A DNA stretch of 64,000 nt from Burkholderiales bacterium (GTDB taxonomy: Bacteria > Pseudomonadota > Gammaproteobacteria > Burkholderiales > Burkholderiaceae_C): the NCBI GenBank assembly GCA_016223165.1, contig JACRPO010000009.1:1426001-1490000 (forward strand), read 5' to 3'. How positions within the stretch are numbered: the stretch's first letter is position 1; every line of letters starts with the position of its first letter. The notes beneath the pieces were generated by a model, which was not told where the DNA came from, did no database searches, and saw nothing but the letters and a program-made list of their open reading frames with translations. Shown one piece after another: positions 1-64,000 of the stretch. Position numbers and translations under genes: made by a program.

Positions 1-649
1 CCTTGCGGCGGCGCGTCGCGCCCAGGGCAACGAGGCCGAGGCCCATCAGCGCCAGCGAGGTGGGCTCCGGGATCAGGTTGATGTCGAGGCTCGCGCCCTG
101 CGGGAAGGTGCGATAGCTCACGCCGGAGTAGTCGAAGTAGGCCGAGATCGTGGCGGAGTAGGTGCCGCTCAGTTGGGCAGCGCCGGAACCGGCCGCGTTA
201 TAGACGTTGGTGCCGAAAATCAGCTCGCTCATGCCGAAGGCGGTGTTGTCGTCGTCGACGTAGCCGGCCCAGGCGACCTGCGCACCCGTCGGGCCCGAGC
301 CGCCTCCTTCGAGATAGAACGGCATCGGATCGGCGGCGGCGTCGAGATCCGTATACGTGAGGTTGATCCACAGCCCGCCGCTGTTGGAGCGCCCGTTGAC
401 GCCGGCGTTGAGGTGCAGGAGCAACGGGTTGTCGTTGGCCGCGCCAACCGCCGTGGTGAACGTCCAGGCCCCGAACGCACCCGCAAAGGCCACCCCGCCC
501 ACCGAGGCGTCCTGGTCCAGGGCGCTGCCGTCGGCAATGTTCAATGTGTTCGTGCCATCCGTGATCTGCACGATCAGCGCGGCCTGGCTCATCGCCGGTG
601 CAAGGGCGAACGTCGCAGCGGCGGCGATCGGGGCGAGAAGCTTGTTCAT
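1..649 (-). CDS. PEP-CTERM sorting-domain secreted protein (3' end runs off window)
   Basis: Reverse strand translation starts MNKLLAPIAAAATFALAPAMSQA (signal peptide) and ends ...INLIPEPTSLALMGLGLVALGATRRRK, a textbook PEP + hydrophobic helix + basic tail. Missing from the supplied ORF track because its stop lies outside the window. Confidence 0.93.
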   Translation of the reverse strand, partial: MNKLLAPIAAAATFALAPAMSQAALIVQITDGTNTLNIADGSALDQDASVGGVAFAGAFGAWTFTTAVGAANDNPLLLHLNAGVNGRSNSGGLWINLTYTDLDAAADPMPFYLEGGGSGPTGAQVAWAGYVDDDNTAFGMSELIFGTNVYNAAGSGAAQLSGTYSATISAYFDYSGVSYRTFPQGASLDINLIPEPTSLALMGLGLVALGATRRRK

Positions 650-701
650 GTTCAAGGTGGTTACTCCAGCAACGGACTTGGGTAAGACGTGCCTCCCTTG
701 T

Positions 702-718
702 AGCAACCGCAATGCCAA
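702..718 (-). promoter_or_regulatory. Putative sigma-54 (-24/-12) promoter of the PEP-CTERM gene
   Basis: Reverse strand TTGGCAT-TGCGG-TTGCT matches TGGCAY-N5-TTGCW, ~53 nt upstream of the ATG; a PrsR-type sigma-54 activator is encoded in the same window. Confidence 0.7.
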
Positions 719-949
719 CCTTTGCAGACAAGGACTTAGCGTCGGCGCGTGAACAACTTGCAACCGGACTGTCAGGTCCGTCGACAGCGACTTTGTTCAC
801 ACGTCGAGGTCGGGTGCGCACTCGGTCACGCGCGCAGGACGTGCATCGCGAAAACGCCGCCTCTCCCACGAATGCGGGGTCGCTCGAACGAGCTCTCGCG
901 GGGCCTCAACCCTAGAATCGACCGAACACAAGATGAACAGGCAACGCCC

Positions 950-1585
950 ATGAACGACGACAAGTCATCAGCCTCCGCGGGCACCTCCGAGACAACTTCC
1001 GAGGCTCGCAGCCATGGGCCGCGCGTGCGGCTCGACCGCCGCGCCTTGTTGCGCGCCGGCGCCGGAGCAACGCCGGTGCTCCTGACCCTGGCCAGCAGCC
1101 CCGTGTCGGCGGCCAACAGCTGCGTCGTGGCCTCGTCGTTCGTCTCGGTGGCGACGTTCAAGAGCCGCAATCCCACCGTGACCACGGTCAACTGTGCGAC
1201 GCGTACGACCGAAGACTGGCGCAATGCGTGCATGAGCAATACGCAGTTGACATGCGCCAAGCCACTGGTGTCGAGCACGTTCGGGAGCACGTCTTCCAGC
1301 TACAACAGCAAGACGCTTCGCCAGGTGCTCTGCGACCCTGCAGGCATCTCGTCGAGCGGCGAGCTCGGCGTGCTCCAGCACCTGATCGCGCTCAACCTGA
1401 GCGTCACGCAAGGCTTCATGCGCATGTCCGCCGGCAACGTCAGCCCGGCCTACCTCGGCGCGGTCTGGTGCAACTACAAGAACAACGGCAACCAGTACCG
1501 ACTGCCTTCCTCGACCGTCGTCTGGAGCTCGACACAGTTGATCAGCTGGCTGCGGTACCAGCTCAACTATTCGATGCCCCTCTGA
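950..1585 (+). CDS. Secreted/Tat-like protein of unknown function upstream of the HPr-rel-A triad
   Basis: ATG at 950 gives MNDDKSSAS...RLDRRALLRAGAGATPVLLTLASSPVSAANSC: RR motif, hydrophobic core, Ala-X-Ala-like site. The track start at 749 is probably too early. Confidence 0.7.
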   Translation: MNDDKSSASAGTSETTSEARSHGPRVRLDRRALLRAGAGATPVLLTLASSPVSAANSCVVASSFVSVATFKSRNPTVTTVNCATRTTEDWRNACMSNTQLTCAKPLVSSTFGSTSSSYNSKTLRQVLCDPAGISSSGELGVLQHLIALNLSVTQGFMRMSAGNVSPAYLGAVWCNYKNNGNQYRLPSSTVVWSSTQLISWLRYQLNYSMPL

Positions 1586-1710
1586 ACCTGCGCCTCCTCC
1601 GGCGCGGTCCGGTTCTCCGGACCCGAGGCGCGGGGTCATGAACGGCGACTGGGCCGGAGGGCCGCACGGCCACAGGGCAACAAGGCCGCGCGGCCACACA
1701 ATCGGCCGCC

Positions 1711-2022
1711 ATGCAGATCTACTCGGCCCCCGCCGACTTGATGCTGAGGCATTGGGACGGCGAAGCGACGGCGGTGGCTCGCCTGCCCGAGGCAGGCACG
1801 ACTCACCTCATCGGCAGCGAGGCGCTTGCGGTCGTCCAGACCGTGCTGGAGAGCCGCGAAGGATTGGCCTTGCGCGATATCGCGCACGCGCTCGGTCTCG
1901 TTGCTGACGGCGACGACGCCATCGACGCGGGCTTGCAGCGCATCATTGACGGTTTGGTTCAATCCGGCCTCCTGCGCCGACTGACTGACGATGCCGAGCC
2001 TGGCCGAGAAGGGCCGCGATGA
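1711..2022 (+). CDS. PqqD-like protein, HPr-rel-A system type
   Basis: ~103 aa, PqqD-like composition (LIGSEALAVVQTVLE...LRDIAHALG...ID GLVQSGLLRRL); overlaps the downstream HprK-like gene. Confidence 0.75.
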   Translation: MQIYSAPADLMLRHWDGEATAVARLPEAGTTHLIGSEALAVVQTVLESREGLALRDIAHALGLVADGDDAIDAGLQRIIDGLVQSGLLRRLTDDAEPGREGPR

Positions 2023-2941
2023 GGTACGTGCCGCGCTGACGCGCCATGGCCCGACGGGTGGCCTGCGCCTGCACCTGGGGCCCTACGTGGCGCGCATCCG
2101 CTCGCCGCTGCCGGCGGTGGCCGGCGCCGTGGCCTCGCTCTATCGGCACCACACCGTTGCCGACGATTCCTGCTTCGTCGACTTCGACGTCGCCGTGCGG
2201 CGCCCCCGCAGCCTGCGGGCGTTGTGGCGGCCGCAGGTGGTTTTCGAGTTCGAAGGCGAGGAGCCATTCAATCCGCTGCCCGGAGACCAGGGGTTCCCGC
2301 TGCTGGAATGGGGTTTGAACTGGTGTGTCTACGGCTTGTGCCACCAGCACATGACCCTGCACTCGGCCGTGCTCGAGCGCAACGGCCGCGCCGTGCTGCT
2401 GCCGGCGCCTTCCGGCTCGGGCAAGAGCACGCTTTGCGCGGCGCTCGTCTTCAGCGGCTGGCGTCTGCTCTCCGACGAACTCGCCCTCATCGCGCCGCAG
2501 ACCGGCGAACTGCTGCCGCTGCCGCGACCGGTGAGCCTCAAAAACGCGTCGATCGAAGTCATCCGGCTGTTCGCGCCACAGGTCGAGTTCGGCTCCACCG
2601 TCGAGGAGACGGCCAAGGGAGTGGTGGCGCATTTCCCGCCGCCGGCCAGTGCCGTGCAGGCGAGCCAGCAGCGAGCGGTGCCGGGCTGGGTGATCTTCCC
2701 CAAGTACGTCGAGGGCGCGCCGGCGCGCCTCGTGCCGATGGAGCGTGCGCAATCCTTCATGCGGCTGATCGAGAACGCCTTCAACTACGACGTTTTCGGT
2801 GGCGAAGGATTCGAGCTGCTCGGCTCGGTCGTCGACCGCAGCCTGTGCTACTCGTTCGAGTACGGCGACCTGGCCGAGGCGATGGCGCTGTTCGACCGCC
2901 TCGCGCGAGGTGAGCGCGGTGAACGAGGTGAACGTGCTTGA
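1991..2941 (+). CDS. HprK-related kinase A
   Basis: P-loop LLPAPSGSGKSTLCAALV followed by SDELALI, as in HPr kinase-like proteins; adjacent to PqqD-like and nucleotidyltransferase genes. Confidence 0.85.
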   Translation: MPSLAEKGRDEVRAALTRHGPTGGLRLHLGPYVARIRSPLPAVAGAVASLYRHHTVADDSCFVDFDVAVRRPRSLRALWRPQVVFEFEGEEPFNPLPGDQGFPLLEWGLNWCVYGLCHQHMTLHSAVLERNGRAVLLPAPSGSGKSTLCAALVFSGWRLLSDELALIAPQTGELLPLPRPVSLKNASIEVIRLFAPQVEFGSTVEETAKGVVAHFPPPASAVQASQQRAVPGWVIFPKYVEGAPARLVPMERAQSFMRLIENAFNYDVFGGEGFELLGSVVDRSLCYSFEYGDLAEAMALFDRLARGERGERGERA

Positions 2942-4058
2942 ACGCCCGGACCTCGTCATCGAGGCCCTGACACGTCCGGCGCCGCACTTTGCCGGCTGGA
3001 GCGCCGCGCAGTGGACGTCGTTCTTCCAGCAGGCACGCAACGCCGGCCTGCTGGGCCGTGCCGGTGCGCGCCTGCGTGGCTTGTGGCCCCTGGACCAGCC
3101 GCCCCCCTGGCCGGCGAACCTCGAAGGCCACCTCGTCGCGGCCGAGAGACTGATGCGGGCCCAGCGCGCCGAGGTGGAACGCGAACTCGGCCACATCGCT
3201 CGCGCGCTGGCCGGCCTCGGCGCGCCGGTGCTCGTCCTCAAGGGCGCGGCCTACCTCGCCGCCAGCCTGCCGCCGGGCGCTTCACGTGTGTTCTCGGACG
3301 TCGACATCCTCGTGCCCAGGCAGGCCATCGCCGAGGCCGAGTCCCGCCTCATGCTGCACGGCTGGGCGGGCACGCACGACAACGCCTACGACCAGCGCTA
3401 CTACCGCGAGTGGATGCACGAGTTGCCGCCGATGCAGCACCTGCATCGGGGCACGACGCTTGACCTGCATCACAACATCCTGCCCTCCACGGCACGCTTC
3501 AAGCCGTCCGGCGAGCACCTCGTCGACGGCGCGGTGCCGCTGGTCGGGCGCCCGGGCCTGTACGTGCTCGGCCCGGCCGACATGGTCCTGCACTGCATGA
3601 CGCATCTGTTCATGAACGAGGAGACGAGCCGTGCCCTGCGGGACCTGTCCGACCTGGACCTGCTGCTCAGGCACTTCGGCAGCAGCCCCGCGTTCTGGAC
3701 GCAACTGACGCAACGTGCTGCGCTGCTGGACCTGGAGCGGCCCCTGTACTACGGCCTGCGGCACGCCGCGCGCGTGCTGGGCACGCCCGTGCCGGCCGAG
3801 GTGACGGCGCGCGCCGAGCACCGCGCGCCGGTCGCGCCGACGCGGGTGCTCATGGATGCGATCTGGCACCGCGCGCTGCGCTGCCCTCATCCCAGTGCGG
3901 CAGCCGCCGGTGGTGCGTTGGCACGCTTCGCCCTCTACGTGCGCGGGCACTGGCTGCGCATGCCGCCTTGGATGCTGGCGCGTCATCTCACGGTCAAGGC
4001 CCTGCGCCTGCACGAGCGGTCTGCGACCAAAGCTGTAACAGCGCCCACTCAAGGTTGA
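2919..4058 (+). CDS. Nucleotidyltransferase family protein (PF14907-like)
   Basis: VLVLKGAAYLAASLPPGASRVFSDVDILVPRQ motif; GTG starts at 2910 or 2919 overlap the kinase stop codon (exact start uncertain). Confidence 0.8.
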   Translation: MNEVNVLERPDLVIEALTRPAPHFAGWSAAQWTSFFQQARNAGLLGRAGARLRGLWPLDQPPPWPANLEGHLVAAERLMRAQRAEVERELGHIARALAGLGAPVLVLKGAAYLAASLPPGASRVFSDVDILVPRQAIAEAESRLMLHGWAGTHDNAYDQRYYREWMHELPPMQHLHRGTTLDLHHNILPSTARFKPSGEHLVDGAVPLVGRPGLYVLGPADMVLHCMTHLFMNEETSRALRDLSDLDLLLRHFGSSPAFWTQLTQRAALLDLERPLYYGLRHAARVLGTPVPAEVTARAEHRAPVAPTRVLMDAIWHRALRCPHPSAAAAGGALARFALYVRGHWLRMPPWMLARHLTVKALRLHERSATKAVTAPTQG

Positions 4059-4062
4059 GGTC

Positions 4063-4088
4063 GCGGACCCGGCCTTCGGCTGGTCCGC
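4063..4088 (+). terminator. Possible hairpin terminator after the HPr-rel-A triad
   Basis: GCGGACC...GGTCCGC perfect 7-bp arms immediately after the stop at 4058; no clear U tract. Confidence 0.35.
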
Positions 4089-4313
4089 CGCCACACGCGA
4101 GTCGGCTCTGCGTGCAGCAAGTCACCGATCCATCCGTGCCGGCACGCGCCCCCTTATCACGGGGGTTGCTGCGCCTCGCCGCCGCTTCTTACATTGGCTT
4201 CTCCCCGCCGATTGAGCGCGCGCAGTTACAAGCGGTGAAGTCGTAACGGCATCCCGGTTACCAAAGCCGCAGATTCCTCAAGTCGAGAACGCGCCGTCCG
4301 AACAGCAGGATCC

Positions 4314-5696
4314 ATGATCAGAATCTTCCATCACTACGTGCATCGCGCTTCGCTTCGAAGCATGTTCTTCGATCTCGCGGTGGCGCTGATGCTGGCGCTG
4401 GGCGCGGTGACGTATCAGGTGGGTGGCCTCGGTCAGGCGGTGCCGCTGGCCGGCGGGCAGCTGATGTCGTTCGCCGCAGCGCTGTTCGTGGTCAACAGCG
4501 CCTCCGGCCTCTACGAGCCCCAGAACTCGCTGTCGCTGTCGAGGTCGTGCGCCCGCGCGATCTTCGTGCTGCTCATCGTGCTGCCGTTGGCCTATGCCAT
4601 CTTCGGCTTCCTGCCCACGCACCTGAGCAGCCGCGAGGCAGTGCAGTTCTCGGTCATGGCCGGGGTGTCGGCGCTCGTGCTGCGGCGCGTCTATGTCTCG
4701 CAGCGCTCGGCGGTGCCGCGTGGCCGCACCCGCATCCTCATCTTCGGCGCCGGTCCCGCTGCGCAGGTCGTGAGCAACACGCTGCGTTCGGCCGACCCCA
4801 ACGCCGTGATCGTCGGCTTCATGCCGGGGCCCAACGAGACCGAGACCGCGGTGCCCGCCGCCGAACTGCTGACCAGCCGCGGCTCGCTCACCGAAACGGC
4901 GATCAGCCTCGGCGTCGACGAAATCGTCGTCGCCCTCACCGAGCGCCGCTCGGGCAGCATGCCGCTGCGGCAATTGCTCGACTGCAAGCTCTCCGGCGTC
5001 AAGGTCTACGACCTCAATACGCACTTCGAGAAGACGCTCGGCCAGATCCGCGTCGACTACCTCAGTGCCAGCTGGCTGATCTTCGGCGACGGCTTCAACC
5101 AGGGTGCCTTCCGTACCTTCGTCAAGCGCGTCTTCGACATCGTCTGTGCGACGCTGCTGTTCCTGGTCTCGGCGCCGATCATGGCCGTCACCGCGCTGCT
5201 GATCCGCTTCGAGAGTGCCGGCCCCGTCTTCTATCGACAGGAGCGCGTCGGCCTCAACGGCCGCCCTTTCCTGGTGACGAAGTTCCGCAGCATGCGCACC
5301 GACGCCGAGAAGGACGGCAAGCCGCGCTGGGCCGCCGCGAACGACGATCGCATCACGCGCGTGGGCCACGTCATCCGCCGCTTGCGCATCGACGAGCTGC
5401 CGCAGATCTTCAACGTCATCAATGGCGACATGAGCCTCGTGGGCCCGCGCCCCGAGCGGCCGTACTTCGTCGAGCAGCTGACGCAGAAGATTCCCTTCTA
5501 CGCCGTGCGCCACAGCGTCAAGCCCGGCGTCACCGGCTGGGCCCAGGTGCGCTATGCCTATGGCGCGACGGTCGAAGACTCGCAGGAGAAGCTGCAGTTC
5601 GACCTGTACTACGTGAAGAACCACACGCTGTTCCTGGACCTCGTGGTCCTGCTCGAGACGGTAGGCGTCGTCCTCACCGGCAAGGGCGCGCGCTGA
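4314..5696 (+). CDS. Polyprenyl-phosphate sugar transferase, PEP-CTERM/XrtA system type
   Basis: N-terminal TM region; C-terminal bacterial sugar transferase motifs: KRVFDIVCATLLFLVSAP, GPVFYRQERVG, TKFRSMRTDAE, DELPQIFNVINGDMSLVGPRPERP. Confidence 0.92.
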   Translation: MIRIFHHYVHRASLRSMFFDLAVALMLALGAVTYQVGGLGQAVPLAGGQLMSFAAALFVVNSASGLYEPQNSLSLSRSCARAIFVLLIVLPLAYAIFGFLPTHLSSREAVQFSVMAGVSALVLRRVYVSQRSAVPRGRTRILIFGAGPAAQVVSNTLRSADPNAVIVGFMPGPNETETAVPAAELLTSRGSLTETAISLGVDEIVVALTERRSGSMPLRQLLDCKLSGVKVYDLNTHFEKTLGQIRVDYLSASWLIFGDGFNQGAFRTFVKRVFDIVCATLLFLVSAPIMAVTALLIRFESAGPVFYRQERVGLNGRPFLVTKFRSMRTDAEKDGKPRWAAANDDRITRVGHVIRRLRIDELPQIFNVINGDMSLVGPRPERPYFVEQLTQKIPFYAVRHSVKPGVTGWAQVRYAYGATVEDSQEKLQFDLYYVKNHTLFLDLVVLLETVGVVLTGKGAR

Positions 5697-5847
5697 TCGC
5701 CCGCCCTCGGGCCGGCAGCGCCGCCGGCCCCTGAAGGACCATCCCACGCCCCGGGCGTGAACTGGGCCTCGCCGACGGCGCCGGCGGCCGCCGATCATCG
5801 TCGTCGCCAGCCACCACAATCGTTCGCGCAGGCGCGCAACAACAGGG

Positions 5848-7959
5848 GTGGAAGCCGCGGTGGATGACATGGCAGTGGCCGGCTACGCGCTCAGCGCCGC
5901 CGTCCACCTGATCTTTCTCGCCTTCCTGGCCTGGACGGGCCGCATGCCGCGCGGCTCGCCGCTCAGCTCGGGTCTGTTCATCGGCGCGCTGCTGGCCAGC
6001 GCGCTGTGGGCCGCGGCGCAGGCACTGGGGCAGGCCGCGGGCGACCCGGCCTGGCTGGCCGCTGCGGCCCTGCTCGACCTCACACGCTACGCGATGTGGT
6101 TGGCCTTCCTCTACACGTTGATCGGCGCGATGCGGGAGGGTGACTCGCCGCGCGTCCCTTCTGCCCTGCGCTGGGTCCTGGTGGCCACGCTGGTCGCCGC
6201 GCTGCTGCTTCAGGGCGTGCGCGTCGCGGCGGGCGCCATCGTCCATCCCGGGTCGCGGTTCGTTCTCCTGGTGCTCCTGGCGCTGCCGCTACTGGGCCTG
6301 CTGCTGCTCGAGCAGTTGTTCCGCAACCTCGGCGAGGACCCACGCTGGTTCGCCAAGCCGGTGTGCATCGGCCTGGCGATCATCTTCGCCTTCGACATCT
6401 ACATGGTGTCGCAGGCCTTCCTCTTCGGGCAGGCCGACGAAGACACCCTCGGCGCCCGCGGTCCCGTGCACACGTTGGCCGTGCCTTTCCTGATGATCGC
6501 CGCGCGCCGGCGCGCCGACTGGATTGCCCGGCTGCAGGTCTCGCGCTCGGCGGTCTTCCACTCGGCGACGCTCGTGCTGGCCGGGCTGTACCTGCTCTTC
6601 GTCTCCAGCCTCGGCTACTACGTGCGCTTCTTCGGCGGCACCTGGGGTCGCGGCCTGCAGCTCAGCCTGCTGTTCGCGGCACTCGCATTGCTCGTCGCCT
6701 TCGCGGTCTCCGGCGCCCTGCGGTCATGGCTGCGTGTCTTCGTCGGCAAGCACTTCTTCAGCTACCGCTTCGACTACCGCGAGGAGTGGCTGCGCTTCAC
6801 TGCCATGCTGTCCACGCGCGGCTCGCCGCACGAGATCGGCCGGCTGATCGTGCGTGGACTTGCCGACATGGTCGAGTGCCCCGCCGGCAGCTTGTGGACG
6901 CGCGCCGACCCCGACGGCCCGTTCCGGCAGATGGCGCGCTGGAACGCCGCGCACATCGAAGGCCAGGAGCCAGCGGACAGCGCCTTCAGTGCCTTCCTTC
7001 GCCGCACGGGCTGGGTCATCGATCTCGACCAGCTGCGCTCCGCGCCGCGCCTGTACGACGGCCTCGCGCTGCCAACCTGGCTGCTCGGCGCACCGCCTCC
7101 CTGGCTGGTGGTGCCGCTGCTCGCCGGCGACGACCTGCTCGGCTTCGTGCTGCTGGCGCATCCACGCACGCGTGTCGACGTCAACTGGGAGGTGCTCGAC
7201 CTGCTCAAGACCGCCAGTCGCCAGGCCGCCGGTCACCTGGCCCAGATGCAGGCCACCGAGGCATTGCTGGAGGCGCGCAAGTTCGACGCCTTCAACCGCA
7301 TGTCGGCCTTCGTCGTGCACGACCTCAAGAACATCGTCACCCAGCTGTCGCTGATGCTGAAGAACGCGGAACGCCTGCACGACAACCGCGAATTCCAGCG
7401 CGACATGTTGCTGACCGTGGAAAGCTCGCTCGCCAAGATGCGGCGCCTGATGCTGCAATTGCGCGAAGGGACTCCAGCGGCCGGCGTCAGCGTCGGTGTG
7501 GCGCTGAGTCCCATCGTTCGGCGCCTGCAAGCGCTGGCCAAGGGGCGCGGACGCACGCTCGAGGTCGCGCAACTGGAACACCTGGCCACGCGTGGCCACG
7601 AAGACCGGCTCGAACGGGTGCTCGGGCATCTGGTGCACAACGCGCTCGATGCCACCACGGCCGACGGCAGCGTCTGGATGTCGGTCGAGCGCGAAAGCGG
7701 TCAGGTCCGCGTCGAGGTCGGTGACACCGGAGTAGGGATGACCGAGGAATTCGTGCAGACGCGCCTGTTCAAGCCGTTCAGCAGCACCAAGGGCAGCGGC
7801 ATGGGCGTGGGCACCTTCGAGAGCGCGCAGTACGTGCGCGAACTCGGCGGCAGCATCGAAGTCGCCAGCCGCCCGGCCGAGGGCACCCTCATCACCGTGC
7901 GGCTGCCGCTCTTCGAGAGGCACCACGACTCCGACCTGATGCCGCCGGACTTCCGATGA
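5848..7959 (+). CDS. prsK: PEP-CTERM system histidine kinase PrsK
   Basis: Multi-TM N-terminus, GAF-like region, FVVHDLKNIVTQLSLML phosphoacceptor box, HKxATPase boxes (GDTGVGMTEEF, GSGMGVGTFES); overlaps response regulator ORF. An alternative start is the ATG at 5869. Confidence 0.9.
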   Translation: MEAAVDDMAVAGYALSAAVHLIFLAFLAWTGRMPRGSPLSSGLFIGALLASALWAAAQALGQAAGDPAWLAAAALLDLTRYAMWLAFLYTLIGAMREGDSPRVPSALRWVLVATLVAALLLQGVRVAAGAIVHPGSRFVLLVLLALPLLGLLLLEQLFRNLGEDPRWFAKPVCIGLAIIFAFDIYMVSQAFLFGQADEDTLGARGPVHTLAVPFLMIAARRRADWIARLQVSRSAVFHSATLVLAGLYLLFVSSLGYYVRFFGGTWGRGLQLSLLFAALALLVAFAVSGALRSWLRVFVGKHFFSYRFDYREEWLRFTAMLSTRGSPHEIGRLIVRGLADMVECPAGSLWTRADPDGPFRQMARWNAAHIEGQEPADSAFSAFLRRTGWVIDLDQLRSAPRLYDGLALPTWLLGAPPPWLVVPLLAGDDLLGFVLLAHPRTRVDVNWEVLDLLKTASRQAAGHLAQMQATEALLEARKFDAFNRMSAFVVHDLKNIVTQLSLMLKNAERLHDNREFQRDMLLTVESSLAKMRRLMLQLREGTPAAGVSVGVALSPIVRRLQALAKGRGRTLEVAQLEHLATRGHEDRLERVLGHLVHNALDATTADGSVWMSVERESGQVRVEVGDTGVGMTEEFVQTRLFKPFSSTKGSGMGVGTFESAQYVRELGGSIEVASRPAEGTLITVRLPLFERHHDSDLMPPDFR

Positions 7960-9338
7960 ACCAGAGCGCCACGCCCTCCTCGCCCGCCCTCCTCATCGTC
8001 GAGGACGACCTCGCGCTGCAGCGGCAGATCCGCTGGTCGCTCGACAGCTTCGAGGCCGTCACCGCCGCCGACCGCGAGTCGGCCCTGCTGCAGTTCCGCC
8101 GCCACGCGCCGCCCGTCGTGACGATGGACCTCGGCCTGCCGCCCGACCCCGACTCCGTTTCCGAGGGGTTCAGGCTGCTCGAGCAACTGCTCGACCTGGA
8201 CGCGAACGTGAAGGTCATCGTGCTCACCGGCCAGAACGCGCAGGCGCACGCCCTGCGCGCGGTGGCGCAGGGGGCCTACGACTTCCTCGCCAAGCCCTTC
8301 GAGCCCGATGTGCTCAAGCTCACCATCGAGCGCGCGCTGCGCCTGTCCGAACTGCAGGCCGAGAACCGCCGCCTGCAATCGGCCCAGGGCGTCGATGCGC
8401 TCGGCGGACTCATCACGCGCGATGCGCGCATGCTGCGCCTCGCGCGCACCATCGAACGTGTCGCCTCCAGCAACGCCACCGTGATGCTGCTCGGCGAGTC
8501 GGGCACCGGCAAGGAGGTGCTGGCGCAGGGGCTGCACGCCGCGAGCAAGCGCGCCGGGCGTTTCGTCGCCATCAACTGCGCGGCCATTCCCGAGAACCTG
8601 CTCGAGAGCGAGCTCTTCGGCTACGAGAAGGGCGCCTTCACCGGCGCCGGCAAGACCACGCCCGGCAAGATCGAGACCGCCCACGGCGGCACGCTGATGC
8701 TCGACGAGATCGGCGACCTGCCAGCCTCGCTGCAGGCCAAGCTGCTGCGCTTTCTCGAACAACGCACGATCGAGCGGCTCGGCGGGCGCAGCGAGATCCC
8801 CGTGGACGTGCGCGTCGTCTGCGCCACGCACCAGGACCTGAAGAACCAGATCCGCGACGGCCGCTTCCGCGAGGACCTCTACTACCGCCTGGCCGAGATC
8901 GTGGTCGAGATTCCGCCGCTGCGAGAGCGCACCGGCGACGCGGTCCTGCTCGCGCACGCCTTCCTGCGCCGCTTCGGGCAGGAGCAGCGCCGTCCCGGGC
9001 TCATGTTCGCCGAGGATGCGATGCACGCCATCGAAGGCCATCCGTGGCCGGGCAACGTGCGCGAGCTGCTCAATTGCGTCAAGCGCGCCGCCATCATGGC
9101 CGACGGAGAGCGCCTCACGGCCGAGGACCTCGGCCTCGCGGCCGCCGAAACCCCCGAGGGCACGCCGGGCGGCCCCTCCGACCTCAACCTGCGCGCCATC
9201 CGCGAAGCGGCCGAACGCGAAGCCATCGTCACGGCGCTGGCGCGCACGAACGGCAACATCGGCCGCTCGGCGGAGCTGCTGGGCGTGAGCCGCCCGACGA
9301 TCTACGACCTGATGAAGCGGTTGGGCATCAAGCAGTGA
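7956..9338 (+). CDS. prsR: PEP-CTERM-box sigma-54-dependent response regulator PrsR
   Basis: Receiver domain, [21 protein letters not shown], Fis-type HTH at C-terminus ([25 protein letters not shown]). Confidence 0.92.
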
Positions 9339-9497
9339 CAAATGCCCGGCGTGCCGGCTCGTGCATGCCGTGTCGCCTCGCACGCACCAGCCCGCCACCC
9401 GCCCACGGAACGATGGCCTTTGCCGGCCCGACCCGAGACAATCGCCCCCCCGGAAGCCACCCGGCGCGCACGAGCGCCGGTGCCGGCCGGCCGCCCT

Positions 9498-12296
9498 ATG
9501 AGGATCCCTGCCGTGAGCATCTACCGCCCCCCTCTTGCCGTCGCCGCCCTCGTCCTCGTCCTCGCCGCCGCCCTCGGAGGCTGTCGGGGCGACTCGGAGG
9601 ACAAGCTCCTCGAGTCGGCGCAGGCGTTCATGAGCAAGAAGGAATACAAGTCGGCGACGATCCAGCTGAAGACGCTTCTGCAGCGCAACGCCAACTCGCC
9701 GCAGGCGCGCTACCTGCTGGGCAGGGCGTTGCTCGAGACCGGCGACCCGGCCGGCGCGCTGCTCGAGCTGCGCAAGGCACGCGACCTTGCCCACCCGGAC
9801 GACCAGGTCGTGCCCGAGATGGCGCGCGCCATGCTCCTCACCGGAGAACATGCGCGCGTGATCTCGCAGTTCGGCGCCACCGTGCTCGGCACGCCGGCCG
9901 CCCAGGCCGACCTCTACACGAGCGTGGCCATCGCGCACGCGGCCTCGGCGCAGTTCGACAAGGCCAAGGAGTCGCTGGCGCGCGCGCTGCGCGCGAACGC
10001 CCAGTTCGCACCGGCCCTGATCCTGCAGGCGCGCCTGAAGGCAGGCGAGAACGATCTCGACGGCGCGCTGAAGGTGCTCGACGACGTGCTGGGTCGCGAG
10101 GCGAACAACGAGCGCGCCGGGACGCTGCGGGGCGAACTGCTCTGGCGTGGCAAGCGTGACGAGGCAGGCGCGCTGGCGGCACTGCGCAAGGTCATCGCGT
10201 CGACCCCGGCGGCCGTCGCGGCCCATGTGGCGCTCATCGGCATTCACGCCGAACTGGGCCGCGCCGCCGAGGCGAAGGCGCAGTTCCTGGAGCTCAAGAA
10301 GGCCGCGCCCAACCATCCGGACACCCTCTACATCGAAGGCCAGGTCGCCTTGCAGGAAGGCAACGCGCAGGCCGCGCGCGACATCGCCACGCGCATGCTC
10401 AAGGCGATGCCCAACCATCCGCGCGTGCAGCTGCTGGCGGGCGCGGCGGATTTCCGCCTGCGCTCCTACAACCAGGCCGAGACCTACCTCACCCGTGCGC
10501 TTCGCGCGATGCCCTACCACAACGGCGCACGTCAGCTGCTCGCGCAGACCTACCTGCGCATGCAGCAGCCGGCCAAGGCGCTGGAGGTGCTGGGTCCGGC
10601 CATCGAACAGAAGTCCGTCGACGGCGCCACGCTCGCGCTGGCCGGCGAGGCCCACATGCTGCTCGGCGACACGAAGCGTGCCGACCAGTGGTTCCAGCTC
10701 GCCGCCAAGGCCTCTCCGACAGACCCACGCGTGCGCACCGCGCTGGCCCTGGCGCAGTACGCGCGCGGCGAGACGCAGCCGGCCATCGACGCTCTCGAGT
10801 CGATCGCCGCGTCCGATGCCGGCGGCTCGCGCGCCGACCTCGCGCTCATCTCCGCGCGCCTGCGCGCTGCCGACTTCGCCGGCGCGCTCAAGGCTGTCGA
10901 TGCGTTGCAAAAGAAGATGCCCGAGCGCGCGCTGCCCGAGCTGCTGCGCGGTCGCGTCCTGCTCGCGAAGAAGGACACCGCCGGGGCCACCGCCGCCTTC
11001 GAAACGGCACTGCGCAAGGACCCGAAGTTCGTGCTCGCCGCCTCGGCGCTGGCAAGCCTGGACCTGGCGGCCGGCCGCAACGACGCCGCCCGCAAGCGCA
11101 TCCAGGACGTGGTTGCCGCCGACCCCAACAACGTCCAGGCGCGCATGGCGCTGGCCGAAGTCACGGCGCGCACCGGCGGCACGGGCACGGAGGTGGCGCA
11201 GATCTTCGCCGCCGCCGTCAAGGCCAACCCGGCGCAACCCGAGCCGCGCCTGCTCTACGTCGAGCACCTGCTGCGCATGGGCGACGCCCAGGCCGCCCTC
11301 ATCGTCGCGCAGGACGGTATCGCCGCGCTGCCGGGCCACAACGACCTGATGTCCGCGCTCGGCCGCGCCCAGCTCGCGGCCGGCGACGCCCGGCAAGCCG
11401 TCGGCACCTTCGGTCAACTCGCGACGAAGAACCCCGCCGAGGCCATCCACCAACTGCGCCTGGCCGAAGCGCACGTGCAGAACAAGGACCTCGGCGCCGC
11501 ACGTGCCGCCCTGCGCAAGGCGCTCGAGATCGAGCCCGAGTCGCTGGCGGCCAAACGCGGCCTGGCGGCGCTCGCGCTGCAGCAGGAACGCCCCGATGAA
11601 GCCCGCGTCATCGCCCGCGAGATCCAGAAGTCCCGCCCCAAGGAGGCGAGCGGCTACCAGCTCGAGGGCGATGTCGAGCGGCAGCAGCGCAACTGGCCGG
11701 CCGCGGTCGCTGCCTACCGCAAGGCCTTCGCCATCGCGCGCGGCACCGACCTCGCGATCCGCCTGCACCAGTCGCTGTTCGCCGGCGGCCAGCGCGCCGA
11801 TGCCGACCGCCTCGTCGCCGATTGGCAGAAGGAGAACCCGAAGGACTTCGGCTTCAGCTACTACCTCGGCGACCTCGCGATGTCGCGTGCCGACTTCGCT
11901 TCGGGCGAGAAGCACTACCGCGCCGTCCTGGACGTGCAGCCGCGCAACGCGCTCGCGCTCAACAACGTCGCCTGGCTGATGGCCAAGCAAGGCAAGACCG
12001 GGGCCGTGCCGCTGGCCGAGCAGGCCAACCAGATCCTGCCCAATCGGCCGCAGCTGATGGACACGCTGGCCACCGCGCTGGCTGCCGAAGGCGAGGTCAA
12101 GCGTGCCGTCGACGTGCAGAAGCGCGCCGTGCAGATCGATCGCCACGACCCGAACCTGCGCCTGAACCTGGCCCGCCTCTACCTCAAGGCAGGCGAGAAG
12201 CCGCAGGCGCGCGCCGAACTCGAGGACCTGGCCCGCCTGGGCGAGCGCTTCCGCGCCCAGGCCGAAGTGACGGACCTGCTGCGGCTCGCGCGTTGA
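9498..12296 (+). CDS. prsT: PEP-CTERM system TPR-repeat lipoprotein PrsT
   Basis: Lipobox (LAAALGGC), many TPR repeats, directly downstream of prsK-prsR. ATG at 9498 preferred over the track start at 9342. Confidence 0.9.
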   Translation: MRIPAVSIYRPPLAVAALVLVLAAALGGCRGDSEDKLLESAQAFMSKKEYKSATIQLKTLLQRNANSPQARYLLGRALLETGDPAGALLELRKARDLAHPDDQVVPEMARAMLLTGEHARVISQFGATVLGTPAAQADLYTSVAIAHAASAQFDKAKESLARALRANAQFAPALILQARLKAGENDLDGALKVLDDVLGREANNERAGTLRGELLWRGKRDEAGALAALRKVIASTPAAVAAHVALIGIHAELGRAAEAKAQFLELKKAAPNHPDTLYIEGQVALQEGNAQAARDIATRMLKAMPNHPRVQLLAGAADFRLRSYNQAETYLTRALRAMPYHNGARQLLAQTYLRMQQPAKALEVLGPAIEQKSVDGATLALAGEAHMLLGDTKRADQWFQLAAKASPTDPRVRTALALAQYARGETQPAIDALESIAASDAGGSRADLALISARLRAADFAGALKAVDALQKKMPERALPELLRGRVLLAKKDTAGATAAFETALRKDPKFVLAASALASLDLAAGRNDAARKRIQDVVAADPNNVQARMALAEVTARTGGTGTEVAQIFAAAVKANPAQPEPRLLYVEHLLRMGDAQAALIVAQDGIAALPGHNDLMSALGRAQLAAGDARQAVGTFGQLATKNPAEAIHQLRLAEAHVQNKDLGAARAALRKALEIEPESLAAKRGLAALALQQERPDEARVIAREIQKSRPKEASGYQLEGDVERQQRNWPAAVAAYRKAFAIARGTDLAIRLHQSLFAGGQRADADRLVADWQKENPKDFGFSYYLGDLAMSRADFASGEKHYRAVLDVQPRNALALNNVAWLMAKQGKTGAVPLAEQANQILPNRPQLMDTLATALAAEGEVKRAVDVQKRAVQIDRHDPNLRLNLARLYLKAGEKPQARAELEDLARLGERFRAQAEVTDLLRLAR

Positions 12297-13141
12297 AGCG
12301 CGCACCACGTCTCGCGCGGCAACGCCGGGTCGTGCTGCGCGGCACTGTCGCGGCCGCCGCCCTGTGGGCCGGCGGCATCGGCGCCGCCCTGGCGCAGGCC
12401 ACTTCAGCGCCGGCGGACCTGCGCGCCATCGTCGCGCGAGCGCGCCCGTCGATCCTGCCCGTGGGCACCTACAGCGCCACCGCGAACCCGCGCTTCGGCT
12501 TTCGCGGCAGCGGCTTCGTCGTCGGAGACGGCCAACATGTCGCGACCAACGCGCACGTGCTGCCGGCCGGCGCCGAGGCCGAGCCGGCGGCACGCCTCGC
12601 GGTGCTGGCCCAAAGCGCCGCGCCTGGGCGCGAGGCCGGCGACCTGCGTTTCGCCACCGTCGTGGCGATCGACCGCGCGCACGACATCGCCCTGCTGCGC
12701 TTCGACGGCCCGGCGCTGCCGCCGCTCGGCCTCGCCGCCGGCGAACGGCCGGCGGAGGGCAAGGCCGTCGCGCTCATCGGCTTTCCGATCGGCGGCGCCC
12801 TGGGCTTCTCGCCGGTCACGCACCGCGGCATCGTCGCTTCGCTGACCACGATCGCGTTGCCCGCGCCCACGGCGGCTCAGCTGGACCCGCGTGCGCTGGC
12901 GCGCCTGCGCGCCGGCAACTTCGAGGTGCTGCAGCTCGATGCCACCGCCTACCCAGGCAACAGCGGCGGCCCCGTGCTCGATGCCGACACCGGCGAGGTG
13001 ATCGGCGTCGTCAACATGGTGCTGGTGCGTGGCAGCCGCGAGACGGCGCTGTCGACGCCGACCGGTATCAGCTACGCGATCCCGGTGCAGCACGTGCGCG
13101 CGCTGCTCGAAGAGGCGCGCTCGGCGACGCCGCCGCGCTGA
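12293..13141 (+). CDS. Secreted trypsin-like serine protease
   Basis: TTG start overlapping prsT stop; ATNAHVL (His), DIALLRFD (Asp), YPGNSGGPVLD (Ser) catalytic motifs; signal-like N-terminus. Confidence 0.87.
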   Translation: MKRAPRLARQRRVVLRGTVAAAALWAGGIGAALAQATSAPADLRAIVARARPSILPVGTYSATANPRFGFRGSGFVVGDGQHVATNAHVLPAGAEAEPAARLAVLAQSAAPGREAGDLRFATVVAIDRAHDIALLRFDGPALPPLGLAAGERPAEGKAVALIGFPIGGALGFSPVTHRGIVASLTTIALPAPTAAQLDPRALARLRAGNFEVLQLDATAYPGNSGGPVLDADTGEVIGVVNMVLVRGSRETALSTPTGISYAIPVQHVRALLEEARSATPPR

Positions 13142-13187
13142 GACGATATGAGGCTGGCTCGGCGCCGACCCGCAGCGCCGGACCGGA

Positions 13188-14195
13188 CTAGACCTTGTAG
13201 TACTCGCGGTACCAGGCCACGAAGCGGCCGATGCCGGTGCGGATGTCGGTGGACGGCACGAAGTCCACCCACTGCTGCAGTGAATCGACATCGGCATAGG
13301 TGGCCGGCACGTCGCCGTCCTGCAGCGGCAGCAGGTTCTTCTCGGCCTTGCGGCCGAGCGCATCCTCGATGCAGCCGATGAAGTCCATCAGCGGCACCGG
13401 GTTGTGGTTGCCGATGTTGAAGACGCGGAACGGTGCGTTGCTCGTGCCGGGGTCGGGCATCTCGGCGCGATAGGCCGGGTTCGGTATCGCCGTTCGGTCG
13501 AGCACGCGGATCACGCCTTCGACGATGTCGTCGACATAGGTGAAGTCGCGCTGCATCCTGCCGTGGTTGAAGACGTCGATCGCGCGCCCTTCGAGGATGG
13601 CCTTGGTGAACAGGAACAGCGCCATGTCCGGCCGCCCCCAGGGGCCGTAGACCGTGAAGAAGCGCAGGCCCGTGGTCGGCAGGCCGAACAGGTGGCTGTA
13701 GGTGTGCGCCATCAGCTCGTTGGCCTTCTTCGTCGCCGCGTACATGCTCACCGGGTGGTCGACGCTGTCGTGCTCGGAGAACGGCATGCGCGTATTGCCG
13801 CCGTAGACGCTGGAGCTGGAGGCGTACACGAGGTGCTGCACGCGATTCTGCCGGCAGCCCTCGAGGACGTTCATGAAGCCGACGACGTTGCTGTCGATAT
13901 AGGCATGCGGGTTCTGCAGCGAGTAGCGCACGCCGGCCTGGGCGGCCAGGTGGATGACGCGGTCGAACTTCTCGGCCGCGAAAAGCGCCTCCATGCCGGC
14001 GCGGTCGGCGACGTCGAGCTTGATGAAGCGGAATCGTGGGTGCGGGGTGAGCCGCGCCAGCCGGTCCAGCTTCAGCTGCACGTCGTAGTAGTCGTTCAGG
14101 TTGTCGAGGCCGACCACCTCGTCGCCGCGCGCCAGCAGGCGCAGCGTGGCGGTGCTGCCGATGAAGCCGGCGGCGCCGGTGACGAGGACTTTCAT
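13188..14195 (-). CDS. NAD-dependent epimerase, UDP-glucuronate 4-epimerase-like
   Basis: [38 protein letters not shown], YxxxK (YAATKKANE), [11 protein letters not shown]. Confidence 0.92.
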
Positions 14196-14321
14196 GGGCG
14201 AAGATTCTGTCATTGGCCTCGTGGCGGACCCCGTGCGGGCCCGGGCGTGGCCGAGGGATACGGCACGACGACCGTCCTTTTCGCCGGGCAGCCGTCGCAT
14301 TTCGTCCGCTAACCTTGCTTC

Positions 14322-15338
14322 TTGATGCAAAGTCCCGGGCTCGACATGAAATCGTTCACGCCTGCCTCTCTTCTCCCGGCGAAGCACGTGGCGCTGTGCC
14401 TCGCTGCGCGGCGCTGGGTGCGCCGCCTGGCCGCCGCCGCGACGGCCGCGTTCACGCTGGCGCTGGCCCTGCCGGCGACGGCCGCCTACGTCCTGGCGCC
14501 GCAGTACGCGGGCAGCTTCGCCGCCGGCGCCGGGGCCGACGCGCAGTTCCATCGCATCCAGAACGACTGGGCAGGCAGCGCCGTGCTCTGGGACGAGGCC
14601 AACCGCCGCTTCGGCGGCGGCGCACCGGTCGGCACCTTCGCCTGGGGCACCGGCCTGTGGGGCCAGGTCGACTGGCTGGCCGTGCAGCAGGCGGCCGCGG
14701 GCGAAGCCAGCGCCGCCAGCGGCGCCATCGTGCAGAGCCACGAGGGCGTGCTGCCCACCGTCAACCACGGCAATTCGCGCTACACGGAGTGCTACAGCGC
14801 CACCTGGGGGCCGGCGGCCCTGGTGCCGTTCTTCGCCCCGGCGGCGCCGCTGGGCAACTGCGACAATCCCGAGGCAGGCGACCCCGCCCAGCAGAACTGG
14901 ACGGCCCGCTACAGCGGCTTCATCCGCATCACCGACCCCGGCGAGTACAACTTCAGCGTGTTGCACGACGACGGCTTCTTCTTCCGCCTCATCGGCGCGG
15001 GTGGCGCCGAGGTGGACATCGGCCGCGACTTCCTGAACCCGCGCGACCGCGTCGGCTTCGACCAGAACCTCGTGCTCGACGAGGGGCTCTACGCGTTCGA
15101 GCTGGGCGCGTGGAACCGGCTCGGCGCCGGCATCGTGGACCTGCGGTGGACGAGCGGCTGCACCGACGCCTGCGACTGGACCCTCGTGCCTGGCGAGAAC
15201 CTGCTCAGCGCGAGCCAGGTGCCGGAGCCGCCCGCCGCAGCGCTCGTGCTGATCGCGCTGCTGTCCTTGTGGTTGGCTCGCGCCGGGCTGCCACGGAAAC
15301 GCCGGCCACGCTCGAGGTGCTCGCTCCCGGGGGCATGA
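14322..15338 (+). CDS. PEP-CTERM protein with PA14-like domain
   Basis: Signal peptide; PA14-like [30 protein letters not shown]-terminus [31 protein letters not shown]. Confidence 0.82.
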
Positions 15339-15871
15339 CATCGCCGCGCGGCGTCGGCCTCGGCGGCTGGCGGCGCACGGCGCATGTGCTGGCCATCGTT
15401 GCCGGCTGGGTGCTGTTCTTCTGGGGCTGGCACCGCGTGCTGGCCTCGACGCCCGACTTCGCCGCGTTGCAGCTGTTGATGCTGGGCGCCGCCACCGTCG
15501 TGCCCGTGGTCACCGTCTCCTGGATCCTGCACAACCGCGGCATCCACCGCCGCAAGGGCCCGCGCCGCCACGTGCCCGCCGCCACGCTCGAGTACCGCGT
15601 CGACTTCAACGGCCGCGAGATCGTCGCCGACTTCCGCGCGCTGGCGCAGGTGCGGCGCGTGCACATCGTTGTCGACGGAATGCGCAAGCACTACGGCGAT
15701 GACGCCGCCGCCATGGCGCAAGGCGGCTCTGCCGTTGCGCGTGGTGCGCGCGAGCGGCACGCGCTCCGCCGCCCGCCGGCGCCGCAGGACGCGGCCACGC
15801 ACACGCCGGTCGCGGCGAGCGCGGACGACGCCTCGCCGCCGCGCGCCACCGCTGCGCCGCCTGCCTCATGA
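15335..15871 (+). CDS. PgaD-like small membrane protein of poly-GlcNAc-type synthase
   Basis: ATGA overlap with the upstream PEP-CTERM gene and with downstream pgaC-like gene; two TM segments then soluble tail. Confidence 0.6.
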
Positions 15872-17157
15872 GCGTCGAGTCCGTTCTGCTCGCGATCCAG
15901 GCCTCGCCGCCTTACTGGATCGTGCTGGTCTTCTTCGCCGCCTACCCCATCGTGACCAGCATCATGTGGATGATCACGGCGCTGCTGTTCCGCTGGCGCT
16001 GGGAGAACGCGATGCCGCCGCCGCCGCCCGATGCAGCGGCGCCATCGGCGGCGGCCGCCGACGCACGTCCTTTCGTCAGCGTGCTCGTGCCGGCGCATGA
16101 CGAAGAAGCCGTGATCGCGCGCTCGGTGGCGGCGATGCTGGCCATCGACTACCCGGCCTTCGAGATCATCGTCATCGACGACGGCTCGTGCGACGGCACG
16201 CTGGCGGCCCTGGCACCGCTCATGGGCGACGCTCGCCTGCGCCTCGTGCGCAAGAGCGTCAACGAGGGCAAGGCGATGGCGATGAACGACGCCCTGCCGC
16301 TGGCGCGCGGCGAGATCCTGCTCGCGCTGGATGCCGACGCCGAGCCCGACGCGCAACTGCTGAACTGGATCGTGCCGCACTTCGATTCGCCGCGCGTCGC
16401 CGCGGTGACGGGCAATCCGCGCGTCCTCAACACCACGACCTTCCTCGCCCGCCTTCAGTCGGTGGAGTTCTCCTCGATCATCAGCCTGCTGCGTCGCGCC
16501 CAGCGCATCTGGGGACGCATCGTCACGGTCTCCGGCGTCGTCGCGGCGCTGCGCAAGACGGCCGTGGTCGACGTGGGCGGCTTCAGCCCGAACATGCCCA
16601 CCGAGGACATCGAGCTCACCTGGAAGCTGCAGAAGCGCCACTACGACGTGCGCTACGAGCCGCGCGCGATCTGCTGGATGTCGGTGCCGCAAAGCTACCG
16701 CGGCCATTTCCGCCAGCGCCTGCGCTGGGCGCGCGGCCTGGCCCAGGTGCTGCACAAGCACCGCGACGTGCTCACCACCTGGAACTGCCGCCGCCTGTGG
16801 CCGGTGTTCGTGGAGTCGTCGCTGTCCATCCTGTGGTCGCTGTGCTTCGTCTTCCTCACCACGTTGTGGACGGTGTCCTATGCGGTCGGCCTGCCGCCGG
16901 TAGGTGCCAGCCCGATCCCCAACCTCTGGGGCATGTCGATCGCCACGCTGTGCCTGGCGCAGCTCACCACCGGCGTGCTCATCGACCGCCGCTACGACCC
17001 GCAGGTGTTGCGCTACCTGCCTTACGCGGTGTGGTACCCGATCGTCTACTGGGCGCTGCTGGCGCTGACGACGGTGCTCGCGCTGCCCTACCTGTTCAGG
17101 CGGCCGCGCACGCAGGCCGTGCGCTGGCAGACCGCACGCACCGGGAAGGCGGCGTGA
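15868..17157 (+). CDS. Family 2 glycosyltransferase, PgaC/poly-beta-1,6-GlcNAc synthase-like
   Basis: SVLVPAHDEEAVIARS, VIDDGSCDGT, DADAEPD, TEDIELTWKLQ, QRLRWARG motifs. Confidence 0.88.
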   Translation: MSVESVLLAIQASPPYWIVLVFFAAYPIVTSIMWMITALLFRWRWENAMPPPPPDAAAPSAAAADARPFVSVLVPAHDEEAVIARSVAAMLAIDYPAFEIIVIDDGSCDGTLAALAPLMGDARLRLVRKSVNEGKAMAMNDALPLARGEILLALDADAEPDAQLLNWIVPHFDSPRVAAVTGNPRVLNTTTFLARLQSVEFSSIISLLRRAQRIWGRIVTVSGVVAALRKTAVVDVGGFSPNMPTEDIELTWKLQKRHYDVRYEPRAICWMSVPQSYRGHFRQRLRWARGLAQVLHKHRDVLTTWNCRRLWPVFVESSLSILWSLCFVFLTTLWTVSYAVGLPPVGASPIPNLWGMSIATLCLAQLTTGVLIDRRYDPQVLRYLPYAVWYPIVYWALLALTTVLALPYLFRRPRTQAVRWQTARTGKAA

Positions 17158-18812
17158 GACGAGGGGCGCGGGCATCGCCGGGCCAGGTCCGCGCCGGCTC
17201 TCTGCCGCGCACGCCCGTGGTCGACGCGAGCGCCGCCGTCATCGGCCTGGCGTGGATCTGTTGTGCTGCCGTCGGGCTCGGCGGGCCGCAGCGGGCCGCC
17301 GGGCAAAGCGGGCCGGGCACCGCGGCCGGCACCATGGTCGACACCTCCGATGCGGCCGCTCGAACGCCGGCCCAGGACCTGGCTGCCGCACGTGCGGCCA
17401 CGGATCGGCGCGACTACGCCGCCGCCCTGCCTCTCTTCGAAAGGCTCGTGCAGCGTGCGCCCGCCGATGCCGACCTGCTCATCGAGGCCGCGCGCGTCTT
17501 CGGCTGGGCCGACCGCAATGCCCGCTCGGCCGAGCTGTACCGCCAGGCGCTGGCCGCGGCGCCGGCGCGGCGCGCCGACATCGTGCCCTCGCTCGCGTGG
17601 CAGACGCTCTGGTCGGCTGACGCCACGGCCGCGCTGCCGCTCTTCGAAGAGGCCGCGGCGCTGCACCCCGGCGACCGCCCGCTCGGCTGGGCGCTCGGCC
17701 ATGCGCTCAACGCCGCCGGCCGCCACCGCGCGGCCATCGCCGCCTTCCGCCGCTGGGCGCCGCCGGCGACCGACGCCGAGCGGCTCGATCTCGCCCGCGC
17801 CTGGCGCTGGGCAGGATACGAAGACCGCGCGTGGCCGCTGCTGCAGCCCGCCACCGCCGCCGAATCCGTCTGGCTGCGCGACTTCCGCGTCGCGCGCGAC
17901 GTTGCGCCTTACGCTTTCAGCTCGCTCGAGCTGACCGAGGACCGCGACACGCTGCGCACGCGTGGCTTCACGCTCGGCGCGGGGCTGCAGCCGGCCGCCC
18001 ATGCCGTCGTCGAACTCGGCGGCCGGCGTCTGGACCTCGACGACGACTTCGGCGCCGCCGCCGCGACGACCTTCGAAGCCTCGGGCCGGCTTCGCCTCGG
18101 CGAGCCCGACTCGCGTGGCGGCACCTGGTGGCCGCAACTCGTGCTGCGCGCGCACCGCATCGGCGCCTGGCATCCCTTCACTTCGATGGTCCGGCTCAAG
18201 TGGGTGCCGGCCGATCGCTGGCGCATCGATGCCGAGCGCGCGCGCGAACTCGTCGAGACACCGCGCGCCCTTGCCAACCGCGTGAGCGTGGACGTGACCT
18301 CGCTCGGCGCCGACTGGCGGCGAGACGAGCGCCTGGCATTCGCCGGCGGCGTGGCGCACATGCGTTTCGACGACGGCACGGCGCGCGAGCGCCTCGTCGC
18401 GCGCGGCGAGTGGGCGTTGCGCACCCGGCCGCGCTGGACGGTGGGCGCCGAGTGGAGCCGGCTCGCGCGCACGCGCGAGGGCGCAGCGGGTGCCGACGCG
18501 CGCGGCTACTGGAACCCGAGTCGCTACCAGGAAGCGCGGCTGGTCAGCGGCATCACCTGGGAGCAACGCCCCTGGGAGCTGCAGGCACGCGCCGGGCTGG
18601 CACGTTCGCGCGAGGTCGATGGCGGCGGCAACGCCAGCTACGGCGCGCCGCACCTGTGGGAGCTGGCGCTGGGCTTTGATCCGTCGCCGGCCTGGCGCCT
18701 GCGCGCCGCCGCCGGCGGCTCGGGCCAGGCCCTGGGGCTCGGCAGCAGCGGCGGCTCGGGCGCCCGCTACTGGCGGCGCTGGGCGCAGGTGGGTCTGCAC
18801 GGATGGTTCTGA
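17154..18812 (+). CDS. TPR plus outer-membrane beta-barrel protein (PgaA-like export porin)
   Basis: GTGA overlap with glycosyltransferase stop; N-terminal signal, TPR-like repeats, C-terminal amphipathic strands ending RYWRRWAQVGLHGWF (terminal aromatic). Confidence 0.68.
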   Translation: MRRGARASPGQVRAGSLPRTPVVDASAAVIGLAWICCAAVGLGGPQRAAGQSGPGTAAGTMVDTSDAAARTPAQDLAAARAATDRRDYAAALPLFERLVQRAPADADLLIEAARVFGWADRNARSAELYRQALAAAPARRADIVPSLAWQTLWSADATAALPLFEEAAALHPGDRPLGWALGHALNAAGRHRAAIAAFRRWAPPATDAERLDLARAWRWAGYEDRAWPLLQPATAAESVWLRDFRVARDVAPYAFSSLELTEDRDTLRTRGFTLGAGLQPAAHAVVELGGRRLDLDDDFGAAAATTFEASGRLRLGEPDSRGGTWWPQLVLRAHRIGAWHPFTSMVRLKWVPADRWRIDAERARELVETPRALANRVSVDVTSLGADWRRDERLAFAGGVAHMRFDDGTARERLVARGEWALRTRPRWTVGAEWSRLARTREGAAGADARGYWNPSRYQEARLVSGITWEQRPWELQARAGLARSREVDGGGNASYGAPHLWELALGFDPSPAWRLRAAAGGSGQALGLGSSGGSGARYWRRWAQVGLHGWF

Positions 18813-18998
18813 GCAAGCGGCGGCTGCGCCGTCGCGCCGCTCGGTTCCGGCGGCAACGCCCGGCGCCGCGACCGGCCGTCGAGCCATTGCCGGCATTCGG
18901 GCCGTGACGGATTTGTCAGGCCCCTGGCCACCCCCGGTCGCGCCGAAGCGCGATACCTAGAATCGGCCGCTTTGTCCGCAGCTCATTTGGAGCGATGA

Positions 18999-19247
18999 AT
19001 GCAAGTTGAAACGCAGGTGCTGAGACTGCTGGACGAGGTGCTCAGCCTCGACGGCCGCAGCAAGACCTTCACGCGGCAGACGCCCTTGCTCGGGGCCATT
19101 CCCGAGCTGGACTCGATGGCCGTGGTGTCGCTGATCTCGGCGCTTGAAGAGAACCTGGGCATGATCGTCGACGACGACGACATCGACGGCGAGACGTTCG
19201 CCACGGTCGGCTCGTTGTGCGACTTCGTCGCCGCGCGCATGAACTAG
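18999..19247 (+). CDS. Acyl carrier protein, exosortase A-associated type
   Basis: 82 aa; PELDSMAVVSLISALEENLGM carries the DSM phosphopantetheine site. Confidence 0.9.
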   Translation: MQVETQVLRLLDEVLSLDGRSKTFTRQTPLLGAIPELDSMAVVSLISALEENLGMIVDDDDIDGETFATVGSLCDFVAARMN

Positions 19248-19319
19248 CCGCGGGGACGGCGGCAGTCTGCTGACAACGCGACAACACGACACGCGACAAC
19301 GGATGCGAGACCGCACGCG

Positions 19320-20162
19320 ATGGGCATGAAAGCCCTCTTCCGCGATGGTGCCCCCGCGCACGGTGGGCGGCGGCTGGTGGTCATGCACGAGCCGGCCGGC
19401 ACACCGCGCGGTGTGGTGGTGGGCGTGGCCGGCTTTGCCGAGGAGATGAACAAGGGCCGCCGCACCGCGGCGATGGGCGCGCGCGCGCTGGCCCGCGAGG
19501 GTTTTCTGGTCGTGCAGCCGGACCTCGCCGGGTGCGGCGACAGCAGCGGCGACCTCGTCGATGCCTCCTGGAGTGCCTGGGTCGCCGATGTCCTCGATAC
19601 CGCGCACTGGGCGGCCGGGCTCGTCGATGCCGACCTGCCGCTCACGCTGTGGGGAGTCCGCGCCGGCTGCCTGGTTGCTGCGCAGGCCAAGGCGCAGCTG
19701 CAGCGCCCCGCGAACCTTCTCTTCTGGCAGCCGCAGCCCAACGGCAAGCTCGTGCTGCAGCAGTTCCTGCGCCTGAAGATGGCCGGGCAGTTGCAGCAGG
19801 GGCCCGCCAAGGGGGTCACCGAGGGCCTGCTGGCCGACCTGGCCGCTGGCCGGGCCGTCGAGGTGGCCGGCTACCCGCTCGGTGCGGGCGTCGCCCACGG
19901 CCTGGGCGCGGCGCAGCTGGTCGCACCCGACACGGCGACGCGCGTGTTGTGGCTCGAGGTCTCGGCGCAGACGCCGCCCGAGTTGCTGCCCGCGTCGCAC
20001 AACGTCGTCCAGCGCTGGACCGCGGCAGGCATCGACGTGCACGCCGAGGCGGTCACCGGGCCGCTCTTCTGGCAGTCACAGGACATCGAGGAAGCGCCGG
20101 CGCTCGTCGAGCGCAGCGCCGAGAAGATGCGCACGCTCTGCGAAGCGGCGGCAACCGCATGA
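19320..20162 (+). CDS. Exosortase A system-associated hydrolase 2 (alpha/beta hydrolase)
   Basis: GFAEEMNKGRRTAAMGARALAREGFLVVQPDLAGCGDSSGDLVDASW signature. Confidence 0.87.
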   Translation: MGMKALFRDGAPAHGGRRLVVMHEPAGTPRGVVVGVAGFAEEMNKGRRTAAMGARALAREGFLVVQPDLAGCGDSSGDLVDASWSAWVADVLDTAHWAAGLVDADLPLTLWGVRAGCLVAAQAKAQLQRPANLLFWQPQPNGKLVLQQFLRLKMAGQLQQGPAKGVTEGLLADLAAGRAVEVAGYPLGAGVAHGLGAAQLVAPDTATRVLWLEVSAQTPPELLPASHNVVQRWTAAGIDVHAEAVTGPLFWQSQDIEEAPALVERSAEKMRTLCEAAATA

Positions 20163-21055
20163 CGGCGACAGAAACCGCGGTGGTCTTTCCCTGCGCGGGT
20201 GAGGAACTGCTCGGCATCGTCAGCACGCCTGCCGCGCCGGCCGCGCCGCCGACGCGCGGCGCGTTGATCGTCGTCGGCGGTCCGCAATACCGCGTCGGCA
20301 GCCACCGCATGTTCGTCCACCTGGCGCGCCACCTGGCCGAGAACGGCGTCGCGGCGATGCGCTTCGACGCACGCGGTATGGGCGACAGCAGTGGCCCGCG
20401 CCAGTACTTCGAGGACTTCGACGCCGACATCGGCGCCGCGCTCGACGCGCTCTTCCGCGAGGTGCCTTCGCTGCGCACCGTGGCCATCTGGGGCCTGTGC
20501 GGCGGTGCGACGGCGGCCCTGCTCTATGTGCAGGGCACGCGCGATGCGCGCGTCGGCGGGCTGGCGCTCGTCAACCCCTGGGTGCGCACCGACATCACGC
20601 AGGCCGTGACGCAGGTCAAGCACTACTACCTGCAGCGCCTGTTACAAGGCACCTTCTGGCGCAAGCTCCTGCGCGGCGGTGTCGCGCTCACCTCGCTGGC
20701 CGAGTTGTGGCGCGCGCTTCGCCTCACGGCTCGTGCCACCGCTGCCATGCGCAGCACGGGCCGGCCGCAGATCCGCGAGGGCGACAGCGACGACGACCTC
20801 GGCGTGCGCATGGCGCACGCGTGGGCGGGCTTCTCCGCGCTCGGGGGGCGCACGCTACTGATCCTGAGCGAGCGCGACTACACGGCCAAGGAGTTCCTGG
20901 AGACGGCCCACATGCACCCTGTCTGGCAGAGCAACTTCGCGCACCCGCTGGCGCGCCGCGTCGACCTGCCCGAGGCCGATCACACCTTCCCTCAGCCCGA
21001 GGCGCATGCACGGGTCGAGCGGGCCACTCTCGACCTGCTGGCCGAGATGACCTGA
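20159..21055 (+). CDS. Exosortase A system-associated hydrolase 1 (alpha/beta hydrolase)
   Basis: GGPQYRVGSHRMFVHLARHLAENGVAAMRFDARGMGDSSG; ATGA overlap with hydrolase 2. Confidence 0.9.
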   Translation: MTATETAVVFPCAGEELLGIVSTPAAPAAPPTRGALIVVGGPQYRVGSHRMFVHLARHLAENGVAAMRFDARGMGDSSGPRQYFEDFDADIGAALDALFREVPSLRTVAIWGLCGGATAALLYVQGTRDARVGGLALVNPWVRTDITQAVTQVKHYYLQRLLQGTFWRKLLRGGVALTSLAELWRALRLTARATAAMRSTGRPQIREGDSDDDLGVRMAHAWAGFSALGGRTLLILSERDYTAKEFLETAHMHPVWQSNFAHPLARRVDLPEADHTFPQPEAHARVERATLDLLAEMT

Positions 21056-21229
21056 GGCATCGGACCCTTCCACCAGCGAGCGCGGCGATCGAACTCAGCA
21101 CGCAGCCAACCGATGCGACGTGACCCCTGTGCCCGGCAGACCGTGCGTCCCCAACTCGGTGGATGGCGCGGCGCGTGCTGCGGCGGCCGTGGTGCGCTCG
21201 CTGCTGCACAGAGATAGGCTCCCCTTGAC

Positions 21230-22567
21230 GTGACTGCCCGATCCGAATCGATGACCCCGGCGTCGTACGCGCAGCGTTCGATGTGGGCATTCGCGCTGCG
21301 CTACCGCACCGCCAACCTCAACGAGATGGTCATCCCGTGGCGGGTGCGCGGGCCGCTGCGAGTCGACCTGATGGAGGCCGCGCTCGGCGAGGTCGTCGCC
21401 CGCCATGCAACGCTGCGAGCCAGGCTGTCCTACCAGCACGGCCAGCTCTACCAGGTGGTGATGCCACCCGAACCCGTGTCGATGCCGGTGGTCGTCGTCG
21501 AGGGGGCGGACACCGAGGCCCGGCTCGTTGCGGCCGTCGCCTTGCTGAACGACCCGAATCGGCAGGCGCTGGACATCATCGGCGGCCCGACCTTCCTGGT
21601 GCGCCTGTTCCGCATCGGCGACGACGACCACGTGCTGTGCCTGTACGTGCACCACGCCATGTGCGACGGCTGGTCCATCGGCATCTTGCTGCGCGAGGCG
21701 ATGTCCTTCTACGGCGCGCGGCTCGCCGGCGCAGCGGTCGACCTGCCGCAGCTCACCGAACAGTACGCCGACATCGCGCAATGGGAGATGCGCGCCTACG
21801 AGGCGGGCGAACTCGACGACGAGATCCGCTACTGGCGCAGCGAGCTCGACGGCCTGCCTCCTCCGATCTCGCTGCCGGCCATCGGCACGCGCAAGGGCAA
21901 CCGCGACTGGCGCGCCCGCGCCACGCACGTCCACGAGGCCGCGCCGTTCATGCACGGCCTGCGCGAGCTCGCCGGCAAGCTCCGTGTCTCCCCGTTTGCG
22001 CTGCTGCTCGCCGCGCTGGCCGTGCTGTTGCGGCAGCGCACCAACAGCGAGGACCTGCTGGTCGGCGTGCCCACGCTCAACCGCTGGAGTGCGCAGGCCA
22101 TGCAGCTCATCGGCTACATGACCAGCATGCTGCCGGTGCGCGTGCGACCGGTCGGGGCTGTCGGGTTCGACGCCCTGTGCGCGCAGGTGCACTCGTCGAT
22201 CCGCAAGATGCTGGCCTACGGCCGCGTGCCGCTCGAGGTGCTGCTGCGCGAGACGGCGCTGGCGCCTTCAGGGAACACCGTGTTCCCGGTCTGGGCCCAG
22301 TTCCTCGAGGACAACGCCACGGCCGACTACGAAGCCGCCGGCCTGCGCTTCACGCCCATGGCCACCGAGCGCCGCAGCCTGCTCGCCGAGCTCGACGTGG
22401 ACATGCTCGGCTCGGCCACCGACTGGCGCTGCGAGTTCGCCTATCGGACATCGCTGTTCGATCCCGACCCGATGCGAGCCATGCTGCTGGACTACGTCCG
22501 CACGCTGCGTCATGCGATGGAGCAGCCGCGCGCCACCGTGCGCGAACTGGGCGACCGCCTGTCCTGA
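21230..22567 (+). CDS. Stand-alone condensation-domain protein (NRPS C-domain-like)
   Basis: HHAMCDGWSIGILLREA matches the HHxxxDG catalytic motif; C-terminal C-domain features. Confidence 0.85.
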   Translation: MTARSESMTPASYAQRSMWAFALRYRTANLNEMVIPWRVRGPLRVDLMEAALGEVVARHATLRARLSYQHGQLYQVVMPPEPVSMPVVVVEGADTEARLVAAVALLNDPNRQALDIIGGPTFLVRLFRIGDDDHVLCLYVHHAMCDGWSIGILLREAMSFYGARLAGAAVDLPQLTEQYADIAQWEMRAYEAGELDDEIRYWRSELDGLPPPISLPAIGTRKGNRDWRARATHVHEAAPFMHGLRELAGKLRVSPFALLLAALAVLLRQRTNSEDLLVGVPTLNRWSAQAMQLIGYMTSMLPVRVRPVGAVGFDALCAQVHSSIRKMLAYGRVPLEVLLRETALAPSGNTVFPVWAQFLEDNATADYEAAGLRFTPMATERRSLLAELDVDMLGSATDWRCEFAYRTSLFDPDPMRAMLLDYVRTLRHAMEQPRATVRELGDRLS

Positions 22568-22635
22568 GGCACCCCGAGGCACCCATCCGGCGCGTGCCCG
22601 GTACCGGCGGCAGGTGCCGGTGAGGGGGTACCGCC

Positions 22636-23472
22636 CTACCCGGGCTGCACGGCGGCAATCCACAGTTGCGCCCCCTGCGGCGGCGTGGCCGTCCAGGTGA
22701 CGTTGTAGCTGCCTGCCTCGTTCACGCGCCGCACGGCGACGGCGCACTGCACGAGTTCACCCGAGGACAGGACGGAATGGATGACGGCGAATCCGTTGTC
22801 GGGCACGGCCGTCTTGTCGTTGTCGACCCCTGCATCGCCCCACCACCAAGCCACGATCAGCGCCGGCCCCGTGGTAACGACGCTGTCGCTGGTCAGCGGC
22901 GAGCCGGCCAGCACCTCCTTCCAGCGGACGTCCTGCAGCAGCCCCCCACCCAGCACCTCCACGACGCTGAGCGTGGTCTCGTCCAGCGCCGGCTTGCTGG
23001 CCGCGACCGTGTGCCCGGCCCCGCCCGTGGCGCTGCGGCAGAAGTACAGGGCCGTGCCCGAACTCGGCCAGTGGGTGTAGGTCCGCGACGACCCGACCTG
23101 CACGAACGCATTGCCCTTGTTGTCGCCCGGCGCGGCGTGCGCGGCGACGTTGCCGCGGCCGACACAGGCGAGCAGGCTGCTGCCGCTCGACGCGGTGGTC
23201 AGCGCGACGGCCAGGCCGGGAACCGCGACGTTGTGGCGCGCGAAGGCCAGGTCGTGCGCTCCGAGGTTGGGTGGGGTCATGCCAGGTGGGGCGGGTGTCG
23301 GTGAGGGCGGCGCGGCCACCGCGTTGGTGCCGCCTGAACCGCCGCATCCGCTCAGGCCCGCTGGCCCTACGGCGGCGCCGAGCCCCGCCAGCGCCCACAG
23401 CAGGCCGAGCAGGCGGCGGCGCTGGGGCCCCGGGAGAGCGCGCTCGGTGGCGGCACGGCGAGTTTCGTCCAT
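22636..23472 (-). CDS. Secreted lipoprotein-like hypothetical protein
   Basis: ATG at 23472: MDETRRAATERALPGPQRRRLLGLLWALAGLGAAVGPAGLSGCGGSGG lipoprotein-like signal; no recognised catalytic motif. Confidence 0.65.
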   Translation of the reverse strand: MDETRRAATERALPGPQRRRLLGLLWALAGLGAAVGPAGLSGCGGSGGTNAVAAPPSPTPAPPGMTPPNLGAHDLAFARHNVAVPGLAVALTTASSGSSLLACVGRGNVAAHAAPGDNKGNAFVQVGSSRTYTHWPSSGTALYFCRSATGGAGHTVAASKPALDETTLSVVEVLGGGLLQDVRWKEVLAGSPLTSDSVVTTGPALIVAWWWGDAGVDNDKTAVPDNGFAVIHSVLSSGELVQCAVAVRRVNEAGSYNVTWTATPPQGAQLWIAAVQPG

Positions 23473-23635
23473 GGCAGATCCTAGTGGATGCCGCCCGCAG
23501 CGAAGGCGCCGGATCGAGCATCGGCGCACGTCCGGCGTCGCGCCCGCTCCTCCCTTGCGCGGGGGATACCTTGGTGTCATTCGTCGCGAGGGGGCGCTGC
23601 GGTGCAATGCAACGCATCGCCACAGGAGGTTCGCC

Positions 23636-24310
23636 ATGCAGTTCCACTCGATCCCCAGGAGCCCGGAGTCCGCCGCGCCGATGTATCTCGGCCGCACGGG
23701 CATGAACGCCATGAGCGCCGCCGCGCCGCAAGGCGTCGGTGGCGCGCGTTCGATGCGCCTCGCCGCGCTCGGCCATGCGCTCATGCAGCACCTCGAAACG
23801 CCGCTCGTCGTCGCCGATGCCGGCGGCACGGTGCTCGAGTCCAACCCGGCGGCCACGCGGCGCATCGAGCACTGCGAAGGCCTGTGGCTCGATGCCTCGG
23901 GCCGCCTCGCGGTGCGCCAGGGCGGGCGCTGGGTGCCGATCAGCAAGTGGCATACCGAACTCGTCGCCGGCCGCAGCGTGACGCTGGCGCTCGAGGCCGA
24001 AGGCCCGGCGATGCAACTCACGCTCAAGCCGATGGCGGTGCACGACGCCGGTTTCGGCAGCGCCACCTGGGTGCTCGCCACCATCGAGCGCGTGGTGCTG
24101 ACGCGCGCCGACGCCATGCGCCGCCGCTTCCGCTTCACGCGCACGCAGGCGCGCCTCGCGGAGATGCTCTGCCAGGGCATGCGCCCGGCCAACGCCGCCG
24201 AGGCCCTGGGCGTGAAGATCTCCACCGTGCGCACGCATGTGGGCGAGATGTACGAGAAGACCGGCACGCACAGCCAGGCGCAACTGGTGGCGCTGCTGCA
24301 CGCCTGCTGA
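23636..24310 (+). CDS. LuxR-type HTH transcriptional regulator
   Basis: AGGAGG-like RBS before ATG 23636; C-terminal FTRTQARLAEMLCQGMRPANAAEALGVKISTVRTHVGEMYEKTGTHSQAQLVALL. Confidence 0.85.
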   Translation: MQFHSIPRSPESAAPMYLGRTGMNAMSAAAPQGVGGARSMRLAALGHALMQHLETPLVVADAGGTVLESNPAATRRIEHCEGLWLDASGRLAVRQGGRWVPISKWHTELVAGRSVTLALEAEGPAMQLTLKPMAVHDAGFGSATWVLATIERVVLTRADAMRRRFRFTRTQARLAEMLCQGMRPANAAEALGVKISTVRTHVGEMYEKTGTHSQAQLVALLHAC

Positions 24311-24431
24311 TCGCGTCGGCGTCGAGGACGGCGGCCTAGCCGCCGGTCGAACCACCGGCGGCTCGGCGGCCCAGCGAACAGTCAGCGGCTCGGCCGCCGT
24401 TCGAACACTCCGCGGCAGCGACCGCCTTTCT

Positions 24432-25421
24432 TCAGGCCGCTGTGCACGCGCGTTCAGCCAGCGACTCGCGCACGAAAGCCACGAGCGCCCGCGCGCTCGC
24501 CGGTGCCACCGTCCAGGGCAGCGTGATCGCCATCACCGCCTCGCCTTCGGGCACCGGCAGCCGCCAGCCGGGCAGCGCGTCGACGAGGGCGCCACGCGCC
24601 AAGTCGTCGGCCGCGCAGAAGTCCGGCGCGAAGACGATGCCGCCGCCGGCGCGCGCCACGGCCTGCAGGCTGCCCAGGTCGTCGGCCAGCATGGCCGGCT
24701 GGATGGTCAGCGTCGCGCGTGCATCGCCGGCCTCGGCGCGCCAGTGCAGCGTCGCCTCTTCGGTGGTCGGCGGGCCGAGCAGCAGGCAACGCTGGCCGGC
24801 GAGCGCGGCCGGGCCGGCCAGCGGCAGCCCCGGCCGCGGCGCGGCGTACGCGCGCACGACGTAGGACAGCACGGCCTGCGCGACGCAGTCTTCGGGGGGC
24901 CGCTCGGTCAGGCGGAAGGCGAGGTCGACATCCTCGCGCAGCAGGTCGATGCGCCGCGCCGTGAAGCGCATCTCGATGCGCAGGGCCGGATGGCGCGCCT
25001 GGAAGGCCGCCAGCAACGGCGCCAGCACCGTCTGGCCGAAGAGCGGTACGGAGGTCAGCCGCAGCGTGCCGGCGAGGGGTGCGTCCGCTCCGCCCGCCCC
25101 AGCCGCGGCGCCACGCGAGCGCAGGTCCCGCCGCGCCACCTCCGCCGCCTCGAGCACCGCGCGGGCGCGGCCCTGCAGCCGCCGGCCCGCCTCGGTGAGC
25201 CCGAGCGAGCGCGTGCTGCGCAGGAAGAGCGCCACGCCGGCCTGCCGCTCGACATGGGCGACTCGCCGGCTGATGGCGGCACGCGTCAGCCCGAGCTGGC
25301 GCGCCGCGGCCGCAAAGCTGCCCGACGCCGCCACACGCGCGAAGAACTCGAGCGCGCCGGCGTCGGGCAGGACCACCGGCGACACTTCGAGGGTAGTTCG
25401 GGCGCGCCTCGTCGACTTCAT
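24432..25421 (-). CDS. LysR family transcriptional regulator
   Basis: N-terminal HTH ALEFFARVAASGSFAAAARQLGLTRAAISRRVAHVERQAGVALFLRSTRSLGLTEAG. Confidence 0.9.
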   Translation of the reverse strand: MKSTRRARTTLEVSPVVLPDAGALEFFARVAASGSFAAAARQLGLTRAAISRRVAHVERQAGVALFLRSTRSLGLTEAGRRLQGRARAVLEAAEVARRDLRSRGAAAGAGGADAPLAGTLRLTSVPLFGQTVLAPLLAAFQARHPALRIEMRFTARRIDLLREDVDLAFRLTERPPEDCVAQAVLSYVVRAYAAPRPGLPLAGPAALAGQRCLLLGPPTTEEATLHWRAEAGDARATLTIQPAMLADDLGSLQAVARAGGGIVFAPDFCAADDLARGALVDALPGWRLPVPEGEAVMAITLPWTVAPASARALVAFVRESLAERACTAA

Positions 25422-25479
25422 CGCCAACCTCGTCGTAAAGCTCGTCGTCGACCTCGTCGTCAATGCTTCATCGACAAAG

Positions 25480-25517
25480 AGTCAATCGATGCGAGTCTAG
25501 TCAACTCCTGCTTGACT
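25480..25517. promoter_or_regulatory. Candidate LysR operator between divergent genes
   Basis: AGTCAA ... AGTCAA-ctcctgc-TTGACT: a perfect 6-bp inverted repeat plus an additional direct half-site, in the LysR/hydrolase intergenic region. Confidence 0.5.
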
Positions 25518-25532
25518 TCCTACATTGCCGGC

Positions 25533-26510
25533 ATGAGCACCACGACCTTCGACACCTCCTCCGTCACCGCGGCTGCCGGCTCGCGCAGTGGCTCGGCAGG
25601 CGACCGCGACGTGCTGGTCGCCGACGACGGCCGCCATCTCGCAGCCACCTGGGCCGAGCCGGCTGCCGGCGCCGTGCGCGCCGTGGCCGTCATCAGCTCG
25701 GCCGCGGGCGTGCCCCGCGGCTATTACCGGGCCTTTGCCGGCTGGCTGGCCGAGCGCGGCTACGCCACGTTGACCTACGACTACCGCGGCATCGGCGGCT
25801 CGCGCCGCGGCCCGCCCGAGGCCCTGCGCGGCGACCCGGCGTCGATGCGCGACTGGGCGACGCTGGACATGAGCGCTGCGCTCGCCGCCGCCGAGGCACG
25901 GCGCTCGACGCAGGGCCTGCCGCTGCTGCTCGTCGGCCACAGCTTCGGCGGCAACTGCATCGCCTTCGCGCGTGGCGTCGAGCGTGCCGATGCCCTGTTG
26001 ACGGTCGGCTCGCAGCTCGGTGAACCCCGGCTGTACCCGGGCATTCACGGTGTCGTCGCCAAGGTGTTCTTCCGCGCCTGGCTGCCCGCCGTGCTCAACC
26101 TCGCCGGCCACCTGCCGGGCTGGGCCCTCGGGCCCGGCGCGCAGCCGTTGCCGCCGGCCGTGGCACGCCAGTGGGCGCACTGGTCGCGGCTGCGCGGCTG
26201 GGCCTACGCCGACCCGCACATGCAGGCGCACCGGGCCGCCTCGGCCGTGGTGGCGCCGGTGCACCTGTGGGACGTGGCCGACGACCTCTGGTACGCGCCG
26301 GCGCCGGCGGTGAATGCGCTGGCGGCGCAGTTCCGCAACGCCGCGGTCAGGCGCCACTCCTTGCGCCCAGCCGAGGTGGGCGCGAAGCGGCTCGGGCACT
26401 TCGGCGCCTTCAGGCGCACACCGGGGCCGACGCTGTGGCGCCGGCTGCTGGCACCGATCGAAGCGGCCAGCCCTGCGCTTCGCCATGCCGGCCTGGCGCC
26501 GCTGGGCTGA
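25533..26510 (+). CDS. Alpha/beta hydrolase family protein
   Basis: YATLTYDYRGIGGSR..., GHSFGGNCI nucleophile elbow, divergent from LysR. Confidence 0.85.
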   Translation: MSTTTFDTSSVTAAAGSRSGSAGDRDVLVADDGRHLAATWAEPAAGAVRAVAVISSAAGVPRGYYRAFAGWLAERGYATLTYDYRGIGGSRRGPPEALRGDPASMRDWATLDMSAALAAAEARRSTQGLPLLLVGHSFGGNCIAFARGVERADALLTVGSQLGEPRLYPGIHGVVAKVFFRAWLPAVLNLAGHLPGWALGPGAQPLPPAVARQWAHWSRLRGWAYADPHMQAHRAASAVVAPVHLWDVADDLWYAPAPAVNALAAQFRNAAVRRHSLRPAEVGAKRLGHFGAFRRTPGPTLWRRLLAPIEAASPALRHAGLAPLG

Positions 26511-27803
26511 TCAGCCCAGCGATGCGTCGAGCGCCTTCCGGAGCCTGTCGCGCATGCCCCGCGCGACGGCGCCGGTGAGCGCCAGTGCCGGCGGATGGCG
26601 CAGCAGGCGCTCGAAGAACGCGCTCACGTCCGCGGCACTCACCGCGTGCAGGCGCGCCAGGCGCTCGGCCTCGGGCCGCAGGGCCCGGGTCGCCATCCAG
26701 TCGAGGGCCAGGTCCTCGAGCCAGCGCAAGCCGCGCTCCTGTGCGCGCAGCGAGCGCACCGCAAGCTGCTGGCGCGCCCGCTCCAGGTCGGCCGGGTCGG
26801 CGTGCCGTGCATGCTCGTGCAGCAGCCCCATCACCTCGCGCAGCAGCGGCACGGCATCGTCCGCGGCCATGCTCGCCTCGATGACGAACTGCCCGCACAT
26901 GTCCAGCACGTCGGCGGAGCAGGCCGTGTAGTAGGCGAGGCCTCGCCGCTCGCGCACGCGGTCCAGCAGCGGCGAACTCATGCCTTCGCCGAGAAGCGCC
27001 GCGGCGACCGTGGCCACCGGATCGTCGGCGCGCCGTGGCGGCACCGGGAAGCCGAACACCAGGTGCGACTGGCTCGAGCCCTCCAGCGCACGCGTCAGCG
27101 CTTCGCCGCGCCACGGCGGCTCGTCCACGGGCGCCACGGCGCCCGCGGGCATCGCCGCGAAGGCGCGCTCGGCTTCGCGCTGCATCTCTTCGGGTCGCAC
27201 GGCACCTACGACGCCGACGACGACGTTGCCGGCGAGATAGCCCGCGGCCCGGTGCGCCACCAGATCGTCGCGCGTGAAGTGCTCGAGGTTGCGGCGCGTG
27301 CCCATCACCGGCTGCGCCGCGGGGTGCAGGCCGAACGACGCCTTGTCGAAGAGCTTGAAGGCGGTGGAGACGGGATCGTCCTCGTCCTCCGCGAACTCCT
27401 GCAGCAGCACCTGGCGCTCGCGCTCGAGTTCGTCGGCGGGCAGGCTCGGGTGCAGCACGATCTCGGCCAGCATCTGCAGCATGCGCCCGGCATGCTGCGG
27501 CAGCCCGCGCATGTAGAAGGCGGTGTGATCCTTGTCGGTGTGCGCGTTGACCTCCGCACCCAGGCGCTCGGCCTCGAGGTTGACCTGGCGCGCGTCGCGC
27601 ACGCGCCGGCCCGCCGGGCCCTCGACCGCCGTGCCCTTGAACGCCATGTGCTCGAGCACATGGCCGATGCCGTTGGTGCGCGCGCTCTCGTGCGCGCTGC
27701 CCCAGCGCACGAAGACGGCGACGCTGCAGGTGCCGGCATGCGGCGCGCAGCCGACCAGCAGGCGTACGCCACCGGGCAACACCATCGAATGAGGCTCGAT
27801 CAT
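26511..27803 (-). CDS. M16 family metallopeptidase
   Basis: GIGHVLEHMAFKGT (HxxEH) with downstream Glu-rich region. Confidence 0.9.
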   Translation of the reverse strand: MIEPHSMVLPGGVRLLVGCAPHAGTCSVAVFVRWGSAHESARTNGIGHVLEHMAFKGTAVEGPAGRRVRDARQVNLEAERLGAEVNAHTDKDHTAFYMRGLPQHAGRMLQMLAEIVLHPSLPADELERERQVLLQEFAEDEDDPVSTAFKLFDKASFGLHPAAQPVMGTRRNLEHFTRDDLVAHRAAGYLAGNVVVGVVGAVRPEEMQREAERAFAAMPAGAVAPVDEPPWRGEALTRALEGSSQSHLVFGFPVPPRRADDPVATVAAALLGEGMSSPLLDRVRERRGLAYYTACSADVLDMCGQFVIEASMAADDAVPLLREVMGLLHEHARHADPADLERARQQLAVRSLRAQERGLRWLEDLALDWMATRALRPEAERLARLHAVSAADVSAFFERLLRHPPALALTGAVARGMRDRLRKALDASLG

Positions 27804-28375
27804 CCGGGCAGCAAGTCGAGCGGCACCACCGCCGGCAGATAGCGCCGCGGCCAGTGGCGGCGCATGTGGCGCCAGATCAGGAGGCCGGGCGGCACCAGCG
27901 GCAGCAGCGTCAACGCGAGCCACCCTTCGAGGGTGCCGGAAAACAGCACGGCGATGCCGAACAGCATCAGCAGCGTCCACACCGCCATGACGAAGACGAG
28001 GGCGACCTGCCCCGTCAAGGTGCTGCCGGCCCGAAAGCGGATCGAGGCCGCATGCGGCACGAGCGCCGCATGCAGCGCCAGCGCGAAGTCGCGGTAGCTG
28101 GCGGCTCGGTCCTCGAGCTGGCCGAAGCCGCGGAAGTGCACGCTGCTCACGCGCAGGCGCGGGCCATGCGCCGGGTAGAGGTCGAGCAAGCCGATGCTGG
28201 CCACGCCCATGCCGGGTGGGTTGCGCAACTGCACGCGCCGCAGCTGCGAAAATTCGATGCGGCCGCGCGCACCGCCAGGCTCGCTCCAGGTCACGGCGTC
28301 GGGCTGCACGCAGCAGCTGCGCTCGGCCGCCCAGATGTGCGTGCTGAAGCTGTGGCAGACCGGCGCCGTCACCAC
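27800..28375 (-). CDS. Hypothetical membrane protein
   Basis: C-terminal TM segments VALVFVMAVWTLLMLFGIAVLFSGTLEGWLALTLLPLVPPGLLIW; overlaps M16 gene start. Confidence 0.6.
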   Translation of the reverse strand: MVTAPVCHSFSTHIWAAERSCCVQPDAVTWSEPGGARGRIEFSQLRRVQLRNPPGMGVASIGLLDLYPAHGPRLRVSSVHFRGFGQLEDRAASYRDFALALHAALVPHAASIRFRAGSTLTGQVALVFVMAVWTLLMLFGIAVLFSGTLEGWLALTLLPLVPPGLLIWRHMRRHWPRRYLPAVVPLDLLPG

Positions 28376-28421
28376 CGTCTCAGGGCCGGTGACGGTATGA
28401 ATCGTGCGTGCGCCTCTTCGC

Positions 28422-28520
28422 GCCCTGCACGCCCTGCACGCCCTGCACGCTCTGCACGCTCTGCACGCTCTGCACGCTCTGCACGCTCGTTACGCGCTTC
28501 ACGGGCCGCACGCGCTTCAC
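28422..28520. repeat. 9-bp tandem repeat (GCNCTGCAC-like), ~11 units, last units degenerate
   Basis: Direct reading: GCCCTGCAC x3, GCTCTGCAC x4, then GCTCGTTAC, GCGCTTCAC, GGGCCGCAC, GCGCTTCAC; intergenic next to selD stop. Confidence 0.93.
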
Positions 28521-28526
28521 GCGTTC

Positions 28527-29639
28527 TCAGGCCACCACCCTGAGCCCGGGCTTGTCGGCAGGCTGAACGCGCCCGACCACCGCCGCCTGCTCGAAACCGT
28601 GGCGGCGGAAGATGCCCAGCACCGCGTCCACGGTCGCCGCCTCGCAGGCGACGAGCAGCCCGCCACTCGTCTGCGGGTCGGTGAGCAGGGCCTTGTCCTC
28701 GGCCGCGAAGCCTGAGGGCAGCGTCACCTCGGCACCGTAGCCGATCCAGTTGCGCGCCGAGGCGCCGGTGACGAACCCCTGCGCCGCCAGCACCCGCACG
28801 CCCCCCAGTTGCGGCACCGCGGCCCAGTCGATCTGCACTTCGCAGCGCGCGCCGCGCGCCATCTCGAGCGCGTGCCCCGCGAGGCCGAAACCGGTCACGT
28901 CGGTGAGCGCGTGCACGCCCGGCAGCTCGGCCAGCTCGGGCCCGGGCGTGTTGAGCTTGGTCGTGTTGGCGATCATCTGCGCATAGCCGGCCTCGCCGAG
29001 CTTCTCCTTCTTCAGCGCCGCGCTCATCACGCCCACGCCGATCGGCTTGCCGAGCACCAGCATGTCGCCGGCGCGCGCATCGGCATTGCGCTTGACGCGC
29101 CTGGGGTGCACGAGGCCAAGCGCGACGAGGCCGTAGATCGCCTCCACCGAATCGATCGTGTGGCCGCCCGCCACCGGGATGCCCGCGGCCCGGCACACCG
29201 AGGTGCCACCCTCGAGGATGCGGCCGATGGTGGCGGTGGACAGCACGTTGATCGGCATGCCCACGAGCGCCAGCGCGAGGATCGGCCGCCCGCCCATCGC
29301 ATAGACGTCGCTGATGGCGTTGGTGGCGGCGATGCGCCCGAAGTCGAACGGGTCGTCGACGATGGGCATGAAGAAGTCGGTGGTGGCGATGAGCGCCTGC
29401 TCGTCGTTGAGCTGGTAGACGGCAGCGTCGTCGGCGGTCTCGATGCCGACCAGCAGTTCCTTCGGCACAGGCATCGCCGCCGTGCCCTTCAGGATCTCGG
29501 AGAGCACGCCCGGGGCGATCTTGCAGCCGCAGCCGCCGCCGTGCGAGAGCGAGGTGAGGCGGGGCTCGGCGGCCAGCGCGGCGGCCGTGCCCGAGGCCGT
29601 GGTCGCGGCCATCGTTGCGGTCTTCTCGGGGGCATTCAT
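28527..29639 (-). CDS. selD: Selenide, water dikinase (SelD / SenC-type selenophosphate synthetase)
   Basis: LTSLSHGGGCGCKIAPGVLSEIL, TADDAAVYQL, TTDFFMPIVDDPFDFGRIAATNAISDVYAMGG, LTDPQTSGGLL. Confidence 0.95.
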   Translation of the reverse strand: MNAPEKTATMAATTASGTAAALAAEPRLTSLSHGGGCGCKIAPGVLSEILKGTAAMPVPKELLVGIETADDAAVYQLNDEQALIATTDFFMPIVDDPFDFGRIAATNAISDVYAMGGRPILALALVGMPINVLSTATIGRILEGGTSVCRAAGIPVAGGHTIDSVEAIYGLVALGLVHPRRVKRNADARAGDMLVLGKPIGVGVMSAALKKEKLGEAGYAQMIANTTKLNTPGPELAELPGVHALTDVTGFGLAGHALEMARGARCEVQIDWAAVPQLGGVRVLAAQGFVTGASARNWIGYGAEVTLPSGFAAEDKALLTDPQTSGGLLVACEAATVDAVLGIFRRHGFEQAAVVGRVQPADKPGLRVVA

Positions 29640-30700
29640 CGGGCATCTCCAGCGGCAAGGGTCACGGGCGGTCCAGGCGGTCCAGGCGGTCTTCCAGGGT
29701 TCGCGGCGAGCAGCGCGCGCACCAGCCGGTGCAATGTCGCCGCTTCCGCCTCGGGGGCAAACAGCGGCGCGCGGCGCTGAATCTGGCGCACGAGGGCCGG
29801 CAGCATAGCCGCCTCGTCGCGGGCGCGCTCGAGCAGGGCTGCCAGCGCGCCGTCGTCGCCGACGGCGAAGTAGCCGCCGTAGTCGGCGCCGAGCAAGCCG
29901 ACGTTGCCGTCCATGCGCGAGGCGAGCACCGGCGTGCCCGATCGCACGGCCTCGATCACCACCTGCGCGCCGCCCTCCATCACGCTCGGGTGCACGAGCA
30001 CGTGCGCGGCCTGGATGCGCCGGCGCGCCTCGCCGTGCGGCCGCGCACCGAGCCAGCGGTAGGCGGGCGTGGCCGCCATCAGCGCGCGCGCCTCGTCGGC
30101 GAGTGCCGCATCGAGCCCGTCGCCGATGTGGTCGAAGCGCAGGTCGGCGCGCTGCGCCAGGCGCCGGATGGCGCGGAACCAGGTCGCCGGATCCTTCTCG
30201 CCGCGCAGGTGCCCGACCATCAGCGCGCGCAGGAAGCGGCGCGGCTTCGCGGCCACCGGCTGGCGCGCGCTGCACGACTGCAGCACGACCTCGCAGCGGC
30301 CGCGGTACACCTCGGGCAGGCGGGCAGCGCCGAGCTCGTTGAGCACGACCAGGCGGTCGGCCAGCGCCAGCGAACGCTGCGCATCGGCATCGCTGTCGAT
30401 GTCGCGGTAGAGGTCGGTGCCGGTCAGCGCCAGCAGCAGCGGCGCATGCGCGGTGGCATGCGCGCGCGCATGCGGGTGGGCCCGCCAAGCGGCGATCGAA
30501 GCGGCCGAGCGACGCGCATGCAGCGCGATCATCAAGTCATCGCCGGAAGCCGCGGCATCAGCCGCGCGCCAATGCTGCGTCAGCCGCACGCGGTAAGCTG
30601 GCGCCAGCATGTTGGCCCAGCGCCGCGCCGTCCGCCAGTTGCCGTTGTTGGCATCGGCGAGCGCAGGCGTGACGATGACGACTTGGGGTTCTCGATGCAC
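29636..30700 (-). CDS. senB: SenB-type selenosugar synthase (GT1-like glycosyltransferase)
   Basis: VVIVTPALADANNGNWRTARRWANML, HVLVHPSVMEGGAQVVIEAVRSGTPVLAS; ATGA overlap with selD; adjacent to EgtB/SenA-like gene. GTG start. Confidence 0.82.
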   Translation of the reverse strand: MHREPQVVIVTPALADANNGNWRTARRWANMLAPAYRVRLTQHWRAADAAASGDDLMIALHARRSAASIAAWRAHPHARAHATAHAPLLLALTGTDLYRDIDSDADAQRSLALADRLVVLNELGAARLPEVYRGRCEVVLQSCSARQPVAAKPRRFLRALMVGHLRGEKDPATWFRAIRRLAQRADLRFDHIGDGLDAALADEARALMAATPAYRWLGARPHGEARRRIQAAHVLVHPSVMEGGAQVVIEAVRSGTPVLASRMDGNVGLLGADYGGYFAVGDDGALAALLERARDEAAMLPALVRQIQRRAPLFAPEAEAATLHRLVRALLAANPGRPPGPPGPPVTLAAGDAR

Positions 30701-31957
30701 GACGATCGCAGCTTGGTGGCGTTGGAGGTGTCAGAGGCGGCGATGCCGGCCGAGGCGCGGCACGCCCGCGAAAGCGGCGCCGAAGTCCTGGCCGGCGCGC
30801 TGCGCGCGAGCCGCGCCGACACCCTCGCCACCTTCGCGGCCTACGAAGCGGCGCTGCCCGGCCTGGCGGTGCCGCTGCGCACCGAGCTCAATCCACCGCT
30901 GTGGGAGCTCGGCCACATCGGCTGGTTCCAGGAATACTGGATTGGCCGCAACACGGTGCGCGGCGACGGCCACCGTGCCGACCCCGAAGCCCGCCGCCAC
31001 GCGCCGCGGCGCGCCGGGGCCGACGCGCTCTACAACTCGAGCCGCGTGCCGCACGACTCGCGCTGGTCGCTGCCGCTGCCCGACGCGCAGGCCACGCGCG
31101 CCGACCTGGCGGCGCAGCAGGCGCAGTCGCTGCGCCTGCTCGAAGACCTGTCCGACGACGACGCCGCGCTCTACTTCCATCGCCTTGCGCTGCTGCACGA
31201 GGACATGCACCACGAGGCGGCGCTGTACATGGCTCGAGGCCTCGATATCGCCGTGACCGATCCGCGCTGGCAAGCGCGCCCGCTGCCCGAACCCGGGGCG
31301 CAGCTCGCGTTCGACGCTGCGCCCTGGTCGCTCGGCGCGGCGCATCCCGGCGGATTCGCGTTCGACAACGAAGTCGGCCATCTCGAGGTCCGCACGGCCG
31401 GCTTCCGCATCGACGCGCAGGTCGTGCGCTGGGCCGAGTACCTGCCCTTCGTCGAGGCCGGCGGCTACGACGAACCCCGCTTCTGGAGCCCGGCGGGCTG
31501 GGCGTGGCGCGAGAAGCAGGGGGCATCGAGCCCGCGCTATCTGCAGCGGGCGCAGGGTGAAGGCCACGGCTGGCAATGCCGCCACCACGGCCGATGGACA
31601 CCGCTGGATCCGCGTCTTGCCGCGTGCCACCTCACGCAGCACGAAGCCGAGGCCTGGTGCCGCTGGGCCGGCCGCCGCCTGCCGAGCGAAGCCGAGTGGG
31701 AGCGGGCCGCACTCACGCGCCCCGAGGCGTTTGCATGGGGCGAGGCGTGGGAATGGACGGCCACGCCGTTCCAGCCCTTTGCGGGCTTCGAGCCGCACCC
31801 CTACCGCGACTACTCGGTACCCTGGTTCGACGGCCGGCATGTCCTGCGCGGTGCCTCGTTCATGACGCAGCCGCGCATGAAGCACCCGCGCTACCGCAAC
31901 TTCTTCCAGGCGCATCGCAACGACGTGCCCGCAGGCTTTCGCACCTGCGCCGCCTGA
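30695..31957 (+). CDS. senA: SenA/EgtB-like iron enzyme (selenoneine synthase candidate)
   Basis: DinB-like N-terminus with WELGHIGWFQEYW and HEDMHHE (HxxxHxE) metal motif; FGE-sulfatase C-terminus (RLPSEAEWERAA, VLRGASFMTQPRMKHPRYRNFFQAHRNDVPAGFRTC). Start could be 30695 or the in-frame ATG at 30743. Confidence 0.85.
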   Translation: MHDDRSLVALEVSEAAMPAEARHARESGAEVLAGALRASRADTLATFAAYEAALPGLAVPLRTELNPPLWELGHIGWFQEYWIGRNTVRGDGHRADPEARRHAPRRAGADALYNSSRVPHDSRWSLPLPDAQATRADLAAQQAQSLRLLEDLSDDDAALYFHRLALLHEDMHHEAALYMARGLDIAVTDPRWQARPLPEPGAQLAFDAAPWSLGAAHPGGFAFDNEVGHLEVRTAGFRIDAQVVRWAEYLPFVEAGGYDEPRFWSPAGWAWREKQGASSPRYLQRAQGEGHGWQCRHHGRWTPLDPRLAACHLTQHEAEAWCRWAGRRLPSEAEWERAALTRPEAFAWGEAWEWTATPFQPFAGFEPHPYRDYSVPWFDGRHVLRGASFMTQPRMKHPRYRNFFQAHRNDVPAGFRTCAA

Positions 31958-32083
31958 CCGCCGCCGCGTCATCTGCCGCGTCATCTGCCGCGGCACCTGT
32001 AAGGTCGGCCGTCGCTCGTGCGACCGAGCCTGCCACGGCCCCGGCCCACCCGGCCGGCCGTGCCGCCTCGCGCCATGCCCCCA

Positions 32084-33076
32084 TCACGCCCGTGCCACGA
32101 AGACGCCGAACCAGGCTTGCGCATCGGCAAAGCGCCGCACGGCGCCGTAGCCTGCCTCGCGCAGCAGCGCCTCGAAGTCCGCGGGCTGCCACTTGTACGA
32201 GTTCTCGGTGTGGATGCGCTCGCCGGCCGCGAAGCGGCGCTCGCCGCCGCGCCAGCGCACGGTGAGCGGCTGCCGCGCCTCGAGGTGCATCTCGATGCGG
32301 GAGTGCTGCGTATCGAAGCGGGCCACATGACGCCACTGCCGCAGGTCGAAATCCGCGCCGAGCAGCCCGTTCAGCCTGCGCAGCAGGTTGAGGTTGAACG
32401 CGGCCGTGACACCGAGCGCATCGTCGTAGGCCGCCTCGAGCACACGCGCGTCCTTCACCAGGTCGGCACCGATGACGAGGCCGCCGCTGCCCTTGCCCTG
32501 CGTGGCCAGCGCGCGCGCTTCGCGCAGCAGGCGCAGCGCCTCGGCCGGCGCGAAGTTGCCGATGCTCGAGCCGGGATAGAAGACGAGCGTGCCCGCATCG
32601 GCCGCATCGCCCGCGTGCGCGAGTTCGGCCGGCAGCGCCAGGCGCGCCGAGAAATCCTGGCCGACGCCGACGAGCTCCATCGCCGGATGCTCGCGCTGCA
32701 GCCCGGCCAGCGCCTCGCGCAGGTAGTCCACCGAGATGTCGACGGCGACATAGCGGCGCGGCGCCAGCGAGGCAAACAGGCGCGCCGCCTTCGCGCAACT
32801 GCCGGCACCGAGGTCCACCAGCACCGGCGCCGGCCCGCTGCACGACAGCGCCGCATCGGCGATGGCCGCGCCCTCGGCCGCGAAGATGCCCGCCTCCGTG
32901 CGCGTTGGGTAGTACTCGTCGAGCTCGGTGATGGCGTCGAACAGGCGCGAGCCGAGCGCGTCGTAGAAGAACTTCGGCGACACCGCGGCGGCGGCGGCCC
33001 TCAAGCCGGCCTCGGCCTCGGTGGCCAGCGCCGGCCCGGACAACGACTGCAGCTGGAAGAAAAGCGGTGTCTTCAT
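32084..33076 (-). CDS. egtD: L-histidine N-alpha-methyltransferase (EgtD)
   Basis: SPKFFYDALGSRLFDAITELDEYYPTRTEAGIF, LVDLGAGSCAKA, FYPGSSIGNFAP. Confidence 0.93.
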   Translation of the reverse strand: MKTPLFFQLQSLSGPALATEAEAGLRAAAAAVSPKFFYDALGSRLFDAITELDEYYPTRTEAGIFAAEGAAIADAALSCSGPAPVLVDLGAGSCAKAARLFASLAPRRYVAVDISVDYLREALAGLQREHPAMELVGVGQDFSARLALPAELAHAGDAADAGTLVFYPGSSIGNFAPAEALRLLREARALATQGKGSGGLVIGADLVKDARVLEAAYDDALGVTAAFNLNLLRRLNGLLGADFDLRQWRHVARFDTQHSRIEMHLEARQPLTVRWRGGERRFAAGERIHTENSYKWQPADFEALLREAGYGAVRRFADAQAWFGVFVARA

Positions 33077-33295
33077 CGTATCGTCCGGGTGGGATGGATC
33101 AGCGCGCCTGGCCGCCCCGAGGGCGAACACCGGAGGGCGCAGCCCGAAGGGAGTCGAGTGAACCCGCCGCGGAGCACCCATGCGCTGGCATGGGTTGCGG
33201 GTTTGGCCGCATGACCGTCCGGCGCACTCTAGCAGCGGCAGCCGATAGAGTCGCGGCCTGCGCCATTTCCATTACATCGCCAGGAGAGTCCCGCC

Positions 33296-34204
33296 ATGCT
33301 TCACCACATGCCAGACTTGGTCGGCAGCCACCGGCCACACCAACTTCCACAAAGGCGCTCGCGCGTGCTCAAGGCCCTTGCCGCCGGCGCGCTGGCCGGC
33401 TTCTTCGCCCTCGCGCAGGCGCAGCAGGTCTTGCGCATCACCGCGATCCCCGACGAGTCGCCCACCGAGCTGGCGCGCAAGGCCGCGCCGCTCATCAAGT
33501 ACCTCGAAGCCAGGCTCGGCATGAAGGTCGAGTACACGCCCGTCACCGACTATGCCGCCTCGGTGGAGGCGCTCGTCCACAAGAAGGTCGACATGGCCTG
33601 GTTCGGCGGCTTCACTTTCGTGCAGGCCAACGTGCGCTCGGGCGGCAAGGTGCTCCCGATCGTGCAGCGCGAAGAGGACGAGAGGTTCCGCTCGGTCTTC
33701 ATCACCAGCGACCCGGGCATCCGGTCGCTCGCCGACCTGAAGGGCAAGGACGTGAGCTTCGGCTCGCAGAGCAGCACCTCCGGGCACCTGATGCCGCGCA
33801 GCTTCCTGCTCGACGCCGGCATCTACCCGGACAAGGACTTCCGGCGTGTCGCCTTCAGCGGTGCGCACGACGCCACCATCGCCGCGGTCGCCTCGGGCAA
33901 GGTGCAGGCGGGCGCGCTCAACATCTCGGTATGGGAGAAGTTCGTCGCCGACAAGAAGGTCGACACGACGAAGGTGCGCGTCTTCTACACGACGCCGCCC
34001 TACTACGACTACAACTGGTCGGTGCATGCCGACATGCCGGCGGCGCTGCGCGAGAAGCTCGCTGCGGCATTTCTCGCGCTGTCGCGCGGCACGCCCGAGG
34101 GCAAGGAGGTCCTCGAGCTGCAGCGCGCCACCCGCTTCGTGCCGAGCAAGGCCGAGAACTACAAGGGCATCGAGGCTGCAGCGCGCAGCGCCGAGCTGCT
34201 CTGA
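33296..34204 (+). CDS. PhnD-like periplasmic binding protein of phosphate/phosphonate/selenate-type ABC transporter
   Basis: ITAIPDESPTELARKAAPLIKYLEARLGMKVEYTPVTDYAASVEALVHKKVDMAWFGGFTFVQA. Confidence 0.88.
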   Translation: MLHHMPDLVGSHRPHQLPQRRSRVLKALAAGALAGFFALAQAQQVLRITAIPDESPTELARKAAPLIKYLEARLGMKVEYTPVTDYAASVEALVHKKVDMAWFGGFTFVQANVRSGGKVLPIVQREEDERFRSVFITSDPGIRSLADLKGKDVSFGSQSSTSGHLMPRSFLLDAGIYPDKDFRRVAFSGAHDATIAAVASGKVQAGALNISVWEKFVADKKVDTTKVRVFYTTPPYYDYNWSVHADMPAALREKLAAAFLALSRGTPEGKEVLELQRATRFVPSKAENYKGIEAAARSAELL

Positions 34205-34236
34205 ACGCCGCCGCAGGCACCGCCCGCGATCGTCCG

Positions 34237-35088
34237 GTGAAAGTCGAACTTCAGGCGCTGGCCGCGCGCCACCCCGCGGCGCGCGCCGGCGTCGGCGCGG
34301 CCCTGCAACCACTGGACCTCGCCGTCGGCGCCGGCGAGCAGGTGGCCGTCATCGGCCCTTCAGGGGCCGGCAAGACGACGCTGCTGCAGGCGCTGGCCTG
34401 CGCGCTGCCGCCCGCGGCGGGCCGGTTGCGACTGGACGGCGCGGCACCGTGGTCGCTGCCGCGGCGCGAGTTGCAGAAGCTGCGTGGCCGCCTCTTCCTC
34501 GCGCCGCAGGTGCCGCCGCTGCCGCCGCGGCAGCGCGTCGTCACGGCCGTGCTCGCCGGCCGACTGCCGGCGATGAGCCTGGCGGCGAGCCTGCGCTCGC
34601 TCTTCTATCCGAGCGACATCCCGGCGGCGCACGAGGCGCTGGCGCGCTTCGATCTCGCCGAGAAGCTCTTCGAACGCGTCGACCGCCTCTCGGGCGGCGA
34701 ACGCCAGCGCGTGGGGCTGGCGCGTGCGCTGCTCGCGCCGGCGTCGCTGTGGCTGGTGGACGAGCCGCTATCGGCGCTCGACCCGACGCGCGCGCGCCAG
34801 GCTCTCGATACGCTGGTCGAGGTGGCGCGCCGGCGCGGCATCACGCTCGTGGCCACGCTGCACCAGGTGGACATGGCGCTCACGCACTTCCCGCGCATCG
34901 TCGGCCTGCGCGAGGGGCGCTGCCAGTTCGACCTGCCGACGGCGCGTGTCTCGCAGGACCTGCTCGAGCATCTCTATGCGAACGAGCACGAGCCGGACGG
35001 CGCGCACGCACACGCGCCGCTGCCCGAGGCCGAGGCGCTGGGCACCGGCACCGCCGGGCCGGCGCCCGTCGTCATGCACTGCCGCTGA
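34237..35088 (+). CDS. PhnC-like ABC transporter ATP-binding protein
   Basis: Walker A GPSGAGKTT, signature LSGGERQRVGLARALL, Walker B LWLVDEPLSALD; GTG start 34237. Confidence 0.9.
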   Translation: MKVELQALAARHPAARAGVGAALQPLDLAVGAGEQVAVIGPSGAGKTTLLQALACALPPAAGRLRLDGAAPWSLPRRELQKLRGRLFLAPQVPPLPPRQRVVTAVLAGRLPAMSLAASLRSLFYPSDIPAAHEALARFDLAEKLFERVDRLSGGERQRVGLARALLAPASLWLVDEPLSALDPTRARQALDTLVEVARRRGITLVATLHQVDMALTHFPRIVGLREGRCQFDLPTARVSQDLLEHLYANEHEPDGAHAHAPLPEAEALGTGTAGPAPVVMHCR

Positions 35089-35163
35089 AGCGAGCCGGCC
35101 GGCCTACCGCTCTCGGCACGCGAAGAACCACGGCGCTGACGACGACGCAACGGCGGATCCGCG

Positions 35164-36012
35164 ATGTCTTCCACCACCTCCTCCGCGACTTTGCGCTCCG
35201 CCCCGAGCCACGACCCGGCGTGGCTGCAGCGCCTGTCCTGGGCCATCGCGGCCGCGGTGGTGCTGTGGCCGCTCGTCGTCGCCACCGAGTTCAAGCCCTG
35301 GCAGCTCTTCGAGGCGAGGAACCTGCAGGTCACCGGGCAGTTCCTCGCTTCCTTCCTGCCACCGGCGCATTCGGCCGAGTTCCTCTGGATGGTGGCGCGC
35401 GAGACCTGGCGCATGGTGGCCATGGCCACGGTCGGGCTCGTGCTCGCGCTCGTGATCGCGGTGCCGATGACGCTTGCCTCGGCGCGTGCGTTGTCGATCT
35501 CGGCCTTGTCGGGGCGCATGGCACGCGGTCCGTTCTGGCTGCGCCAGGGCGTGCGGCTCGCGCTCATCGTGCTGCGCAGCGTGCCCGAGCTCGTGTGGGC
35601 GCTCGTCTTCGTGCGCGTCGTCGGCCTCGGCCCCACGGCCGGCGTGCTGGCCATCGCGCTCACCTACGGCGGCATGCTCGGCAAGGTCTACGGCGAGATC
35701 CTCGAGAGCGGCGAGTCGCACGTCAGCGAGACGCTGCTGCGCAACGGCAGCTCGCGCCTGCAGGCCTTCTTCTACGGCCTCGTGCCGCAGAACGCCGCCG
35801 AGCTGACGAGCTACACGGTGTATCGCTGGGAATGCGCGATCCGCAGCTCGGTGATCCTCGGCTTCGTCGGCGCCGGCGGTCTCGGCCAGCAGCTCGACAG
35901 CTCGATGAAGATGTTCGCCGGCGGCGAGGTACTGACGATGCTCGCCGTCTTCGTGGCCCTGGTCGCCATCGCCGACCGCGTCAGCGCCGGCCTGCGCCGC
36001 GCGCTCGGATGA
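35164..36012 (+). CDS. PhnE-like ABC transporter permease 1
   Basis: Multi-TM permease with LRSVPELVWALVFVRVVGLGPTAGVLAIALTYGGMLGKVYGEILES and YRWECAIRSSVILGFVGAGGLGQQL. Confidence 0.9.
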   Translation: MSSTTSSATLRSAPSHDPAWLQRLSWAIAAAVVLWPLVVATEFKPWQLFEARNLQVTGQFLASFLPPAHSAEFLWMVARETWRMVAMATVGLVLALVIAVPMTLASARALSISALSGRMARGPFWLRQGVRLALIVLRSVPELVWALVFVRVVGLGPTAGVLAIALTYGGMLGKVYGEILESGESHVSETLLRNGSSRLQAFFYGLVPQNAAELTSYTVYRWECAIRSSVILGFVGAGGLGQQLDSSMKMFAGGEVLTMLAVFVALVAIADRVSAGLRRALG

Positions 36013-36031
36013 CGCGAGAGGAAGCACACCG

Positions 36032-36862
36032 ATGACCCCCGTGCCACCCGCCGCGAACCAGCCCTACCGGCTGCCACCGCCGCTGTTCGACGCACGCTGC
36101 CGCGCCTGCTGGATGACGCTGGCGGTGGCGGTGCTCGTGGTCGCGAGCTTCGCGACGCTCGACCTGCAGTGGGCGCAGTTCCTCTCGCCGGGCGCGCTGC
36201 GCAGCATGGGCCGCTTCATCGCCGAGTTCTTCCCGCCCGACACGAGCCCGGCCTTCCTGCGCAAGGTGGCCCTCGGCACCTGGGAGACGCTGGCGATGTC
36301 GGCACTCGGCACCATGCTCGCCGCGGCGCTCGGCCTCGCGCTCGCCTTGCCCGCGAGCCGCCTGCACGAGGCCGACGCGGCACGCCTGCGTGCCGCCACG
36401 CGCTTCGTGCTCAACATGCTGCGCTCGATCCCCGAGCTCGTGTGGGCGGCGCTGCTGCTCATCAGCGCCGGTCTCGGCCCCTTCGCCGGCACGCTGGCGC
36501 TGGCGGTGCACACCGCCGGCGTGCTCGGGCGGCTCTTCGCCGAGGCGATCGAGAACGCGCCGCCCGGCCCGGCTGCCGCGCTGCGCGCACAGGGCGTGGG
36601 CAACGGGCGCATCTTCCTCTACGCGACGCTGCCGCAGGTGCTGCCGCAGCTCGCGAGCTACACGCTGTACCGCTGGGAGAACAACATCCGCGCCGCCGCC
36701 GTGCTGGGCGTGGTCGGGGCCGGTGGGCTCGGGCAACTGCTCGCCTTCCACATGGGCCTGTTCCACATGGGCAAGACGGCCACCATCCTCGGCGCCATGC
36801 TCGCCCTCGTGGCGCTCGTCGATGCGCTCAGCTACGCCGCGCGGCGGCTGATGACGCGCTGA
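36032..36862 (+). CDS. PhnE-like ABC transporter permease 2
   Basis: LRSIPELVWAALLLISAGLGPFAGTLALAVHTAGVLGRLFAEAIEN and YRWENNIRAAAVLGVVGAGGLGQLL. Confidence 0.9.
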   Translation: MTPVPPAANQPYRLPPPLFDARCRACWMTLAVAVLVVASFATLDLQWAQFLSPGALRSMGRFIAEFFPPDTSPAFLRKVALGTWETLAMSALGTMLAAALGLALALPASRLHEADAARLRAATRFVLNMLRSIPELVWAALLLISAGLGPFAGTLALAVHTAGVLGRLFAEAIENAPPGPAAALRAQGVGNGRIFLYATLPQVLPQLASYTLYRWENNIRAAAVLGVVGAGGLGQLLAFHMGLFHMGKTATILGAMLALVALVDALSYAARRLMTR

Positions 36863-36881
36863 GAGGCCGAGAGACCGCGGC

Positions 36882-38327
36882 ATGCCGAGCTTCTTCGCGC
36901 CTTCCACGCCGGCCCGCGCCGGTTGGCTTTTCGCCTACGACTGGGACCGGCTGGCGCTGCAGCGGCTGGCGGCGCGGGTCGGCGCGCCGCGCTTCGACCA
37001 CGCCGGCTTCGACCTCTTCAGCTTCCCGAGCAACGCCCACCTGCCCTTCTACGACCACGAGCGCTTCGCGGCGCGCCAGGCGGCGCGCGGACGGCGGGCG
37101 CGCTGGCGCGCCGTGCTGTCGCAGCAGGAGCACTTCGGCGCGCTCGCCGCCTCGCTCGTCGCCGAGCAGCTCGGGCTGCCGGGCACGCCGCCCGAGAGCA
37201 TCCTCGCGGCCCAGCACAAGCTGCATGCGCGGCGCGTGCTGCAGCAGGTGGCACCGGAGGCCAACCTGCCCTTCGCCGGGCTCGATGCGGCCTATGGCGA
37301 CGACATGCCGCACGGCCTGCATTACCCGGCTTTCGTGAAACCGGTGAAGGCGGCGTTCTCGGTGCTGGCGCGCGAAGTGGGCCACCGCGCGGCGCTGCAG
37401 GCGCACACGCGCTTCGGCGGCCGCGAGCTGTGGATCATCCGCCGCCTCGTCGAGCCCTTCGATCGCTTGTGCCGCGCCCGCCTGCCCGAGGCCGGCACCG
37501 CGCACCGCATGCTGCTCGAGGAGCCGGTGCCGGCGCGCGTGGCGCAATACAACCTCGACGGCTGGGTCGACAACGGCCACGTGCATCCACTCGGCGTCGT
37601 CGACGCCGTGATGTACCCCGGCACGCAGGCCTTCATGCGCTGGGAATATCCGAGCCGCCTGCCCGAGCGGGTGCAGGCGCGCGTGCTCGGCGTGGCGCGG
37701 CGCTTCCTGCGCGCCATCGGTTACCGACACGGCATGTTCAACCTCGAGTTCTTCCACGACGCCGCAACCGACCGCCTGAGCGTCATCGAGTGCAACCCGC
37801 GCCTGGCTTCGCAGTTCGGCGATCTCTATCGGCGCGTGCGCGGGCTCGACCCGCATGCGATGGCCGTCGCGCTGGCCCTCGGGCGCGATGCGTTGAGCGC
37901 GCCGCGCTGCGAGCCGAGCGCCAACATCGCCGCGAGCCTCGTCTACCGCGCCTTCGACGCCGCCTCGGTGCCGCCGGCGCCGAGTGCGCGGCAGGCCGCG
38001 GCGCTGGCGCGCGCCTTCCCTGATGCGCTGATGTTCAGCTTCCCGAAGAGCGGTGCGGCCCTGGCGCGCGATTTCAAGTGGACCGGCTCGCACCACTACG
38101 GCTTCGTGCACCTGGGCGCCGTCGACCGGCAGCAGCTGCGCGAGCGTGCCGAGCGGGCGAGTGCGCTGCTCGGCTGGCCGGCGCCGTATCTCGATCACAC
38201 CGACGCGGTGGGTGCGGCGCTGGCGGCGCAAGGGGCGCAGGCGGCGCAAACAGCCCATGCGGCCCGAGCACCGGCGCCGGCGTCGCTGCCGCACGCGATG
38301 ACACCGGCCCTCGGCGCGTCGGACTGA
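36882..38327 (+). CDS. ATP-grasp-like protein of unknown substrate
   Basis: YPAFVKPVKAAFSVLAREV (ATP-binding Lys region), FNLEFFHDAATDRLSVIECNPRLASQFGDLYRRV (metal-binding Glu/Asn); 19 bp after the permease gene. Confidence 0.8.
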   Translation: MPSFFAPSTPARAGWLFAYDWDRLALQRLAARVGAPRFDHAGFDLFSFPSNAHLPFYDHERFAARQAARGRRARWRAVLSQQEHFGALAASLVAEQLGLPGTPPESILAAQHKLHARRVLQQVAPEANLPFAGLDAAYGDDMPHGLHYPAFVKPVKAAFSVLAREVGHRAALQAHTRFGGRELWIIRRLVEPFDRLCRARLPEAGTAHRMLLEEPVPARVAQYNLDGWVDNGHVHPLGVVDAVMYPGTQAFMRWEYPSRLPERVQARVLGVARRFLRAIGYRHGMFNLEFFHDAATDRLSVIECNPRLASQFGDLYRRVRGLDPHAMAVALALGRDALSAPRCEPSANIAASLVYRAFDAASVPPAPSARQAAALARAFPDALMFSFPKSGAALARDFKWTGSHHYGFVHLGAVDRQQLRERAERASALLGWPAPYLDHTDAVGAALAAQGAQAAQTAHAARAPAPASLPHAMTPALGASD

Positions 38328-38486
38328 GAGCCTGTGAACGAATCATCCACACCCGCTCGCCACGCCAGAAGGCGCCGGCTCGTCGTTGCAAATGCTCGCC
38401 ATATCACCGGATATGACTGCGCTTTGCGCCTAGATCCGACACCTTCTGGCGCGCCGCTCGGGCGCGGCTGATTCATTCACAGGCTC
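38327..38486 (+). repeat. MITE-like palindromic element, copy 1
   Basis: Termini AGAGCCTGTGAACGAATCA / TGATTCATTCACAGGCTCT; near-identical to reverse complement of 40943-41103. Confidence 0.9.
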
Positions 38487-38508
38487 TGAGTCCGCCGGTG
38501 GCGCCGGC

Positions 38509-38712
38509 TCAGCGCCCTGCCGCCGCGGGCCAGGCGGCCAAGTCGTCGATCGCGACCGAGGTGGCATCGGGCGCGACTGGAGCGGCGGCACGGGCCGTTT
38601 GGGCCTCGACCGCAGCGCCGAAAACGGGCGCCGGGTCCCGGACGACGGACTGCACCACGAAGGCCGAGAACAGGGCGACGAGGCCGCCGACAAAGTAGAA
38701 CGCACGGGTCAT
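38509..38712 (-). CDS. Small single-TM protein (67 aa)
   Basis: MTRAFYFVGGLVALFSAFVVQSVV..., AGGAG RBS upstream (reverse strand gcaggagcttgccATG). Confidence 0.6.
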   Translation of the reverse strand: MTRAFYFVGGLVALFSAFVVQSVVRDPAPVFGAAVEAQTARAAAPVAPDATSVAIDDLAAWPAAAGR

Positions 38713-38929
38713 GGCAAGCTCCTGCGGAGTGGTTGATGCCGTCGGCCTGGGCCGCCGATCGGTGACGCCACTGTCCGGCCCCGGGGCTCGAAAGTCCTCA
38801 ACGTGCGCTCAAAGAGGACTGAAATTTGGCTCATTCCAGCCGGCCGGCAGACGGCCGAGGCCCTGCTCGCCCAGCAAAGCTCCTTCGCCTCGCGAGCCGG
38901 TCGCAGCACTTGCGCCGGTTGCGTCGTGC

Positions 38930-40732
38930 TTACGGGCGCATGCCCAGCGCAAGAAGGCTCGTGACGAGCCGCTCGCGTGCCTCGGCGAACCCTGGCTCGT
39001 CGCTCGGCAGGCGTGGTTTGATCTGGCTGGCGACGAACGCCGGGTGGCGCCGCATGTGCTCGTCGAAGGCCTGCTGCGCGGCATCGACCTTGCCCAGCCG
39101 GTGCAGCGCCGCGGCGTGGATTGGCGGCCAGGGCAGCGCCGAGTTGGTGGCGGCGGCGGCAAGGCTCCATTCGAGCGCCAACCGGTAGCGCCCGGCCCCG
39201 AAGTGCGCCATCGCGAGGCGGTACTGCGTCTCGCCGCGGAAGGGATCGCGCGGCCCGAGGCGCAGCGCGCGTTCGAGCGCCGGCACCGCCTCGTCGAAGC
39301 GTCCGTTGAAGTTGAACGCCCCACCCAGGGAGGCGAAGGCCGTCGGCAGCTGGTAACGCTCGGTCCAGACCAGGTTGAGGCGCAACGCCGCAGGGAAGTC
39401 GCGCTTCAGAAAGAGCTGGAACATCTTCGCGCTGTAGGTCCAGGTGCCGTCGCGGTCCAGCCGTTCGAGGTTCGCAACCGCCTCTTCGCTGCGGCGCACC
39501 ACGGCCTGGCGATCCGCGGACCAACTGTTGAACAGCAGGTTGGAGCCCGTGTAGTGGATGCCGGCCCAGGCGCGCACCGAGTCCGGGTCCATCGCCAGCG
39601 CGCGCTCGAACAGCGCCCGCGCGCCGACCACGTTCTCGCGCGTGACGCCGCGGTACCACAGCGCAAGACCCTGCATCGCCAGGTCGTCGGCCGTGACCTC
39701 GGCCGGGGACAGCAGTGCGCGGCGCTCGGCGGTGGCACGGAACAGTTCGCCGACGAGCGTGCGCTCGATCTCGGTCGCGAAGTCGCTCACCGTCTGGGCC
39801 AGCCCCGCGCGATCGATGCGGAAGGACTGGGCCCACTGCTGCACGCCGGTCTCGCCGTCGACCAGAGCGACGTTCAGCAGGATGTTCTGCCCGTCCTGCC
39901 GCAGGCTGCCACTCACCACGTGACGCACACCCATCTCGCGCGCCACCTGGCGCGGATCGACCGTCCTCCCTTTGTACGTGGCCGCGGTGTCGCGCGCGAT
40001 CACCAGGCTCTTGTGCATCCGCGCGACGCCGAGCACGAGGTCGCCGTGCAGCGCGTCGGCGAACCACTCCAACTCCTTCGCCTCGCCTTCGATCGCCAGC
40101 GGCAGAACGATGATGGACAGCGGCGGCACCTCGCGCGGCCGCGGCGCGCGTGCGAGCTCGGCGGGGGATTGCCACGACGCTGCGGCTGGACGCCAGGCGA
40201 GCCAGGCGACGGCCAACCCGAAGGCGACGAGTGCGGCCAGCGCGATCGCCGGCGCCGTCGGGCGCCGGCTTGACGATCGCGGTGCCGTCGCCGGTGAGGG
40301 CACGCTGGCGTCCGGTGGTTGCGGCGCGGCAGCGTCGGGTGCCACTGCCCCACCTACCTCAGGCCGCGCCGACTCGGCCGCAGGGTGCGCCGCCGCATCG
40401 CCGTCCGGCACCAGCAGGTAGCCGCGCCGCGCCACATTGCGGACCAGCCGGTGATCGGCATCGCCGAGCGCGCGCCGAATGTCGGCGATGGCCTGCGTCA
40501 GCGACCCCTCGCCGACGACCACGTCCGGCCAGACGCGCTGCATCAGCTCGTCCTTGCCCACCACCTGGCCGGCGCGCCCGCCGAGCACCAGCAGCACGTC
40601 GAGCGCCTGCCGACGCAGGCCGGCCAGTTGGCCGTCGTTCATGAAGAGCTCTCGGGCATCCAAGTCGAGGACGCAGCTGCCCAACTCCAGCCTGTTGGAG
40701 CCAGGTCCCTGCCGCGACGCGCGCTCGTTCAT
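38930..40732 (-). CDS. CadC/OmpR-type winged-helix regulator with C-terminal TPR region
   Basis: N-terminal wHTH (LRRQALDVLLVLGGRAGQVVGKDELMQRVWPDVVVGEGSLTQAIADIRRALGD), TM segment, TPR-like C-terminus. Confidence 0.87.
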   Translation of the reverse strand: MNERASRQGPGSNRLELGSCVLDLDARELFMNDGQLAGLRRQALDVLLVLGGRAGQVVGKDELMQRVWPDVVVGEGSLTQAIADIRRALGDADHRLVRNVARRGYLLVPDGDAAAHPAAESARPEVGGAVAPDAAAPQPPDASVPSPATAPRSSSRRPTAPAIALAALVAFGLAVAWLAWRPAAASWQSPAELARAPRPREVPPLSIIVLPLAIEGEAKELEWFADALHGDLVLGVARMHKSLVIARDTAATYKGRTVDPRQVAREMGVRHVVSGSLRQDGQNILLNVALVDGETGVQQWAQSFRIDRAGLAQTVSDFATEIERTLVGELFRATAERRALLSPAEVTADDLAMQGLALWYRGVTRENVVGARALFERALAMDPDSVRAWAGIHYTGSNLLFNSWSADRQAVVRRSEEAVANLERLDRDGTWTYSAKMFQLFLKRDFPAALRLNLVWTERYQLPTAFASLGGAFNFNGRFDEAVPALERALRLGPRDPFRGETQYRLAMAHFGAGRYRLALEWSLAAAATNSALPWPPIHAAALHRLGKVDAAQQAFDEHMRRHPAFVASQIKPRLPSDEPGFAEARERLVTSLLALGMRP

Positions 40733-40942
40733 GCCTGCCTCGTTGGGCGTCCCTCCATGGATGCCGCTCCTGGCGCGCGGCTCCGTGTGCCTGCGCGGCG
40801 GCGTCTGCGTGCACGACGATCCAGTTGCCTACTCCTCTACGAGATTACATCCCCCGCCCGGCGCTGGCTACCGAGCACGCGCATTGCAATGCTGCCGGGC
40901 AAATCGTGCTGAAGCAGGAGGCGCCTCGGGCGACGGCATCTC

Positions 40943-41103
40943 AGAGCCTGTGAATGAATCAGCCGCACCCGAGCGGCGCGCCAGAAGGCGTCGGATCTAG
41001 GCGCAAAGCGCAGCCATGTCCGGCGACATGGCGAGCATTTGCAACGACGAGCCGGCGCCTTCTGGCGTGGCGAGCGGGTGTGGATGATTCGTTCACAGGC
41101 TCT
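40943..41103 (-). repeat. MITE-like palindromic element, copy 2 (inverted relative to copy 1)
   Basis: Reverse complement differs from 38327-38486 at only a handful of positions. Confidence 0.9.
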
Positions 41104-41271
41104 CGCACCAAGTGACTCCACCGTCGGAGTTCGTGCAGCGGCAGACGGCAGTCATGCCGCGTCCACGTTTTGCGCTCCTGCCCGCGAGGGCCGCCGTGGA
41201 AGAGCCGCGGCGGCTGGCCCACCTGCGCCTGCGCGAAGCGCGCGGCAAAGCGCCGCGAGCGCCGCCGCCCT

Positions 41272-42003
41272 TCAGCGGCCGCGAACGCCCATCGTCGCCG
41301 CGATGCGCGCGGCCAGCGTCGAGAGGGCCTGCCGGTGCGCCAGCGCCCAGGCGCCGGGATCGCCAGCCACCGCGGCCGGCGTCTGGATGCGCGCCTCGTG
41401 CACCTCGGGCGCACGGGCGCCGCGTGCATCGGCGATCGACCAGCGCGCGTGCGTTGCGAGCGTGCGGCCGTCGGCACCGATCTCGAACGCCGCGAACTCC
41501 ACGCGCAGCTGCCGTGTCGGCGCGAGCCCCGGCGGCAGAGGCGCCCACCAGAGCACCTGCCCGTCCATGCGGCGCATCAAGTCCTCGCGCAGCACGCGCG
41601 GGACCGAGTCGCGCAGCGGCTCGATCCAGCGCGCGCCGGCGAGCGGCCGCACCCATGCGCCGCTTGCGCCGCCATCGCCTTGCGGCACGAAGAGCGCGTC
41701 GCGCTCGAGGTGGCCGGGCAACACGACGGGCAGCATCAATTGCCAGACCTCGCGCGCCGCGTCGCTCGAAGGGCTCGCGGGTCCGGCGGCACCCAACGTC
41801 GCCGCGGGTGCGGCTGCGGTCGGCGACGTTGGCATCGACGCCTCCTCGGCGCTCAGCCGCAGCCACACCGTCGCCGGCACCGGCGCCGCGGCACAAGCAC
41901 CGAGCGTCGTGAGCACCGTCGCACCGGACAGCGCCGCGATGCCCGACAGCCATACGCCCAATACGCGGCGGCGGCGGCCCGGCGATGCCTGCGGTTCACT
42001 CAT
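41272..42003 (-). CDS. ABC-type transport auxiliary lipoprotein (PqiC-like)
   Basis: Lipoprotein-like N-terminus (LTTLGAC); VLWWAPLPPGLAPTRQLRVEFAAFEI; last gene of Mla-like cluster. Confidence 0.75.
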   Translation of the reverse strand: MSEPQASPGRRRRVLGVWLSGIAALSGATVLTTLGACAAAPVPATVWLRLSAEEASMPTSPTAAAPAATLGAAGPASPSSDAAREVWQLMLPVVLPGHLERDALFVPQGDGGASGAWVRPLAGARWIEPLRDSVPRVLREDLMRRMDGQVLWWAPLPPGLAPTRQLRVEFAAFEIGADGRTLATHARWSIADARGARAPEVHEARIQTPAAVAGDPGAWALAHRQALSTLAARIAATMGVRGR

Positions 42004-42151
42004 GGCGACCTCCCGTTTGCGGCTGCACCGTCGATCCATCCGGGCGCGAGGGCACCGCGCTCGCCGCAACGGCTCGGCGCAGTCGCTCGGCGCAGTGACG
42101 CCCGCGCTTCCGGACATCCGAGCCAGTTCATGCTCATGCTCATGCCCGTGC

Positions 42152-43249
42152 TCATGGCGCGCCCGCGCGGCCACGCAGCAGCGTCTCCGGATGGCGTTCC
42201 AGCATCTCGGCCAGCTCGCGCAGCGCCCGCGCCGCCTTCGACACGTCGGCGAGCGCACGGTCGGCCTGCAGGCGCAGGCTCGAATCGTCGCCCGCGGCGC
42301 CGCGCAGCGCGTCGGCCGCCGCTGCCACCGCATCGGCGCTGCGCTGCACCTGCGCCAGTGCGGCCACGCCGGCGCCCGAGAGCGCGCCCACCTGGCCCTG
42401 CACCTGCGAGGCCGCCGTGGCCACCTGCTGCGCCATCTGTTCGGCGCTGCGCGCCAGCTGCGAAGCGCTCTGCCCCACCGCACCGGCGGCGCGCTGGCCT
42501 TCGCCGAACGCGCCCTGCGCCGAGCGCGACAGCGGCGCCACCTCGCGCTCGATGCGCTCGGCCAGGCGCTGCAGCGATTGCGCCGCGTCGGCGGCGCGCG
42601 CAAGCAGCCGCGCCGGCTCCGGCCCGGCGAGCAACTGCCGCAACGACGCCGTGGTCGCCGAGAGGTCGCGCCCGATCTGCGCCAGGTCGAGCCCCTCGAG
42701 CTGCGCCTGCAGCGACTGCAGCTGCGAAGGCGCGGTCGGAATCACCGGCAGTTCCTTCGACCCGGGCCTGGCCGGCGCCATCACCGGCCCCGGCGCCGAG
42801 GCGGCCCCCGCACGCGCTGCGAGCGCGCGAGAAGGCTCGACATCGAGATCGACGTAGAGCTGCCCGGTGAGCAGGCTCTGCGTCGCCAGGCGCGCCACGA
42901 GCCCGCGGGCGACGAGCGCCGGCACGAGCCTGGCGCCCGAGTCGCCCGCCTCGGCCGCGCCGGGCCCGAGCAGGTTGCGCAACGCGGCGCGCTCGAACTC
43001 CGCCGTCACCGGTATCGCCACGCCGCCCGGCCCCGGGGGCGCCAGGTCGACGGCGGTGATCTGGCCCACGCGCACGCCGCGAAAGACCACCGCCGCCCCC
43101 ACCTGCAGCCCGTAGACCGAGGTGCCGAAGCGCATCAGCGCGCTCTCGCGCGCCACGAAGAAGTGGCCGCCGGCGAGCACCACCGCCAGCGCCAGCAGCG
43201 ACAGCCCCACCAGGGTGAAGAGGCCGACGCGCCACGCCGCGCCCTTCAT
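42152..43249 (-). CDS. MlaD family (MCE domain) protein
   Basis: VGLFTLVGLSLLALAVVLAGGHFF...VYGLQVGAAVVFRGVRVGQITAVDL. Confidence 0.9.
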   Translation of the reverse strand: MKGAAWRVGLFTLVGLSLLALAVVLAGGHFFVARESALMRFGTSVYGLQVGAAVVFRGVRVGQITAVDLAPPGPGGVAIPVTAEFERAALRNLLGPGAAEAGDSGARLVPALVARGLVARLATQSLLTGQLYVDLDVEPSRALAARAGAASAPGPVMAPARPGSKELPVIPTAPSQLQSLQAQLEGLDLAQIGRDLSATTASLRQLLAGPEPARLLARAADAAQSLQRLAERIEREVAPLSRSAQGAFGEGQRAAGAVGQSASQLARSAEQMAQQVATAASQVQGQVGALSGAGVAALAQVQRSADAVAAAADALRGAAGDDSSLRLQADRALADVSKAARALRELAEMLERHPETLLRGRAGAP

Positions 43250-43292
43250 CGTGGGGCCCTCGCGTCCGGCGCGCGGCCGTGCCAGCCCGCCT

Positions 43293-44129
43293 TCATGCCA
43301 CCACCCCGCGCTGCAGGAACGAGCGCACCTCGGCCGGCCCATGGGCGAGCAGCTCGCGCGGCGGTCCGAGGGCGGTCATCGTGTGGGCGAGGGGGTCGAG
43401 GTAGAGGGCACGGTCGGCAACGGCGAAGATGCTGGCGTTCTCGTGCGTCACCATCACCACCGCGGTGCCCAGATGGTGCCTCAGATTGAGTACCAGCTCG
43501 TCCAGCCGCGCCGCGTTGAGCGGATCGAGCCCCGAGCCGGGCTCGTCGAGGAAGAGAAGTTCGGGGTCGAGCGCGAGCGCGCGCGCCAGCGCGGCGCGCT
43601 TGCGCATGCCGCCCGAAAGCTGCGCCGGCATGAGGTCGAAGCCGCCGTCCAACCCCACGAGCGCGAGCTTGAAGCGGGCGCGCCGGCGCCGCTCGGCGGC
43701 CGGCAGCCGTGCGAAGAGACGCATCGGGAACATCACGTTCTCGCCCAGCGACATCGAGCTCCACAGCGCGCCGGCCTGGAACATGACGCCGAAGCGCCGG
43801 CGCAACGCCGCCAGCTCGGCGGGGTCGCCGCGATGCAGGTCGTGGCCGTCGTAGAGCACCTGTCCGGCCACCGGCCGCTCGAGCCCGACGAGATGGCGCA
43901 GCAGCGTGCTCTTGCCGCAGCCGCTCGGGCCCATCACCACCAGCACCTCGCCGCGGCGGACATCGAAGCCGAGCCCCGACTGCACGACGAGGTTGCCGGC
44001 GGCCACCGCGAGGCCGCGCACTTCGACGAGCGCGCGCGCATCGTGCGCCTCGGCGCCTGCCGCGGTTGCGGCGGCATCGGTCACACCCGACCCCTGGCCG
44101 GCCCCCGCTTCGCCCTCGATGCCCGCCAT
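43293..44129 (-). CDS. MlaF-like ABC transporter ATP-binding protein
   Basis: GPSGCGKSTLLRHLVGLERP, LSGGMRKRAALARALALDPELLFLDEPGSGLDP. Confidence 0.92.
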   Translation of the reverse strand: MAGIEGEAGAGQGSGVTDAAATAAGAEAHDARALVEVRGLAVAAGNLVVQSGLGFDVRRGEVLVVMGPSGCGKSTLLRHLVGLERPVAGQVLYDGHDLHRGDPAELAALRRRFGVMFQAGALWSSMSLGENVMFPMRLFARLPAAERRRRARFKLALVGLDGGFDLMPAQLSGGMRKRAALARALALDPELLFLDEPGSGLDPLNAARLDELVLNLRHHLGTAVVMVTHENASIFAVADRALYLDPLAHTMTALGPPRELLAHGPAEVRSFLQRGVVA

Positions 44130-44134
44130 GTCGC

Positions 44135-45310
44135 TCAGTACCCGAGGATCGAGAAGACGACCGTCGTCACGCAGGCCGCGACGACCATCCACACCAGCCC
44201 CTTCACGACCGCGGTGGTGGTGGCCGCGCCCACGGCCTGCGCGCTGCGCCCGGCGTGCAGCCCTTCGCGGCAGCCGGCCAGCGCGATCAGCGCCACGTAC
44301 AACATCGCCTTGAAGAGGCCGATCGACAGGTGCGTGAAGTTGATCGCACGGCCGCTTTGCAGCAGGTACTCGAGGCTGCTGACGCCGTAGGTGCCCACCG
44401 CCGCCGGCCAGCCGGCCGCGATGCCGGCGAGCACGCCGCAGGCATAGAGGGCCGGCGTCATCAGCAGCAGCGCCAGCAGGCGCGGCAGCACGAGGTGGCC
44501 GATGGGGTCGACGCCGAGCACGCGCAGCGCATCGATCTCCTCGCCGGCCTTCATCGTCGCCAGCTGTGCGGCAAAGGCCGAGCCGATGCGCCCGGCGAGG
44601 ATGACGCCGGTCATCAGCCCGGCCAGCTCGCGCACCATGCCGACGGCGACGATGTCGGCGATGTAGCTCTGGCCGCCGATGCGCCCGAGCTGCGCGCCGC
44701 CCATGTAGGCCAGCATGAGCCCGACGAGGGCGCAGGTAAGCGCGACGATGGGCAGCGAGCGCGGGCCGGTCTCGTCGAGCTGGTGCAGCACCTCGGCGCC
44801 GCGCACGGCCGTGCGGCCGGTCAGCCAGCGCGCCAGCGCCAGCAGCACCTCGCCGAAGAAGGCCACCGTGACCACGGCCTCGTTGGTGCGCGGCAGGTCG
44901 ATCAGGCGGCGCGGCCGCGGCGCAGCGGGCGCGCTCGCCGCGGCGGCGGCATCGGCCTCGAGCACGGCAAGCTGCGGCGACGCGAGCGCGAGCACTTCCT
45001 GCAGGCCTTCGGGCAGCGCCTGCGCGGCCTGCAGGTCCAGGTGCACGCCGCGTGCCCTCAGCTCCTGCTGCAGGTCCCACAGCCGCGCCGCGAGCGCGAT
45101 GTCCCAGCTCGCCAGCGCCGCGGCCTGCAGCGCCACCGTGCTGTCGCGCCGCAGGTCGGGCGGCGGCGCCGGCCAGGCCGCCGTGCCCGCGCCGGCCCGC
45201 CAGTCGCCGGCGAGCTGCAGCGCCCAAGCGCCGCCGTCGCGCACCCAGGCGCAGCGCGGCAAGGCGGCGCCCGGCGCACCCACCGGCGCCGGCAGTGTCA
45301 TCGCCGACAT
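44135..45310 (-). CDS. MlaE-like permease with N-terminal STAS-like extension
   Basis: MlaE motifs GRIGSAFAAQLATMKAGEEIDALRVLGVDPIGHLVLPRLLAL; ~140-aa soluble N-terminal part. Confidence 0.9.
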   Translation of the reverse strand: MSAMTLPAPVGAPGAALPRCAWVRDGGAWALQLAGDWRAGAGTAAWPAPPPDLRRDSTVALQAAALASWDIALAARLWDLQQELRARGVHLDLQAAQALPEGLQEVLALASPQLAVLEADAAAAASAPAAPRPRRLIDLPRTNEAVVTVAFFGEVLLALARWLTGRTAVRGAEVLHQLDETGPRSLPIVALTCALVGLMLAYMGGAQLGRIGGQSYIADIVAVGMVRELAGLMTGVILAGRIGSAFAAQLATMKAGEEIDALRVLGVDPIGHLVLPRLLALLLMTPALYACGVLAGIAAGWPAAVGTYGVSSLEYLLQSGRAINFTHLSIGLFKAMLYVALIALAGCREGLHAGRSAQAVGAATTTAVVKGLVWMVVAACVTTVVFSILGY

Positions 45311-45477
45311 CAGGAAGGGGTCGCGGAAGCGGACATCCGGCAATGATGGCGCCAACCGCGCCCCGGGCCGCGTGGGGTGGGCATCGGCAAAGGGATAAGG
45401 TGCGGCCACCGTAATGCGCTGCGGCGCCGGCGCGACACCTCGAAGCGCCCACGCCCGCCGCGGCAAGGAGAACCTCG

Positions 45478-46971
45478 ATGCAGACCCTGGATGTCGATGT
45501 CGCGATCATCGGCGCCGGCACCGCCGGCATGACCGCCTATCGCGGCGCCCGTGCCCACACCGACCGCCTCGTCGTCATCGAGGACGGCCCCTACGGCACG
45601 ACCTGCGCGCGCGTCGGCTGCATGCCGAGCAAGCTGCTCATCGCGGCGGCCGAGGCGGCGCACGGCGTCGCCCATGCCGGCCGTTTCGGCATCGCGGCCG
45701 GCCCGCCCCGGATCGACGGCCGCGCGGTGATGCAGCGCGTGAAGAGCGAGCGCGACCGCTTCGTCGGCTTCGTCGTCGAAGCGGTCGAGGCGTGGCCGCC
45801 GGCGCACCGCCTGCGCGGCCGCGCCCGCTTCGTCGATGCGCACACGCTGCAGGTGGGTGAGCCGGACCAGCCGGAAGGGCACACGCGCGTGCGCGCCGGG
45901 CGCATCGTCATCGCCACCGGCTCACGCCCGGCGGTGCCCGAGGCCTGGCGGCGCGCCGCCGGTGCGCGCCTCATCGTCAACGACGACGTCTTCGCGTGGG
46001 ACGACCTGCCCGCCTCGGTGGCCGTGCTCGGCACCGGCGTCATCGGCCTGGAGCTGGCGCAGGCGCTGCACCGCCTGGGCGTGCGTGTGCGGCTCTACGG
46101 CCGCGGCGCTCCGGCTCGCGGGCTGGGGCCGCTCACCGACCCGGTGCTGCGGGCCTTGTCATCCGAGATCTTCGCGCGCGAACTGCCGTTGACCCTGGCC
46201 TGGCGCCATCTCGAGGTGCAAGGGCGCGGCGAAGGCGTGCTCGTCAAGAGCGTCGACGGCGAAGCGCGGGCCCACGAAGAGGCCTTCGACTGGCTGCTCG
46301 CCGCCGTCGGCCGCCGTCCCAACGTCGACGGCCTCGGCCTCGAACGGACCGGCATCGCACTCGACGACGCCGGTGTGCCCGTGCACGACCGGCGTACCGG
46401 CCAGACCGAGGCCGCCGCGGGCAGTGGCGCAGGCCCGAGCCCGATCTTCATCGCCGGCGACGCCGCCGACGAACGGCCGCTGCTGCACGAAGCCGCGGAC
46501 GAAGGCCGCATCGCCGGCGACAACGCCGGGCGCTGGCCCGACACTCGCGTGCGCCCGCGGCGCGCGCCGCTGGCGGTGGTCTTCAGCGACCCGCAGATCA
46601 TGATCGCCGGCGCGAGCCATGCCGAGCTGCTCGCCGCCGGCACGCGCTTCGCCACCGGCGAGGTCTCGTTCGAGGACCAGGGCCGCAGCCGCGTGATCGG
46701 CCGCAACCAGGGCGCCCTGCGCGTCTACGCCGAGCACGGCAGCGGCCGCTTCGTCGGCGCCGAGATGCTCGGCCCGGCCGCCGAGCATCTCGGCCACCTG
46801 CTGGCGTGGAGCGTGCAGCGCGGCGACACCGTGCAGGCGATGCTCGACAGCCCCTTCTATCACCCGGTGATCGAGGAGGGGCTGCGCACCGCGCTGCGCC
46901 ACCTGCAGCACGAACTGCGCATGGGGCCGGTACCGGTGGAACACTGCCTGGATTGCGGGCCGGGGGCCTGA
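45478..46971 (+). CDS. Dihydrolipoyl dehydrogenase-like flavoprotein disulfide reductase
   Basis: VAIIGAGTAGMTAYRGA, GTTCARVGCMPSK redox site, VLGTGVIGLELAQALHRLGV, IFIAGDAADERPLLHEA. Confidence 0.9.
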   Translation: MQTLDVDVAIIGAGTAGMTAYRGARAHTDRLVVIEDGPYGTTCARVGCMPSKLLIAAAEAAHGVAHAGRFGIAAGPPRIDGRAVMQRVKSERDRFVGFVVEAVEAWPPAHRLRGRARFVDAHTLQVGEPDQPEGHTRVRAGRIVIATGSRPAVPEAWRRAAGARLIVNDDVFAWDDLPASVAVLGTGVIGLELAQALHRLGVRVRLYGRGAPARGLGPLTDPVLRALSSEIFARELPLTLAWRHLEVQGRGEGVLVKSVDGEARAHEEAFDWLLAAVGRRPNVDGLGLERTGIALDDAGVPVHDRRTGQTEAAAGSGAGPSPIFIAGDAADERPLLHEAADEGRIAGDNAGRWPDTRVRPRRAPLAVVFSDPQIMIAGASHAELLAAGTRFATGEVSFEDQGRSRVIGRNQGALRVYAEHGSGRFVGAEMLGPAAEHLGHLLAWSVQRGDTVQAMLDSPFYHPVIEEGLRTALRHLQHELRMGPVPVEHCLDCGPGA

Positions 46972-46982
46972 ATCCGCTTCGC

Positions 46983-47053
46983 GATCGATCGATCAGAGGA
47001 TCGATCAGAAGATCGATCGACCAGAAGCCGGCCTGAGAAGCCTGTTTGATCGA
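46983..47053. repeat. GATC-rich cluster (8 GATC sites in ~70 bp)
   Basis: GATCGATCGATCagagGATCGATCagaaGATCGATCgacc ... GATCgacc. Confidence 0.85.
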
Positions 47054-47057
47054 CCTC

Positions 47058-47531
47058 TCATGGTGCACAAACGAACTGGTCCGGATTCGCAGTGGAACGC
47101 GGCCGCTTGTGCGAGCTGGGGCAGCGCCACGCGTCCGGCATGCGTGTCCCTGGCACCGCGGCCACGCAAACCAGTCCCGGCGATGCGCGCCGCTTCGACC
47201 AAGGTGGCGGCGGTGCCTGCAGGAAGCCATCGGGACAGTCGCCTTGCTGGATGTCGGACGGCTGCACGGGCGGTTGACGGCAGGTGTCTGCGCCGCTGCA
47301 TTCGCGGGCGGCCAGCTTGCATCGGGTCATTTCCCTTTCGCAGGCGCGAAGGCACTGGGCGTGCGCGCCGGTGTCCGTCTGCCGGCAGGCGCTCTTGCAG
47401 GCTTCGAGATCGGCGTAGCACGCCGCGCTCCCGGCCAGCGCGCCCGTCACCCATGCCGCGGCCGTCACGGCCGCCAGGGCTGCCGGCAGAAGGGGGCGCA
47501 GGAAGCGGCGCAACGTCATGGTGGCGCTCAT
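47058..47531 (-). CDS. Secreted Cys-rich protein of unknown function
   Basis: MSATMTLRRFLRPLLPAALAAVTAAAWVTGALAGSAACYADLEACKSACRQ... 12+ Cys; ATGA overlap with next gene. Confidence 0.7.
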   Translation of the reverse strand: MSATMTLRRFLRPLLPAALAAVTAAAWVTGALAGSAACYADLEACKSACRQTDTGAHAQCLRACEREMTRCKLAARECSGADTCRQPPVQPSDIQQGDCPDGFLQAPPPPWSKRRASPGLVCVAAVPGTRMPDAWRCPSSHKRPRSTANPDQFVCAP

Positions 47532-48070
47532 GGCGTCTTGGGGAGCCGGCAATGGAACATGCCGATGCCGCGGTTCATCGCCAGCCCGGGCGGACAAGCT
47601 GCGTCGGCCGGGATCTCGCCGCCGCCCCAGCACTTGTAGGCGCCCGCCGGGTTCGGCTTGTATTCGAGCGCCCAGTCCCCCGGGCATTTGAGCTTTTCCA
47701 TTTCGGCCGCAGACGGCCGGTAGGTCCCCACGATCTGCGGCTCCGTGGTGACCGCGCGATTGCGCCTCTTCTTCGGCACATCGCAGGTGTAGACCTCGTC
47801 GCCGCCGAATCGCTCCATGCCGAATTCGAGACCTGCACCGGCACTGGCGCAGGTCTGCTCGAACCTCCGCAGCACTGCGGGCTGCGACCCGAGGCTCGGA
47901 CCCCGACCGCGCAGGCACTGAAAACCGCCCGGTGCGACCGGTGAGTAGCGGGCATTCGGCGGATAGGGTTCGGGACAAGGCGATGCCGCAAACGCCGGCA
48001 GCGACGCCGTCAGCAGCGCCGCCATGGCGAGACGACACAGGGACGGGGACTTGCGCAGGGAAATGCTCAT
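47528..48070 (-). CDS. Secreted Cys-containing protein of unknown function
   Basis: MSISLRKSPSLCRLAMAALLTASLPAFAASPCPEPYPPNARYSP... signal peptide. Confidence 0.72.
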   Translation of the reverse strand: MSISLRKSPSLCRLAMAALLTASLPAFAASPCPEPYPPNARYSPVAPGGFQCLRGRGPSLGSQPAVLRRFEQTCASAGAGLEFGMERFGGDEVYTCDVPKKRRNRAVTTEPQIVGTYRPSAAEMEKLKCPGDWALEYKPNPAGAYKCWGGGEIPADAACPPGLAMNRGIGMFHCRLPKTP

Positions 48071-48185
48071 GGTTGACGTCTCACGCAGAGGGAGGAGAGG
48101 GAAGGGAGAGGAAGTGGAAGGGAAGTGCGGCCGCTGTTGGAGTCGAGAAACGAAACGCTGCAAGGGCGTGCGCGCGCCAAGGCGA

Positions 48186-49016
48186 TCAGCGGCACACCTG
48201 CCGCGTGTCGATGTAGGTGCGCCCGCCCGTGTGGTACCAGGAAGTCTCCGATCTGCAAGTCCGCGCGCTTCGTTGCGTCTCGGCGATGGGGCGACGAGCC
48301 GCCTCTTCGGCCTGCGCCAAGTACTCCTGCAGGCCTGGAATCTTCGGCATCACATCGCGCAGGAGGGCCTCGTGGCGCGGCCGCGCCAGCACCTTCTTGA
48401 ACAAGGCCTTGGCAGCGTCGATGTCCCTCGGACGGCCGCGTCCGCCGAGGTAGATGTCGAACAGCCGGCCTGTCGCCTCACCGGGATCGAGCGAGCCGGC
48501 CGGCGTGGTGGGCGCATAGTCCACGGCACGCTCCAGCCAGTAGACGCCGCGTTCGACGCTGGCGCTGCTCGGCTTGCCCTCGAGGTGGGCGTTCGCGATG
48601 CGCATCGCGGCAGAGCCATAGCTCCAGCGTTTCGCCGCTTCTTCCAGCAGCGCCAGCGCACGTTCGCGGTCCGCCGCCGCGCTCCGGTTGGCCAGCAGAC
48701 GCACGGCGAGGCCCTCGTGCGCGACCTTGGCAATCTCCTCGAAGCGGCTGCGCAGCCCAGCCTCGAGCAGGCAGGCGGTGACGCCGGCGTCGTAGGCCGG
48801 CAGGTCCTGCTTGTCGAGATGGGCCCGCGCCACTCCGCGCAGGACCTCCGTCTCGCAGGTCTCGCATCGAGCATCGGTGGCCTGGCGGTACCAGCGGTCG
48901 CTGCTCCACTGCCCTGGCGCGACACGCTTGAACTCCTCGTCACAGACGGCTCGCGCGTCCGATGCAAGGCCGAGAAGCACCGACACGACGATGCCAAGAA
49001 GGGGGCGACGACTCAT
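48186..49016 (-). CDS. Secreted Sel1/TPR-like protein
   Basis: Signal peptide MSRRPLLGIVVSVLLGLASDARA; repeat-like helices (ALALLEEAAKRWSYGSAAMRIANAHLEG..., AAKALFKKVLARPRHEALLRDV). Confidence 0.7.
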   Translation of the reverse strand: MSRRPLLGIVVSVLLGLASDARAVCDEEFKRVAPGQWSSDRWYRQATDARCETCETEVLRGVARAHLDKQDLPAYDAGVTACLLEAGLRSRFEEIAKVAHEGLAVRLLANRSAAADRERALALLEEAAKRWSYGSAAMRIANAHLEGKPSSASVERGVYWLERAVDYAPTTPAGSLDPGEATGRLFDIYLGGRGRPRDIDAAKALFKKVLARPRHEALLRDVMPKIPGLQEYLAQAEEAARRPIAETQRSARTCRSETSWYHTGGRTYIDTRQVCR

Positions 49017-49189
49017 GATTCCTTTGGGGTGCGCGAACTGCCGCGCGGCCTGAGGGCCAGCCGGCAGCGCCGCATCGGGGCTGACCGTCGATGACGATAG
49101 GCATGCAGCGTCACGCGGGCGTCACGCCGGCTGCGGCCGGGCGAAGGACGAGCCGTCGAGCCCACCCGCATTCCGGGGGGCGAGCAGGA

Positions 49190-52100
49190 TCAGGCCGACT
49201 CGGCCACGCGCGCGGTGAGGATGGCGCGGTTGACGGCGTTGACGTGCAGGTAGCTGTGCCGGAAGGGCTCGGGCACGTTCGGCAGGGCCGTGTCCATGAT
49301 CCAGTCGCGCGCCCGCCGCCAGGCTTCGGCGGCCTCCTGCGACCTGCCGGCGGCGGCGTAGACCTGTGACACGGTCCACCAGACCACAGGCACCGAGACC
49401 GAGGTGGACTGCGCCGCACTCGTCAGCTCCGCGAGCTCTGTCGCCAGCGGCAGCGCTTCTTCACCGCGCCCGAGCTGAAGCAGGAGGTCGCAGGTCCGCT
49501 GCAGCGCGGGTCGCAACTGGTACACGTACGCCTTGACGGACCGAGCCTCGCGCAAGACCTCGCGCGCGATCGGCAGCCCCTCCTCGGGCGGCAGCACGAT
49601 GGCCAGTTCGCTGCGCAGCACGACGCGGTAGCCCTGCATGCCCTCGGCTTCGATCACCTGCTGGGCGTCGCGCACCAGAGCCGCCGACGCCTCGCGCGGC
49701 AGCCCGGTCACGCGGGCGCGGGTGAGCAGCCAGGCGGCGCGGATCGACGGCGCTGCGTCGGCCGGTGGCGCCTCCTGCAGCAGCCGCACGGCACGCGCGT
49801 TCTGGCCGAGGTTCCAGTAGACGATGGCCAGCTCGCAGCGCGAGAGGGTCGTCAGCGTATATCCGGGCTCCTGGCCATGCGCGGCAATCGTCTCCTCCAG
49901 CAAGGCGATCGCATCGCCGAAGCGGCCCAGCGCCCGGTACTGCCGTGCCAGACCCATGCCGTGCTGATGCGGCATCACCTTCATGCCGAGCCTGGCGTGC
50001 AGCCGGCGGGCCTGTTCATAGTGGCCCGTGGAGACCACCAGCTGTTCGAGCATGAACCTGGCCCATGCCAGGTGCACGTGGGCATCGTGCACCGCGGCCC
50101 AGTCCTGGCGCGCGGTCGCCTGCCGAAGCGCCGCTTCGGCGAGATCCACGGCGCGCTGCGAATCGTCGCCGACGATCAGTGCGGCGGCGAAATCGATCAG
50201 CGCCGGCGCCGACCCGGCGCCCGGTGCCTGCAGCAGGGCGGGCGCGTGCCGGGCCACGAGCGCCTTGGCCTCGTCGGAGCGGTTCAATCGCGACAGCGCA
50301 CGCACCGCCTGCCGCGTGCAGGCCAGCTCGACCTCACTGTCGCCCGCCTGGCTGGCGAGCGAGCCGCCCTGCTGCGCGGCGTCGAGCGCCGGCTGGTCGC
50401 GGAGGTTGGCAGTTTCGAGCATGGCCCGGGCCAGCCAGGCGCGTGCCTGCTGGCTGGTTCCGCAGGCGGTGGCGAGCAGCGCGTCGCACCGCTGCGCCAG
50501 GACGCCGAACGGTTCGATCGACTGCACCGCCAGCCAGTGCAGCCAGCGGGTCTCGAAGACTTCACGCTGCCATGGCGAAGATATGGCGTCGTCATCGGCC
50601 GGCGCGGCCTCGGCGTCGTCGCCGATCGGATGCAACTCCGATCCGGGCGGTGGCTTCAGGTGAGCCAGGCAGTCCAGGGCCAATTCCAGGCAGCGTGCTT
50701 CCTCGCCTCGGTTGGAGAGCCTTCGCGCGTCGTCGGCGCCGCGGCGCAACGCGTCGGCCGCCTCGCGCCAGCGCCGCGCTGCCAGCCAGTGATCGGCCAG
50801 CACCGTGGCCGCCACCGGTCGTGCCTGCAGCGCCTCGGCCACCTGCGCGTGCAGCGCCTGGCGGATGGCGGTCGGAAGCTGGCGCAGCGCGGCTTCGGCG
50901 ATGAGATCGTGCGGGAATCCGGCTTCGCTGAGGAGTTGTGCCGCCTCCAGCTCGAACCAGGCCGGTGCGAGGTCGACCACGCTGACGTGCAGCACCTGCG
51001 CCGCGAGATCGGCATCGAACTGCTGCCCCGCCACCGCGGCCAGTCGCACCAGCCGCATGGCCTCGCCGCCGAGCAGCGCGAAGCGTTGTTCGATCAGGCG
51101 CCCGACCCTGGGCGGCAATGGCAGAGCGTGCCCGGCCTGCGGGCGCGCATCGAAGCGCATCGGGCCCGAGGCCTCCAGCCCTGCGCTGAGCGTCTGCAGC
51201 AGGAACAGCGGATTGCCGCCGGTGTGTCGTGCCAATGCCGGCGCCCAGGCCGCACCATCGAGCGACGGCAGTTCCAGCGACGCGATCAGCGCGCGCACGT
51301 CCTGCACGTCCAGGGGCTCGAGCGGCAAGTGCGTGATCTCGGCCTCCCACTGGCGCAGTGACGCAGGCATCTCACCGGTGCGCGAGGCCAGCAGCCAGGT
51401 CGCACATGCGCCCGGCGCGGCGTCGGCGCCCTGGCCGGCCAGCGGCAACAGCAAGGCCAGCGAGGCGTGGTCGGCGAAGTGCAGGTCATCGACCGCCAGC
51501 AGCGCCAGGCCGCGGCTGGCGCAGCCGCGCAGCGTGGCCTCCACGGCCCATGCGAGCCGCACGGGGGCGAGCGCCCCATCCGGTGCGGTGCCCAGTTCGG
51601 GCAGCAGGCGCGCCAGCTCGGCGCGCACCGAAGCGTCTTCGTTCTCCCCAACCGGCATCGCCCCGTGGTGCGCCAGCGCAGCGCGCAGCAGCCGCGCCAG
51701 CACGACGTAGGGCTGGTGCTCGTCGCCGGGCCGTGCGCCGACACTGACGGCATGGCCTGCGGCGGCAACGAACTCGCCGATCAGCCGCGACTTGCCGATG
51801 CCTGCTTCGCCGCTGATGAGCACAGTGCCGCGACGGGCGTGGGCGCGCAGCAGGTGCTGCCATACGCCGTCCCGGCCGACCAGCAGCGGCGGGCGAAGCA
51901 GCGCCGCCGACATGCTCGCGTTGCCCCGGGGCGGGCGGCCCGCTTCGACCAACCGGCGCAGGGCCTGCGTCTCCTCGCCGGGCGCGACGCCGAGTTCGGC
52001 GCGCAGCAACTGCTCGCAGCGTTCGTATGCCGCCAGCGCGGCGGCGCGGTCGCCGCAGACGTGGTGCAGGCGCATCAGGCGGCGGTGTGCGCTCTCCGCC

Positions 52101-52711
52101 AGGCGGTCGGCTTCGAGCAGGGTCTGCGCAAGCCGGCGCGCGGCGGTCCAGTCGTGGCCACGCTCGGCCGCGTCGGCGAGCGCTTCGATGGCTTGCCGCC
52201 AGCGGTTGCGCAAGCGCTCGCGGGCCGTGTGCAGCCATCGGTCCAGCTCGGGGCACCCGTCGATGTCGAACCCGGCGAGCAGTTCGGCAAACCGCTGCGG
52301 TTCGGCGCCGTGCGCGTGACCGATCGGCCGGTGGACATCGACCACCACGCCTTCGCCAAGCACCAGCGTGGCGCCGCCGGTGACGAGATCGATGCCGCAG
52401 GCTTTCTTCAGGCGGAACAGGCGCTGTCGCAGGTTCGCGCGGGCCCGTTCGGCCGGCACGTCCGGCCACAGCCACGCGGCGAGGCGCTCGCGCGGCTGCG
52501 AGCCGTCCAGCGCGAGCACGGCGAGCAGCACGGCGTCCTTGATCTCCAGGCCGACATCGGCCTGGCCGGCACGTTTGAGCGAGGGCTTGCCGGTCAGCGC
52601 CAGCACGGGACGCGTGGCAGGGTCTTCTGGTGCGCCGGCTCGGGGCTCGACGTCGGCGTTCAAGGTGCTGGGGACGGGGGACGCATCGCCGGAGATTGTC
52701 CGCGAACGCAC
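49190..52711 (-). CDS. Large SARP/BTAD plus AAA-ATPase transcriptional regulator
   Basis: N-terminal wHTH+BTAD (AWLWPDVPAERARANLRQRLFRLKKACG; LEADRLAESAHRRLMRLHHVCGDRAAALAAYERCEQLL), P-loop ISGEAGIGKSRLIGEF, long TPR-like C-terminus. Confidence 0.87.
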   Translation of the reverse strand: MRSRTISGDASPVPSTLNADVEPRAGAPEDPATRPVLALTGKPSLKRAGQADVGLEIKDAVLLAVLALDGSQPRERLAAWLWPDVPAERARANLRQRLFRLKKACGIDLVTGGATLVLGEGVVVDVHRPIGHAHGAEPQRFAELLAGFDIDGCPELDRWLHTARERLRNRWRQAIEALADAAERGHDWTAARRLAQTLLEADRLAESAHRRLMRLHHVCGDRAAALAAYERCEQLLRAELGVAPGEETQALRRLVEAGRPPRGNASMSAALLRPPLLVGRDGVWQHLLRAHARRGTVLISGEAGIGKSRLIGEFVAAAGHAVSVGARPGDEHQPYVVLARLLRAALAHHGAMPVGENEDASVRAELARLLPELGTAPDGALAPVRLAWAVEATLRGCASRGLALLAVDDLHFADHASLALLLPLAGQGADAAPGACATWLLASRTGEMPASLRQWEAEITHLPLEPLDVQDVRALIASLELPSLDGAAWAPALARHTGGNPLFLLQTLSAGLEASGPMRFDARPQAGHALPLPPRVGRLIEQRFALLGGEAMRLVRLAAVAGQQFDADLAAQVLHVSVVDLAPAWFELEAAQLLSEAGFPHDLIAEAALRQLPTAIRQALHAQVAEALQARPVAATVLADHWLAARRWREAADALRRGADDARRLSNRGEEARCLELALDCLAHLKPPPGSELHPIGDDAEAAPADDDAISSPWQREVFETRWLHWLAVQSIEPFGVLAQRCDALLATACGTSQQARAWLARAMLETANLRDQPALDAAQQGGSLASQAGDSEVELACTRQAVRALSRLNRSDEAKALVARHAPALLQAPGAGSAPALIDFAAALIVGDDSQRAVDLAEAALRQATARQDWAAVHDAHVHLAWARFMLEQLVVSTGHYEQARRLHARLGMKVMPHQHGMGLARQYRALGRFGDAIALLEETIAAHGQEPGYTLTTLSRCELAIVYWNLGQNARAVRLLQEAPPADAAPSIRAAWLLTRARVTGLPREASAALVRDAQQVIEAEGMQGYRVVLRSELAIVLPPEEGLPIAREVLREARSVKAYVYQLRPALQRTCDLLLQLGRGEEALPLATELAELTSAAQSTSVSVPVVWWTVSQVYAAAGRSQEAAEAWRRARDWIMDTALPNVPEPFRHSYLHVNAVNRAILTARVAESA

Positions 52712-52787
52712 CTGCCGCCCGGCACGGGCATGCCCCTTGTCGAGCGAAGTGCCACGCCGCGCCTGTGCGCGACCTCGGGGCGCGCCC

Positions 52788-53387
52788 TCAGAGCGCGACC
52801 GCGACCTGAACGAGGGTGGCGTCGCTGGGGTCGTCGCGCAGCTGCGCGCCGAGGCTGCGCATCAGCGCCAGCATCGGCGCGTTGTCGGCCAGCACGCTGC
52901 CGTTCAGCGTGCGCACGCCGCTCAAGCGCGCGTGCCGGCCGAGCCGCTGCAGCAGGGCCCGGCCGAGGCCCAGCCCTTGCCAGTCGTCGGCAACGGCGAG
53001 GGCGAACTCGGCGCCGCCGTGCTCGTCGCGCACGTAGCGGGCATCGGCGACCAGGCGCGCCGCGCCGTCCGCGCAGCCGGCCTCGGCCACGAGGGCGACA
53101 TGGCGGCGGAAGTCGATGCTCGTCATCGCCTGCAGCACCGACGCCGGCAGCTGCTTCATCGCGCCGTGGAAGCGCCGCCGGCGCGAGGCGGGCGACAGCG
53201 CCGTGACGAAAGCCTGCTCGGCCGCCACATCGCCCGGCTGCACCGGGCGCAGCTGCACGCTGCGGCCGTCGGCGAGCACGAGCCGTTCACCCGCGGTTGG
53301 CGCGAAGGCCCGCCGGGGCGGCAGCGCGAGCGTGCCGGCCAGCCCGACGTGCGCACCGGGCCGCATGCCGAAGACAGGCGAATTCAT
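52788..53387 (-). CDS. GNAT family N-acetyltransferase
   Basis: LAVADDWQGLGLGRALLQRLGRHAR acetyl-CoA motif. Confidence 0.85.
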   Translation of the reverse strand: MNSPVFGMRPGAHVGLAGTLALPPRRAFAPTAGERLVLADGRSVQLRPVQPGDVAAEQAFVTALSPASRRRRFHGAMKQLPASVLQAMTSIDFRRHVALVAEAGCADGAARLVADARYVRDEHGGAEFALAVADDWQGLGLGRALLQRLGRHARLSGVRTLNGSVLADNAPMLALMRSLGAQLRDDPSDATLVQVAVAL

Positions 53388-53785
53388 GCGCCGCTACCCA
53401 GCGTAGGAGGCGCACCGCGCAGCCACGAGATGAACCGGCGCGCCGTTCTCGAGGTGGGGGCCGAAGCGCCTCGGCGCGAGAGCGCGCGCGCGAACCGGTC
53501 GGCCCAGCCGCGGCTGTGCGCCGGCCCCCGTGCCGGGCGGGCCGATTCCTGAGCCGATTCCTGGGCCGATACCTGGAAGCGTGCCTCGCCGCCCAGGGCA
53601 TAGACGATGACCCGCTCATCGCGCTCGAAACGACGGCTCTCGCCGGCGGCGAGCAGGATGTCCTCGGGCCGGCCGTCGACGGTGATCCAGAGCAGGCCGC
53701 TCTCGGTGCGCACACGCGCCGGCGTGCTCAGGCGCCGCATCTGGTGGCCGGACAGGGTGATGGCGTGGGTCGTGCTCGGGTTCAT
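53384..53785 (-). CDS. DUF2917-like protein
   Basis: LSGHQMRRLSTPARVRTESGLLWITVDGRPEDILLAAGESRRFERDERVIVYAL; overlaps GNAT gene. Confidence 0.7.
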   Translation of the reverse strand: MNPSTTHAITLSGHQMRRLSTPARVRTESGLLWITVDGRPEDILLAAGESRRFERDERVIVYALGGEARFQVSAQESAQESARPARGPAHSRGWADRFARALSRRGASAPTSRTARRFISWLRGAPPTLGSGA

Positions 53786-53922
53786 GGGAAACTCCTTTGG
53801 GGCTCGCCGACGCATGCGGTGGCAGCATCTATTACCTTGACGGGCCGGGGTGATCGCAATACTCTGCCTACGAGCGCTGCCGCTCAAGCAATCATTCCGA
53901 ACATCACGCATTCCTGTTTCGC

Positions 53923-54972
53923 ATGCCAAGCGACCACCCCCGCCGCCTCCCGCCGCTCGAGTTGCTGGTCGCCTTCGATGCCGCGGCGCGGCACCTGTCG
54001 TTCACGAAGGCGGCGGCCGAGCGCTTCCTGACGCAGTCGGCGGTCAGCCGCCAGATCGCGGCACTCGAAGAGGACCTCGGCGTGCCGCTGTTCCACCGCC
54101 GCCATCGCGCGCTCGAACTGACGGAAGAGGGCTCGCGGCTGGCGCGCGCGGCCACTTCCGCGCTGGCCGGGCTGCGCGAGGCCGTGCAGACGATCCGCGC
54201 GCCGCGCCAGCGCGAGGTGGTGGCGCTGACGACGACACCGGGCTTCGCATCGCTGTGGCTGATCCCGCGGCTGGCGCGCTTCGTGGCCGAGCATCCGCGC
54301 ATCGACGTGCGCATCGACGCCAGCTACGACACGCGCTCGCTGGCCGGCGAGGGCTTCGACGTGGCCGTGCGCTACGGCCCGAAGGACCGGCGCGGCATCG
54401 ACGAGGTCGACGCGCTCTTCGCCGAGACGGTGCAACCGCTGTGCGCGCCGAGCCTGCTGCGCGGCGCGGTGCCGTTGCGCCGGCCGCAGGATCTCGTGCA
54501 CCACACGCTGCTGCACATCGCGATGAGCGGCGACGCGCCGGGCATGCCGCTCGAATGGCAGGCATGGCTGCAGTCGGTCGGTGCCTCCGCCTTCGAGCCG
54601 GCGGCCACGCTCACCTTCACCAACTACGACACCGCGGCGGCGGCCGCCGTCGAAGGCCAGGGCGTGCTGCTCGGGCGCCGGCCGCTCACCGACGGGCTGA
54701 TCGCGCAAGGCCGCCTGGTGGCCCCGTTCAAGGGCCAGCTCGCCTCGGCGCGCGGCTACTACCTGGTGCTCGACGCGGTGGCCGCCCAGCGCCCGCCGGT
54801 GGCCGCGCTCGTGCAATGGCTGCGCACCACGGCGCGTGGCGAGGCCGGGGCGGTGGCAGTGCCCGGCGGCGCGACGGCCGCCAACGATGCCAAAGGCGCC
54901 TCCGGCGGCAGCGCCACGGCGCCGACGCTGACCGCCGCCGCGCCCTCGCGGCGGCCGCGGACGCGTCGCTGA
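53923..54972 (+). CDS. LysR family regulator, GcvA-like
   Basis: LPPLELLVAFDAAARHLSFTKAAAERFLTQSAVSRQIAALEEDLGVPLFHRRHRALELTEEG. Confidence 0.92.
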   Translation: MPSDHPRRLPPLELLVAFDAAARHLSFTKAAAERFLTQSAVSRQIAALEEDLGVPLFHRRHRALELTEEGSRLARAATSALAGLREAVQTIRAPRQREVVALTTTPGFASLWLIPRLARFVAEHPRIDVRIDASYDTRSLAGEGFDVAVRYGPKDRRGIDEVDALFAETVQPLCAPSLLRGAVPLRRPQDLVHHTLLHIAMSGDAPGMPLEWQAWLQSVGASAFEPAATLTFTNYDTAAAAAVEGQGVLLGRRPLTDGLIAQGRLVAPFKGQLASARGYYLVLDAVAAQRPPVAALVQWLRTTARGEAGAVAVPGGATAANDAKGASGGSATAPTLTAAAPSRRPRTRR

Positions 54973-55022
54973 GGGGCCGCTGAGGGGCCGCTGAGGGGCA
55001 ACTGAGGCGCCGCTGAGGAGCC
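54970..55022. repeat. 11-bp tandem repeat TGAGGGGCCGC, ~5 units
   Basis: TGAGGGGCCGC TGAGGGGCCGC TGAGGGGCAAC TGAGGCGCCGC TGAGGAGCC, beginning at the LysR stop codon. Confidence 0.9.
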
Positions 55023-55085
55023 AGCGCCGCCTCGCGCCGCAGCCCGCGCGGCGCGGGCCGCGAGTCGATCGGGGACAATCGCGCC

Positions 55086-56021
55086 ATGCTGCAGCAACGC
55101 ACGATCAAGAGCCTCACCCGCGCCGTCGGCGTGGGCGTGCACAGCGGCCAGAAGGTGGAGCTGACGCTGCGTCCGGCGGCGGCCGACGCGGGCATCGTCT
55201 TCCGGCGCGTCGACCTGCCGGTGCCGGTGGACATCCCCGTCAATGCGCACACGGTGTGCGACACGCGCATGGCCACCACCATCAGCCCCGGCGGCGACCC
55301 GGGCGCGCCGAAGGTGCAGACGATCGAGCACCTGCTGTCGGCCTGCGCCGGCCTCGGCCTCGACAACCTCACCGTCGACATCACCGGCGAGGAGGTCCCC
55401 ATCCTCGACGGCAGCGCCGCCAGCTTCGTCTTCCTGCTGCAGAGCGCCGGCATCGCGTTGCAGGACGCGCCCAAGCGCTTCCTGCGCGTGTTGAAGCCGG
55501 TGGAAGTGCGCGAGGGCGAAGGCGATGCGCTGAAGTGGGTGAGGCTCGAACCCTTCCACGGCTACCGCCTGAGCTTCGAGATCGAGTTCCACCACCCGGC
55601 GCTCGATGCCACCGGCCAGCGCGTCAGCTTCGATTTCGGCTCCGGCCGCTACAAGCGCGACATCGCGCGCGCGCGCACCTTCGGCTTCACGAAGGACGTG
55701 GAGATGATGCGCGCGCGCGGCCTCGCGCTCGGCGGCAGCATGGACAACGCCATCGTCGTCGACGACTACCGCGTGCTCAATGCCGGCGGGCTGCGCTACG
55801 ACGACGAGTTCGTCAAGCACAAGATCCTCGACGCCATCGGCGACATGCAGGTCGCGGGCAAGCCGCTGCTGGCGAGCTACACCGCCTTCAAGGGCGGGCA
55901 TGCGATGAACAACAAGCTGCTGCGCAAGCTGCTCGCCGATGCCAGCGCCTTCGAGGTGGTGAGCTTCGAACGCGAGGTCGAGGCGCCGAGCGGATTTGCC
56001 GACCTGGCGCCGGCCTGGTAG
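55086..56021 (+). CDS. lpxC: UDP-3-O-acyl-N-acetylglucosamine deacetylase
   Basis: [72 protein letters not shown]. Confidence 0.97.
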
Positions 56022-56098
56022 GCGCCGCGGCAGCAGCCAGCCCAACAGTCGGATCCTGCGCCACACGAGGCCCCTCGCGCGACGACGCCACCACCGCC

Positions 56099-56284
56099 AT
56101 GGTCTTCTTCCGCCTCGTCTTCGGCCTGCTGCTCGTCGCGTCGGTGCTGTGCTTCGCGATGTACATCGGCACCAACCAGGTCGCCTGGCGCCGGCGCGGC
56201 ATCGTCGTGCTGAAGTGGACCTTGATCGCGGCGCTCGGCTTCTTCGCCGTGCTGATCCTCGAGCGGCTGGCGCGGCTGCTGTAG
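56099..56284 (+). CDS. Small membrane protein (61 aa)
   Basis: MVFFRLVFGLLLVASVLCFAMYIGTNQVAWRRRGIVVLKWTLIAALGFFAVLILERLARLL; two TM helices, downstream of lpxC. Confidence 0.7.
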   Translation: MVFFRLVFGLLLVASVLCFAMYIGTNQVAWRRRGIVVLKWTLIAALGFFAVLILERLARLL

Positions 56285-56366
56285 CCCTGTTCCGCCTGTC
56301 CGTCGCCGGGAGCGTGAGCGGCAGGTGAGGCTCCGCCCGCCGCCGCCCACGCTTGCAGACCACCAG

Positions 56367-57560
56367 CTAGCGGCTCGCCGGCGCCGGCGGGCCGGTCCAG
56401 AGCTCGGCGACCGTCTGGCCGCGCACGGCGGCGGCGGCCTCGTGCAGGCGGGCGGGCGCGAGCCGCCCGCTGGCGACGGCGCGGCCGAGCCAGGCCTCGA
56501 TGTCGCCGCCGTCGCGGAAGAAGCCGTCGGCAGCGAGCAGGCCATGCAGCGCCGCGGCGATCACGTGGATGCCGCCGTCGCTGTCGCGCCAGCGCGCCGC
56601 GCCCGGCCTGGCAAAGCCGAGCCGTTCCTGCACGGCCTGGTCCAGCGCCTGCACCACGCCTTCCTCGAACAAGCCCTCGACGCTGTTGTAGCCGCTGTCG
56701 CGGTCCTTCTCGGCCAGGATGCGCCGGATCAGCGGGTCGGCGGCGAGGGTCTCGATGCAGCGCCTGCCAACCGCGCCCTGCATGTCGAAGGGCGGGTGCA
56801 GCGGCTCGTGCGCGGCGGTGAGCACGAACACGCGGTCGGGCGCGTCGGCCTGCGCGATGAAGCGCTGCCCCTGCAGCTTGACACCGTGCGGGCGACAGAA
56901 CCAGAGCAGGTTCAGCTCCAGGCGCGGCTCGATGCGGCGCGCCACCAGGCGTTCGAGTTCGGCGACGACATCGATCGAGGCGAAGCGGTGCTGCAGGTGC
57001 TCGATGCGGCCCGCGGCATCGGCGAAACAGCGGCGATGGAACTCGGCGAACCCGGCCTCGGCCAGCGCCGCCAGCACCTCGCGCAGCCTCGGCACGAGGC
57101 GGCGGAATCGTTCCCACGGCGTGCCGGCCGCGTAGGGGCTGGTGCGAAAGCTTGCCTCCAACGCGGCGGCGTCGTCGGCCAGGTGGCGCAGCACCGCTTC
57201 GAGGGTGTCGGTGTCGCCGCCGGAGGCCACGAGCGCCACCCACGGCCACAGCAGCGTGCCGGCGGCATCGGCCTCGGCGAAGAGGCTGTCGATGGCCTCG
57301 AGCACGGTAGCGGCCAGGCGCGGCTTGAACTCGGACAGTTCGCGCGCATAGTGGCGGGCATAGAACGGCTTGCCCGACAGCGGGCCGAGGAAGGCGATGG
57401 CCTCCAGCCCTTGCGACGTGCGGAAGACCCAATGAGTGCGCGTGCTCGTGCTCGTGCGCGACGGCCCCGGCGGCGCCGAAGCCGGTGCCGCCACGGCCCA
57501 CGATGCCGGCGGCCCGATCAGCGGCCACGCCGCCAGGGACAACAGCAGTCTGCGTGTCAT
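56367..57560 (-). CDS. Secreted hypothetical protein
   Basis: Signal peptide MTRRLLLSLAAWPLIGPPASWAVAAPA; VLTAAHEPLHPPF and EGLFEEGVVQALDQA segments; family not recognised. Confidence 0.65.
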   Translation of the reverse strand: MTRRLLLSLAAWPLIGPPASWAVAAPASAPPGPSRTSTSTRTHWVFRTSQGLEAIAFLGPLSGKPFYARHYARELSEFKPRLAATVLEAIDSLFAEADAAGTLLWPWVALVASGGDTDTLEAVLRHLADDAAALEASFRTSPYAAGTPWERFRRLVPRLREVLAALAEAGFAEFHRRCFADAAGRIEHLQHRFASIDVVAELERLVARRIEPRLELNLLWFCRPHGVKLQGQRFIAQADAPDRVFVLTAAHEPLHPPFDMQGAVGRRCIETLAADPLIRRILAEKDRDSGYNSVEGLFEEGVVQALDQAVQERLGFARPGAARWRDSDGGIHVIAAALHGLLAADGFFRDGGDIEAWLGRAVASGRLAPARLHEAAAAVRGQTVAELWTGPPAPASR

Positions 57561-58318
57561 GCGCGCAGTGTCGGCCCCTGGCCGCACTGCGTCTTGTCGC
57601 CACTTGACGTTGCGCGGATCGCCGCCGGCGTGGCCCGTGTCAGCTCGCGCACCGCGCGCGTCATGCCGGTCTGGTCGGCGAAACCGGCCTCCAGCGCCAC
57701 CTCCGCCAGCGGCATCGCGCTGCGCAGCAGCAGGTCGACGGCACGGCGCGTGCGCTGCTCGAACCGCACGCGCCTGGGCGTGGCGCCGTAGGCCCGCGCG
57801 AAGCCGCGCGAAACCGACTCCGGGGCGAGGCCGCGCGCCTGCGCCCAACGGCGCAGCGACAGCGAAGGGTCGCGCTGCAGGTCGGCGGCCAGCAGGTCGG
57901 GCCAGTCGCGGGCAGTGGCGGGCGGCACGGCCAGCATCGAGGCGACCAGCGCCTCGATCCTCGCGCTCGCCCCGGCCGCACCGGCGGCTCGTTCGCACTC
58001 GACGGCGCGGGCGAGCGCGTCGGGGTCCTCGATGCGGCCGAAGGCGTCGAGGCGCGCATGCGGCCAGCGCAGGTTGAGCACGAGCGCGTCGCCGCGGCCG
58101 ACGCGATTGCTGTGCGCGCTGCAGCAACCATGCACGGCCACGTCGCCCGGCGCGAGCTCCGACCGCCCACCGGCGTTGGCCTCCCAGTAGCGGCCGCGCA
58201 GCACCACCGCGATGTAGGCGGCCCCGTGCAGATGCCTGGGCAGGGAGGTGCCGGCCGCCAATGTCTGCCGGATGTCCGGCGTCGGCAGCGGCGGGCCCGG
58301 TCGGCTGGTGCTGCGCAT
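57557..58318 (-). CDS. AraC family transcriptional regulator
   Basis: Cupin-like N-terminus; LSLRRWAQARGLAPESVSRGFARAYGATPRRVRFEQRTRRAVDLLLRSAMPLAEVALEAGFADQTGMTRAVRELT. Confidence 0.88.
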   Translation of the reverse strand: MRSTSRPGPPLPTPDIRQTLAAGTSLPRHLHGAAYIAVVLRGRYWEANAGGRSELAPGDVAVHGCCSAHSNRVGRGDALVLNLRWPHARLDAFGRIEDPDALARAVECERAAGAAGASARIEALVASMLAVPPATARDWPDLLAADLQRDPSLSLRRWAQARGLAPESVSRGFARAYGATPRRVRFEQRTRRAVDLLLRSAMPLAEVALEAGFADQTGMTRAVRELTRATPAAIRATSSGDKTQCGQGPTLRA

Positions 58319-58357
58319 CGACGCAAGGGCCAGTTGCCGGCCAACTCCCGACGCGTC

Positions 58358-59563
<1,206 letters not shown>

Positions 59564-59684
59564 GGTTGAACGGGTAGGAAGGATGGGCGTTTGGAAGGCT
59601 CGGCCAAGCCCGGCAGGCCGGGCACCGCGGCCCGCGTCCCCGGCGCGACCGCAGGCCGCGGGCGCCGGGCACAATGCGTCGCCG

Positions 59685-60434
59685 ATGGCCAAGCGAAGCG
59701 AAATCGAACGGGCCCTCGCCGACCTCCTGCGGCCCGAGGCCTTCCGGGATTATGGGCCGAATGGTCTGCAGGTCGAGGGCCGCGCCGAGGTGCGCCGGCT
59801 CGTCTCCGGAGTCACCGCGAGCCTCGCTTTCATCGACGCCGCCATCGACGCCGGCGCCGATGCACTGCTCGTGCACCACGGCCTGTTCTGGCGCGGCCAG
59901 GACGGGCGGCTCACCGGCTGGCTGCGCGAGCGCGTGGCGCGCCTGCTGGCGCACGACGTGAGCCTGTTCGCCTATCACTTGCCTTTGGATGCCGAGCCCG
60001 AGTTCGGCAACAACGCGCAGTTCGGGCTGCGCTTGCAGCTGCGCGCCGACGCCCGCTTCGGCGAGCAGGACCTCGGCTTCATCGGCGCCGCCGGCCCCTG
60101 GCGCACGACGCAGGAGCTGGCGCAAGGCGCCGCGCAGGTGCTCGGCCGCGCCCCGGTGTGCGTGGCCGGCGACAGGCGAGCGCTCGCGCGCGTGGCCTGG
60201 TGCACCGGCGGCGCGCAGGGCTACTTCGAGGCCGCCATCGCCGCCGGCGCCGACGCCTTCGTCACCGGCGAGATCTCCGAGCCGCAGGCGCACCTGGCGC
60301 GCGAAACCGGCGTCGCCTTCCTCGCCTGCGGCCACCATGCGAGCGAGCGCTACGGCGCGCCGGCGCTGGCCGCGCACATCGCTGAGCGCTTCGGCATCGA
60401 GCACCGCTTCATCGAGATCGACAACCCGGCCTGA
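59685..60434 (+). CDS. Nif3-like dinuclear metal center protein
   Basis: DYGPNGLQVEGRAEVRRLVSGVTAS, DALLVHHGLFW, AYHLPLDAEPEFGNNAQFG, FLACGHHASERYG. Confidence 0.93.
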   Translation: MAKRSEIERALADLLRPEAFRDYGPNGLQVEGRAEVRRLVSGVTASLAFIDAAIDAGADALLVHHGLFWRGQDGRLTGWLRERVARLLAHDVSLFAYHLPLDAEPEFGNNAQFGLRLQLRADARFGEQDLGFIGAAGPWRTTQELAQGAAQVLGRAPVCVAGDRRALARVAWCTGGAQGYFEAAIAAGADAFVTGEISEPQAHLARETGVAFLACGHHASERYGAPALAAHIAERFGIEHRFIEIDNPA

Positions 60435-60453
60435 AGGGCCTGCGAGCGCGCCC

Positions 60454-61482
60454 GTGACCACACACCGACCCGCCGATGCGAGGGCACTGCCGCTGGTGGT
60501 GACGATGGGCGATGCCGCGGGCATCGGCCCGGAGATCATCGGGCGTGCCTTCGAGCGCGGGGCCCTCGCCGACGCCGTGGTCGCCGGCGACGCCGCCGTG
60601 CTGCGCCGCGCCGGCGCGGCGATGACGGCGCTGATCGACGAGCCGGGCGACCTGGCCGCCGTGCCGCCCGGCTGCTTGCCGGTGCTGGCCGTGCCCGGGC
60701 TGCCCGAGGGGCTGGCGGCCCTGCCCTGGGGACGGGTCGACGCACGCGCCGGCGCCGCGGCAGCCCGCTGCATCGAGCAGGCGGTGCACTGGGTGCGCGC
60801 CGGCGAGGCGGCGGCGATCGTCACCGCGCCGGTGCACAAGGAGGCGCTCGCCGCCGCCGGCCTGCCGTACCCGGGGCACACCGAGATGCTGCAGGCGCTG
60901 GCCACGCAGGCCGGCGCCTCGCCGCCGCCCGTGCGCATGATGCTGGCCAACGACGAGCTGCGCGTCGTGCTGGTGACCATCCACGTTTCGCTCAGGCGGG
61001 CGCTCGAGCTGCTCGACTTCGACGCCGTGCTGCAGACGCTGGCCATTGCGCACGAGGCCGGCCGCGGCTTCGGCATCGCCGCGCCGCGCATCGCCGTGGC
61101 CGGGCTCAATCCGCACGCCGGCGAGGGCGGGCTGTTCGGCGACGAGGAGATCCGCTTCATCGCACCGGCCGTGCAGGCCGCGCGAGGGCGCGGCATCGAC
61201 GCGCAGGGGCCGTTCGCGCCCGACACGGTGTTCATGCGCGCGCGCCGCGGCGAGTTCGACCTCGTGGTCGCCATGACGCACGACCACGGCCTGATCCCGG
61301 TCAAGTACCTCGGCGTCGAAGACGGCGTCAACGTCACGCTCGGCCTGCCCTTCGTGCGCACGAGCCCTGACCACGGCACGGCGTTCGACATCGCCGGGCG
61401 CGGCGTCGCCGATCCGTCGAGCCTGCTGGCGGCGTTGAAGTGGGCGCGGCGGCTGGTCGCCGGCCGGGCGCCGCGCGCCTGA
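60454..61482 (+). CDS. pdxA: 4-hydroxythreonine-4-phosphate dehydrogenase
   Basis: VVTMGDAAGIGPEII, PVHKEALAAAGLPYPGHTEML, VAGLNPHAGEGGLFGDEE, HDHGLIPVKYLG; GTG start. Confidence 0.93.
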   Translation: MTTHRPADARALPLVVTMGDAAGIGPEIIGRAFERGALADAVVAGDAAVLRRAGAAMTALIDEPGDLAAVPPGCLPVLAVPGLPEGLAALPWGRVDARAGAAAARCIEQAVHWVRAGEAAAIVTAPVHKEALAAAGLPYPGHTEMLQALATQAGASPPPVRMMLANDELRVVLVTIHVSLRRALELLDFDAVLQTLAIAHEAGRGFGIAAPRIAVAGLNPHAGEGGLFGDEEIRFIAPAVQAARGRGIDAQGPFAPDTVFMRARRGEFDLVVAMTHDHGLIPVKYLGVEDGVNVTLGLPFVRTSPDHGTAFDIAGRGVADPSSLLAALKWARRLVAGRAPRA

Positions 61483-61504
61483 CGGAACGCCGCGCTGCCG
61501 CCGC

Positions 61505-64000
61505 TCAGGCGGCGAGCGGCGCGAGGTGCGTGAGGTGCTTGCGCGCGCGCGCGGTGGCGCGGTCGATCAGCTCGACACCCTCGAAGGCGCGCAGCCGGCC
61601 CGATTCGCACAGCCGAACCAGCATGCGGTGCGTCAGCGTGTGGGCGCGCTTGTGGCGCTCGCCGCGCGTGAAGACGTAGAAGGTGCGCGCCGGGCTCACG
61701 TGCACGAGGCGCACGCGGTGCCACTGTTCGTCCAGGTGCATGTGGTAGGCATTGCCCACCTGCACGTGGTCGGCAAGGTCGCGGCCGGCGGTGGGTTCGA
61801 CCGCCTCGGCCAGCGCCGGCAGCGGGCCGATCGCCTTGGCCGCGAGCTCGGCCTCCTTGACCGCCTGGCGCTCCTCGGCAAACGAGGCGACGTCGATGTC
61901 GACCTTGCCGTTCCAGTTGATCGAGGCCTCGTCGACGAGGCCGATCTGCTGCGCCTCGGCGGCGCTGAGGCGGGGCAGCACGATCTCCTCGCTCAGCACC
62001 GGCAGCTGCATGCCCGGCGCGCCCAGGCTCTCCTTCGAGGGCACGGGCTTGGCGAGCGCGCCGTCGACCTGGCGCGCCATCAGGTTGATGTCGAGCATGC
62101 GCGCCGAGGGCGCCTTCAGCGCCTCGGCATGCGAGGGCATGAGCTGGCCGAAGAAGGCACGGCGTTCGCCGTCGGGCCAGCCGATCAGGTTCAGGCCCAT
62201 GTTCAGGGCCTGCATCATGTTGGGCAGGCCGGCGAGGAAGCTCTTGCGGTGCGCCGGCGTCGGCTTGGGCTGCACGCTCAGCACGAGGTCGAGGCAGGCC
62301 TGGCGCGCGCGCTTCATCTCGGCACTGTCGCCGCCGTGCGTGAGCGCCGTGCGCAGCAGCACGCGGCTCCACACCTGGCTGACGAAGTGCACGATGAAGT
62401 CCGGCGCCGCCAGGCCGCGCAGGTCCATCTCGAGCTGGCGCGCGTAGAGCTCGGTGAGCTGCGCCTCGTCTTCCTTGGCCGCCAGCATCGCCGGCGCGGC
62501 TCCGTGCGCGGCGGCGTTGCGGCCGGCGAGCTCGGCCGCGAACTCCTCGAGCGCCGCCAGCTTGTTGTCGTAAAGCTCGATCTGCTCGAAGTCGCCCTCG
62601 ACGACGTCGTGCACGAGGTCGCGCACCTTGGCCAGGAAGTCGCGCGCCTCGTTCTCGGAGAAGTCGTCGAAGGCGGCGCCGAGCGAGGCGATACGGTTGA
62701 TGAAGCGGCGCACGGGGTGCCGGCGCGAAGCGAAGAAGCTCGGGTCGCCGAGCGCCGCGCGCAGCACCGGCAGCTGCAGCCTCGCGATCTGGCGCGCCAG
62801 CTGCGGCGGCACCTTGGGGTCGGCGAGGATGGCGTCGAAGAGGCTGCCGATGACGTCGATGACGAGGTGGTCGAGTGCGCCTTTGCTCGCCTCGCGCAGC
62901 TCGTGCCGGTGGGCGCGGATGATGTTCGGCGCCAGCCCCTGCGGCGAGGTGTCGAAGCTGTTGGCGTTGCCGCCGAAGACGGGCTGCGTACTGACGGCCA
63001 GACGCCGCATCAACGCCATCATCGTGGCGTCGACCGTGCCCAGCGTGGCGCCGCCGCGGGAGCTGCGGCCGAAGCCGGCCCCGGCACCGGTGGAGTAGCC
63101 GCTGCTGCCGTAGCCGCTGCGACCGCCACCGCCTCGGCCGGAGGCGTGTCCGCCTTGGCCGCTGACCCCGCCGTGACCGGAGTGGCCGCCGCGGACACTC
63201 GCTCCGCCGCCAGGCCCCCCAACGACACCCCCGTAGCCGCTGCCGGCGGCGTAGCCCCCGGGGTGGCCGCGCCCGCCCCCGTAGCCGCCGCCATGTCCCG
63301 GCACTCCGGCGGCAGAGCCATGGCCGCCGTGGCCACCGTGGCCACCATGGCCCCCAAAACCTCCGTGCCCGGCCATGCCGCCGCTGGCGCCGCCGCCGTA
63401 GCCGAACCCTGGGTGACCCGATCCGTCGAACCCCGGGTCGATCGGCCGGCCAAGGGTGTCGTACTCGGTGGCCACATGGCCGCCGCTGTCGGCGACCGCG
63501 CCACCGGCGCCGGGTACGCGCTGCTGGCGCTGGCGCACGGCCAGCGACAACGGCTGCACGCCGGCGTTGCGCATGCGGCTCACGATGTCGGCGTAGGTCG
63601 TGCGCAGTTCGCTGCCGATGGAGCGGCTGAGCTCGGCCTGCAGCACCTTGCGAACTTCGGGCCGTTCGCTGACCGCCGTGACGCCGCGGATGAGGGCATG
63701 GCCGATGACCTCGGGCCGCAGCGGATTGCGCACCGCCGTCTCGCCGACCTGGCCGAGCAGCGAGCCGACGTAGCCGTCGAGCTCGCGCAGCTCCCATTCG
63801 CAGCCCGTCGCCACGTCGAGCGCGAAGCGCTCGGCGGTGATCTTCTTCTCCACCTCCTGGTTCTCGACGAGCGCGAGCGCGTCCCAGTTGGTGGCCTTCG
63901 GCGGCGCGTGCTCGCCGGGTGCCTGCGCCTCGCGCGCGATCCACTCGTCGAAGGCTTCGTTGAAGGCGAGCGTGAACGCTGCCCTCTTGCGGTTGAGCTC
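61505..64000 (-). CDS. DUF1631-like protein (5' end runs off window) with Gly/His-rich insert
   Basis: Continuous reverse-strand frame from 64000 (ELNRKRAAFTLAFNEAFDEWIARE...) to stop at 61505; long Gly/His-rich segment GGHGGHGGHGGHG. Confidence 0.8.
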   Translation of the reverse strand, partial: ELNRKRAAFTLAFNEAFDEWIAREAQAPGEHAPPKATNWDALALVENQEVEKKITAERFALDVATGCEWELRELDGYVGSLLGQVGETAVRNPLRPEVIGHALIRGVTAVSERPEVRKVLQAELSRSIGSELRTTYADIVSRMRNAGVQPLSLAVRQRQQRVPGAGGAVADSGGHVATEYDTLGRPIDPGFDGSGHPGFGYGGGASGGMAGHGGFGGHGGHGGHGGHGSAAGVPGHGGGYGGGRGHPGGYAAGSGYGGVVGGPGGGASVRGGHSGHGGVSGQGGHASGRGGGGRSGYGSSGYSTGAGAGFGRSSRGGATLGTVDATMMALMRRLAVSTQPVFGGNANSFDTSPQGLAPNIIRAHRHELREASKGALDHLVIDVIGSLFDAILADPKVPPQLARQIARLQLPVLRAALGDPSFFASRRHPVRRFINRIASLGAAFDDFSENEARDFLAKVRDLVHDVVEGDFEQIELYDNKLAALEEFAAELAGRNAAAHGAAPAMLAAKEDEAQLTELYARQLEMDLRGLAAPDFIVHFVSQVWSRVLLRTALTHGGDSAEMKRARQACLDLVLSVQPKPTPAHRKSFLAGLPNMMQALNMGLNLIGWPDGERRAFFGQLMPSHAEALKAPSARMLDINLMARQVDGALAKPVPSKESLGAPGMQLPVLSEEIVLPRLSAAEAQQIGLVDEASINWNGKVDIDVASFAEERQAVKEAELAAKAIGPLPALAEAVEPTAGRDLADHVQVGNAYHMHLDEQWHRVRLVHVSPARTFYVFTRGERHKRAHTLTHRMLVRLCESGRLRAFEGVELIDRATARARKHLTHLAPLAA

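Follow-up and report, generated by a model that had tools for sequence, protein, structure and literature searches.

A conserved Tat-signal protein with a serine tag as candidate substrate of an HPr-rel-A kinase cassette in an exosortase A locus

The HPr-rel-A system is annotated by NCBI as a pair consisting of a kinase (TIGR04352) and a PqqD peptide chaperone (TIGR04353). It is common in environmental proteobacteria, and the models that name it assign it no function and point to no upstream protein as possible substrate. Within the open-access literature, no paper was found on the pair or on its exosortase-associated version. In the window studied here, a stretch of 64,000 nucleotides from a Burkholderiales bacterium, such a kinase is encoded together with a PqqD-like protein and a nucleotidyltransferase-like protein (NTase), raising the question of which molecule this cassette modifies. 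The original prediction proposed that the triad may phosphorylate or nucleotidylate a secreted substrate in the exosortase context, and named the N-terminus of the 950-1585 product and PEP-CTERM leaders as possible partners of the PqqD-like protein.

A conserved unit of four genes

The three overlapping genes were indeed found within 950-4058, with an overlap of 32 bp between the PqqD-like and kinase frames and of 23-32 bp between the kinase and NTase frames, according to the GTG start chosen (Table 1). The surroundings of the cassette are those of an exosortase A polysaccharide locus, in agreement with the PEP-CTERM context first assigned to it: a divergent PEP-CTERM gene lies on one side, an XrtA-type glycosyltransferase and the PrsK, PrsR and PrsT genes lie downstream, and XrtA is found about 9 kb before the window, with further exopolysaccharide (EPS) genes, recognised by eye, in between.

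Table 1. Features of the cassette and its flanks, in window coordinates
Feature	Position	Strand	Basis or remark
PEP-CTERM gene	2-763	-	divergent from cassette
Tat-signal protein, 211 aa (predicted Tat-exported substrate)	950..1585	+	Tat-like signal, Cys/Ser tag, helical domain
Twin-arginine pair R30-R31 in its signal	1037..1042	+	RR in 76/76 aligned relatives
Cys/Ser tag C58...C82	1121..1195	+	conserved Cys/Ser columns
Candidate phospho-acceptors Ser62, Ser66, Ser72	1133-1135, 1145-1147, 1163-1165	+	
PqqD-like RiPP recognition element (RRE), 103 aa	1711..2022	+	positional orthologues match TIGR04353; AF2/Foldseek
HprK-related kinase A, 316 aa	1991..2941	+	TIGR04352
NTP_transf_5 nucleotidyltransferase-like protein (NTase)	2919..4058 (GTG start 2910 or 2919)	+	PF14907
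XrtA-type EPS glycosyltransferase	4314-5696	+	TIGR03013 above cut-off
PrsK	5848-7959	+	TIGR02916 above cut-off
PrsR	7956-9338	+	TIGR02915 above cut-off
PrsT	9342-12296	+	TIGR02917 above cut-off

Eighty loci were fetched around related kinases, giving 81 with the window, and homologues of the 950-1585 product were found in them with iterated profiles. Such a homologue is encoded immediately upstream of the kinase in 79/81 loci, the RRE is present in 79/81 and the NTase lies downstream of the kinase in 80/81, the order Tat-signal protein, PqqD, kinase and NTase being constant across nearly all of them. These loci span Betaproteobacteria, Gammaproteobacteria, a Malonomonas and metagenome-assembled genomes (MAGs) labelled Magnetovibrio and Planctomycetaceae, and the closest kinases (84% identity) belong to Rubrivivax-type MAGs. 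Since the upstream proteins are mostly only 16-30% identical to that of the window, and identity between members is about 25%, the synteny has been maintained over a large divergence. The conserved unit comprises four genes, whose linkage exceeds chance, and the 950-1585 product, previously considered only as a possible source of a leader, is its fourth conserved member. The identification of this predicted secreted member and of its invariant serine tag is new here.

The association was also observed at the level of whole genomes. Among 61 relatives, matches to the Tat-signal protein were found in 26 genomes, all 26 kinase-positive, at places that adjoin the kinase; a second match in one of them (G020) lies at a contig end. 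Among 299 genomes of the order, the kinase was present in 50 and tag-bearing matches in 41, all of them kinase-positive, with no such match in any kinase-negative genome. The other nine kinase-positive genomes carry a second kinase clade and encode a diverged RR-signal protein in the same upstream place.

Clustering of neighbouring ORFs across the loci gave no additional family in most of them, and the remaining frequent neighbour families consisted of antisense shadows of cassette genes or of genes with EPS or unrelated functions. Two loci deviate in composition: a Nitrosospira MAG (L074:10001-12000) encodes the kinase and the NTase without a detectable Tat-signal protein or RRE, which counts against the mechanism proposed below, and in another locus (L096:6605-8876 and 8964-12014) the cassette seems to be duplicated, as this locus has one RRE and one NTase in addition to the usual set.

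Recognition element, kinase and nucleotidyltransferase

The PqqD-like protein of the window scored 15.5 bits against TIGR04353 (cut-off 35), and 71 of its 73 positional orthologues matched this model at E<=0.01, the best at 7.6e-22. In its AF2 model (pLDDT 90), three strands are followed by a winged helix, and the best PDB match by Foldseek was the TbiB1-leader complex 5v1v (E 1.9e-4, TMt 0.74), with PqqD and TfuB1 also among the best; independently, the sequence profile found TfuB1 and TbiB1 as its best PDB matches. The 1711-2022 product is, as modelled, a leader-binding PqqD/RRE fold, and the lack of such a fold, named in the original prediction as an outcome that would speak against it, did not occur. 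Known RREs bind leaders along an edge strand. By analogy, the strand 30-35, in which conservation peaks at T31 and H32, would be at the place of leader binding.

The kinase reached 381.5 bits against TIGR04352 (HprK_rel_A), far above the cut-off of 200, and its residues H124, G-x-G-K-S-T (142-147), D162 and E163 are invariant in 82/82 sequences, with the HprK structure 1jb1 aligning over the catalytic His, Lys and Asp. Canonical HprK and the cassette kinase thus share the same P-loop kinase family, but the latter carries Glu in place of the second Asp and scored only 20.1 bits against the canonical model TIGR00679, whose cut-off is 240. The NTase matched PF14907 with 180 bits (cut-off 31; 7.5e-53), and its KG, R and D-x-D residues are conserved in 79-80 of 80 sequences. 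As judged from these alignments, the catalytic residues of both enzymes are intact.

Membership of the HprK fold family suggests another reading, in which the target of the kinase is HPr, a sugar or some other small molecule, and the upstream gene encodes an independent secreted product with no link to the kinase beyond the operon. Small molecules are the substrates of many P-loop kinases, and EPS genes adjoin the cassette. However, a genuine HprK (330 bits) is encoded elsewhere in the genome (G000:C18), which makes HPr an unlikely target, action on HPr being another outcome that the original prediction named as speaking against it; additionally, the TIGR00679 score is far too low, and the linkage to the RRE and the Tat-signal protein is near-absolute, also outside an EPS context. 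This reading is therefore regarded as very unlikely.

The Tat-signal protein and its serine tag

Neither the 950-1585 product nor its relatives belong to any family in Pfam or NCBIfam. Their alignment has a mean column identity of 12% and contains a Cys/Ser tag in which C58 is conserved in 75/77 sequences, S62 in 77/77, S66 in 74/77, S72 in 70/77 and C82 in 76/77. The preceding signal follows the pattern SRRxF/L ... P..LTL.S.P..A and fits a Tat signal; Tat export is predicted from the RR motif alone, and TatC is encoded elsewhere in the same genome. Conservation of the signal extends to residues for which Tat export has no known requirement, a pattern compatible with its recognition by the RRE. 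The leader of the window's protein contains no Tyr and no Trp, and neither YxxP nor WxxP is a consensus of the family.

The mature part (residues 81-205) was confidently predicted as an all-helical domain, and the Foldseek search of this model against PDB gave no match, so that the mature domain offers no functional clue. Relatives of the helical domain ('EGLTPGYWKNH') occur in giant ORFs of about 1000-2900 codons (L136, L137, L138 and L139), which are devoid of the serine tag and match the family profile only from position 77-82 on, beyond the tag. The tag therefore belongs to the cassette-linked proteins and not to the fold. The C-termini of proteins of the window's type (type 1) are variable; no C-terminal PEP-CTERM sequence was recognised, as there was no Pfam or NCBIfam match to support one, and a single C-terminal phospho-Ser of the paeninodin kind was rejected for the window's protein because these C-termini are not conserved.

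A second substrate type was found with the second kinase clade (A4) in Burkholderiales, in which the upstream RR-signal protein has an invariant C-[WY]-x-S near the C-terminus. The overall motif of this type 2 is C-[WYF]-x-S, a Sphingomonas plasmid protein showing TCFLSV, whereas a Vibrio plasmid protein has the type-1 tag, CSITSCMSGNAS. Type-2 proteins lack Ser62, and thus the acceptor site must differ between the clades. On a fasttree phylogeny of the kinases, substrate type requires 2 changes versus 15.2 in shuffles, with types assigned by pattern, 14 rows left without a type and the two plasmid rows forming long branches. Such tracking of the kinase phylogeny would follow if these serines are the target of the kinase, although shared operon inheritance would yield it as well. 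The pairing of the second clade with Tat-type C-[WYF]-x-S proteins, and hence the existence of two substrate types, is new here. In two loci of genus g116 (L125 and L128), the Tat-type upstream proteins show no clear type-1 tag and no type-2 motif, and they may represent a third type.

Two characterised groups of peptide clusters share part of this equipment. In the linear polyphosphorylated peptide (LPP) clusters of Bacillota (Nat Commun, May 2026; PMC13381572), the core is phosphorylated at Ser3 by an HprK-like kinase together with an RRE; these clusters often sit in capsule loci, their role is unknown, and deletion of LppN had no effect in the published host (PMC13381572), which makes the NTase step of the cassette uncertain. 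LPP clusters and the cassette have in common a discrete RRE, an HprK-like kinase and an NTP transferase (LppN and the cassette NTase being possibly of one family), as well as a precursor with a conserved N-terminus and a variable C-terminus, and the phospho-Ser directly after the LPP leader may have its counterpart in the candidate Ser tag after the signal. In contrast, the SpI-like leader peptidase and the MsbA-like exporter of LPP clusters are both absent from the families common to the cassette loci, the cassette leader is a twin-arginine signal without the YxxP of characterised lasso and LPP RREs, and the LPP substrate is a small peptide, whereas that of the cassette would be a protein some 200 aa long, for which a folded domain is predicted.

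In lasso peptide clusters, the target of the kinases PadeK, ThcoK and PsmK is a C-terminal Ser, and in pseudomycoidin the phosphorylation by PsmK is followed by a hexose on the phosphate, for which PsmN is required (PMC9266682). Paeninodin and pseudomycoidin clusters resemble the cassette in their RRE (B1), HprK-like kinase and NTase-annotated partner, and the near-C-terminal Ser of type-2 proteins recalls their acceptor. Nevertheless, their kinases have the catalytic set His-Lys-Asp-Asp, unlike the His-Lys-Asp-Glu of the cassette kinase, and neither the cassette nor its conserved neighbours encode the lasso cyclase, B2 peptidase or lasso core of the paeninodin type. The cassette is probably a member of the NCBI HPr-rel-A pair; with the peptidase, the transporter, the cyclase and the YxxP motif all lacking, it is not an LPP or lasso cluster.

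In another reading, the Tat-signal protein is a RiPP precursor cut to a small active phosphorylated peptide: the RRE, the kinase and the NTase form the tailoring set of paeninodin- and LPP-type RiPPs, the distribution of conservation resembles that of LPP precursors, and the C-terminus of type-2 proteins carries C-[WYF]-x-S. Considering that a conserved peptidase, cyclase or ABC exporter was not found beside the cassette and that the mature region is confidently predicted as a folded domain, such processing seems rather unlikely.

Proposed mechanism and exosortase A context

The reading preferred here is that the RRE-guided kinase, and then the NTase, probably modify the tag serines of the Tat-signal protein before export. 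The 950-1585 product would be made with a twin-arginine signal that doubles as leader; the PqqD-like RRE would bind this leader and so offer the neighbouring Cys/Ser tag to the HprK-related kinase, which would move one or more ATP phosphates onto Ser62, possibly also onto Ser66 and Ser72. The NTP_transf_5 protein might then add a nucleotidyl or hexose group to the phosphate. After modification, the protein would leave via the general Tat machinery, and cleavage by signal peptidase would place the modified serines close to the new N-terminus on the outside of the cytoplasm. The place of action of the protein in exosortase A bacteria might be the exopolysaccharide or biofilm matrix. Most likely, the cassette works as an RRE-guided Ser phosphorylation system, with extension by the NTase as a possible further step.

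The choice of this substrate is supported by the gene linkage, the phylogenetic profile, the invariant tag and the substrate type that follows the kinase phylogeny, and the enzyme roles are supported by the conserved active sites and by the LPP and pseudomycoidin precedents. Points that weigh against the mechanism are the leader without YxxP, the LppN deletion without effect, the type-2 proteins without Ser62 and the L074 locus. The idea that the triad modifies a secreted substrate is consequently well supported as a hypothesis by the RRE fold, the kinase residues and the serine-tagged protein, but the Tat-signal protein is a likelier substrate than PEP-CTERM proteins in general; the latter were rejected as main substrate, as there are cassettes with no exosortase genes in their neighbourhood. 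With a candidate substrate and a likely acceptor serine now named, the function of the HPr-rel-A pair becomes testable. If the proposal is true, RRE-guided polyphosphorylation, so far found with small peptides, would extend to a folded Tat-exported protein, and exosortase A biofilm systems might have a new component.

The exosortase context given by the original prediction holds mainly at the level of genomes. XrtA was found in 73/299 genomes of the order and in 47/50 kinase-positive ones (Fisher p 3e-32, a value that ignores shared ancestry), a profile that is new here; however, EPS or XrtA markers lie within about 8 kb in only 24/50 well-covered loci. Complete cassettes are also carried by plasmids of Vibrio alfacsensis (L143:10875-13942) and Sphingomonas parapaucimobilis (L144:8218-10841), beside phosphonate and Pst phosphate-uptake genes and away from EPS loci. 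In both plasmid cassettes, the upstream gene is annotated as hypothetical.

This co-occurrence, the position of the cassette within an XrtA/EPS locus and the requirement for PsmN in placing hexose on phospho-Ser (PMC9266682) could also indicate that a phospho-sugar, made by the kinase and the NTase-type enzyme, links the Tat-signal protein covalently to exopolysaccharide, as an anchoring parallel to exosortase. Since about half of the loci have no EPS gene nearby, the plasmid cassettes adjoin phosphate or phosphonate genes, the co-occurrence does not account for ancestry and no linkage chemistry is known, anchoring of this kind appears unlikely. The broader claim, that of an unrecognised and widespread proteobacterial system in which an RRE-directed kinase and a glycosyl- or nucleotidyl-transferring enzyme build a phospho-sugar joining a Tat-exported protein to exopolysaccharide, is unlikely as well; if true, it would mean that RiPP machinery has been reused to anchor a folded secreted protein alongside exosortase.

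As to expression, a sigma-54 promoter was sought for the cassette, and the sole nearby match, TGGCATTGCGGTTGC at 703-717 (-) with one mismatch, directly precedes the divergent PEP-CTERM gene, where a PEP-CTERM gene under PrsR control would be expected to have one; matches of this kind are no more numerous in the window than by chance. Additionally, the GC-rich intergenic segment 1586-1710, between the genes of the Tat-signal protein and the RRE, gives an RNA that folds better than shuffles (z -2.8), possibly an attenuator giving substrate and enzymes different expression.
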